From: Candidatus Mediterraneibacter norwichensis
Lineage (GTDB): Bacteria; Bacillota; Clostridia; Lachnospirales; Lachnospiraceae
Assembly (NCBI GenBank): GCA_019112765.1
Contig: DXIU01000129.1
Location: forward strand, 1-45,599
Length of the DNA: 45,599 nt
Direction of reading: 5' to 3'
Every line of letters starts with the position of its first letter. Positions within the stretch are counted from its first letter, which is position 1. A program made the position numbers and the translations under genes. The notes below the pieces were generated by a model. That model worked only from the letters and a program-made list of their open reading frames with translations. It made no database searches and had not been told where the DNA came from. Below are positions 1 to 45,599 of this stretch, piece by piece.

Positions 1-150
1 TCCTGTATATTCTATCCGTAAGAAGAATCGGAATGTTTCCAGGCTTTTCCCAATGTATGCCCCCTTCGCAATTCCTCATAAGACAAAAGGAAATGGGCAC
101 TTTAACGGCAAAGAAGTCAGGCCATCCAGCAGGCAGTACTGATGCTCTGG
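1..150 (-). repeat. Copy A (inverted, truncated by window edge) of a ~200-250 nt repeat
   Basis: Reverse complement of 1-115 aligns with 192-306. Shared segments: cggatagaatatacagga, tttatgaggaattgcgaa, tttgccgttaaa. Confidence 0.75.
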
Positions 151-154
151 ATTC

Positions 155-400
155 GTTAAGCTGCAGCCGGATTCAGTCCTGTTCAACCGTTGCTTTTGCC
201 GTTAAATCTCCCTTCTGTTTTTGTTTTATGAGGAATTGCGAAAGGAACGTCTGCTTTGGAAAAACGGGAATAATCAGGAGTCCCTCCCGGATAGAATATA
301 CAGGAGATGCCGGGTATGGAATCCTGGTGACTCGGAGAAATCTGTCAGAAAAACCGGGGATTGGGAATCTGATGTTAATGCCTGAGATGAAGCTGTCCGA
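155..400 (+). repeat. Copy B (forward) of the same repeat
   Basis: Pairs with copy A on its 5' half and with copy C along most of its length. Includes gagatgccgggtatggaat and agaaaaaccggggattggg. Confidence 0.75.
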
Positions 401-404
401 ACAA

Positions 405-600
405 CGTGAGTTTTCATCTCAGGCATTGCTTTTAATCAGATCCCCAATCCCCGGTTTTTCTAAGATTTCGAAGCGGAGCCAGAATTCCATACCCGGCATC
501 TCCGTCCCATTCTATCCCGGAACTTCTGAATACTTTCCGATATTTCTTAATCTACGTTCATTTCGACGAATCCGAATCTTTCATAAGTTCACAGGATTGA
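405..600 (-). repeat. Copy C (inverted) of the same repeat
   Basis: Reverse complement of 412-505 is gagatgccgggtatggaattctgg...agaaaaaccggggattggggatctgat...gcctgagatgaa, matching 305-392. Weaker match continues outward to about 590. Confidence 0.8.
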
Positions 601-690
601 CATACTTTCCTGCTAGGATTAGGATAAAGTAAAACTGGGATGGACAGCAGAAAAAGCTGAATATACGGCAGAAACAGAAGGAGATGATCC

Positions 691-1374
691 GTGATGGAAA
701 AGATAAAAATTCTTGTTGTAGATGATGAGAGCAGGATGCGCAAACTGGTGAAGGACTTTCTGAGCAGGGAAGGCTATACTGTTCTGGAGGCGGCAGACGG
801 CGTGGAAGCGATGGATATTTTTTATGAGGACAAAGACATTGCGCTGATTATTCTGGACGTAATGATGCCCAGGATGGACGGGTGGCAGGTGTGCCGGGAG
901 ATCCGGGAATCATCAAAAGTTCCGGTTATTATGCTGACGGCCCGGTCAGAGGAACGGGATGAGCTTCAGGGATTTGAACTTGGAGTTGATGAGTATATCT
1001 CGAAACCGTTCAGCCCGAAGATTCTGGTTGCCCGGGTGAATGCCATTCTGAGAAGAACCCTCGGGACAGACGATGGAGATGTGATATCTGCAGGCGGAAT
1101 TGTGATTGACAAGGCTGCCCATATTGTAAAGATTGACGGAAAATCCGTTGACCTCAGTTACAAGGAATTTGAGCTTCTGGCGTATTTTATAGAGAATCAG
1201 GGAATTGCCCTGTCAAGGGAAAAGATACTGAATAATGTGTGGAATTATGACTATTTTGGAGACGCGCGTACTATTGATACCCATGTAAAGAAGCTGAGAA
1301 GCAAACTGGGGGAAAAAGGAGAATATATCAGGACCATCTGGGGCATGGGCTATAAATTTGAGGTGGAAGAATGA
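691..1374 (+). CDS. OmpR/PhoB-family response regulator
   Basis: Receiver domain (VVDDE, LDVMMPRMDG, KPF) and C-terminal winged helix. GTG start at 691 or ATG at 694. RBS agaaggag. Confidence 0.93.
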   Translation: MMEKIKILVVDDESRMRKLVKDFLSREGYTVLEAADGVEAMDIFYEDKDIALIILDVMMPRMDGWQVCREIRESSKVPVIMLTARSEERDELQGFELGVDEYISKPFSPKILVARVNAILRRTLGTDDGDVISAGGIVIDKAAHIVKIDGKSVDLSYKEFELLAYFIENQGIALSREKILNNVWNYDYFGDARTIDTHVKKLRSKLGEKGEYIRTIWGMGYKFEVEE

Positions 1375-2906
1375 AACATTCAATCAGGAGACAGATAACC
1401 GTTATTTTTATCTGTGTGCTTGTCTTCATCCTCGGAAGCCTGTTTATTGTCAACATGGGATTCCTTGAGCGGTATTATTTTTCTTATAAAACCAAAGATC
1501 TTCTCGACACTTATAAGGATGTGGATCAGGCTCTCCGGAAGGACACGTTTCAGGATGATGATGTCCAGAACAACATCCTGTATCAGGTAGAAAAGATGAA
1601 TGTGGATCTGATCATTATAGACAGCAGAGGGGAAAGCGCGTTTTCTACCATAAGCGAACAGGATCCCCGTCTGCTGCAGATGCTGGCTGATTTTCAGAGT
1701 ATTGTGGAAAATGATACGGTTCCGGGCTATGTCATGCAGCAGACGGACGACTATATTCTGTACAGGACGGGCGACTGGCAGGGCAGTACAGAATACCTTA
1801 AAATGTACGGCTATTTTTCGGACAGTTCTTTCTTTATGATGCAGAGTCCTCTTGAGAGTATCCGGGAGAGCGCGGCTCTTGCGAACCGGTTCCTGATTTA
1901 TCTTGGTCTGACCGGCATCATTTTCGGCGGAGCGCTCGTCTGGTTTTTCTCAAGAAAGATAACGAAACCGATTATGGAACTTGCGGATCTGTCAAAGGAA
2001 ATGGCAAATCTGAATTTTGACGCAAGATATACCCGGGGAGGCAGCGACGAAATCGGCATTCTCGGCGAAAATTTCAATAAAATGTCCGCGCAGCTTGAAA
2101 AAACGGTTTCTGAGCTTAAAGGGGCCAATAATGAGCTGAAGAAAGATATTGAACAGAAGGAAAAAATGGAAGATATGCGGAATGAATTCCTCGGCAATGT
2201 ATCTCACGAACTCAAGACGCCGATTGCTTTGATTCAGGGATATGCGGAAGGACTGAAAGAAGGCGTTAACGATGATCCCGAAAGCCGGGAATTCTACTGT
2301 GATGTTATCATGGATGAAGCCGGGAAGATGAATCAGATGGTCAAAAATCTGCTGACTCTGAATCAGCTGGAATTCGGATCGGATGAAGTCGTGTTTGAGA
2401 GGTTTGACATCGTGAGACTTGTCCGGGGGGTGATTGCCAGCTGTGAAATTCTGATTCAGCAGGCGGAGGCCGAAGTGGATTTTGTGTCCGAAAATCAGAT
2501 TTATGTGTGGGCAGACGAATTTAAGACAGAGCAGGTTGTGAGAAACTATCTGACCAACGCCATCCATCATGTGGAAAATGAAAAGCGGATTGAAGTAAAG
2601 ATACGCAAAGACAGCGGCAAGGTGCGGGTATCGGTGTTTAACAGCGGAAAACCCATACCGGAGGAAGATCTGCCGAAACTCTGGGACAAATTTTATAAAG
2701 TGGATAAGGCGCATACGAGGGAATACGGCGGAAATGGAATCGGTCTCTCCATTGTAAAAGCGATCATGGAGTCCTTCCACCAGCAGTATGGCGTGAAAAA
2801 TTTTGATAATGGCGTGGAATTCTGGTTTGAACTGGACGCGCAGGACATACATGAACAGATTCAGGAAACAGTTCCGCCTGCTTTGCCCGGCACGCCGTCG
2901 GAGTAA
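1371..2906 (+). CDS. Sensor histidine kinase (HAMP, HisKA, HATPase_c)
   Basis: Overlaps the response regulator by 4 nt. H-box NVSHELKTPI, HAMP region, G-box GGNGIGLSIVK. Confidence 0.93.
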   Translation: MKHSIRRQITVIFICVLVFILGSLFIVNMGFLERYYFSYKTKDLLDTYKDVDQALRKDTFQDDDVQNNILYQVEKMNVDLIIIDSRGESAFSTISEQDPRLLQMLADFQSIVENDTVPGYVMQQTDDYILYRTGDWQGSTEYLKMYGYFSDSSFFMMQSPLESIRESAALANRFLIYLGLTGIIFGGALVWFFSRKITKPIMELADLSKEMANLNFDARYTRGGSDEIGILGENFNKMSAQLEKTVSELKGANNELKKDIEQKEKMEDMRNEFLGNVSHELKTPIALIQGYAEGLKEGVNDDPESREFYCDVIMDEAGKMNQMVKNLLTLNQLEFGSDEVVFERFDIVRLVRGVIASCEILIQQAEAEVDFVSENQIYVWADEFKTEQVVRNYLTNAIHHVENEKRIEVKIRKDSGKVRVSVFNSGKPIPEEDLPKLWDKFYKVDKAHTREYGGNGIGLSIVKAIMESFHQQYGVKNFDNGVEFWFELDAQDIHEQIQETVPPALPGTPSE

Positions 2907-3161
2907 AGCGTCAGAACTATGATGAAGTAAAGTGATAAAATTTCAGCTTTACATCCGAGCAAAAATGCGGTAAAATATCCTTTGTTAATAAAAAATACTT
3001 TGGGGCATACGGTATGCCAACTGGCAACAGTCGGTATTGCGTATGCCTCATCTGTTATAGTGGTTATTGTGTCTGCGATACAATGCTGTACCGCGCTGCA
3101 GAGAAACGTATCAGCGGAGCGCTCAGGCTGCTGTGATGAGAGAAAACAGGAGGGAATTATA

Positions 3162-4568
3162 ATGTACGAGCAGATTTATAATGCGGTTGAATCTGTAGAC
3201 AATGTTGTCTGGGGATGGGGAATGATTATACTTCTTCTGGGAACGCATCTGTTCCTGACCATCCGCACAGGATTTATCCAGCGTAAGACGATAACAAAGG
3301 GAATACCGCTGTCCGTCTCAAAAGAAGACGACGCTGACGGGGAGGTCAGCCAGTTCGGAGCGCTGGCGACGGCACTGGCGTCTACAATCGGAACAGGAAA
3401 TATTATCGGTGTCGGAACCGCAATCGCTCTGGGCGGCCCGGGAGCAGTGCTCTGGTGCTGGCTCACAGGTGTGTTTGGTATTGCGACAAAATACGCAGAA
3501 TCACTTATTGCTGTAAAATATCGTGTCAAGACGACTGACGGGCGTATGCAGGGCGGAGCTATGTACGCTCTGGAACGCGGGCTGAATATGAAATGGCTGG
3601 GAATGCTCTTCGCGGTTTTTGCCGGGTTTGCCTCTTTTGGAATCGGATGTGCGACGCAGGTAAATGCCATTGCGGAAGTGTGCAGTACGAACCTCGGTAT
3701 TGAGCCCTGGATTGTCGGTCTGGTTATTGCGGTTCTGACAGCGTTTGTTATTTTCGGAGGAATCAAAAGCATTGCAAGTGTGTGCGAGAAGCTTGTTCCG
3801 TTCATGGCGTTTTTCTATGTGCTGGGCTGTCTTATCATCCTTTGCATTAATCATGAATATATTATCCTTACGGTTCAGACAATATGTCAGCTTGCCTTTG
3901 CAGATGAGGGAGCTGTGGTCGGCGGTCTGGTCGGCGGCGGTCTTCGTTGCGCAATCCAGTATGGAGTGGCAAGAGGTCTTTTCTCCAACGAATCCGGCAT
4001 GGGTTCAGCGCCGATTGCGGCTGCGGCGGCAAAAACAAGAAATCCGGTGCGCCAGGCGCTTGTATCCTCTACGGGAACATTCTGGGATACGGTTGTTGTC
4101 TGTCTGATGACAGGGCTTGTGCTTGTATCAACTATGCTTAAGAACCCGGATCTTCTTGCGTCAGTAGACAATGGAGGCCAGCTTACAACTATGGCGTTTG
4201 CTCAGATCCCGTACCTCGGTCCGTTTATTCTTGTGGTAGGTATTATCACATTTGCGTATTCTACGATCCTCGGCTGGGCTTATTACGGAGAACGCTGCGT
4301 GGAGTATTTCTCAGGAAAGATCGGCCTGATTCCATACAGAGTGCTTTACATTATCGTTGCGCTGATCGCACCTGTACTGGCGCTTGATCTTGTATGGCTG
4401 ATTGCCGACATTCTCAATGCGCTGATGGCAATCCCGAACCTGATCGCTGTGCTTCTGCTCTCGCCGGTGATCGTGAAAGAAACGAAAAAATATATTAATA
4501 ATCTGGACGCGGTAGATGATACACCAATTCCGGTAGTCAAGACCGGTATCGGAAACGACAAAAAGTAA
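3162..4568 (+). CDS. Alanine/glycine:sodium symporter family (AgcS-type) protein
   Basis: Protein MYEQIYNAVESVDNVVWGWGMIILL... with family motifs GTGNIIGVGTAIALGGPGAVLWCW. RBS caggaggg before ATG 3162. Confidence 0.9.
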   Translation: MYEQIYNAVESVDNVVWGWGMIILLLGTHLFLTIRTGFIQRKTITKGIPLSVSKEDDADGEVSQFGALATALASTIGTGNIIGVGTAIALGGPGAVLWCWLTGVFGIATKYAESLIAVKYRVKTTDGRMQGGAMYALERGLNMKWLGMLFAVFAGFASFGIGCATQVNAIAEVCSTNLGIEPWIVGLVIAVLTAFVIFGGIKSIASVCEKLVPFMAFFYVLGCLIILCINHEYIILTVQTICQLAFADEGAVVGGLVGGGLRCAIQYGVARGLFSNESGMGSAPIAAAAAKTRNPVRQALVSSTGTFWDTVVVCLMTGLVLVSTMLKNPDLLASVDNGGQLTTMAFAQIPYLGPFILVVGIITFAYSTILGWAYYGERCVEYFSGKIGLIPYRVLYIIVALIAPVLALDLVWLIADILNALMAIPNLIAVLLLSPVIVKETKKYINNLDAVDDTPIPVVKTGIGNDKK

Positions 4569-4606
4569 TTTTTTATGGTTTCGGTTCAGAAGCGGAGGAA
4601 AACAGG

Positions 4607-5212
4607 ATGATAGCGATCATTGATTATGATGCGGGAAATATTAAGAGCGTGGAGAAAGCGCTGCATTTTCTCGGGCAGGAGGCTGTGGTGACCGGCGATA
4701 AAGAGACGATTCTTTCGGCGGAGAAAGTTATACTGCCGGGAGTGGGAGCGTTCGGCGACGCCATGAATACAATCCGGGAGAGAAGGCTGGAGAGCGTGAT
4801 CCATAGAGTTGTGGAGCAGGGCACGCCTTTTCTTGGAATATGTCTGGGCCTTCAGCTGCTCTTTGAACGCAGCGAGGAAGCTCCCGGGGCAGAAGGCCTG
4901 GGGATTCTGAAAGGGGAGATTCTGAAGATCCCTGAGAAAGAGGGAATGAAGATCCCTCACATGGGCTGGAACTCTCTTCATCTTGAACATAACGGACGGC
5001 TGTTCAGAGGAATACCGGAAGGAGCTTATGTATATTTTGTGCATTCCTATTATCTGAAAGCAGCCGATGAGCAGATCGTGAAAGCTTCGACAGACTATTG
5101 TACACATATTCATGCTTCCGTAGAGAAAGACAACGTATTTGCATGTCAGTTCCATCCGGAGAAGAGCAGTGATGTAGGGCTGCAGATACTGAAGAATTTT
5201 GTGGAACTGTAG
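4607..5212 (+). CDS. hisH: Imidazole glycerol phosphate synthase subunit HisH
   Basis: Glutamine amidotransferase motifs GVGAFGDAM, FLGICLGLQLLF, CQFHPEKS. Followed by hisF. Confidence 0.95.
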   Translation: MIAIIDYDAGNIKSVEKALHFLGQEAVVTGDKETILSAEKVILPGVGAFGDAMNTIRERRLESVIHRVVEQGTPFLGICLGLQLLFERSEEAPGAEGLGILKGEILKIPEKEGMKIPHMGWNSLHLEHNGRLFRGIPEGAYVYFVHSYYLKAADEQIVKASTDYCTHIHASVEKDNVFACQFHPEKSSDVGLQILKNFVEL

Positions 5213-5264
5213 ATTTGCGCGGCTTTTGGCTCAACGCTGAAAAACAGGCGGAAAGGAAAAGATT

Positions 5265-6026
5265 ATGTTTACAAAAAGGATCATCCCCTGTCTTGATGTA
5301 AATGGGGGAAGAGTAGTAAAAGGCGTGAATTTTGTCGATCTCAAAGATGCGGGCGATCCGGTTGAGATCGCGAAAGCCTATGATAAGGCAGGAGCGGACG
5401 AGCTCGTATTTCTGGATATCACGGCGTCGTCTGATGAGAGAAAAACCGTCATTGATATGGTCCGGAAAGTGGCGGAATGTGTATTTATTCCATTTACTGT
5501 AGGCGGAGGTATCCGTACGGTAGATGATTTCCGCGCGATTCTCAGAGAGGGAGCGGACAAGATATCAATCAATTCTTCCGCGATCAATACACCGGAACTG
5601 GTCAGCAATGCGGCGGATAAATTTGGCAGTCAGTGCGTTGTAGTGGCGATTGACGCTAAGAAACGGGAGGATGGTTCCGGCTGGAACATCTATAAAAACG
5701 GCGGACGTATCGATGTGGGGATCGACGCGGTAGAGTGGGCGATGAAAGTGGAGCGTCTGGGAGCAGGGGAGATACTGCTCACCAGTATGGACTGCGACGG
5801 CACGAAAGCCGGTTATGATCTGGAGCTGACGCGTACGATTGCGGAGAATGTATCAATCCCGGTTATTGCCTCCGGAGGGGCCGGAACACTGGAACATTTC
5901 AAAGAGGCTTTAACTGCCGGGAAAGCAGACGCAGCACTGGCCGCTTCCCTGTTCCATTATAAGGAACTGGAAATCCGGCAGGTGAAGCAATATCTGCAGG
6001 AGGAAGGCGTGCCGGTAAGACTGTAG
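5265..6026 (+). CDS. hisF: Imidazole glycerol phosphate synthase subunit HisF
   Basis: [23 protein letters not shown] and VIASGGAG. Confidence 0.97.
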
Positions 6027-6104
6027 AACTACCGGGATTAAAAAAGAACCGGACGGCAGCATTATGTCGTCCGGAATATCTGGACAGAAAAGAGGAACAG
6101 AGGC

Positions 6105-6773
6105 ATGGCAGGGCTGAACGGAGACTGGTATGAGGCTTTAAAAGGTGAGTTTTCAAAACCTTACTATAAAAAATTATTTGAAACAGTGAATCAGGAGTAC
6201 AGAACAAGGCTGATCTTTCCGCCGGCGGAAGATATTTTCAATGCGTTTCATCTGACTCCGCTTAAAGATGTGAAGGTTGTGATTCTCGGACAGGATCCTT
6301 ATCACAACCACGGACAGGCTCACGGGCTGTGTTTCTCTGTGCAGAAGGGAGTGGATATTCCGCCGTCGCTTGTGAATATCTATCAGGAGCTTCATGATGA
6401 TCTGGGCTGTACAATCCCGAACCACGGATGCCTTACAAAGTGGGCGCAGCAGGGCGTGCTTCTTCTCAATACAGTGCTGACTGTCAGGGCTCATCAGGCA
6501 AATTCCCACAGGGGAATCGGCTGGGAAGAGTTTACGGATGCGGCGATTATGGCGCTGAACAGCCAGGACCGCCCGATTGTGTTTATTCTCTGGGGAAGCC
6601 CGGCGCAGAGAAAAAAAGTGATGCTGAATAATCCGAATCATCTGATTCTTACAGCGCCCCACCCAAGTCCGCTGTCCGCTCATCGGGGATTTTTCGGCAG
6701 CAGGCCGTTCAGTAAGACAAACGAATTTTTAGAGAGTCACGGAGTGACGCCGATTGACTGGCAGATTGATTAA
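6105..6773 (+). CDS. ung: Uracil-DNA glycosylase
   Basis: GQDPYHNHGQAHGLCFSV, LLLNTVLTVR, HPSPLSAHRGFFGSRPFS. Confidence 0.97.
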   Translation: MAGLNGDWYEALKGEFSKPYYKKLFETVNQEYRTRLIFPPAEDIFNAFHLTPLKDVKVVILGQDPYHNHGQAHGLCFSVQKGVDIPPSLVNIYQELHDDLGCTIPNHGCLTKWAQQGVLLLNTVLTVRAHQANSHRGIGWEEFTDAAIMALNSQDRPIVFILWGSPAQRKKVMLNNPNHLILTAPHPSPLSAHRGFFGSRPFSKTNEFLESHGVTPIDWQID

Positions 6774-6824
6774 AAAATGTTGCATTTTTGCCGGATCAGC
6801 GTTATAATTCATACCGTGACAAGC

Positions 6825-6895
6825 GCAGATGTAGTTCATCGGTAGAACACCAGCTTCCCAAGCTGGGAAGGCGGGTTCGATTCCCGTCATCTGCT
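6825..6895 (+). tRNA. tRNA-Gly (anticodon CCC)
   Basis: Acceptor gcagatg/catctgc, anticodon stem ccagc-ttcccaa-gctgg, T arm gggttcgattccc. Confidence 0.93.
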
Positions 6896-6902
6896 TAAAG
6901 CC

Positions 6903-6945
6903 AAACCGGGAGTACTGCAGGATCAGTGTTTCCGGTTTTTCTTTT
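6903..6945 (+). terminator. Probable intrinsic terminator after tRNA-Gly
   Basis: aaaccggg ... ttccggtttttctttt. Confidence 0.55.
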
Positions 6946-6975
6946 ACTGTACCGTCTGTGTGGAGGAAAAAAGAT

Positions 6976-7242
6976 ATGTTTCGTTTATGGGCAAAAGAAT
7001 TTAAGGACAACAGAATGCTCCGGGATATGGTAGTCTGTGAGGAGTCGGAAGACACCCGGACGCATAAAATATTTCATGCGCTGGATGAGATCTGCTATGC
7101 ATTTGATCTGAGCAAGCCGATCTGGCTCGATTCTACCATTGACGAGTTCAAAAGGCATGCAAAAGCCAGATTTTATCAGGATAATTTCGTGGATGCGATT
7201 GATTTTGATTATCTGGAGATACAGGTTATTGAAGAAGACTGA
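6976..7242 (+). CDS. Small hypothetical protein
   Basis: ORF MFRLWAKEFKDNRML... with gaggaaa upstream. No family recognised. Confidence 0.65.
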   Translation: MFRLWAKEFKDNRMLRDMVVCEESEDTRTHKIFHALDEICYAFDLSKPIWLDSTIDEFKRHAKARFYQDNFVDAIDFDYLEIQVIEED

Positions 7243-7268
7243 CCGGGAGCTGTTTCAGGAGGGAAAAG

Positions 7269-8324
7269 ATGAAAGGTATACTGAACCGGATTTTTGTTGA
7301 GGGGCTTGGAGGAATGACTCACGGCCTGTTTGCCACACTGATTATAGGAACAATTATTCAGCAGATCGGAACTTATGTGCCGGGGGACACGGGAGAGCTG
7401 ATCTGGCTGCTGGGAAAAACCGCGGCAGGTCTGACCGGAGCGGGTATCGGCGTGGGAGTTGCGAGAAAGCTGGATGCCGGCCAGCTGGTAATTATTTCGG
7501 CGGCTGTTGTGGGCATGATCGGAGCATTCGCGTCTCAGATTCTGTCCGGTCAGATTCTGTCAGACGGCAGCCTGGTTCTGTCGGGGCCGGGAGAACCTCT
7601 GGGGGCATTTCTGGCGGCATACATAGCCATTGAGATCGGAATTCTTATTTCCGGAAAGACAAAACTGGATATTATTCTTACGCCCCTGATCTGTATAGGA
7701 GTCGGTTCAGCTGTGGCACTTTTTGCGGGACCGCCGATTTCCCGTTTTATGATGTGGCTGGGATCTCTGATTAACTGGGGGACAGAACAGCAGCCTCTGC
7801 TCATGGGAGTGGTTGTCTCAGTTCTGATGGGTATGATTCTGACGCTTCCTATCAGCTCGGCAGCTCTGGGAGTGATTCTTAATCTGTCCGGACTTGCTGC
7901 CGGAGCCGCAACGGTGGGCTGCTGCTGCAATATGATCGGTTTTGCCGTGGCCAGTTACAGAGAAAATAAAATCGGAGGACTCCTGGCGCAGGGAATCGGA
8001 ACATCAATGCTTCAGGTCCCCAATATTGTGCGTCATCCGCAGATCTGGATCCCGGCCATTGTATCCAGCGCGGTTCTCGGACCGGTGGGAACCGTGGTTC
8101 TCCACATGACAAACAATGCCACAGGATCCGGCATGGGCACGGCGGGACTGGTAGGGCCGCTTATGACATGGCAGGTGATGACACAGTCAGAGGCAGGGAC
8201 AATCGTACTGTTTAAGATCATATTGATTCAGTTTCTTCTCCCGGCGGTGGTGACGCTGCTTGTATCCGAGTTTATGAGAAAGAAAAAGTGGATACGTTTC
8301 GGGGATATGAAGCTGGAACTGTGA
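7269..8324 (+). CDS. PTS EIIC-like membrane protein (PTS_EIIC_2-type)
   Basis: Multi-TM protein MKGILNRIFVEGLGGMTHGLFATLIIGTIIQQIG..., RBS caggaggg. Confidence 0.8.
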   Translation: MKGILNRIFVEGLGGMTHGLFATLIIGTIIQQIGTYVPGDTGELIWLLGKTAAGLTGAGIGVGVARKLDAGQLVIISAAVVGMIGAFASQILSGQILSDGSLVLSGPGEPLGAFLAAYIAIEIGILISGKTKLDIILTPLICIGVGSAVALFAGPPISRFMMWLGSLINWGTEQQPLLMGVVVSVLMGMILTLPISSAALGVILNLSGLAAGAATVGCCCNMIGFAVASYRENKIGGLLAQGIGTSMLQVPNIVRHPQIWIPAIVSSAVLGPVGTVVLHMTNNATGSGMGTAGLVGPLMTWQVMTQSEAGTIVLFKIILIQFLLPAVVTLLVSEFMRKKKWIRFGDMKLEL

Positions 8325-8423
8325 TTACCTGCAAAAATTAAAAAGCTCTAAAAAAAGAGTGAACTCTGTGACAGGAGACACAAAATATGGTATACTATGG
8401 ACTAACATAACAACCAATGGGGG

Positions 8424-9179
8424 ATGTCCGCGATGAAAGGTGAACAGCAGGTTGAGACTGCATTGAAGAGCTACGAGGATGTCGACAGCTGGAAGACTGT
8501 GATATTTCTTTACAATGCAGCCCTGAAAGAAGTAGGCACAAAGCTGGAGATTCTCAATGAAGAGTTTCAGCATGTGCATAAGTATAATCCCATCGAGCAT
8601 ATCAAGACCAGGATTAAGACACCGGAGAGCATTGTGAAAAAGCTGAAACGGTATGGATACGAGACATCAATTGAAAATATGGTCAGATATGTGAACGATA
8701 TTGCAGGCGTAAGGGTGATCTGTTCTTTTACATCCGACATTTACCGGCTGGCTGAGATGATAGGAAATCAGAGCGACCTGAAGGTGCTCTCCATCAAGGA
8801 CTATATCAGGAATCCGAAGGAGAGCGGATACAAAAGTTACCACATGCTTGTGTCTGTGCCGATCTTTCTGTCGGACAGTGTGGTAGATACAAAGGTTGAG
8901 ATCCAGATTCGTACCATTGCAATGGATTTCTGGGCAAGCCTGGAGCATAAGATTTATTATAAATTTGAAGGAAATGCTCCGGAGTATATCAGCCGTGATT
9001 TAAGAGAATGTGCAAAGATGGTATCGGAACTGGATGAGAAGATGCTTTCTCTGAATGAGGCGATACAGGAATGCATAGAGCATCAGGCCAATCGGGATAA
9101 TATGAATGATGTACTGAACAATGTGATCGGCAGCGGCCCGGAACAGAAATCCCTGGACTATGCCGGGAAAGAAAACTGA
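8424..9179 (+). CDS. Small alarmone synthetase, RelQ-like GTP pyrophosphokinase
   Basis: KTRIKTPESIVKKLKRYG, DIAGVRVIC, GYKSYHMLV, VEIQIRT. Confidence 0.9.
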   Translation: MSAMKGEQQVETALKSYEDVDSWKTVIFLYNAALKEVGTKLEILNEEFQHVHKYNPIEHIKTRIKTPESIVKKLKRYGYETSIENMVRYVNDIAGVRVICSFTSDIYRLAEMIGNQSDLKVLSIKDYIRNPKESGYKSYHMLVSVPIFLSDSVVDTKVEIQIRTIAMDFWASLEHKIYYKFEGNAPEYISRDLRECAKMVSELDEKMLSLNEAIQECIEHQANRDNMNDVLNNVIGSGPEQKSLDYAGKEN

Positions 9180-9187
9180 ATAAGCAC

Positions 9188-9225
9188 AAAAAGAGACGAA
9201 AGATATTGATGCTTTCGTCTCTTTT
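9188..9225 (+). terminator. Intrinsic terminator
   Basis: aaaagagacgaaag-atattgatg-ctttcgtctctttt. Confidence 0.8.
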
Positions 9226-9259
9226 CGGTATACTAGGTATTTGAAGGGAGAAATGACAA

Positions 9260-9619
9260 ATGGAGAGAACAGAAGTCGAATGTTGTGATTTTACCCATGT
9301 CCACAAAGACACGGTAGATAAAGCGCAGAGCTGTCTCCCGGCAGAGGAAGAACTGGCAGAGCTTGCAGGCTTTTTCAAAGTGTTTGGAGACGTTACCAGG
9401 ATTAAGATACTCTGCGTTCTGCTTCAGTCAGAGATGTGTGTCTGTGATCTGGCACAGACTCTGAATATGACCCAGTCGGCGATCTCCCATCAGCTCAGAA
9501 TGCTCAAGCAGATGAAGCTGGTGACAAACCGCCGGGAAGGAAAAACCGTATTTTATTCTCTGGCAGACGGACATATTAAGTCCATTGTAAACCAGGGGAT
9601 GGAACACATCCGCGAATAG
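9260..9619 (+). CDS. ArsR/SmtB-family metalloregulator (CadC-like)
   Basis: Winged helix with MCVCDLAQTLNMTQSAISHQLRMLK. N-terminal ECCDFTHVH and C-terminal DGHIKSIVNQGMEHIRE look like metal ligands. Confidence 0.9.
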   Translation: MERTEVECCDFTHVHKDTVDKAQSCLPAEEELAELAGFFKVFGDVTRIKILCVLLQSEMCVCDLAQTLNMTQSAISHQLRMLKQMKLVTNRREGKTVFYSLADGHIKSIVNQGMEHIRE

Positions 9620-9703
9620 AAATATACGGAAGATATTCCGGGGGTAAATCTGAACGGGGAGTTCAGAAGAAAAAGTTAAAGGGAAAAGTCAAGGGAAAAA
9701 GTT

Positions 9704-11560
9704 ATGACAGGAAGAGCAAAGAGGAAGGGGATTGAGATCGGAGCAGGCCTGCTTACATATATAATTGTCTGGGCAATATCCCTTCATGTTCATATGGAGA
9801 AGACAGAGATGACGGCGCTGTTTCTGGTGCCTTATATTATTCTGTCCGCGACAACATATCTGGAGGAAATTAAAAGGTTCAGAAGCCTGAAATTTCTGGA
9901 TGAGAATCTTCTGATTATTGCCGCTACATGCGGAGCTTTTTTTGTGGGCAGGCAGAAAGAAGCGGTAGGAGCCGTGCTGCTCTATCAGGCGGGAAAACTG
10001 GTGGAGGAGCTGTCTCTGAGCCAGACGAAGAAATCCATTGCCAGGTTCATAGATATAAGACCGGAATATGCCAATCTGAAAGAAGCCGGCAGAGAGAGAG
10101 TTGTGGAACCGCAGGATCTGCAGCCAAAGCAGATCATAGTCCTGAAACCCGGGGAAAAGATCCCGGTAGACGCGGTTGTAACAATGGGGACAGGCACAGT
10201 TGACATGAAGGCGCTGACCGGTGAATCTACGCCCAAGGCAGTAAAAGCGGGAGACAGAATATACAGTGGCTGCATTAATCTGAACGGTGTGCTTGAGGCC
10301 AGAGTTGTGAAAGTGTATAACGATTCTGTGGCCTCCAAAATCATGCGGCTGGTGGAAAATGCAAATGAAAAGAAATCAGAGAGCGTCCGCCTTGCGGATA
10401 AATTTACCCGGTATTATACGCCGATTGTCATACTTATTGCAGTTCTTACTTTTATTCTGCCGCCTATGATATTTGTGGAGGCAAAAGAGGAGTGGATATT
10501 CCGGGGACTGATCATTCTCGTGGCGGCCTGTCCTTCCGGTCTGCTGGTGTCCATCCCGATGGCATTTCTCGGAGGTATCGGAGCGGCGGCCAGGCAGGGA
10601 GTTCTGATCAAGGGCAGCAGCTGTATTGAAACACTGACTCAGGTTGATACATTTGTTTTCGATAAAACGGGAACACTGACAGAAGGTGTATTTCATGTAC
10701 AGGAGATTGTCCCGTATAAAATATCAGAGGAAGAGCTGCTGGAGCTGGCGGCGCTGGCAGAAGCCTATTCCACCCATCCGATTGCCATGTCTCTCAGGGA
10801 GGCATACGGCAGAGAACCGGTGAAATCCCGGGTAGGTGAAGTGACAGAGTACCCGGGACTGGGGCTCTGTGCGGTGGTGGACGGACGCCGGGTCTATATA
10901 GGAAATAACCGGCTGATGAACCGGCAGGGAGTGTTCTGCCATCTGGTGCCGGAGCCGGGAACAGCGGTTCATGTGGCTGTGGAAAATGAGTATGCCGGGC
11001 ATATTCTGATTTCTGATGTGATAAGGAAGGATGCGGGCCGGCTCATCCGCTGGCTGCACAGACGACAGCTGGCAGCAGTTATGCTGACAGGGGACAATGA
11101 GGCGGTTGCCGAAGCTGTGGCTGCAAAACTGAAAATAGAAAGTGTCTATGCGGAGCTTATGCCGGAGGATAAAGTGGAACAGCTGGAAGAGTTCCGGGAA
11201 AGCGAGATGGAAGGCGAGAAGCTGGCCTTTGTAGGCGATGGCATCAATGACGCTCCGGTGCTTGCTCTTGCTGATGTGGGAATTGCCATGGGCGGCCTGG
11301 GGGCAGACGCGGCTCTGGAGGCAGCTGATATCATACTGATGGAAGACGAGCCGTCCAGGATCATTAATGCCATACGCATTTCCAGGGCAACCATGCGTGC
11401 CGTGAAGCAGAACATGGTCTTCGCGGCGGGGATGAAAGTAATCCTGATAGCGCTTGCGCTTTTTGGGCTGATAACCATGCAGAATGCGATTATTGCAGAT
11501 ATCTGCGTTATGCTGATTAGTATTTTAAATTCTTTCTGGATGATGAAGTATCCGGAGTAG
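9704..11560 (+). CDS. Heavy-metal translocating P1B-type ATPase
   Basis: DKTGTLTEG, LTGESTPK, GDGINDAPVLALADVGIAMG. No N-terminal HMA domain. TM metal motif reads CPS. Confidence 0.93.
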   Translation: MTGRAKRKGIEIGAGLLTYIIVWAISLHVHMEKTEMTALFLVPYIILSATTYLEEIKRFRSLKFLDENLLIIAATCGAFFVGRQKEAVGAVLLYQAGKLVEELSLSQTKKSIARFIDIRPEYANLKEAGRERVVEPQDLQPKQIIVLKPGEKIPVDAVVTMGTGTVDMKALTGESTPKAVKAGDRIYSGCINLNGVLEARVVKVYNDSVASKIMRLVENANEKKSESVRLADKFTRYYTPIVILIAVLTFILPPMIFVEAKEEWIFRGLIILVAACPSGLLVSIPMAFLGGIGAAARQGVLIKGSSCIETLTQVDTFVFDKTGTLTEGVFHVQEIVPYKISEEELLELAALAEAYSTHPIAMSLREAYGREPVKSRVGEVTEYPGLGLCAVVDGRRVYIGNNRLMNRQGVFCHLVPEPGTAVHVAVENEYAGHILISDVIRKDAGRLIRWLHRRQLAAVMLTGDNEAVAEAVAAKLKIESVYAELMPEDKVEQLEEFRESEMEGEKLAFVGDGINDAPVLALADVGIAMGGLGADAALEAADIILMEDEPSRIINAIRISRATMRAVKQNMVFAAGMKVILIALALFGLITMQNAIIADICVMLISILNSFWMMKYPE

Positions 11561-11573
11561 AGGAGTGATGTGA

Positions 11574-12131
11574 ATGATGAAAAAGGGAAAAACAGCCGGA
11601 ATCTTCGCGGCTGCGGCGCTGGCCGCGTGCATGCTGGGCGGCTGCGCGAATGCTCTGCAGGACGGAACCAGGGCACTGGAAAACGGACAGTACGAGGAAG
11701 CCCGGGATATATTTGAGACGGCTGCAGAACAGGAGGATGGAGAAAAGTCTGCGGAGGCTTACAGGGGACTGGGCATGGCTTATTATGAAATGGAAGAATA
11801 CGGCTCAGCCATGGAAGCTTTTCAGACTGCGCTGGACAGAGGCGCAGGGCAGACGGTGCAGATCTACAACCTGATGGGAATCTGCGCTATGAATGTGGCC
11901 GATTATGAAAGCGCGCTGGAATATTTCCAGTCAGGTCTGGCGCTGGCAGATACAGAGTCTGAGGGAGAGACGGATACAGATCTGATCCGGGAGATGCGGT
12001 ACAATGAGATCGTCTGCTGCGAGCGGACTGCCGACTGGGAAAGCGCAAAACAGAAAGCAGCCGAGTATCTGCAGGATTATCCCGGAGATGAGGCTGTTGA
12101 AAAAGAGGCGGAATTTCTGGAAACACGGTAG
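11574..12131 (+). CDS. Tetratricopeptide-repeat lipoprotein
   Basis: Signal peptide with lipobox MLGGC, followed by TPR-like repeats. Confidence 0.8.
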   Translation: MMKKGKTAGIFAAAALAACMLGGCANALQDGTRALENGQYEEARDIFETAAEQEDGEKSAEAYRGLGMAYYEMEEYGSAMEAFQTALDRGAGQTVQIYNLMGICAMNVADYESALEYFQSGLALADTESEGETDTDLIREMRYNEIVCCERTADWESAKQKAAEYLQDYPGDEAVEKEAEFLETR

Positions 12132-12178
12132 TGTGCTCTGCACTGCCGTTTTTTCATTATCTCTCAGGAGGAGGAATT

Positions 12179-13438
12179 ATGCAGAATACAGATCAAATGG
12201 TACAGAATACAGATAGAAATGAAAGAGAAAAAGTGATTCTGGTAGGCATTGAAACCGGAGCGGAAGAACCGGAAGAGCAGTCGCTGGATGAGCTTGCCGA
12301 TCTGGCCGGGACCGCCGGCGCCGCTGTGGCCGGAAGACTGATCCAGGCGCGGGAGAGCGCGCATCCGGGAACATATATAGGAAAAGGGAAAATTCTGGAA
12401 CTGAAGGAGCTGATCTGGGAGACGGAGGCTTCCGGTATTATCTGTGATGATGAGCTTACCAGCGCTCAGCTGGGGAATCTGGAGGAAGAATTAAACTGCA
12501 AAGTACTGGACCGGACACTGCTGATTCTGGATATATTTGCCGGGCGGGCCGTAACCGGAGAGGGCAAGCTTCAGGTAGAGCTGGCGCAGCTGCGCTACCG
12601 GGCGTCCCGTCTGTCGGGCCTGGGAAGGTCTCTGTCCCGTCTGGGAGGCGGGATCGGTACAAGAGGTCCCGGGGAGAAAAAGCTGGAAGTGGACCGGCGA
12701 AGGATCCGGGAGAGAATCAGCAGGCTCAAACGTGAGCTGAAAGATGTGGAAAATCACAGAGAACTGATCCGGAATCAGAGAAGCCGGTCGGGATTAAAGA
12801 CTGCCGCTCTGGTGGGATATACTTCCGCGGGGAAAAGCAGCATCGAGAATGCGCTGACCCATGCGGGGATTGCCGAGGATGCCATGCTTTTTTCCACGCT
12901 GGATACAACGACCCGTTCCCTGATGCTGGACAACACCCAGGAGATTCTGCTTACGGATACGGTAGGTTTTATCCGCAAGCTTCCCCATCATCTTGTGGAG
13001 GCATTCAAAAGTACTCTGGAGGAAGCAAGGTATGCGGACATTCTGATTCACGTGGTAGATGCGTCCAATCCGGATATGGATACCCAGATGCATGTTGTGT
13101 ATGAGACTCTGCGGGAGCTGGGGGCAGAGGGGAAACCGGTAGTGACATTATTCAATAAACAGGATCTGCTTGAGGAGCCGGTGGTCCAGCGGGATTTCCG
13201 GGCGGAGTACTCTATTGCGGCATCCGCCAGAACCGGACAGGGTCTGGAAGAACTGAAGGCTGCGCTTCTGGAAATCCTGCGCAGAGACCAGATCTATATT
13301 GAGCGGATGTATTCATTTGATGAAGCATGGAAGCTGCAGCTGATCCGGAGCCGGGGACAGCTGGTCTCCGAGGAATATCTACCGGAGGGAGTCTGTGTAA
13401 AGGCATATGTGCCCGGGGAGATTTATGGAAAGCTGTAA
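12179..13438 (+). CDS. hflX: GTPase HflX
   Basis: GTRGPGEKKLEVDRRRIRERI, GYTSAGKSS, DTVGFIRKLPHHLVEAFKSTLEE. Best start is ATG 12179 after aggaggagg. Confidence 0.95.
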   Translation: MQNTDQMVQNTDRNEREKVILVGIETGAEEPEEQSLDELADLAGTAGAAVAGRLIQARESAHPGTYIGKGKILELKELIWETEASGIICDDELTSAQLGNLEEELNCKVLDRTLLILDIFAGRAVTGEGKLQVELAQLRYRASRLSGLGRSLSRLGGGIGTRGPGEKKLEVDRRRIRERISRLKRELKDVENHRELIRNQRSRSGLKTAALVGYTSAGKSSIENALTHAGIAEDAMLFSTLDTTTRSLMLDNTQEILLTDTVGFIRKLPHHLVEAFKSTLEEARYADILIHVVDASNPDMDTQMHVVYETLRELGAEGKPVVTLFNKQDLLEEPVVQRDFRAEYSIAASARTGQGLEELKAALLEILRRDQIYIERMYSFDEAWKLQLIRSRGQLVSEEYLPEGVCVKAYVPGEIYGKL

Positions 13439-13443
13439 CAGGG

Positions 13444-14175
13444 TTAAAGAAATCCGCCATCGATTCCGATAATCTGGCCGGTCATATAGGATGGGGCATC
13501 TGCCAGCATTAGAACAAGCCGGGCTGTCTCTTCCGGAGTGCCGAATCTTCCGGCGGGAATTTCATCTGTCAGGTCTCTGGCTTCTTCCGGCGAAAGCCTG
13601 GCATTCATTGCGGTGTCGATGACGCCGCAGGCCAGGGCGTTGACCTGGATATTGCTGGGAGCCAGCTCTTTCGCCAGTGCTTTGGTGAGACCGTTGAGTC
13701 CGGCCTTGGATGCGGAATAAGCGGCTTCGCAGGAGGCCCCGGAGACTCCCCACATGGAAGAAATATTGATGATGCGGCCGGATTTTTCCGATACCATTGC
13801 AGGTATGGCGGCACGGCAGCAGTAGAAGACGGAGGAAAGGTTTGTGTCAAGAATATTTCTCCATTCTTCGTCGCTCATATCGCTTAAAAGCCCGAAATAA
13901 GATATGCCGGCGTTGTTGACCAGAACGTCCAGGGCCGGACAGTGTGTGTATATCGTTTTGAAAATCTGTGATACCTGTGCGGGACTGCTTACGTCTCCCG
14001 GTACACAGGTGCAGGATCCGCCCTGATTCAGAATCTCTTCCCGGAGTCCGGAGAGCGCTCCGGCAAGCTGGCGGGAATTAAGGAATACATGATATCCGGC
14101 GCCTGCGAAAGCGAGGGCGCATGCCCGCCCGATTCCCCGGGAAGCTCCGGTAATTAAAACATACTTTTTATTCAT
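13444..14175 (-). CDS. SDR-family oxidoreductase, FabG-like
   Basis: MNKKYVLITGASRGIGRACALAFAG, NNAGIS, YSASKAGLNGLTKALAKELA, GGFL C-terminus. Start at 14175. Confidence 0.9.
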   Translation of the reverse strand: MNKKYVLITGASRGIGRACALAFAGAGYHVFLNSRQLAGALSGLREEILNQGGSCTCVPGDVSSPAQVSQIFKTIYTHCPALDVLVNNAGISYFGLLSDMSDEEWRNILDTNLSSVFYCCRAAIPAMVSEKSGRIINISSMWGVSGASCEAAYSASKAGLNGLTKALAKELAPSNIQVNALACGVIDTAMNARLSPEEARDLTDEIPAGRFGTPEETARLVLMLADAPSYMTGQIIGIDGGFL

Positions 14176-14459
14176 AGTTACCTCTCTGTGATTATAAATA
14201 ATTCTGCGCGTCAGCACTCCCGCCGGTTCTGCTGATGAGGCATTTCTACTGACAGACGGCGTGGAAAACGCACATTTTATGTTTAATATATCACGGATTC
14301 TCTTTTGATGAAACGAAAAAATTGGCAAAGGTTACATTGTTTTTCCAGAGATTGATTGCTATAATTACAGTATCTTAATAAAAAATTTACATGATTTATA
14401 CATAACCCGTACAAAAAACGCGTCCCGGAGACGCGGCGCAGCTGAACGGAGGAAAACCT

Positions 14460-15023
14460 ATGCTGGATGATGCAATAGAATTTGCGACTAAAGCTCATGA
14501 AGGGCAGTTCCGGAAAGGAACACGCCGGCCTTATATCGTTCATCCGATAGAGGTGGCGGATATTGTATCAACGATGACAAAAGATGAGGAAGTGATCTGC
14601 GCGGCGGTGCTTCATGATACGATTGAGGACTGCCGGGGTATTACCAAAGATGTGCTCAGACTCAGATTCGGAGAGCGTGTGGCAGATATGGTTATGCAGG
14701 AGAGTGAAGATAAGTCTCAGTCCTGGGAAGAACGAAAAGGCGCTACGATTGAGCGCCTGAAGAATGCGTCTCTTCCTGTTCAGATGATTGGTCTGGCTGA
14801 CAAGCTTTCCAATATGCGGGATATCGACCGGGATTATCCGGCGGCAGGGGAACAGCTCTGGACCAGATTCCGTATGCAGAGCAAAGAAGCCCTTGCCTGG
14901 TATTATAAAGAAATCCGGGATGTGCTTGCGGAAAATTTTGCGGGTGTGCCGGCTTACGAAGAGTACTGCCGTCTGATTGATAAGAACTTCGGTCCCGGGC
15001 CGGCTCACAGAGCCTGGCTGTAG
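14460..15023 (+). CDS. HD-domain protein, small alarmone hydrolase/MESH1-like
   Basis: AHEGQFRKGTRRPYIVHPIEVA, AAVLHDTIEDC, ADKLSNMRDI. Confidence 0.85.
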   Translation: MLDDAIEFATKAHEGQFRKGTRRPYIVHPIEVADIVSTMTKDEEVICAAVLHDTIEDCRGITKDVLRLRFGERVADMVMQESEDKSQSWEERKGATIERLKNASLPVQMIGLADKLSNMRDIDRDYPAAGEQLWTRFRMQSKEALAWYYKEIRDVLAENFAGVPAYEEYCRLIDKNFGPGPAHRAWL

Positions 15024-15038
15024 ACGGCTGCTTTCTTT

Positions 15039-15539
15039 TCAGGCGCGGAACAGGGGAAGACCCGGAACACGGAAGGTAAAGACAAAAAACAGAAGACACA
15101 GAAGGACGGCCAGACCGTAGAGAAAGATCCGGCAGCGGAATACTTTTGCCGAGTCCCGCAGTTTCCAGACAGTGCTCCAGGCGGCAAGGACTGCCGCAAA
15201 AAAGACAGCAAGATCGGCAATCATATAATTCTGCCCGAGTATGCCTGTGTATGTGTAAAACAGTACCGGAATGCTCAGAGTTCCCAGAAGATTTCCCAGG
15301 ACAAGAGCGCCGGACAGCGAAGGAGCGGCTTCCTTCATGCGCGCAGATATAAAGAGTGAAAAAAAGAGCATGGGAAAGAAAATCAGTTTCATATGTTCCC
15401 ATGTGGATTCATTTACAGGGGAGATCAGCGCCGCGAGCGGATTTTTCCCGGACCACTGATAGAAAAAATGAGACAGTGTTCCCAGAACCGATGTAAATAC
15501 AACTCCTGAAACAATATATTTCTTTATTCTGATTTCCAT
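15039..15539 (-). CDS. Small multi-TM membrane protein (possibly DUF6512)
   Basis: Hydrophobic protein with SPVNESTWEHMKLIFFPMLFF. Family name from memory. Confidence 0.65.
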   Translation of the reverse strand: MEIRIKKYIVSGVVFTSVLGTLSHFFYQWSGKNPLAALISPVNESTWEHMKLIFFPMLFFSLFISARMKEAAPSLSGALVLGNLLGTLSIPVLFYTYTGILGQNYMIADLAVFFAAVLAAWSTVWKLRDSAKVFRCRIFLYGLAVLLCLLFFVFTFRVPGLPLFRA

Positions 15540-15678
15540 AAAATCCCCCGATACAACTTTGATAGATTTCTATTGTATATTGATGTATTATATGTGAATA
15601 TACTGTAAATATACCTGTGGTACGGGCTGCAGACGGCCTGGCCTGCCGGCATGTTTCTGAATTTCATTCCAGGAGGTA

Positions 15679-16485
15679 ATGCAATTGGATATAAAGAGGA
15701 AGATCAAAAATGAAAAAAGATTCAGACTGTATCTGGAGACGGGACTTGCAGTACTTCTTGTACTGACACTTGCTCTGGCAGGAAGGGCCGGTCTTTTAAA
15801 ATCCGGAGCTGCCGGGAGTGAGCCGGCCGCGGCAGACGCGCAGAAAGAAGCAGGGGACAGCGCGGAAGATGTGAGCGAAAAGGCGGCCGAAGAGAACCGT
15901 CAGGCAGAAAAGGCGGCGGAAGAAGCAGAAGAAACTGCGGCACAGGGACAATATCCTATTCTTGGGGAAAGTGATGTGTCAGTACAGCAGATGGTGGACT
16001 ATTTTGAAGCTTCCGGGGAGGAGTATCCGGAAAAAGCGCTTTCCGCCGGAGGCGCGGACTCCATAGAGACATTCTGCCAGATGTATTATGAGGAGGCAGA
16101 AGCTGAAGGCGTGAGGGCTGAAGTCGCATTTGCCCAGACCATGAAGGAGACAGGATTTCTGCAGTATGGAGGGGACGCCTCCATCGAGCAGTTTAATTTT
16201 GCGGGCATAGGCACAACAGGAAACGGAGAGCCGGGGAATTCCTACCCGGACGTGCGCACCGGGATCCGGGCACAGATCCAGCACCTGAAAGCATATGCCA
16301 CCGCCGATGCCCTGGAGCAGGAGTGTGTGGATGAGCGGTATTCCTATGTAAAGAAAGGATCGGCTCCGTATGTGGAGTGGCTGGGACAGCAGGAAAATCC
16401 GGAAGGCCTGGGCTGGGCCACAGGAGATAACTACGGATATGACATCGTGGGGATGATTGAAGATATGAAGGAAGAGGAATCTTAA
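15679..16485 (+). CDS. Membrane-anchored glucosaminidase-domain protein
   Basis: N-terminal TM, then VAFAQTMKETGFLQYGG, FNFAGIGTTG, YPDVRTGIRAQIQHLKAYA. RBS aggagg. Confidence 0.8.
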   Translation: MQLDIKRKIKNEKRFRLYLETGLAVLLVLTLALAGRAGLLKSGAAGSEPAAADAQKEAGDSAEDVSEKAAEENRQAEKAAEEAEETAAQGQYPILGESDVSVQQMVDYFEASGEEYPEKALSAGGADSIETFCQMYYEEAEAEGVRAEVAFAQTMKETGFLQYGGDASIEQFNFAGIGTTGNGEPGNSYPDVRTGIRAQIQHLKAYATADALEQECVDERYSYVKKGSAPYVEWLGQQENPEGLGWATGDNYGYDIVGMIEDMKEEES

Positions 16486-16500
16486 GATTCCTTAAAATTC

Positions 16501-16529
16501 TTGACAAACAGGAATCTTGCGGCTATAGT
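16501..16529 (+). promoter_or_regulatory. Sigma-A-type promoter for valS
   Basis: ttgaca-17 nt-tatagt. Confidence 0.7.
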
Positions 16530-16580
16530 ATTTGTTAGTTAATTTTTAGTTAACAAGTTAGTAATGATTTGTAAACGGTG

Positions 16581-16645
16581 CTGAAGAAAGGTGGTACCGC
16601 GGGATCTTCGCCCTTTACATATATATGTAAAGGGTTTTCTTTTTT
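16581..16645 (+). promoter_or_regulatory. T-box antiterminator/terminator upstream of valS
   Basis: gaagaaaggtggtaccgcgggatcttcgcccttt, then ccctttacatatatatgtaaagggttttctttttt. Confidence 0.85.
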
Positions 16646-16719
16646 GATTTTTGTGAAGATTTCGTGAACATCCAGGATACAGACAGAACAGATTTATGAG
16701 GGAGATCAAGGAGAAGAAT

Positions 16720-19368
16720 ATGAGCAAAGAACTGGCAAAAACTTACAATCCGAAAGAGATTGAAGGAAAACTGTATGACAAATGGTGTGAAAACAAATAT
16801 TTCCATGCAGAAGTGGACAGAAGCAGAAAACCATTTACCACGGTTATGCCCCCTCCGAATATTACAGGAAAGCTTCACATGGGGCATGCGCTTGATAATA
16901 CACTGCAGGATATCCTGATCCGCTACAAGAGAATGGAAGGATACAACGCTCTGTGGATTCCGGGAACGGATCATGCGGCAATTTCCACGGAAGTCAAGGT
17001 GACAAATCAGCTGAAAGAGGAAGGCATCGACAAGAAAGAGCTGGGCCGGGAAGGATTTCTTAAGAGGACCTGGCAGTGGAAGGAAGAGTATGCAGGAACC
17101 ATCGAAGAACAGCTGAAGAAGCTGGGCGTATCCTGCGACTGGGACAGAGAGCGCTTTACCATGGATGAAGGCTGCTCGAAAGCGGTAGAAGAGGTATTTA
17201 TCAACCTTTATAAGAAAGGTTATATTTATAAAGGATCCAGAATCATTAACTGGTGTCCGAAATGTAATACATCTCTTTCGGATGCCGAGGTAGAGCATGA
17301 GGAACAGGAAGGACATTTCTGGCACATCAGGTATCCTATTGCGGGAACAGACAGGTTCCTTGAGATCGCGACGACACGTCCGGAGACCATGCTGGGAGAT
17401 ACGGCGATTGCGGTGCATCCGGATGATGAGAGATACAAAGATATCGTAGGCAAAAATGTAATCTTGCCTCTGGCAGGCCGGGAAATTCCGATTGTAGCGG
17501 ATTATTATGTAGATAAAGAATTCGGAACCGGAGCTGTGAAGATTACGCCGGCTCACGACCCGAATGACTTTGAAGTAGGCAAGCGCCACAATCTGGAAGA
17601 AATCAATATCATGAATGATGACGCCACAATCAATGAAAAAGGCGGAAAATATGCCGGAATGGACCGCTATGAGGCGAGAAAAGCGATCGTAAAAGATCTG
17701 GAAGAGCAGGGATATCTTGTAAAGGTTGTTCCCCATACTCATGCGGTGGGAACCCATGACCGCTGCGGAACAACGGTGGAACCGCTGATCAAACAGCAGT
17801 GGTTTGTAAAGATGGAAGAACTGGCAAAACCGGCAATTAACGCTCTGAAAACCGGGGAGCTGAAGTTTGTGCCGGACCGGTTTGACAAGATTTATCTGCA
17901 CTGGCTGGAAAATATTAAAGACTGGTGCATTTCCCGTCAGATCTGGTGGGGCCACAGAATCCCGGCATATTACTGCGACGAGTGCGGTGAGATTGTCGTT
18001 GACCGCCATGCTCCGGAGAAGTGCCCGAAGTGCGGCTGCACACATTTCACACAGGATGAGGATACTCTGGATACATGGTTCTCTTCAGCCCTGTGGCCGT
18101 TCTCTACACTGGGCTGGCCGGATAAGACAGAAGATTTGGATTATTTCTATCCGACAGATGTGCTTGTAACAGGATATGACATTATCTTCTTCTGGGTTAT
18201 CCGTATGGTATTCTCCGGATATGAGCATACCGGAAAATCACCGTTCCATACGGTCCTGATTCACGGTCTGGTAAGAGATTCCCAGGGACGGAAGATGAGC
18301 AAATCTCTCGGAAACGGCATTGATCCGCTGGAGATTATCGACAAGTACGGCGCCGACGCGCTGAGACTTACGCTTGTTACCGGAAACGCTCCGGGAAATG
18401 ATATGCGCTTCTATAATGAAAGAGTGGAAGCCAGCAGAAATTTCGCAAATAAGGTATGGAACGCCTCCCGTTTCATTCTGATGAATATGAAAGACGATAC
18501 CATAGAGGAGCCGGAAGACTCTCTGCTGAAGCCGGCTGACCGCTGGATTCTGTCCAGAGTGAACACGCTTGCGAAAGATGTGACCGAGAATATGGACAAA
18601 TACGAGCTGGGTATCGCAGTGCAGAAAGTATACGACTTTATATGGGATGAATTCTGCGACTGGTATGTGGAACTGGCAAAATACCGGATCTACCATGCGG
18701 AGGAAGATCCGAAAGCTGCAGACTGTGCCCTCTGGACACTTAGGACTGTACTTGCCCAGGCATTAAAGCTGCTTCATCCGTTTATGCCGTTTATTACGGA
18801 AGAAATCTACAGCGCGCTGGTGCCGGAAGAAGAGTCTCTGATGATGTCCGGCTGGCCGGTATTCCGGGATGACCGGGTATTCCCTGCTGCGGAGAAGATT
18901 ATGGACCGTGTAAAAGCCATGACAAAGGGAATCCGCAACATCCGCGCAGAGATGAACGTGCCGAATAACAGAAAAACGAAAGTATATATTGTAAGTGAGG
19001 ATAATGATATCTGTACCGGTATTGAGACGTTTAAAGAATCTATCATGCCGCTGATGTCAGCCAGCGGGATCATTGTTCACAAGACGAAACAGGACGTGGA
19101 CGATAACGCGGTTTCTGTTGTAGTGCCGGATGCGGTAGTCTATCTGCCGCTTGAAGATCTGGTGGATGTCGAACAGGAAAAAAAGCGCCTGGAACAGGAG
19201 GAAAAGCGGCTGAACAGTGAAATCAGACGTGCTCAGGGAATGCTGGCAAACGAGAAGTTTGTAAGCCGCGCGCCTGAGGCAAAGGTGCAGGAAGAACGGG
19301 ATAAACTTGAAAAATATACGCAGATGCTTGCCCAGGTAAAAGAAAGAATGGCAGGACTCGGACAGTAG
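16720..19368 (+). CDS. valS: Valyl-tRNA synthetase
   Basis: [15 protein letters not shown] (HIGH), [14 protein letters not shown] (KMSKS), C-terminal coiled coil. Start ATG 16720 after aaggagaagaat. Confidence 0.96.
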
Positions 19369-19413
19369 GATGCAGGAGCGCCGCCTGCCGCGGAGAAAGA
19401 AAAGGGGATGTAA

Positions 19414-21630
19414 ATGAAACGCATTCAGATCAGAAAGCCCAATATAAAGGGGTTCTTTGTTAAGGTCAGAAATCTGAAAAAAGAAGATATAAAACGGCAT
19501 TTTGAACAGAAGAGGGAACGCCGCAGAAAAATACTGGAAGAGCGGCAGAACAGCGCGTTTTCAAAGAAAATGCAGCCGGTTTATAAATGGATGAACCGGC
19601 TGTCTCTTCCGCTTCACTTTCTGCTTGCCTTTGTGATTAATTTCGTGATTGAACTGATTTCCAGGCATTCCCTTTTTCAGGCATGGGATTATCTTGTGGA
19701 AACACCGCTTGTATTTTTGTACAATTCCTTTCTTATATTTGCCACGTTTACACTTGTATATCTGGTACGGCGAAGGGTTTTTGCCAGAATCCTTATCAGT
19801 GTATTCTGGATTTTCCTGGGAACATGCAACGGATACCTTTTGCTGAAAAGAGTAACGCCTTTTAATGCACAGGACCTGAAAGTACTTTCGGACGCGCTGG
19901 AGCTGACAGGCAATTATTTCAGTCCGGTAGAGCTGGTGCTGCTGATTATAGGAATTGTGGCTGTTGTTCTCTGGGTGATCTCCATGTGGAGAAGAGGGGG
20001 ACAGTATACGGGAAAGATGCACAGGATTATCGCTCTCGCAGGAAGCGCCCTGTCCTTTGCTCTTTGTATATTTCTGACGAATGAAGCGATTGATAAGCGT
20101 GTGATTTCCAATTATTTCGGAAATATCGCATTCGCATATGAAGACTATGGATTCCCATACTGCTTTTCGGCCAGTCTTTTTAATACCGGAATTAACAAAC
20201 CGGCAGGCTACAGTGAAGAGACGATGGCCGAGGTCAGCGGGAACGGAGCGATTACGCAGAGCAGTTCAGGAAGGTCAGAGGAGGAAATGCCCAATATAAT
20301 TATTGTGCAGCTGGAATCCTTTTTTGATCCTACGGAAGTAGAGTGGCTGAAGTTCTCGGAAGATCCGATCCCGAATCTGAGAAAATTATTTTCCGAATAT
20401 TCCACCGGGTATTTTAAAGTGCCTTCTGTGGGCGCAGGTACGGCCAACACGGAGTTTGAAGTCCTTACAGGAATGAGCATGCGCTTTTTCGGTCCCGGTG
20501 AGTATCCGTATAAGACATATGTGAAGGACAATGTACTGGAAAGCGCAGCTACAGCGCTGGAAAAGTACGGCTATGGAACGGAAGCTCTGCACAACAATGG
20601 AGGAAATTTCTACAGCCGTGCCCAGGTATTTAATAATATGGGCTTTGATCACTATACCAGCAAGGAGTTTATGAATATTCTCCAGACAACGCCGAAGGGG
20701 TGGGCTACAGACGACATCCTTGTGCCGAACATCATGGAGTCTATGGACACTACAGAAGGGCAGGACTTTGTCTTTACCATCAGTGTGGAAGGGCACGGAG
20801 AGTATCCTACGGAGAAGGTACTGGATAATCCGAAGATCAAGGTCAGCGGCGTTGAGGATGAAGGCGAGAGAAATGCATGGGAATACTATGTGAACCTTGT
20901 CTATGAGATGGACCAGTTCGCCGGCGATCTGATCAGGGCTGTGGAGGAAAGAGACGAGCCGACGGTAGTTGTTTTCTACGGAGATCATCTGCCTACGATG
21001 AATCTTGAGGCAAAGGATCTTAAGAGCAGATATCTTTATAATACAAATTATGTAATCTGGGACAATATAGGCCTTGAAAAAGAGGACAGAAATATTGCGG
21101 CATATCAGCTGGTGGCAGACGTGCTTGACCGGCTGGATATTCATTCGGGAACAGTTTTCAATTATCATCAGCAGCGTCAGGAGACAAAAAACTATCTTTC
21201 CGACCTGGAGCTGCTTCAGTATGATATTATGTACGGGAAACAGTATGTGTATGAGGACAGCGGAAGGCCGATTACAGAAGGACATATGGTAATGGGAGTA
21301 AAAGACGCTGAGATCACTGAAGTTCTGGAACAGCTGGACGGTACCTGCAGTATTTACGGAGAGAACTTTACGAAACAGAGTAAAGTATATATTAACGGAG
21401 ACAAACAGGATACTACGTTTATGAACAATACCAGACTGGATCTGCTGGAGACAGATCTGGAAGACGGCGATACGATAATGGTGGCGCAGGTCGGCTCAAG
21501 CAATACCATATTCCGGACCTCGAAGACATATGAGTACCGGGACGGAACTCTGACCGGGCTGCCGGAAGATGAAAACGCCGTGGAAAACGGAAGACAGGCG
21601 TTTGTAAGTGAGGAAGATCAGGAAGAATGA
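19414..21630 (+). CDS. LTA synthase-family (sulfatase fold) membrane protein
   Basis: TM helices, then IIIVQLESFFDPTEVEWLKFSEDPIPNLRKL, GAGTANTEFEVLTGMS, VVVFYGDHLPTMN. Confidence 0.9.
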   Translation: MKRIQIRKPNIKGFFVKVRNLKKEDIKRHFEQKRERRRKILEERQNSAFSKKMQPVYKWMNRLSLPLHFLLAFVINFVIELISRHSLFQAWDYLVETPLVFLYNSFLIFATFTLVYLVRRRVFARILISVFWIFLGTCNGYLLLKRVTPFNAQDLKVLSDALELTGNYFSPVELVLLIIGIVAVVLWVISMWRRGGQYTGKMHRIIALAGSALSFALCIFLTNEAIDKRVISNYFGNIAFAYEDYGFPYCFSASLFNTGINKPAGYSEETMAEVSGNGAITQSSSGRSEEEMPNIIIVQLESFFDPTEVEWLKFSEDPIPNLRKLFSEYSTGYFKVPSVGAGTANTEFEVLTGMSMRFFGPGEYPYKTYVKDNVLESAATALEKYGYGTEALHNNGGNFYSRAQVFNNMGFDHYTSKEFMNILQTTPKGWATDDILVPNIMESMDTTEGQDFVFTISVEGHGEYPTEKVLDNPKIKVSGVEDEGERNAWEYYVNLVYEMDQFAGDLIRAVEERDEPTVVVFYGDHLPTMNLEAKDLKSRYLYNTNYVIWDNIGLEKEDRNIAAYQLVADVLDRLDIHSGTVFNYHQQRQETKNYLSDLELLQYDIMYGKQYVYEDSGRPITEGHMVMGVKDAEITEVLEQLDGTCSIYGENFTKQSKVYINGDKQDTTFMNNTRLDLLETDLEDGDTIMVAQVGSSNTIFRTSKTYEYRDGTLTGLPEDENAVENGRQAFVSEEDQEE

Positions 21631-22934
21631 CATATGAAAAAGCAGTAACATATATTCTGGATATTCCGAAGTTTACCAAAAAAAATGATCCTGCACACAC
21701 AAAAATGCTTCTCCGCCTTCTGGGGAATCCTCAGGAGGCGGTTAAAGTGATTCATGTGGCCGGTACAAACGGCAAGGGATCCGTGTGTGCCTATCTGGAT
21801 GCCATGCTTCGTTCAGAGGGAAGACGGACGGGGCTTTTTACTTCTCCTCATCTTGTGAAGATGAATGAGCGCATCGTCATTGACGGGTGTCCTATCAGCG
21901 ATGATGCGTTCGTCTTTGTTTTTGAGAAGATCCTTTCCTGTGTAAGGCGTATGGAAGAGGAGGGACTTCCTCATCCCACTTTTTTTGAATTCCTGTTTGC
22001 TATGGCGGCAGCTGCATTTGCGGAAGCCGGGGTGGAGTACGCGGTACTGGAAACCGGAATGGGAGGCCGGCTGGACGCTACAAATACAGTAGAGCGGCCT
22101 CTGGTCTCAGTGATCACGTCTATCGGCATGGATCATATGGAATATCTGGGACATACACTGGAGCAGATTGCCGGAGAGAAGGCCGGTATTATTAAGCCGG
22201 GAGTTCCTGTCCTTTTTGCAGAGACTTCTCCGGAAAGCGACGGTGTCATCGAAAGAACAGCAGAAAAACGCGGAAGTTTGTGTAAAAAAATCGGGAAAGA
22301 TGCGTACGAAATTCTCGGAATTGAGGACAAACATATTGCATTTTCCTGTTCAAATGCTTATTATGGAAATACCACGTGGAAATTGAATAATATCGGGACT
22401 TATCAGCCGGCCAATGCCATGCTTGCCCTGGAAGTCATGAGGATTCTCTTTGGAGATTCGGGGCATCCGGACGTGTGGAGAGAAGCGCTGTCCGGCGTAA
22501 AATGGGTAGGCCGGATGGAAGAAGTTCTTCCGGATGTCTATGTGGACGGAGCCCATAATTTAAGCGCTGTGGAAGCGTTTGCGGCCAGTGTGCTGCCGGA
22601 CGTCAGGGGCAGAGTGATTCTGTTTTCCGCGGTGAAGGACAAGGATTATGAGGATATGATATCCTGCCTGTGCCGGAACGTTCAGGCTGATTTTTATGTG
22701 GTTACGCTGATTGCGGACAGAAGGGCTGCCCAGGCGGAAGAGCTGGGGCGGCTGTTTGAGAGATACACGGATAAACCCGTTATTGTTACAGAGAATGTGA
22801 AGGACGCGCTTCGGTATATACTGGCGCGCCGGGGAGAACGCAGAGTTTACTGCCTTGGTTCTCTGTATCTGGCGGGGATGATAAAGGAACTGATTCAGGA
22901 GGAATACGGATGCTCAACTATGAGGAAGAACTGA
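21627..22934 (+). CDS. folC: Folylpolyglutamate synthase / dihydrofolate synthase
   Basis: VAGTNGKGSVCAYLDAMLRSEGRRTGLFTSPHLV, VDGAHN. 4-nt overlap with the preceding gene. Confidence 0.95.
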   Translation: MTYEKAVTYILDIPKFTKKNDPAHTKMLLRLLGNPQEAVKVIHVAGTNGKGSVCAYLDAMLRSEGRRTGLFTSPHLVKMNERIVIDGCPISDDAFVFVFEKILSCVRRMEEEGLPHPTFFEFLFAMAAAAFAEAGVEYAVLETGMGGRLDATNTVERPLVSVITSIGMDHMEYLGHTLEQIAGEKAGIIKPGVPVLFAETSPESDGVIERTAEKRGSLCKKIGKDAYEILGIEDKHIAFSCSNAYYGNTTWKLNNIGTYQPANAMLALEVMRILFGDSGHPDVWREALSGVKWVGRMEEVLPDVYVDGAHNLSAVEAFAASVLPDVRGRVILFSAVKDKDYEDMISCLCRNVQADFYVVTLIADRRAAQAEELGRLFERYTDKPVIVTENVKDALRYILARRGERRVYCLGSLYLAGMIKELIQEEYGCSTMRKN

Positions 22935-23044
22935 AAAAATTCAAACCCAGCCTTGAGGTGGAAGAGATAGAGGAAGCTGTTTACCAGGAGGATCTGTCGG
23001 ATATGACAGATCTTCTGAAACAAGTCATGGATCAGAAGAAATGA
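22910..23044 (+). CDS. 44-aa acidic small protein, below the ORF-track length cut-off
   Basis: atgctcaactatgaggaagaac...cagaagaaatga gives MLNYEEELKKFKPSLEVEEIEEAVYQEDLSDMTDLLKQVMDQKK. RBS caggagga upstream. Overlaps folC stop. Confidence 0.65.
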   Translation: MLNYEEELKKFKPSLEVEEIEEAVYQEDLSDMTDLLKQVMDQKK

Positions 23045-23074
23045 CTTTTGTCAGAAAGATTGTGGTGAGTATAA

Positions 23075-24436
23075 ATGGATTACGCGAAGAAGATCGTATA
23101 CCAGTCGAATTACTGGTATAATGATGGACTGAGAAAGGCGCAGATCCGCGATATGTCAGAGGCAGCTAAGTCACTCAGGATAAGCCTGCAGTTTAATCGG
23201 GAAAATATCGCGGCGCGAAATCTTCTGGGACTTGTATATTATGGAACCGGGGAGGTAGCGGAAGCTCTGGTAGAATGGATTATCAGCAAGAATCTGCGTC
23301 CGAGAGACAATATAGCCAATTATTTTATCAGGGAGGTACAGGCCTCTGCAAATGAGCTTGAAACAATTAATCAGGCCGTAAAAAAATATAATCAGTGTCT
23401 TGGGTACTGCCGTCAGAATGGAGAGGATCTGGCGATTATTCAGCTTAAACAGGTGATTATCTCCCATCCTTCATTTCTGAAAGCGCATCAGCTGCTGGCT
23501 CTGCTGTATCTGCACACGGAACAGTATTCCCGCGCAAGACAGGTGCTGCGCGCGGCCCGGAGAATCGACACGGCGAATGAGATAACCCTCAGATATATGC
23601 ATGAGCTGACGGCCAGAAGAGGAAGAGGCCGCAGAATCGAGAAAAAGAAAAAGGATGACGCGGTAGAGTATAATCTTGGCAACGAGACAATTATTCAGCC
23701 GAAGCATTCGGCAGTCAGATCGATGGCCTCCCATCTTGCCGTTGCCAATATTTTTATCGGGGCGGCGATTGGAGCGGCTATTATCTGGTTTCTGGTGGCT
23801 CCGGCAGTCAATCAGTCCAGATCAGAGCGGATGAATGATCAGATGCGGGAGTACAGCGAACAGATTGATTCTCTGCAGGCTCAGATCAGCGCTCAGACCA
23901 GGACGCTGGATAATTATCGTGCAGAAAGCGAGAGCGCTGAGGCGGACGCAAAGAAGGCGGCCAGTACTTCCGACAGTTATGAGAATCTTATTTCCGTTAT
24001 GGATCAGTACAATTCCGGCTCATATGAGTCCAATACGCTGGCGGATTCGCTTCTCAATATAACAAGGGATAACCTGGGAGATACAGGAAAGGCGCAGTAT
24101 GATGACCTGACTGAGGCTATTTATCCCAGAGCCTGCGAAAACCGGATGTCAGAAGGACGGAATGCGCTGTCCGCCGAAAATTACGAAGACGCGATTACTG
24201 CTCTTGCGAAAGTTGTGAGAATGGACGCCGGGTACAATGACGGAGAAGCTCTGTTCCGGCTGGCAGAAGCTTATATGGGCAGCGGAGACAATGAAAACGC
24301 GGCCACATATTTCCAACGGGTGGTGGACGAATACGGAGACTCCCAGTACGCGGAAGAAGCTGCTTCGAACCTGGAAACCATAAATGGTTCATCCGGCAGC
24401 GGAGACAACGGAGACGGCAGCAGCGGCGGTCAATAA
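23075..24436 (+). CDS. TPR-repeat membrane protein with coiled coil
   Basis: N- and C-terminal TPR-like segments around a TM helix (ANIFIGAAIGAAIIWFLVAP) and coiled coil. Confidence 0.8.
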   Translation: MDYAKKIVYQSNYWYNDGLRKAQIRDMSEAAKSLRISLQFNRENIAARNLLGLVYYGTGEVAEALVEWIISKNLRPRDNIANYFIREVQASANELETINQAVKKYNQCLGYCRQNGEDLAIIQLKQVIISHPSFLKAHQLLALLYLHTEQYSRARQVLRAARRIDTANEITLRYMHELTARRGRGRRIEKKKKDDAVEYNLGNETIIQPKHSAVRSMASHLAVANIFIGAAIGAAIIWFLVAPAVNQSRSERMNDQMREYSEQIDSLQAQISAQTRTLDNYRAESESAEADAKKAASTSDSYENLISVMDQYNSGSYESNTLADSLLNITRDNLGDTGKAQYDDLTEAIYPRACENRMSEGRNALSAENYEDAITALAKVVRMDAGYNDGEALFRLAEAYMGSGDNENAATYFQRVVDEYGDSQYAEEAASNLETINGSSGSGDNGDGSSGGQ

Positions 24437-24506
24437 AATACACAAATAGAAGAGAAAAAATTAAAAAAAAGAAAAATAAAGAATAAAGACAGAAAATTAC
24501 CAAAGA

Positions 24507-24540
24507 AAAGGATGTGCGGAAGGGCACATCCTTTATTTTT
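24507..24540 (+). terminator. Intrinsic terminator
   Basis: aaaggatgtgc-ggaagg-gcacatccttt-attttt. Confidence 0.85.
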
Positions 24541-24554
24541 GCACAATTCTGTGC

Positions 24555-24594
24555 AAAGGGGTCAGACCCCTTTGCAAAAGGGTCTGACCCCTAT
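24555..24594. repeat. GGGGTCAGACCCC palindromic repeat element
   Basis: aaaggggtcagaccccttt-gca-aaagggtctgacccct. Arms pair over about 16 bp. Confidence 0.8.
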
Positions 24595-24614
24595 CAGGTT
24601 TCATGAGGAGGAGT

Positions 24615-24932
24615 ATGATGAAATATCAGGTTCAGGAGAACTGTCTGACAATTTATCTCCCCCGCGAAGTGGATCACCATAATGCGGAAGAGATGAAGCG
24701 GGAAGCGGATGCGGTTATTGACAGAAATCATATCAAATATATTATTTTTGATTTTGAAAAGACGGATTTTATGGACAGTTCCGGAATAGGGGTAATTATG
24801 GGAAGATATAAGACGATCTGCCTGATCGGAGGAGAGGTATGGGCAGTGCATGCAAATGCGAGGATCAGAAAAATACTGACACTGTCGGGCGTGACGAAAA
24901 TTATGCAGATATATGAGGAGGATGAATCATGA
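24615..24932 (+). CDS. spoIIAA: Anti-sigma F factor antagonist SpoIIAA
   Basis: STAS domain with FMDSSGIGVIMGRYK. Upstream of spoIIAB and sigF. Start 24615 or 24618. Confidence 0.95.
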   Translation: MMKYQVQENCLTIYLPREVDHHNAEEMKREADAVIDRNHIKYIIFDFEKTDFMDSSGIGVIMGRYKTICLIGGEVWAVHANARIRKILTLSGVTKIMQIYEEDES

Positions 24933-25384
24933 GAAATACGAATGAAATGGAGATCAGGTTTGACAGCAGGTCGGAAAATGAAAGCTTTGCGAGGGTGGCG
25001 GTTGCTGCGTTTATGACTCAGCTGAATCCTACGGTAGAAGAAGTGGCAGATGTAAAGACAGCTGTTTCGGAGGCTGTGACAAATGCGATTATCCACGGAT
25101 ATGATCAGGCGGTGAAGAAGGTACATATCCGCTGCCGGATCCGGGAAAATATATTTTGTGTAGAAGTAAGCGACACCGGACGGGGAATTGAAAATATAGA
25201 AGAGGCGATGCGTCCCATGTTCACAACCCGGCCGGAACAGGATCGTTCCGGCATGGGCTTCGCGTTTATGGAGGCTTTTATGGATCAGGTAGAGGTGGAA
25301 TCCGAGCCGGGCAAAGGGACAACAGTGAAAATGCAGAAGGCCATCGGAAAAGGAAGGGAGATATGGACCACACAATCGCTTTAA
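24929..25384 (+). CDS. spoIIAB: Anti-sigma F factor SpoIIAB
   Basis: AVSEAVTNAIIHGY, VSDTGRGIENI, RSGMGFAFMEAFMD. Confidence 0.96.
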   Translation: MRNTNEMEIRFDSRSENESFARVAVAAFMTQLNPTVEEVADVKTAVSEAVTNAIIHGYDQAVKKVHIRCRIRENIFCVEVSDTGRGIENIEEAMRPMFTTRPEQDRSGMGFAFMEAFMDQVEVESEPGKGTTVKMQKAIGKGREIWTTQSL

Positions 25385-26079
25385 TCAGAAGATCGCACGA
25401 TGGAGATAAAGAAGCGAGAGAACAGCTTGTGGAAGAAAACATAGGCCTCATCTGGTGTGTCGTAAAACGGTTCTGCGGCAGAGGCACAGAATCAGAGGAT
25501 CTCTTTCAGATCGGCTGCATCGGTCTTCTGAAAGCGATAGACAAGTTTGACCTGTCCTATGATGTAAAGTTTTCTACCTATGCAGTGCCTATGATATCCG
25601 GAGAAATCAAGAGATTTTTAAGAGACGACGGCATGATCAAGGTCAGCCGTTCCCTGAAGGAACTTTCCTACAGAAGCCTTCAGGCAAGAGAGAGACTGAC
25701 GGACCGGCTTGGCAGGGAGCCTACCCTGGAGGAACTTTCCTGCGAGCTGGGAATTGAAAAAGAAGAGATTGTACAGGCCATGGAGGCCGGAAGCGAGGTG
25801 GAATCCATTTACCGTCCGATTCATCAGAAAGAGGGAAGCGAGATCCCGCTTCTGGATAAAATTGAAGAAAAAGAGAAAAAGGAAGACAAAATTCTTGACC
25901 GCATGCTGTTGGGACAGCTGCTGGAGACGCTGAATCCGGAGGAACGCCGGCTGATCTATCTGAGATATTTTGCGGACCGGACACAGACGGAGGTGGGGAA
26001 AGTTATGGGGATTTCCCAGGTGCAGGTATCCAGACTTGAGAAAAAAATACTTGAAAATATGCGGAAAATGAGTCGCTGA
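25363..26079 (+). CDS. sigF: Sporulation sigma factor SigF
   Basis: EDLFQIGCIGLLKAIDKFDLSYDVKFSTYAVPMISGEIKRFLRDDGMIKVSRSLKE; region 4 GISQVQVSRLEKKIL. Confidence 0.96.
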   Translation: MDHTIALIRRSHDGDKEAREQLVEENIGLIWCVVKRFCGRGTESEDLFQIGCIGLLKAIDKFDLSYDVKFSTYAVPMISGEIKRFLRDDGMIKVSRSLKELSYRSLQARERLTDRLGREPTLEELSCELGIEKEEIVQAMEAGSEVESIYRPIHQKEGSEIPLLDKIEEKEKKEDKILDRMLLGQLLETLNPEERRLIYLRYFADRTQTEVGKVMGISQVQVSRLEKKILENMRKMSR

Positions 26080-26180
26080 GCACATATTTCTTCCGAAAAT
26101 CCAGATACTATTTCCGAAATATATACAGCGTCCGGATGTGCCTGTAATCGTCCGGAACGCTCGGAAAGGTCGGTGAAAAT

Positions 26181-26336
26181 ATGGATGACGGACACAGAAA
26201 AATATGGTATTCCATTCTCACGGTTGTGGCAGTGGCAGTAGCACTGGGAGTCTTCTACTGGCTGACAAACCCGCAGCAGGAGAGCTCTGAAGGGTTTTTA
26301 ATTCAGAATACGGAGGTGGAAAGCTGTGTCATCTGA
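26181..26336 (+). CDS. 51-aa small membrane protein between sigF and spoVAA
   Basis: MDDGHRKIWYSILTVVAVAVALGVFYWLTNPQQESSEGFLIQNTEVESCVI. One TM helix. Overlaps spoVAA start by 11 nt. Confidence 0.6.
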   Translation: MDDGHRKIWYSILTVVAVAVALGVFYWLTNPQQESSEGFLIQNTEVESCVI

Positions 26337-26991
26337 TACGGTCACTCTTTATATTAAAGGAAACCGGGATGTAGAAGTGCAGAAAGAGGAAGTGACCCTT
26401 GGAGATATTCTGTCAATGGAATGTTCCGACAAAAAAGTGATTCCCGGAATAAAATCTCTCAGAATTCTGAAAATACAGCAGCCCGGGCGTCAGAGGTATG
26501 TGATATCTGTCCTTGAGATTATCGCGTGCATTCATAAAAACTGTCCCGGTATCGAGGTGCAGAATCTGGGGGAGACAGATATTATCGTTACCTGTGAAAA
26601 CCAGAAGACGCCGGGAAAACTGTGGCATATAGTAAAGACAGTATTTGTGGCGGCAGTCACTTTTTTCGGAGCCGCTTTTACAATTATGGCGTTTAACAAT
26701 GATGTGGATGTGACCCGGCTGTTCGGACAGATCCATGAATTTGCCACCGGAGAGGAAACCTCAGGATTTACAGTACTGGAGATCACATATTCTGCAGGGC
26801 TCACTGCGGGAATCCTTATTTTCTTTAACCATTTCGGCAAAAAGCGTTTTACAGTGGATCCCACGCCGATGGAAATTCAAATGAGGCTGTATGAAAATGA
26901 TATCCAGACCACGCTGGTAGAAAATGCCTCAAGGAGAGGAGATGAAATCGATGTGGGCAGTTCAGATTCTGCTGGCACTGATCGGACTTAG
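26326..26991 (+). CDS. spoVAA: Stage V sporulation protein AA
   Basis: GTG start. MSSDTVTLYIKGNRDVEVQKEEVTLGDIL and GAAFTIMAFNNDVDV. Position after sigF as in B. subtilis. Confidence 0.92.
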   Translation: MSSDTVTLYIKGNRDVEVQKEEVTLGDILSMECSDKKVIPGIKSLRILKIQQPGRQRYVISVLEIIACIHKNCPGIEVQNLGETDIIVTCENQKTPGKLWHIVKTVFVAAVTFFGAAFTIMAFNNDVDVTRLFGQIHEFATGEETSGFTVLEITYSAGLTAGILIFFNHFGKKRFTVDPTPMEIQMRLYENDIQTTLVENASRRGDEIDVGSSDSAGTDRT

Positions 26992-27367
26992 CGCAGGAAT
27001 CGCAGTGGCGGGCGGACTGTTCGCATTTATTGTAGAATTAGGCGTGGTTGCGGATTTTGCGGATAGAACCCATACAGGAGATAAAGTATTATTTTATGAA
27101 AGCTGTGCCGCTGCGGGCGGCATTGTGGGAAATATCTTTTATGTCTTTCAGATCGATCTGCCGACGGGAGCGTGGTTCCTTGCGGTATACGGCATTCTGG
27201 CCGGTATTTTCGCCGGATGCTGGGCTATGGCGCTGGCAGAAATCTTAAATGTATTCCCCGTATTTCTGCGGAGGACAAAAGTGGTCAGATATCTGACCGT
27301 TCTGATTATAAGTCTTGCGCTGGGTAAGGGCCTGGGCGCATGTCTCTTCTTTTTTAAGGGATGGTGA
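26942..27367 (+). CDS. spoVAB: Stage V sporulation protein AB
   Basis: SAGIAVAGGLFAFIVELGVVADFADRTHTGDKVLFYESCAAAGG. Overlaps spoVAA end. Confidence 0.92.
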   Translation: MKSMWAVQILLALIGLSAGIAVAGGLFAFIVELGVVADFADRTHTGDKVLFYESCAAAGGIVGNIFYVFQIDLPTGAWFLAVYGILAGIFAGCWAMALAEILNVFPVFLRRTKVVRYLTVLIISLALGKGLGACLFFFKGW

Positions 27368-27829
27368 CTATGCCACCATCCCCCATATCCAGTAAATCAG
27401 TCCAAGTATCCAGCTTGTAAAGATTCCATACAGTATGACCGGGCCGGCGATGGTAAAGATCTTGCATCCGATTCCAAACACCTGGCCTTCTTTTTTGTAC
27501 TCAATAGCCGGAGCGGCAACGGAGTTGGCAAATCCGGTAATCGGCACCAGAGCGCCGGCCCCGCCCCATTTGGCCAGCCTGGGATAGATGCCGGTTCCTG
27601 TAAGCAGCACGCTGATAAGCACCAGGGTCAGGGAAGTCCATGAACTGCAGTCATCCGGAGAGAGTTTCCGGAATTCACAGTAGTGGAAGATTACCTGTCC
27701 AAGAAAACAGATGGCGCCGCCCAGAAGAAATGCTTTGAGCATGTTCACCCATACATTGTGCTTCGGCGTTTTCTGTTTGACATATTTTTCATACTGCTGT
27801 TCCTGTTTCATACGCTGTACTTTATCCAT
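27368..27829 (-). CDS. spoVAC: Stage V sporulation protein AC (inverted relative to the rest of spoVA)
   Basis: MDKVQRMKQEQQ...KAFLLGGAICFLGQ...GAGALVPITGFANSVAAPAIEYKKEGQVFGIGCKIFTIAGPVI, matching recalled SpoVAC sequence. Start 27829 after aaaggagg on the minus strand. Confidence 0.93.
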   Translation of the reverse strand: MDKVQRMKQEQQYEKYVKQKTPKHNVWVNMLKAFLLGGAICFLGQVIFHYCEFRKLSPDDCSSWTSLTLVLISVLLTGTGIYPRLAKWGGAGALVPITGFANSVAAPAIEYKKEGQVFGIGCKIFTIAGPVILYGIFTSWILGLIYWIWGMVA

Positions 27830-28145
27830 AGAAGCGCCTCCTTTATTTCCGCCGGAAGCAGACCGCATGACACAGGAAACGCGGCCCTCTGCAGCGGAGT
27901 ATTTGATTCCCCCGGGACTGCCACATCCGGCGGACATGCCGGTCCCGGGCTGCATCTTTTTTTATTATCTGAAGCCCGCATGAAAATATACTTCATTAAG
28001 AGAACTTGTTTTTTTCGGACTGTGCAGAAGCTTCCGCAGCGCAGATAACAGAAAATTTATTCCGGCACGCATATTCCGGAAGCACCGGCAGATAATAGGC
28101 ATATAAGCAAACGGACACAAAATCAGTGAGGAAAGAGGAAAAGCA

Positions 28146-29186
28146 ATGAATCAGACAAAGGGAGGCCAGAGCCTTGTATTTGAAGAACCGCCGGTTATCG
28201 TAAGCGCAGCGTCCGTGGCCGGAAGCAAAGAGGCGGAAGGACCGCTGGGAAAGCTGTTCGATATGACAAACCAGGACGACCTGTTCGGGGCCGGAACATG
28301 GGAAGAAGCAGAAAGCAATATGCAGAAGGAGGCCTGCGTACTGGCGCTGGGAAAGGCTCATGTGGATCCGGAAGAAGTACGCTGCCTGTTCGGCGGGGAC
28401 CTGCTTCGTCAGGGGGTCGCCACATCCATGGGCGTGGAAGCACTTCAGATTCCTATGTTCGGACTCTATGGGGCCTGTTCCACATCCGGAGAGGCTCTTG
28501 CCCTTGCGGCCATGAGCACGGCGGCAGGATACGGAAAGTATATGCTGGCTGTAACATCCAGCCATTTCGGAAGCGCGGAAAAGGAATTCCGTTTTCCGCT
28601 GGGATATGCCAGCCAGCGGCCCTTGTCCGCCCACTGGACCGTTACGGGAAGCGGGGCATTTCTCGTGGCGCCGGCAGGTACGGACAGGAAGGATGCGGAA
28701 GAAACCTGGCATCATGTGCGGATCGCGGGAGTTACTGTGGGAAAGATTGTAGATTACGGTCTGAAAGATTCCCAGAATATGGGCGCATGTATGGCACCGG
28801 CGGCTATGGATACGATTGTGCAGAATTTCAGGGATATGGGACGGACGGAGGAGGATTACGACAAAGTTATTACGGGAGATCTGGGATATGTAGGACAGTC
28901 TATACTCTTTGATCTGGTCAGAGGGAAGGGCTATGACATCCGGAAAAGGCACATCGACTGCGGTATGGTGATCTTCGACCAGGAGACCCAGGATACTCAC
29001 GCAGGAGGAAGCGGCTGCGGCTGCGCTGCGGCAACGCTTGCTTCCTTTATACTGCCGAAGATTGAAAAAGGGGAGTGGAAACGGGTGCTTTTTGTTCCCA
29101 CCGGCGCATTGATGTCAACGGTCAGCTTCAATGAAGGAGCCAGCGTACCCGGAATTGCCCACGGGATTGTTCTGGAACATTTCTGA
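28146..29186 (+). CDS. spoVAD: Stage V sporulation protein AD
   Basis: Thiolase-fold protein: ACSTSGEALALAAM, TSSHFGSAEKEFRFPLGYASQRP. Confidence 0.95.
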   Translation: MNQTKGGQSLVFEEPPVIVSAASVAGSKEAEGPLGKLFDMTNQDDLFGAGTWEEAESNMQKEACVLALGKAHVDPEEVRCLFGGDLLRQGVATSMGVEALQIPMFGLYGACSTSGEALALAAMSTAAGYGKYMLAVTSSHFGSAEKEFRFPLGYASQRPLSAHWTVTGSGAFLVAPAGTDRKDAEETWHHVRIAGVTVGKIVDYGLKDSQNMGACMAPAAMDTIVQNFRDMGRTEEDYDKVITGDLGYVGQSILFDLVRGKGYDIRKRHIDCGMVIFDQETQDTHAGGSGCGCAAATLASFILPKIEKGEWKRVLFVPTGALMSTVSFNEGASVPGIAHGIVLEHF

Positions 29187-29230
29187 CGGGAGCATCCATA
29201 ATAAAACAGAAAAGGAAAGGCGGAGAAAAT

Positions 29231-29587
29231 ATGGAATATTTATATTCATTTCTTATAGGAGGTCTGATCTGCGCGGCGGTTCAGATTCTGCTGGACCGGA
29301 CAAAACTGATGCCCGGACGTGTGATGGTACTGCTGGTCTGCGGCGGCGCGCTGCTGGGATTCTGCGGTGTATATGAACCTTTTCAGGAATTTGCGAAGTC
29401 AGGGGCCAGTGTCCCGCTGCTGGGTTTTGGCAATGTGCTCTGGCAGGGAGTAAAAGAAGCGGTGGACCAGCACGGATTTATCGGAATCTTTATGGGCGGA
29501 TTTACTGCAAGTGCAGTCGGCATCTCTGCGGCTCTTATTTTCGGATATCTGGCGGCGCTTATTTTTGATCCGAAGATGAAAAAATAG
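29231..29587 (+). CDS. spoVAE: Stage V sporulation protein AE (AEb type)
   Basis: LIGGLICAAVQILLDRTKLMPGRVMVLLVCGGALLGFCGVYEPF and VPLLGFGNVLWQG. Confidence 0.92.
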   Translation: MEYLYSFLIGGLICAAVQILLDRTKLMPGRVMVLLVCGGALLGFCGVYEPFQEFAKSGASVPLLGFGNVLWQGVKEAVDQHGFIGIFMGGFTASAVGISAALIFGYLAALIFDPKMKK

Positions 29588-29710
29588 GGAGGCGGATTAA
29601 CCAGGTTTTAACATGGGGAACATGGGGCGCAGCAAAATGAGAGACAGCAATATTGACAAAAACTGTTTTACAATGGTATTATAGACGACAGAGTTGGCAA
29701 AGAGGATGAA

Positions 29711-29773
29711 ATGATGTGTCGGGTAATAGAACTTTCAATGTGGAAGGAAGATTTTATTACCCTTTTTATTTGA
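29711..29773 (+). CDS. Possible 20-aa leader ORF upstream of glmS
   Basis: atgatgtgtcgggtaatag...atttga gives MMCRVIELSMWKEDFITLFI. Weak RBS. Confidence 0.2.
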   Translation: MMCRVIELSMWKEDFITLFI

Positions 29774-29873
29774 CAGGCAGAGGTTCTGAGCGCTTTGCGT
29801 GCTGCTCCGGAAGATCCGGATGTACTGCAGTCTGCTTTGCCGGCGGAGAAGAGTGATAAAGGAGTATAATGCC

Positions 29874-31712
29874 ATGTGTGGAATTGTAGGATATGTGGGA
29901 GAGGAGCAGGCTGCTCCGATTCTGCTGTCAGGACTGGAGAAACTGGAGTACAGAGGCTATGATTCGGCGGGGATTGCAGTCCGCAATGAGGCAGACGGAA
30001 ATATCGAGATTGTTAAGGCAAAGGGACGTTTAAGAATTCTGTCTGAAAAGACAGACGGCGGTATGGCGGTTCCGGGAACCTGCGGAATCGGCCACACCCG
30101 GTGGGCGACGCACGGGGAGCCTTCTGAGAATAACGCGCATCCCCACTGCTCTGAGGACCGGTCTGTTGTACTGGTACACAATGGAATCATTGAAAATTAC
30201 CAGGAGCTGAAAGACAAACTTCTGAAGTCCGGCTATACGTTTTACTCCCAGACGGATACAGAGATCGCGGTAAAACTGGTAGATTACTATTACAGGAAGA
30301 CCGGCACGCCGCTGGAGGCGCTTACCAGAACTATGCTGAGGATCCGCGGATCCTATGCTTTTGGCGTGATGTTTCACGACTGCCCGGGGCGCATATTTGC
30401 AGCGAGAAAAGACAGTCCTCTGATTATCGGAATGAGCAGCACGGGGACGCTGATTGCCTCTGACGTACCTGCGATTCTGGATAAAACAAGAAATGTATAT
30501 TATATCGGCAATCTGGAGATCGCAGAGCTGTCAAAGGATGAGGTTCATTTTTATAATATTGACCGGGAAGAGATCCGGAAAGATATGGTGGAGATCAAAT
30601 GGGATGCCGAGTCCGCGGAAAAAGGCGGATATGAGCATTTCATGCTCAAAGAGATCCACGAGCAGCCCAAAGCGGTTCAGGACACTGTAGGAGCATATGT
30701 AAAAGGCGGACGGATTGACTTTTCTGAGGTGGGACTTACAGAAGATTTCCTGAAAGAGCTGGAGAGGATCTACATTGTGGCCTGCGGTTCTGCCTATCAT
30801 GTGGGTATGGCAGGAAAATACGTTATAGAAGATCTGACGGATACGCCGGTGGAAGTAGATCTGGCTTCCGAGTTCCGTTACAGGAATCCGAAACTTATGA
30901 AGAACTCTCTTGTAATTGTTGTATCTCAGTCCGGAGAGACGGCAGACAGCCTGGCGGCCCTGCGTCTGGCGAAGGAGAAAGGTGTCCCGGTGCTGGGCGT
31001 GGTAAATGTGGTGGGATCCAGCATTGCCCGCGAGAGCGATTATATTCTCTATACTTATGCCGGACCGGAGATTTCAGTGGCAACGACAAAAGCATACAGT
31101 ACGCAGCTGATCGCCATGTACTTGCTGGCCATCGAGACTGCATCTGTAAAAGATAAGATCAGCGAGGAAAGATACAGAGAGCTGATTGAAGAACTGGGAA
31201 GACTGCCGGAGAAAATCCAGAAAACCCTGGATGACAAAGAGAGAATCCAGTGGTTCGCCAGCAAGTATGCAAATGCCAGGGACATCTTTTTTATCGGAAG
31301 AGGTCTGGACTATGCCATCAGCATGGAAGGCAGTCTGAAGATGAAGGAGATCAGCTACATTCATTCCGAGGCCTACGCGGCAGGCGAATTAAAGCACGGC
31401 ACCATCAGTCTGATTGAGGACGGGACGCTGGTTGTCGGCGTAGTAACACAGAAAGCGCTGTTCGAGAAAACCCTCAGCAATATGGTGGAGGTTAAGAGCC
31501 GCGGCGCTTATCTGATGGGTCTTACCCTCTACGGAAATTACAGCATAGAGGATAATGCGGATTTTTCCGTTTACGTGCCGAAGACAGAGCAGTACTTTAC
31601 AACCAGTCTGGCAATTGTGCCTCTGCAGCTGATGGGATACTATGTCAGCGTGGCAAAGGGTCTGGATGTGGATAAACCGAGGAATCTGGCAAAATCCGTT
31701 ACAGTGGAATAA
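29874..31712 (+). CDS. glmS: Glutamine--fructose-6-phosphate aminotransferase (isomerizing)
   Basis: MCGIVGYVGEEQAAPILLSGLEKLEYRGYDSAGIA, SQSGETADS, C-terminal KPRNLAKSVTVE. Start set at MCGIVG. Confidence 0.97.
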   Translation: MCGIVGYVGEEQAAPILLSGLEKLEYRGYDSAGIAVRNEADGNIEIVKAKGRLRILSEKTDGGMAVPGTCGIGHTRWATHGEPSENNAHPHCSEDRSVVLVHNGIIENYQELKDKLLKSGYTFYSQTDTEIAVKLVDYYYRKTGTPLEALTRTMLRIRGSYAFGVMFHDCPGRIFAARKDSPLIIGMSSTGTLIASDVPAILDKTRNVYYIGNLEIAELSKDEVHFYNIDREEIRKDMVEIKWDAESAEKGGYEHFMLKEIHEQPKAVQDTVGAYVKGGRIDFSEVGLTEDFLKELERIYIVACGSAYHVGMAGKYVIEDLTDTPVEVDLASEFRYRNPKLMKNSLVIVVSQSGETADSLAALRLAKEKGVPVLGVVNVVGSSIARESDYILYTYAGPEISVATTKAYSTQLIAMYLLAIETASVKDKISEERYRELIEELGRLPEKIQKTLDDKERIQWFASKYANARDIFFIGRGLDYAISMEGSLKMKEISYIHSEAYAAGELKHGTISLIEDGTLVVGVVTQKALFEKTLSNMVEVKSRGAYLMGLTLYGNYSIEDNADFSVYVPKTEQYFTTSLAIVPLQLMGYYVSVAKGLDVDKPRNLAKSVTVE

Positions 31713-31736
31713 AGCACATATTATAATTGAATAATA

Positions 31737-31841
31737 ATGGAAATAAGAGAAGAACAGTGCCGCAGAACGGAAGAAAAATTCCTGGCTGCGGGAGCGGACC
31801 GGGTATACCGTACACTGAAAGAGCTGGCGGAATCTTTATAG
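31737..31841 (+). pseudogene. Possible remnant of a HAD-hydrolase C-terminus
   Basis: 34-aa ORF MEIREEQCRRTEEKFLAAGADRVYRTLKELAESL resembles HAD phosphatase C-termini. No start domain nearby. Confidence 0.35.
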
Positions 31842-31922
31842 ACCCGCCGCGGCTGTCCGGTTATGACGGGCAGCGAAGCGGACTGTGAAGATCCGCCTGA
31901 CCCGGACGGAACCGGGAAATTT

Positions 31923-31977
31923 AAAAAGCCTGCCGGAAGAACAGAGATATATTTTCTCTTTCTTCCGGCAGGCTTTT
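31923..31977. terminator. Bidirectional terminator
   Basis: aaaaagcctgccggaaga ... tcttccggcaggctttt. Confidence 0.85.
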
Positions 31978-31984
31978 CTGAGGT

Positions 31985-32263
31985 TTATTCGTCCCATCCT
32001 TCATAGAACCGGATATTTACGCAGATATTTCTTACAATATCTCCTTCTTTTGTCTCGATATCGCCGATATCTGAAACATAGGGAAGAGCCGGTTCGTCTT
32101 CTTCCAGCTCTACGCTGATCCAGTTTCTGGCTGCTTCGTTTGCGTTGTCAATGGCTTCGTCCAGTGTATCGCCGGCAGCTTCGCAGCATTCCAGATCCGG
32201 GAAAAAGGCGTTGTATCCGCCGGACTCTGATCTGCGGAAAACTGCAGGATAAATAAATTTCAT
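31985..32263 (-). CDS. HicB-family antitoxin-like protein (orphan)
   Basis: MKFIYPAVFRRSESGGYNAFFPDLECCEAAGDTLDEAIDNANEAARNWI. HicB fold signature. No hicA adjacent. Confidence 0.85.
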   Translation of the reverse strand: MKFIYPAVFRRSESGGYNAFFPDLECCEAAGDTLDEAIDNANEAARNWISVELEEDEPALPYVSDIGDIETKEGDIVRNICVNIRFYEGWDE

Positions 32264-32388
32264 TTACAGATGTCCCCTTTCTGTTATGAAGTGCGGCGGC
32301 AGTCCGGGAAAGAACCGGACAAACCGTACTCCATTAAGATATAACAGAATGACGGAGAAAACAAGGGGAATTCGCCGCCGTCTGCCGG

Positions 32389-33597
32389 TTATGCCGGATT
32401 TCCGGCGCTTTCCGGCAAGTCTTTTCTGCGTACCCCGGACAGAAGAACGCCAAGCAGCAGAACGGCCGGGAATACAATCGCGCAGAGAATTCCGAAATGA
32501 AGTCCTCTGCCTGCGGAGTCAGAGATCAGTCCGACAAAAGAGGGGCCGCCGGAGCATCCTAGGTCGCCGGCCAGCGCAAAGAAGGCGAACATCGCGGTTC
32601 CGCCGCCTTTCAGGGAAGCTGCCGACAGGCTGAAGGTGCCCGGCCACATAATTCCCACGGAAAAACCGCATATGCCGCAGCCCACAAGGCTGAGGGCGGG
32701 CACAGGGGATAAGGATATAATAAGATAGGAGACAATGCAGAGAACCGCACTGCCGCTCATGGCTTTGGGCAGGGAGAGTTTATCCCCGTAGAGGCCGTAC
32801 AGAAACCGGGATGTCCCCATGCACACGGCAAACAGCATGGGGCCGGCCAGATCTCCCACCGTTTTACTTACGCCAAGTCCCTGCTCCGCAAAGGTGGAAG
32901 CCCATTGGCTTACCGCCTGCTCGCTTGCTCCGGCGCAGGTCATGACTACAAGGAAGATCCAGAACGCGGGTCTTTTTACAAGTCCGGCAAAAGGAATCCC
33001 TTCCTCGTCTTCAGCCACAAGCGGATAGAGCGGTACTTTTGTGAACGCAATCAGATTTACCGCCGGCACAACTGCCCACAGAAGAGCCAGGATCTTCCAG
33101 TTTTCGATTCCGAAGACAAGGAAGAACAGCGTGGATAAAAGCACCACTGCCACATGGCCCCAGCAGTAGAAGGAATGCAGCATGCTCATGGATTTTTCTT
33201 TATTTTCTGTAGGAAGCGCCTCCACAATGGGGCTGATCAGCACTTCCAGCAGTCCGCCGCCCACTGCATAGATCATGACGGAAATCAGCAGTCCGGCAAA
33301 AGGATCCGGAGTCAGATCCGGAAGAAAAGCAAGTCCCGCCAGTCCGGCAAACGCAAAAACATGAGCCGCTATGGCAGAGGCACGGTAGCCCGCCCGGTCC
33401 ACAAAGCCTGCAGAAAGCATATCTACAATCAGCTGCGTGAGAAAATTGACAGTAATCAGTATGGTGATCCGGGATAAAGAGATCCCGTAAGTACTCTGAA
33501 AAGTCAGAAAAAGCAGAGGAACAAAATTGTTTACAACAGCCTGGACAACATATCCGGTATAACAGGCCGTAAGGGTGGATCTGTAAGAAAGTTTCAT
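32389..33597 (-). CDS. MFS transporter
   Basis: 12-TM protein with MFS-type organisation (FVDRAGYRASAIAAH, FLYGLYGDKL). Confidence 0.88.
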   Translation of the reverse strand: MKLSYRSTLTACYTGYVVQAVVNNFVPLLFLTFQSTYGISLSRITILITVNFLTQLIVDMLSAGFVDRAGYRASAIAAHVFAFAGLAGLAFLPDLTPDPFAGLLISVMIYAVGGGLLEVLISPIVEALPTENKEKSMSMLHSFYCWGHVAVVLLSTLFFLVFGIENWKILALLWAVVPAVNLIAFTKVPLYPLVAEDEEGIPFAGLVKRPAFWIFLVVMTCAGASEQAVSQWASTFAEQGLGVSKTVGDLAGPMLFAVCMGTSRFLYGLYGDKLSLPKAMSGSAVLCIVSYLIISLSPVPALSLVGCGICGFSVGIMWPGTFSLSAASLKGGGTAMFAFFALAGDLGCSGGPSFVGLISDSAGRGLHFGILCAIVFPAVLLLGVLLSGVRRKDLPESAGNPA

Positions 33598-33872
33598 AAT
33601 TTAATCTCCTGTATCTATATAATGCTGATTATACATTATACATCAGAATTCCTGAAAAAACTTGCACCATATTTGCGGAAGAGTTGTATTATACTGCTTT
33701 TTTAGCTGAATCAGAAAAGGCTCCGCCTTTATACTGCGCCAGGCAGCAGGCAGGGGAAAACCTGCCGCTGAAAAAGGACGGAAGATTTTTTGAAAAAAAA
33801 TAAAAAAAGTGTTGACATTATCTGGACGGTGTAGTATAGTATCTATTGTTCCGGTCAGCGGAACAGAAAAAT

Positions 33873-33945
33873 GCGACAGTGGCTCAGTTGGTAGAGTACG
33901 ACCTTGCCAAGGTCGGGGTCGCGGGTTCGAACCCCGTCTGTCGCT
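33873..33945 (+). tRNA. tRNA-Gly (anticodon GCC)
   Basis: Acceptor gcgacag/ctgtcgc, anticodon arm cgacc-ttgccaa-ggtcg, T arm cgggttcgaacccc. Upstream promoter ttgaca...tatagt. Confidence 0.95.
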
Positions 33946-33954
33946 CTTAACAGA

Positions 33955-33988
33955 AGCATCTGGATCTGGAAGATTCAGATGCTTTTTT
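33955..33988 (+). terminator. Intrinsic terminator after tRNA-Gly(GCC)
   Basis: agcatctggatct-gga-agattcagatgctttttt. Confidence 0.8.
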
Positions 33989-34138
33989 CATATAACAGCA
34001 GGAACGGAACCGGACAGGAAGAAAGAATGCCTGTCAGTTTACGGATAGAAATTCTTAATTACAGGACTTTTACGATCCGGGGATTCTGTGGTATACTGGG
34101 AACACTGAGCAGGAGGGATACGGCAGGGAGGTTTTGCA

Positions 34139-34573
34139 ATGGAAAGACGCGGACAGCCCATAGGGTTTCTGATCAAGCAGATTAATAATGTATATGAAAA
34201 GGATTTGAATGAAAAACTGAAAGGACTGGGAATTACGTCATCCCAGTGCGCTGTGCTTGACTATCTGTTTCACACAAGCAAGGATGAAGTAAGCCAGCGG
34301 GACGTGGAACGTCATCTGTCTCTGAAAAATCCTACAGTAACCGGGATCCTGAAGCGGCTGGATGAAAAAGGCTTTATTTTCTGTGTACCGAATGAAAATG
34401 ACAGAAGAAAAAAGAAAATATATCTGACAGAAAAAGCATATGATATCCGCCGCAAGATGGAAAGCGACCGCCGCAGGATGGACCGGGAACTGACCCGGGG
34501 CATGACCAGAAGAGAGGTGGATGCGCTCACGAAGTATCTGGAGAAACTGTTGTATAATATAGCGGAACCGTAA
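34139..34573 (+). CDS. MarR-family transcriptional regulator
   Basis: GITSSQCAVLDYLF, VSQRDVERHLSLKNPTVTGILKRLDEKGFI, DRRKKKIYLTEKA. Confidence 0.92.
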   Translation: MERRGQPIGFLIKQINNVYEKDLNEKLKGLGITSSQCAVLDYLFHTSKDEVSQRDVERHLSLKNPTVTGILKRLDEKGFIFCVPNENDRRKKKIYLTEKAYDIRRKMESDRRRMDRELTRGMTRREVDALTKYLEKLLYNIAEP

Positions 34574-34618
34574 AAACAGACGGACTGCTCCGGGTGAAAT
34601 CGCCTGAAAATTGAGAGA

Positions 34619-34637
34619 AAGGGGTCTGCCCCTTTTA
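34619..34637. repeat. Short GGGGTCTGCCCC hairpin just upstream of the thyA RBS
   Basis: aaaggggtctgccccttt. Related to the element at 24555. Confidence 0.5.
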
Positions 34638-34649
34638 AGGAGGAAGAAT

Positions 34650-35498
34650 ATGAGCTATGCGGACAGAGTTTTTATAGATATGTGCCGGGATATTATGGAA
34701 AACGGCACGAGTACGGAGGGGGAGAGGGTCCGTCCGGTCTGGGAGGACGGCACATCAGCTTATACAATTAAAAAATTCGGTGTTGTGAACCGTTATGATC
34801 TGTCGAAAGAGTTCCCGGCTCTTACGCTCCGGCGCACGGCTATCAAGAGCTGTGTGGACGAGCTTCTGTGGATCTGGCAGAAAAAATCCAACAATGTCCA
34901 TGAACTGAAAAGCCACATCTGGGACAGCTGGGCGGACGAAAGCGGTTCCATCGGCAAGGCTTACGGATATCAGATGGGGGTAAAGCATCAGTATAAGGAA
35001 GGAATGATGGATCAGGTGGACCGGGTAATCTATGATCTGAAAAATAACCCTTACAGCCGCCGGATCATGACTAATCTTTATGTGCACCAGGATCTCCATG
35101 AGATGAACCTGTACCCCTGCGCCTACAGTATGACATTTAATGTGACAAAAGAGAAGGACAGCGATGTGCTGACTCTGAACGGAATTCTTAATCAGCGCTC
35201 ACAGGACGTGCTGACGGCCAATAACTGGAACGTGTGTCAGTACGCGGTTCTGATCCACATGCTGGCTCAGGTGTGCGGCATGAAGGCTGGAGAGTTTGTG
35301 CATGTGATTGCGGACGCGCACATTTATGACCGGCATATTCCCATGGTAAAAGAACTGATTTCCAGAGAGCCGCTTCCGGCGCCGGTATTTCACCTTAATC
35401 CGGATGTGAAAGACTTCTACGATTTCACTCCGGATGACGTACAGCTTGAAAACTATGAGACACATCCGCAGATCCGGAATATTCCGGTAGCGGTATAG
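34650..35498 (+). CDS. thyA: Thymidylate synthase ThyA
   Basis: Folate-type enzyme: KSCVDELLWIWQKKSNNVHELKSHIWDSWAD, LYPCAYSMTFNV, LNQRSQDVLTANNWNVCQYAVL. Confidence 0.95.
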   Translation: MSYADRVFIDMCRDIMENGTSTEGERVRPVWEDGTSAYTIKKFGVVNRYDLSKEFPALTLRRTAIKSCVDELLWIWQKKSNNVHELKSHIWDSWADESGSIGKAYGYQMGVKHQYKEGMMDQVDRVIYDLKNNPYSRRIMTNLYVHQDLHEMNLYPCAYSMTFNVTKEKDSDVLTLNGILNQRSQDVLTANNWNVCQYAVLIHMLAQVCGMKAGEFVHVIADAHIYDRHIPMVKELISREPLPAPVFHLNPDVKDFYDFTPDDVQLENYETHPQIRNIPVAV

Positions 35499-35559
35499 AA
35501 GAATACAGAAACAGAACCGGCAGGAGCAGCGGATGAACCGGGAATGGAGGGACAGATAA

Positions 35560-36060
35560 ATGAAAGCAATACTTTCAGCGGACAGAAACTGGGGAATCGG
35601 AAACGGAAATAAGCTTCTTGTAAGCATTCCGTCAGATATGAAATTTTTCCGTCAGACAACGACAGGGAAAGTTGTAGTCATGGGCAGGAAGACTCTGGAA
35701 AGCTTTCCGAACGGCCAGCCCCTGAAAAACCGGACAAACATTGTACTTACGGAAAATCCGGATTACAGGGTGAAGGATGCCGTAATTGTGCATTCAAAGG
35801 AAGAACTTCTGAAAACTCTGGAGCAGTATGACACAGAGGATATCTATATTATCGGCGGAGAAAGTATTTACCGCATGATGCTTCCCTACTGTGATACTGT
35901 GCTTGTGACGAAAATCGACCGGGCTTTTCAGGCAGATACTTTTTTTCCGGATCTGGACAAGATGGAAGAGTGGGAAATGACGGAAGAAGGGGAGGAACAG
36001 ACCTGTTTCGATCTGGAGTTCCGGTTTACGAAATATGAGCGCAGACAGGAGATGTCATGA
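35560..36060 (+). CDS. folA: Dihydrofolate reductase
   Basis: MKAILSADRNWGIGNGNKLLVSIPSDMKFFRQTTTGKVVVMGRKTLESFP, IIGGESIYRMML. Confidence 0.96.
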   Translation: MKAILSADRNWGIGNGNKLLVSIPSDMKFFRQTTTGKVVVMGRKTLESFPNGQPLKNRTNIVLTENPDYRVKDAVIVHSKEELLKTLEQYDTEDIYIIGGESIYRMMLPYCDTVLVTKIDRAFQADTFFPDLDKMEEWEMTEEGEEQTCFDLEFRFTKYERRQEMS

Positions 36061-37085
36061 CGGAAAAAGCAGGGAAAAGAAGAAAGAGAACAGCAGTCAT
36101 CACGGCCTTGCTTCTGGCGGTCTGCATTACTGTATCAGGCTGCGGCTTCCGGGACGGAAATGATTCCGCAGAAAACCCGCAAAACGAGACCGGGCAGGAT
36201 AAAATCAGTGTGGTGACCACGATTTTTCCGCAGTATGACTTTGTCCGCCAGATTGCAGGGGATAAAGTGAATCTGAAAATGCTTTTGAAGCCGGGGGAAG
36301 AGAGCCATTCTTATGAGCCGACTCCTCAGGATATCATTGCGATACAGAACTGCGATATTTTCATTTATGTAGGCGGAGAAAATGACGCCTGGGTAGAGGA
36401 TATTCTGGAATCCATGCCGGATGCCGGGATGCGGACGCTCAGGCTGGTGGACTGTGTGGAGACGGTAGAGGAAGAACATGTGGAGGGCATGGAAGAACAG
36501 CCGGGCCACAGCCATGAAGACGAGGAGGAAGAACACGAAGAAATACATTCGGTCCATGAAGTCGATGAACATGTGTGGACTTCACCGGAAAATGCTTCGC
36601 TTATTACAGAACAGATTGCCGGGCTGCTGTCTGAGGCAGATCCGGATAACAGCAGTGTATATGAACAGAATGCGGTATCATACCAGGGAGAACTGGACCG
36701 TCTGGATCAGGAATTCCGGGATATTGTGGATCATGCGCAGAGAAAACTTCTGATCTTCGGGGACCGTTTCCCCTTCCGGTATTTCGCGGACGCCTACGGC
36801 CTGGAATATTATGCGGCATTTCCCGGGTGCGCCTCTGACACAGAGCCGAGTGCGGCGACTATGGCATTTCTGATCCAAAAAGCAGAAGAGGAAAATATAC
36901 CGGCCGTGCTGAAGATGGAGCTGAGCAATGACAATATAGCCAATGCGGTTGCGGAAGCGGCGGATACGGATGTGAAAGTCTTTTACAGCTGCCACAATCT
37001 GTCGGCGGAACAGTTTGAGGACGGGGAGACGTATCTGAGTATGATGGAGAAAAATGCGCAGACATTGAAGGAGGTGCTGAACTGA
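36057..37085 (+). CDS. Metal (Zn) ABC transporter substrate-binding lipoprotein
   Basis: Lipobox VSGC, VVTTIFPQYDFVRQIAG, acidic/His-rich loop GHSHEDEEEEHEEIHSVHEVDEHVWTSP. Confidence 0.93.
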   Translation: MTEKAGKRRKRTAVITALLLAVCITVSGCGFRDGNDSAENPQNETGQDKISVVTTIFPQYDFVRQIAGDKVNLKMLLKPGEESHSYEPTPQDIIAIQNCDIFIYVGGENDAWVEDILESMPDAGMRTLRLVDCVETVEEEHVEGMEEQPGHSHEDEEEEHEEIHSVHEVDEHVWTSPENASLITEQIAGLLSEADPDNSSVYEQNAVSYQGELDRLDQEFRDIVDHAQRKLLIFGDRFPFRYFADAYGLEYYAAFPGCASDTEPSAATMAFLIQKAEEENIPAVLKMELSNDNIANAVAEAADTDVKVFYSCHNLSAEQFEDGETYLSMMEKNAQTLKEVLN

Positions 37086-37795
37086 TGGCTCTGATCAGAT
37101 GTGAGAATGTTTCAATCGGCTATGAAGGGCAGACTGTGGTAAAAGATCTGAGCTTCCAGATCGACGCCGGAGACTACCTGTGCATTGTAGGAGAAAACGG
37201 TTCCGGGAAAAGTACACTTGTAAAAAGTCTTCTGGGGCTCAAATCCGTAGAAAAAGGACAGATTGTATTCGGAGACGGTCTGCGGCAGAACGAAATCGGT
37301 TATCTGCCCCAGCAGACAGACGTCCAGAAGGATTTCCCCGCCAGTGTGTATGAGGTGGTGCTGTCCGGAAGACTGAACAGCAGAGGGATCCGCCCGTTTT
37401 ATACATCAGCGGACAAAAAGACCGCATTTGAAAAGATGAAGATGCTGGGAATTTCAGATCTGTCCAGACAGTGTTTCCGTGACCTTTCCGGAGGGCAGAA
37501 ACAGAGAGTGCTTCTTGCGAGAGCGCTCTGCGCGACAAAGACACTGCTTCTGCTGGATGAGCCTGTGACCGGTCTGGATCCTATTGTGACCGCGGAATTT
37601 TATGAACTGATTCAGCGGATTAATAAAGAATCCGGCATCGCGGTTGTGATGGTGTCCCACGATATTGAGAGTGCGGTGAAATATGCCACACATATCCTGC
37701 ATCTGCAGGAAAAAGTACTGTTCTTCGGAACCGCCGGAGCATATCAGAAGAGCCGTGTGGGACAGACATTTCTGGGAGGTGGCGCAGATGACTGA
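37085..37795 (+). CDS. Metal (Zn) ABC transporter ATP-binding protein
   Basis: Walker A GENGSGKST, signature LSGGQKQRVLLARAL, Walker B LLLLDEP. Confidence 0.95.
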   Translation: MALIRCENVSIGYEGQTVVKDLSFQIDAGDYLCIVGENGSGKSTLVKSLLGLKSVEKGQIVFGDGLRQNEIGYLPQQTDVQKDFPASVYEVVLSGRLNSRGIRPFYTSADKKTAFEKMKMLGISDLSRQCFRDLSGGQKQRVLLARALCATKTLLLLDEPVTGLDPIVTAEFYELIQRINKESGIAVVMVSHDIESAVKYATHILHLQEKVLFFGTAGAYQKSRVGQTFLGGGADD

Positions 37796-38615
37796 AACAT
37801 TACTTGAGATGCTTTCCTATCCCTTCATGGTCCGGGCCTTCGTAGTGGGAATCCTGGTGGCATTGTGTTCTGCCCTTCTGGGAGTGAGCCTGGTTCTGAA
37901 GAGATACTCTATGATCGGGGACGGACTTTCCCATGTGGGATTCGGCGCGATGGCTGTGGCGGCGGCCGCGAACGCGGCGCCCCTGGCGGTTGCCATTCCC
38001 GTGGTGATTGTGGCGGCAGTACTTCTGCTGCGCATCAGCGGCAGCAGCCGGATCAAAGGAGACGCGGCCATTGCCCTGATCTCCACCAGTTCTCTGGCGA
38101 TCGGCGTGATGGTGATTTCCATGACGACGGGAATGAATACGGATGTGTACAATTATATGTTCGGAAGTATTCTGGCAATGAGCCGGGAGGATGTTGCCCT
38201 GAGTGTGACTCTGGCGGTGGTGGTACTGGCTCTTTATATTTTCTTTTACCAGAAAATATTTGCCATTACCTTTGACGAGACATTTGCAAGGGCTACGGGA
38301 GTGAAAGCAGGACTTTATAATACGCTCATCGCAGTGCTGACCGCAGTGACCATTGTTCTGGGCATGCGGATGATGGGAGCGCTGCTGATCTCCAGCCTGA
38401 TTATCTTTCCGGCTCTTACCGCCATGCGGGCGTGCAGAACCTTCCGCAGTGTAACCATCCATGCGGCGGTTATCTCTGTTGTGTGCCTGGCGGCAGGACT
38501 TCTGATGTCCTACCTGGGCGGCACGCCTGCGGGTGCAAGCGTGGTGATGGCAAATATAGCGGCGCTGATTCTGTACTCTCTGGCCGGTCTGATCAGAGGA
38601 AAAATGAACCGGTAG
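37788..38615 (+). CDS. Metal (Zn) ABC transporter permease
   Basis: ABC-3 family: MTETLLEMLSYPFMVRAFVVGILVALCSALLGVSLVLKRYSMIGDGLSHVGFGA. Confidence 0.93.
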   Translation: MTETLLEMLSYPFMVRAFVVGILVALCSALLGVSLVLKRYSMIGDGLSHVGFGAMAVAAAANAAPLAVAIPVVIVAAVLLLRISGSSRIKGDAAIALISTSSLAIGVMVISMTTGMNTDVYNYMFGSILAMSREDVALSVTLAVVVLALYIFFYQKIFAITFDETFARATGVKAGLYNTLIAVLTAVTIVLGMRMMGALLISSLIIFPALTAMRACRTFRSVTIHAAVISVVCLAAGLLMSYLGGTPAGASVVMANIAALILYSLAGLIRGKMNR

Positions 38616-38654
38616 AAAATGAAGAATAGAATAAAATAGATCAAGAAATCGACG

Positions 38655-38683
38655 TTGACAAAGATAAAACCACACACTATAAT
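38655..38683 (+). promoter_or_regulatory. Promoter of ilvBN T-box leader
   Basis: ttgaca-17 nt-tataat. Confidence 0.8.
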
Positions 38684-38689
38684 AAATAT

Positions 38690-39062
38690 AAATTTTCCCT
38701 GCCGGCAGTCTCCGGATTCCGGAGATGACAGAACGGCAGGCGCGTAAATGCAGTGACAGGGAGGAGTACATAGTTTCCGAAGCAAAGAGAGAAGATGGCA
38801 GGTGTAAATCTTCGGGAGGGGACTATGGAAGGTAGCCTTCGAGCAGTGGACCGAACGGTATCTGCAGCGGCAGAGATCTTAGTAGGCTTCAACGTTTTCC
38901 CACGTTACAGGGATTCGGTATCGGAATCATTTCAGCTGCCTTAATGGGGAAGGCGGCAGGAGACAGACTCCCGTACCGGCAGAGTGCAGAGAATTTCTCT
39001 GAAGTTAGGTGGTACCACGGATTTTAATTCGCCCTGAGCATGCAGATGCTCAGGGTTTTTTA
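38690..39062 (+). promoter_or_regulatory. Full-length T-box leader upstream of ilvB
   Basis: AGTA/GAA specifier-loop signatures at 38765 and 38827, aggtggtaccacgg T-box, terminator ccctgagcatgcagatgctcagggtttttt. Confidence 0.9.
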
Positions 39063-39081
39063 ATGAAAGGGAGGTATTGAA

Positions 39082-40800
39082 TTGAGACAGATTACAGGGA
39101 ACAAATTACTCGTAAGAGCATTAAAGGAAGAGGGCGTGGATACTGTTTTCGGTTATCCGGGAGCGTGTACGATTGATATCAGCGACGAACTTTATAAACA
39201 GGATGATATTAAGGTGATCCTGCCCCGTCATGAACAGGCTCTGGTGCATGAGGCTGACGCCTACGCCAGAACTACGGGGAAAGTCGGCGTATGCCTTGTG
39301 ACAAGCGGTCCGGGCGCGACTAATCTGGTTACAGGACTTGCCACGGCAAACTATGACAGTGTACCTCTTGTATGCTTTACAGGGCAGGTGGCAAAGCATC
39401 TGATCGGCAACGATGCATTTCAGGAAGTTGACATTGTAGGGATAACCCGCAGTATCACCAAGTACGGCGTGACAGTGCGCAACCGGGAAGATCTGGGAAG
39501 AATTATTAAAGAAGCCTTTTATATTGCACGTACAGGAAGGCCGGGCCCCGTACTTATCGATCTTCCGAAGGACGTAATGGGAGAGCTGGGAAGCGCGGAG
39601 TATCCTTCAGCAGTGAATATCCGGGGCTATAAACCGAACACAAGTGTTCACATGGGACAGCTCAAGAAGGCGCTGAAGATGCTGAAAAAGGCAAAGAAAC
39701 CCCTCTTCCTTGCAGGCGGAGGCGTCAATATTGCCCGTGCGAATGATGTGTTTACGGAGGTTGTCAATAAGACAAATGTCCCTGTTGTAACTACAATTAT
39801 GGGCCGGGGAGCAGTGCCTACCAATCATCCGCTGTTTATCGGGAATCTGGGAATGCACGGCTGCTATGCGGCAAATATGGCAGTGGGAGAATGCGATCTC
39901 CTTTTTTCCATCGGCACCCGCTTCAATGACCGCATTACCGGGAAGCTCCATTCCTTCGCTCCGAATGCCCAGATTGTGCATATTGATATTGATACCTCTT
40001 CGATTTCAAGAAATATCCACGTAGATATTCCGATTGTGGCAGACGCACTGGAGGCGGTTCAGAAGATGAATGAATACGTGGAGCCCTGCGATACAGAAAA
40101 ATGGCTTGCCCAGATCAGAAAGTGGGATGAAGAACATCCGCTGAAAATGAAGAGTAAACCGCAGATGACGCCTCAGGATATTATCGAGGAGATGAACCGG
40201 CAGTTTGACGATGCGATTATCGTGTCAGATGTGGGACAGCATCAGATGTTTGTATCTCAGTATACGGAAATTACAGAGAAGAAACGAATGATCATGTCCG
40301 GCGGACTGGGCACTATGGGATATGGATTCCCGGGTGCCATCGGCGCTCAGATCGGAAATCCGGACAAACGGGTAATTGCCGTGTCAGGAGACGGCGGCAT
40401 GCAGATGAATATACAGGAGTTTGCGACCGCTGTACTTGAAGAACTTCCGCTGATTCTCTGCGTGTTCAACAATGAATATCTGGGAATGGTACGGCAGTGG
40501 CAGAAGCTGTTCTATGGAAAGCGCTACAGTATGACCAATCTGCGTTCCGGCGCTCTCTACCGCAGAACAAACGGCCAGGAGATGCCGGAGTACACACCGG
40601 ACTTTGTAAAACTTGCGGAAAGCTACGGAGCAAAAGGGCTTCGTGTTTCCAGAAAAGAAGATATCGCGGCAGCGTTTGAAGAGGCAAAGAAAAACACCAA
40701 GACGCCCACGCTGATCGAGTTCCTTATAGACCCTGAAGAGATTGTCTACCCAATGGTACAGCCGGGAGGCAGTCTGGATGAAATGATTCTGGATTGTTAA
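39082..40800 (+). CDS. ilvB: Acetolactate synthase large subunit
   Basis: TTG start. VFGYPGACTIDISDEL, HEQALVHEADAYARTTGKVG, TPP motif GDGGMQMNIQEFATAVLEELPLILCVFNN. Confidence 0.95.
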   Translation: MRQITGNKLLVRALKEEGVDTVFGYPGACTIDISDELYKQDDIKVILPRHEQALVHEADAYARTTGKVGVCLVTSGPGATNLVTGLATANYDSVPLVCFTGQVAKHLIGNDAFQEVDIVGITRSITKYGVTVRNREDLGRIIKEAFYIARTGRPGPVLIDLPKDVMGELGSAEYPSAVNIRGYKPNTSVHMGQLKKALKMLKKAKKPLFLAGGGVNIARANDVFTEVVNKTNVPVVTTIMGRGAVPTNHPLFIGNLGMHGCYAANMAVGECDLLFSIGTRFNDRITGKLHSFAPNAQIVHIDIDTSSISRNIHVDIPIVADALEAVQKMNEYVEPCDTEKWLAQIRKWDEEHPLKMKSKPQMTPQDIIEEMNRQFDDAIIVSDVGQHQMFVSQYTEITEKKRMIMSGGLGTMGYGFPGAIGAQIGNPDKRVIAVSGDGGMQMNIQEFATAVLEELPLILCVFNNEYLGMVRQWQKLFYGKRYSMTNLRSGALYRRTNGQEMPEYTPDFVKLAESYGAKGLRVSRKEDIAAAFEEAKKNTKTPTLIEFLIDPEEIVYPMVQPGGSLDEMILDC

Positions 40801-40812
40801 GAAGGAGGCAGG

Positions 40813-41325
40813 ATGATGGATAATAATGTAAAAAAGAGATGGATATCCTTATATGTAGAGAATCAGGTTGGTGTTCTTTCAAAAATATCCGGCCTTTTTT
40901 CCGCAAAGTCATACAATCTGGACAGCCTGACCGTGGGGACGACAGAAGATCCCACCGTGTCCAGGATGACCATTGCCACAGTAAGCGACGACGAAACATT
41001 TGAGCAGATTAAAAAGCAGCTCAACCGGACAATCGAAGTAATCAAGGTAATTGATTTTACGGATATATTCGTAAGAATGAAAGAAATCCTCTATGTAAAA
41101 GTATTCAAATGCACTCCGGAGGATAAAGTAGAAGTCTTCCAGATCGCGGAAACCTTTAAAGCAAAGGTAATCGACTACGGCAGAGACAGCGTTCTCGTAG
41201 AGTTCGTCCAGACCGCAACCAAAAACGACGCCGTAGTCAAACTGATGAAAGAAGAATTCAAGACAATCGAAGTAGTCCGCGGCGGCAGCGTAGGCATCGA
41301 ATCCATCAGCATGATGGAACGCTAG
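40813..41325 (+). CDS. ilvN: Acetolactate synthase small subunit
   Basis: ACT domain: RWISLYVENQVGVLSKISGLFSAKSYNLDSLTVGTTEDPTVSRMTI. Confidence 0.94.
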   Translation: MMDNNVKKRWISLYVENQVGVLSKISGLFSAKSYNLDSLTVGTTEDPTVSRMTIATVSDDETFEQIKKQLNRTIEVIKVIDFTDIFVRMKEILYVKVFKCTPEDKVEVFQIAETFKAKVIDYGRDSVLVEFVQTATKNDAVVKLMKEEFKTIEVVRGGSVGIESISMMER

Positions 41326-41340
41326 TCAGCTCATGCGGAG

Positions 41341-41397
41341 AAAAAGGCCGGAACCAACTTGCAAGCTGGCTTGCAGAAGGTGGTTCCGGCCTTTTTC
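41341..41397 (+). terminator. Very strong intrinsic terminator hairpin after ilvN
   Basis: aaaaaggccggaaccaacttgcaagc-tg-gcttgcagaaggtggttccggccttttt. Confidence 0.9.
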
Positions 41398-41578
41398 TCC
41401 ATATGGCGGACGCCATACAGCGAGATGGAGCCGCAAGGCGGCGGAATCGAGCTGGCATGAGCAGACGGACGACCGGGAAAGCCTTGCAAGCTGGCATCGC
41501 CATTTATGCCGGGGAATTCCTTACTGGATGTAAGAGGTATTATCCATAAAAATATTGTAGAAGCGAGGGGGGAGATAA

Positions 41579-41887
41579 ATGATACAATGTGATTGCGCTG
41601 AAAGAACAGGTATTGAAATTAATTCTTACCAGTTATTTGAGGATTTGAAAACATTTTTTAATACGCAAATAGAAACAGGCGTGTTTTTAGATGTTCCAGT
41701 AACACAGCCTTACTTTTGCGGCTATAATTTGAATCCAAAAGAAGTTAAGGATGAGTATAAGTGGTATGCAGACAAATGGTATAAATGTAAATGTTGTGGA
41801 ACTTTATGGGAATTTAGCTATCCGGATTTTCCCGCTAAAGGGTTTGTAAGAAAATTTGAGGATGGAGTATACTATCCCAAAGATTAG
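41579..41887 (+). CDS. Small hypothetical protein, immunity-like
   Basis: AT-rich ORF MIQCDCAERTGIEINSYQLFEDLKTFFN...KCKCCGTLWEFSYPDFPAKGFVRKF. RBS gggggag. Immunity function is a guess. Confidence 0.7.
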   Translation: MIQCDCAERTGIEINSYQLFEDLKTFFNTQIETGVFLDVPVTQPYFCGYNLNPKEVKDEYKWYADKWYKCKCCGTLWEFSYPDFPAKGFVRKFEDGVYYPKD

Positions 41888-41896
41888 GAGAATGAA

Positions 41897-42649
41897 ATGG
41901 ATGTAAATAAACCGATTGAAAATCCTGTGCTTGTTGAACTGCTGGATAATTTAAAAACACAATTTAATGCGGATACAGAGCATAAATTTTTCAAAGAGCT
42001 TTTATCTGCGAAATTCCTTTCACCAATAACACAAGATTCATTACAAGGATGCAAGAATGGAGAAAGCGCACTAAAAGAAGATACGGCTATAAAATTCATA
42101 TACTTGAATGATGAAAAAGGAAATAGTTATTTGCCTGTGTTTACTGATTGGAATGAGTTGCGAAAATGGAACAAAGCAAATGGAATTAAAACATTAATTC
42201 TCTCATTTGAAGATTATAAAACAATGATATTTGAAAAGGATTCTATATTTAGTGGTTTTGTTCTGAATCCTTTTGGACATAACATTATATTTGATAAAGA
42301 CTTAATTCAACAAGCCGAGAAAAGTGTATATGGAAAGAAAGAAATTGAATCCGTTATGATAGGGATACCCGAAAAATATCCCTATGAGATGGTTGAAGCA
42401 TTAAAGAAGTTCCTTCCCAGTATCAGTAGTGTCAAAAGCGCATATCTTTTGCTAATGGTAAGAGGAGAAAAAGATAAAAGTTTCTTACTTGTGGTAGATA
42501 CAGATGGAAATATAAATGATGTTTTTTGTAAGATTGCAAATAAAGCAACAAAATACTTATCGAAGGATGAACAATTGGATTTGGTGCTTTTATCACAACC
42601 TTTTGGAAAAAGTGCTGTTGAAGGACAAGTACCATTCTACGAAAGATAG
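41897..42649 (+). CDS. SseB-family protein (N- and C-terminal SseB-like domains)
   Basis: YLPVFTDWNELRKW...SGFVLNPFGHNIIFDKDLI, then IGIPEKYPYEMVEALKKFL...DLVLLSQPFGKSAVEGQVPFYER. Confidence 0.8.
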   Translation: MDVNKPIENPVLVELLDNLKTQFNADTEHKFFKELLSAKFLSPITQDSLQGCKNGESALKEDTAIKFIYLNDEKGNSYLPVFTDWNELRKWNKANGIKTLILSFEDYKTMIFEKDSIFSGFVLNPFGHNIIFDKDLIQQAEKSVYGKKEIESVMIGIPEKYPYEMVEALKKFLPSISSVKSAYLLLMVRGEKDKSFLLVVDTDGNINDVFCKIANKATKYLSKDEQLDLVLLSQPFGKSAVEGQVPFYER

Positions 42650-42786
42650 TTTGACAAAAAAATATTTTTTATAGGCGCCATAAAGTTTTTCTTTAATTTA
42701 TCTGTCAGACTTCCGAGTCTCTGCCTGTTTCGGCGTATGAGCTGAGTGGTTGTAAAGAACCGAGCACAAAAAAACCGAGCGCACTC

Positions 42787-42815
42787 TTGATTTTTTTTTA
42801 GGGCAGTATTATAAT
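42787..42815 (+). promoter_or_regulatory. Promoter of ilvE
   Basis: ttgatt-17 nt-tataat. Confidence 0.6.
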
Positions 42816-42869
42816 GGTCACCGTAAAGAGTTGTTGACCTGCGTAATGCAGAGGAATGGAGGAGACGTA

Positions 42870-43895
42870 ATGGAGAAAAAAAATCTTGACTGGAAAAATC
42901 TTGGATTTGCCTATATTCAGACAGATAAGCGTTATGTGTCGAATTATAAAGACGGAAAATGGGATGACGGCGCTTTGATTGATGATCCGAATATTGTAAT
43001 GAATGAATGTGCAGGCGTTCTCCAGTACGCTCAGACTGTATTTGAGGGAATGAAAGCCTACACGACAGAAGACGGACATATCGTAACCTTCCGCCCGGAT
43101 CTCAATGCTTCCCGTATGGTGGATTCAGCAAAACGTCTGGAGATGCCGGTATTTCCGGAGGAGCGTTTTGTAGACGCAGTGGTTCAGACTGTAAAAGCAA
43201 ATGCGGCATATGTTCCGCCTTACGGATCAGGCGCTACATTATATATCAGGCCTTATATGTTCGGCATCAATCCTGTAATCGGAGTAAAACCGGCAGATGA
43301 GTATCAGTTCCGTGTATTTACAACACCGGTCGGTCCTTATTTCAAAGGCGGAGTAAAGCCGATTACAATCTGTGTATCGGATTTTGACCGCGCGGCGCCC
43401 CACGGAACCGGACATATCAAAGCAGGACTGAACTATGCTATGAGTCTTCACGCAATTGTGACCGCTCATGCAAACGGATTTGATGAAAACATGTACCTGG
43501 ATTCTGCTACCAGGACAAAGGTAGAGGAGACCGGAGGAGCCAACTTCCTTTTCGTTACAAAGGACAATAAGATTGTAACGCCGCATTCTACAACGATTCT
43601 TCCTTCTATTACGAGAAGATCGCTGATGTATGTGGCAGAGCATTATCTTGGACTGGAAGTAGAGGAGAGAGACGTATATTTTGATGAGGTAAAGGATTTC
43701 GCAGAGTGCGGTCTCTGCGGAACAGCAGCTGTAATTTCCCCGGTAGGCAAGGTTGTAAATCACGGCGAGGAGATCTGCTTCCCCAGCGGAATGGAGAAGA
43801 TGGGACCGACGATCCAGAAACTGTACGATACACTGACAGGCATTCAGATGGGTCACATCGAGGCACCGGAAGGCTGGCTTAAGGTAATCGAGTAA
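42870..43895 (+). CDS. ilvE: Branched-chain amino acid aminotransferase
   Basis: AQTVFEGMKAYTTEDGHIVTFRPDLNASRMVDSAKRL, LYIRPYMFG, CGLCGTAAVISPVG. Confidence 0.95.
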   Translation: MEKKNLDWKNLGFAYIQTDKRYVSNYKDGKWDDGALIDDPNIVMNECAGVLQYAQTVFEGMKAYTTEDGHIVTFRPDLNASRMVDSAKRLEMPVFPEERFVDAVVQTVKANAAYVPPYGSGATLYIRPYMFGINPVIGVKPADEYQFRVFTTPVGPYFKGGVKPITICVSDFDRAAPHGTGHIKAGLNYAMSLHAIVTAHANGFDENMYLDSATRTKVEETGGANFLFVTKDNKIVTPHSTTILPSITRRSLMYVAEHYLGLEVEERDVYFDEVKDFAECGLCGTAAVISPVGKVVNHGEEICFPSGMEKMGPTIQKLYDTLTGIQMGHIEAPEGWLKVIE

Positions 43896-43935
43896 AAACA
43901 ACAGAACAATACTCCGGACAGTTTTCCGGAAAGAA

Positions 43936-43987
43936 AAACGGCTGCATGAGCGCACAGAATGATTTCTGAACGTTCATGCAGCCGTTT
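43936..43987. terminator. Bidirectional terminator between ilvE and mgtE
   Basis: aaacggctgcatgagcg ... cgttcatgcagccgttt. Confidence 0.85.
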
Positions 43988-44016
43988 CTGCTGAATATAG
44001 TTCTGAATTTCCGCTG

Positions 44017-45348
44017 TTACAGCTGAAACAGCATGGTTGCGATATTAAAGTAAATCAGAATTGAAAATGTATCTACAAGCGTTGTAATCAGCGGGGAGGC
44101 CATCAGCGCCGGATCCAGATGAAGCTTTTCCGCAAACAGCGGAAGCATGCAGCCGATCAGCTTGGAAATAATAACCGTAGCGATCAGCGACAAAGCAATA
44201 ACAAGAGCCAGCTGGGGATCCCTGTACATAATCAGAATACGGATCCCGTTGGCTGCGGCAAGAACCCCTCCGCAGATCAGTGAAATACGGAATTCCTTAA
44301 ATATAACCCGGAACAGATCCCGGAAATGGATTTCATCCAGAGCCAGCCCGCGGATGATCAGCGTAGCGCTCTGGGAACCGCAGTTTCCGCCGGTATCCAT
44401 CAGCATGGGTATGAAGGAGACAAGAAGCGGAATGGCGGCAAAGGCGTCCTCATATTTCGTGATAATGGCTCCTGTGATAATGGATGTAAACATCAGTACA
44501 AGAAGCCAAGGAATCCGGCTTTTGGCGTGTGCCAGCACAGAAGTTGCAAAATACGGTTTTTCACTGGGATTAATGGCGGCCATTTTCGTAATATCTTCTG
44601 TGGCTTCTTCTACCATGACATCCATTGCGTCATCAAAAGTGACAATTCCTACCATATGATCATCCTCGTCCAGTACAGGAAGGGCGATGAGATCGTATTT
44701 GGTAAACAGACGGGCCACTTCTTCTTTGTCAGTATGTGTTTTAACGGAGATGATCTCAGTTTCCATCAATGATTCAATTACCATGCTGTCGTCTTCTGTC
44801 ATCAGTTCTTTGGCAGATACTGTGCCGATCAGTTTCCGGCGTTCTGTCACATAACAGGTATAGATCGTCTCCTTGTGGATGCCGGTTTCTTTGATATGTG
44901 CCATAGCCTGTGCCACAGTCATATTCTTTCTCAGATCCACATATTCTGTTGTCATAATGCTGCCTGCGCTGTCGGCAGGATAGTTCAGCAGTTCGTTGAT
45001 TTTAATCCGGTCTTCCGCAGATACTGTATCCAGTATCCGGGTAACCAGATTGGCCGGAAGTTCCTCAAGCATGTCTACGGTGTCGTCCATATACAGGTCT
45101 TCTACCAGCTCTTTCAGTTCTTTTTCTGTAAAGACCTGTACAAGGTATGTCTGCATGGAAGTATCCATGTTTGAAAATACTTCGGCCGCCTTATCCTTTG
45201 GAATCAGACGGAATGCAAGAGCCAGGGCTTTGTCATCCAGTTCGGAGAGCAGCAAGGCTATGTCCACTTCGTTCATTACATCCAGAATACTTCTTACCGC
45301 TTTGAACTGCCGCTGCTCCAGGAGCTTTAAAAAAATATCTCTGTTCAT
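44017..45348 (-). CDS. mgtE: Magnesium transporter MgtE
   Basis: MgtE_N, two CBS domains (VSAKELM, LIALPVLDEDDHMVGIVTFDDAMDV), TM domain MLMDTGGNCGSQSATLIIRGLAL. Confidence 0.95.
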   Translation of the reverse strand: MNRDIFLKLLEQRQFKAVRSILDVMNEVDIALLLSELDDKALALAFRLIPKDKAAEVFSNMDTSMQTYLVQVFTEKELKELVEDLYMDDTVDMLEELPANLVTRILDTVSAEDRIKINELLNYPADSAGSIMTTEYVDLRKNMTVAQAMAHIKETGIHKETIYTCYVTERRKLIGTVSAKELMTEDDSMVIESLMETEIISVKTHTDKEEVARLFTKYDLIALPVLDEDDHMVGIVTFDDAMDVMVEEATEDITKMAAINPSEKPYFATSVLAHAKSRIPWLLVLMFTSIITGAIITKYEDAFAAIPLLVSFIPMLMDTGGNCGSQSATLIIRGLALDEIHFRDLFRVIFKEFRISLICGGVLAAANGIRILIMYRDPQLALVIALSLIATVIISKLIGCMLPLFAEKLHLDPALMASPLITTLVDTFSILIYFNIATMLFQL

Positions 45349-45421
45349 AAGTATTACCTCTCTTTATTGAATTTTTGATTCTTAATAAGCTGCACAAGTG
45401 ACAACCGGCGCCAGAGTCCAT
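45233..45421 (-). CDS. Putative leader ORF overlapping the mgtE start
   Basis: ATG at 45421 preceded by aggaggtgaggtt. MDSGAGCHLCSLLRIKNSIKRGNTYEQRYFF..., different frame from mgtE. Confidence 0.4.
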   Translation of the reverse strand: MDSGAGCHLCSLLRIKNSIKRGNTYEQRYFFKAPGAAAVQSGKKYSGCNERSGHSLAALRTG

Positions 45422-45448
45422 AACCTCACCTCCTAGTATAATAATGGT

Positions 45449-45466
45449 GTAGTCAATAATGACTAC
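45449..45466. promoter_or_regulatory. Perfect palindrome upstream of mgtE leader
   Basis: gtagtca-ataa-tgactac. Confidence 0.5.
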
Positions 45467-45492
45467 GGGTTAATAGTTACAAAATCTAAATG

Positions 45493-45532
45493 AATAACTG
45501 AAGGAGGGATTCCCTCTCCATCAGAAGTTATT
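45493..45532. promoter_or_regulatory. Long hairpin upstream of mgtE leader
   Basis: aataact...ggagggattccctctcc...agttatt. Confidence 0.5.
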
Positions 45533-45599
45533 GTTTCCTTACTGTGTCTGTGGCTTCCATAATGCACCAGATCAGATCCTGAGGTATAATCACTGAGGC

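Follow-up and report, generated by a model that had tools for sequence, protein, structure and literature searches.

Giant hairpins at gene ends across a bacterial genus: candidate intrinsic terminators of probable MITE descent

In the pneumococcus, the SPRITE repeat combines a long stem with a U-rich tract and is enriched in the intervals of convergent genes and close to the 3' ends of CDSs. Its description gives an 18-bp duplex with a U-rich tract, and a role as a co-opted terminator was proposed for it (Croucher et al. 2011, PMC3049150). REP/BIME sequences are extragenic palindromes that occur in alternating orientations and form mosaic arrays at gene 3' ends (PMC2817692, PMC1525189), the REPs themselves being 20-40 bp (PMC3733652). 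The intrinsic terminators of Firmicutes are found a few nucleotides past stop codons, according to the work on B. subtilis as cited in PMC7858274 (Johnson et al. 2020).

Here we analyzed a stretch of 45,599 nucleotides from Candidatus Mediterraneibacter norwichensis (hereafter the window), which is contig C72, from its base 1, of a 137-contig, 2.6-Mb genome (G000) and begins with large inverted repeats. On balance, we favor the interpretation that these repeats belong to a genus-wide family of MITE-derived giant hairpins acting as intrinsic terminators at gene ends; termination itself we infer from structure, strand and position.

A truncated element at the start of the window

An inverted-repeat search over positions 1-600 recovered arms at 285-343/463-521 (76%), 347-373/435-461 (96%) and 377-391/413-427 (100%), together with further arms at 62-112/195-245 (82%) and 1-18/288-305 (100%). 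The RNA fold of the same region was 16-18 sd under dinucleotide shuffles on both strands. Such folding is far beyond chance, and the inverted repeats reported in the initial annotation are real and correctly placed. Their arrangement had to be revised, as we found two adjacent hairpins, at 1-305 and about 285-521, sharing the strand at about 285-305, instead of three alternating copies of a 200-250-nt unit. The middle hairpin (domain B, 1-305, no strand assigned) is formed by the arms 62-112/195-245 and 1-18/288-305 and was also seen in folding. The core-bearing hairpin (domain C, 285-521, + strand) is bounded by the outer arms 285-343/463-521, and the right hairpin folded alone (269-545) has a z of -16.6. 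This hairpin encloses a conserved structured core of about 155 nt at 327-479 (+), which matches our covariance model R1 over model positions 1-158 of 158 (153.9 bits, E = 1.4e-37) and is itself one of the 19 sequences used to build that model. The repeat unit is this core with long arms, usually present once or twice per element. Repeat search and core alignment place the apical stem at 376-392/412-428 (376-428, +) with the conserved loop CTGTCCGAAC..CGTGAGT. Straight after the stem comes the U-tract TTGCTTTTA (426-434, +), a hallmark of intrinsic terminators on this strand. Pairing had been described as extending to about 590; the right end of the element is instead at 576, where TTCGACGAATCCGAA occupies 562-576 and, read on the - strand, gives the right terminal inverted repeat (TIR) TTCGGATTCGTCGAA, matching the end of the full copy.

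A genome search with window positions 1-610 returned many copies, several of them nearly full length, with 75-77% identity over 62-577. The most complete copy, C10:50673-51540, is 868 bp long and carries perfect 15-nt TIRs, TTCGGATTTGTCGAA/TTCGACAAATCCGAA, at both ends, sequences that also occur at many single ends. It folds with -436 to -456 kcal/mol, about 20 sd or more under shuffles. Between its TIRs, two cores of about 155 nt stand head to head (inverted) with a middle hairpin between them; in our locus L088, these cores are at 3273-3428 (-, 89.8 bits) and 3792-3944 (+, 152.5 bits). The visible part in the window (1-576, +, 75% identity over 62-577 to this copy) holds the middle and right hairpins and amounts to the rightmost two thirds of a single larger element. 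The left part of about 290 bp is missing and the contig begins inside the element of about 870 bp, in keeping with the earlier remark that the repeat runs off the window. Of the 137 contigs in the assembly, at least 25 terminate within such elements, indicating that the true copy number is above the assembled count, and the elements thereby limit short-read assemblies. The contigs concerned, mostly ending in an element, are C3, C19, C27, C29, C35, C38, C45, C49, C54, C68, C72, C78, C83, C95, C104, C105, C108, C118-C120, C124, C133 and others; contigs of the G083 assembly likewise end in elements.

The region had been judged non-coding, and this holds: the 199-aa ORF spanning the repeat region has no match in a Pfam scan, and no copy is coding. 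Outside the element, a sigma-70-like promoter (TTGACA-17-TAGGAT, 597-625, +) starts 20 nt past the element end. It belongs to the downstream operon of a response regulator gene (691-1374, +; Pfam PF00072 and PF00486) and a sensor histidine kinase gene (1371-2906, +; Pfam HAMP, HisKA and HATPase_c). The core in the window is directed toward this two-component operon, and the gene on its 3' side is not convergent there. The suggested link to the operon is incidental, because the flanking genes vary from copy to copy. The same site is also occupied in a related species (L181). The most likely local role of the element is to stop transcription coming from the left of the contig end. Elsewhere in the window, a palindromic GGGGTCAGACCCCT repeat pair, which we take to resemble a REP-type repeat, lies between two genes at 24557-24591, and a T-box-like leader (GGTGGTACCGCGGG, then a hairpin and a T run) lies at about 16485-16640, just upstream of the ORF at 16696-19368.

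A conserved structured core

DNA searches in relatives gave matches limited to the inner hairpin of about 150 nt. In the core alignment, the stems are variable and covarying and the unpaired motifs near-invariant: 5' GYGACTY lies opposite 3' GGARCGGARC, a GTTA bulge faces a T-rich one, and the apical loop reads TGTCYGARC...GYGAGTT. Model R1, built from 19 sequences of the window's genus only, found 39 copies in the own genome. Of 58 species in the genus, 47 have at least one copy, often dozens and up to at least 51 per species. The guess of a dispersed palindromic repeat family is thus borne out, with tens of copies in this genome and more across the genus. Beyond the genus the core is sparse: among 120 genomes of the family, each drawn from a different genus, 7 matched, the own genome included. 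It is almost absent beyond the family, as a draw across the phylum yielded one genome besides the own, with a single match. A single core match (G266:C13:73987-74137, 49.5 bits) lies in a genome of another family of the phylum and could reflect horizontal transfer or chance. Core copies in other genera (G206, G202, G134, G125, G103 and G187) were absent from the R1 model and therefore provide independent confirmation.

Among 80 aligned cores, 95.2% of the cells are paired and 40 of 43 pairs show double changes. The covariation score was 0.666, compared with 0.222 for shuffled and at most 0.127 for slid partners, with the reservation that the alignment had been fitted to the structure beforehand, which favors the score. 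This covarying core lends support to the structured RNAs proposed at the outset. A search of the window and six relatives against Rfam 15 at a permissive threshold gave no family above its gathering score. The palindromes drew only sub-threshold plant and animal miRNA matches, typical for perfect hairpins, and the same scan also matched a glycine riboswitch unrelated to the element. The core family is not listed in Rfam, and a literature search with the loop sequence gave no match.

The elements are 90-870 bp in size, approximately, and non-coding. Head-to-head core pairs with their 3' ends outward, about 200-370 nt apart, recur at 15 or more loci of other species; single-core elements are common too. 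The halves are mosaic, with the end types GAAGGGAAYTTCCGG, GAAATGAACTTG, GGGGAACTGTGAG and TATGATTGAGAAGG combined differently among copies, and the family includes near-identical copies (97-99% over about 130 nt). A D-type long hairpin with the same TIR start (TTCGGATTTGTATGATTGAGAAGGGACGCC...) but no match to the core model was observed at L095, L097, L102 and L160-L162, for example at about 15.3 kb of G000:C80. At L096 (about 11.2 kb of G000:C18), a truncated D-type hairpin adjoins sequence resembling the C-terminal part of a group II intron RT/maturase. Within an element copy at the end of G000:C22 (L099, 3700-3925) lies a palindrome, CCACCACTTCAAGTGGTGG, that resembles an IS200/IS605 end.

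Terminal inverted repeats and a probable mobile origin

The suspicion of a mobile element gains support from the TIRs and from target-site duplications in another genus. In G134, a different genus of the same family, core hairpins carry the TIR GTTAC(T/A)GTTCACRGCC and 8-bp target duplications (ATACACTC, AGCGGAGC, CTGACGGG and GATTCATC). This combination indicates that the copies there arrived by transposition. In the window's genus, inspection of intact copies revealed no target-site duplication. No transposase sharing the ends was found in the copy neighborhoods examined or in TIR scans of the own genome, the genus and G134; the G134 scan gave no long TIR pair, and assemblies break at copies. 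An autonomous transposon was rejected after these TIR scans gave none.

Two other readings were considered. The arms in G134 match at 96% within a copy versus 69% between copies; the corresponding values in the window's genus are 72% and 67%, and on this weak contrast we set aside fold-back templating of the arms as the main explanation. Hairpins of attC sites likewise follow stop codons, but the dispersed position, the TIRs and the target duplications in G134 speak against an attC-like reading.

Gene ends, proposed termination and described repeats

For 92 element ends in the own genome and two relatives, we took the distance from the preceding stop codon, counting ORFs of at least 100 codons. 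It was 0-10 nt for 50 ends and exactly 1 nt for 22 of these, with TAA, TAG and TGA all used. Cores from other species, a set of 70 that includes same-element pairs and orthologous sites and is not fully independent, have a facing gene on the core 3' side in 67 cases. The stop codon of this gene falls 96-117 nt past the core, a 22-nt interval, in 54 of the 70, as against 2.9% in random placements. Of the same cores, 53 stand between inward-facing genes; convergent junctions make up about 14% (10/72) in the sampled loci. At orthologous ends lacking the element, relatives have ordinary hairpins, some terminator-like, 0-2 nt past the stop, and one site may hold different subtypes in different species (L091, L172, L211). 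Our guess is that the flush ends could have arisen when an element inserted and the old terminator and spacer were later lost. The tight spacing is not strange in itself, since B. subtilis terminators a few nucleotides from stops are known. The unusual point is that the gene flush with the element enters the core via the strand without the U-tract.

A stable stem followed by a U-tract, as in intrinsic terminators, is found on one strand of the core. The core strand has at least five T in the 8 nt after the apical stem (e.g. TTGCTTTTA, TGGTTTTTAG and CTGTTTTTAGCC) in 77 of 94 cores, the opposite strand in 1 of 94. Isolated mismatches in the arms outside the own genome comprise 64 of G.U type versus 22 of A.C type on the core strand, an excess expected if the core-strand RNA is under selection, in counts where relatives share ancestry and are not independent and to which strand-biased mutation may contribute. 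The bias is absent in the own genome (12 G.U versus 20 A.C). The U-tract asymmetry, the wobble bias and the position between facing genes together point to intrinsic termination of transcription from the 5' side of the core. The genus-wide core, its covariation, the recurrent two-core elements and the ordinary terminator-like hairpins at element-free orthologous ends also speak for termination. Speaking against it are the apical loop of about 19-20 nt, far longer than in typical terminators, the entry of the flush gene on the strand lacking the U-tract, and the non-convergent gene on the 3' side in the window; the missing target duplications and transposase in the genus count against the reading as a whole. 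In the mechanism we propose, an element has either a single core or a head-to-head pair whose 3' ends face outward. When polymerase arrives from the 5' side of a core, the transcript would fold into the long stem, the apical stem would form, and the U-tract (TTGCTTTTA in the window) would release polymerase just ahead of the facing gene's stop codon. In a two-core element, each facing gene would be terminated at the far core, and such two-way termination may limit antisense read-through.

A purely selfish MITE family, mobilized in trans by a transposase, tolerated at convergent-gene 3' ends because insertion there would disrupt nothing of importance, and with incidental terminator-like features, seems rather unlikely to us. 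It would account well for the TIRs, the 8-bp duplications in G134, the near-identical copies and the mosaic subtypes with interchangeable halves. However, the strand-specific U-tract (77 versus 1 of 94), the conserved loops and the cross-genus covarying stems imply selection beyond the TIRs, and simple insertion does not explain ends flush with stop codons on both sides. The missing target duplications in the window's genus and the lack of a transposase with matching TIRs in the neighborhoods examined or the G134 TIR scan weigh in the same direction. Terminator function, for its part, fails to account for either the arms of 300-870 nt or the conservation of the outer loops (GYGACTY / GGARCGGARC). 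We regard it as unlikely, if worth considering, that a dedicated factor reads the internal and apical loops of a family-wide gene-3'-end element, making it a regulated two-way terminator or processing device. If so, the descendant of a transposable hairpin has spread and diversified, and in most of the genus's species it has come to keep facing genes apart.

We also doubt strongly that the family is dedicated to work as a structured RNA or as a protein-binding site (in 3' UTR processing, as an RNase III site, in stability or as a small RNA), with the conserved internal loops as its functional part and termination as a secondary effect. In favor are the invariant or nearly invariant loops (GYGACTY / GGARCGGARC, GTTA and TGTCYGARC...GYGAGTT), which recur in other genera, and the suitability of very long duplexes for RNase III; against it, we identified neither a trans-acting partner nor a transcript nor a promoter of its own, and the loops could be relics of a transposase-recognized hairpin. 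The initial alternatives, an array of three short-repeat copies or a decayed IS or ORF, could appeal to the inverted arms and the 199-aa ORF across the region and are extremely improbable, since that ORF has no Pfam match and the full-length copies elsewhere are each one integrated element bounded by TIRs.

If the terminator reading is correct, most species of a genus carry, tens of times per genome, a large class of repeated gene-end structures that has gone uncatalogued, and the family offers a tangible example of how a mobile repeat may have become a standard terminator between facing genes.

By analogy, the closest precedents appear to be the pneumococcal SPRITE and the enterobacterial BIMEs. 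SPRITE is the nearest described element, likened here by description: both are interspersed, combine a stem with a U-rich tract and sit at convergent-gene ends. The present family departs from SPRITE in its stem of hundreds of nucleotides, its TIRs and its head-to-head core pairs, and also in having internal loops and a conserved apical loop of 19-20 nt. With REP/BIME it shares palindromes, alternating orientation and mosaic arrangement at gene 3' ends, but its unit is ten times larger, does not fit a 20-40-bp palindrome, and REPs are associated with REP-associated tyrosine transposases. Like MITEs, including Correia, ERIC and BOX, the elements are small, non-coding, TIR-bounded, strongly folding and interspersed, with target duplications in the G134 subfamily. 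They differ from MITEs in their stop-codon-flush ends, strand-specific U-tract and family-wide core, and in that neither target duplications nor a parental transposase were found in the genus. From what is reported of Firmicutes terminators in the source cited above, a hairpin directly past the stop codon is a tolerated position, whereas here the flush gene meets the strand without the U-tract, which serves the gene on the far side. With a SPRITE-like mode of working by description, a larger size and a different anatomy, the family is best seen as a variant of an already-described kind of element.
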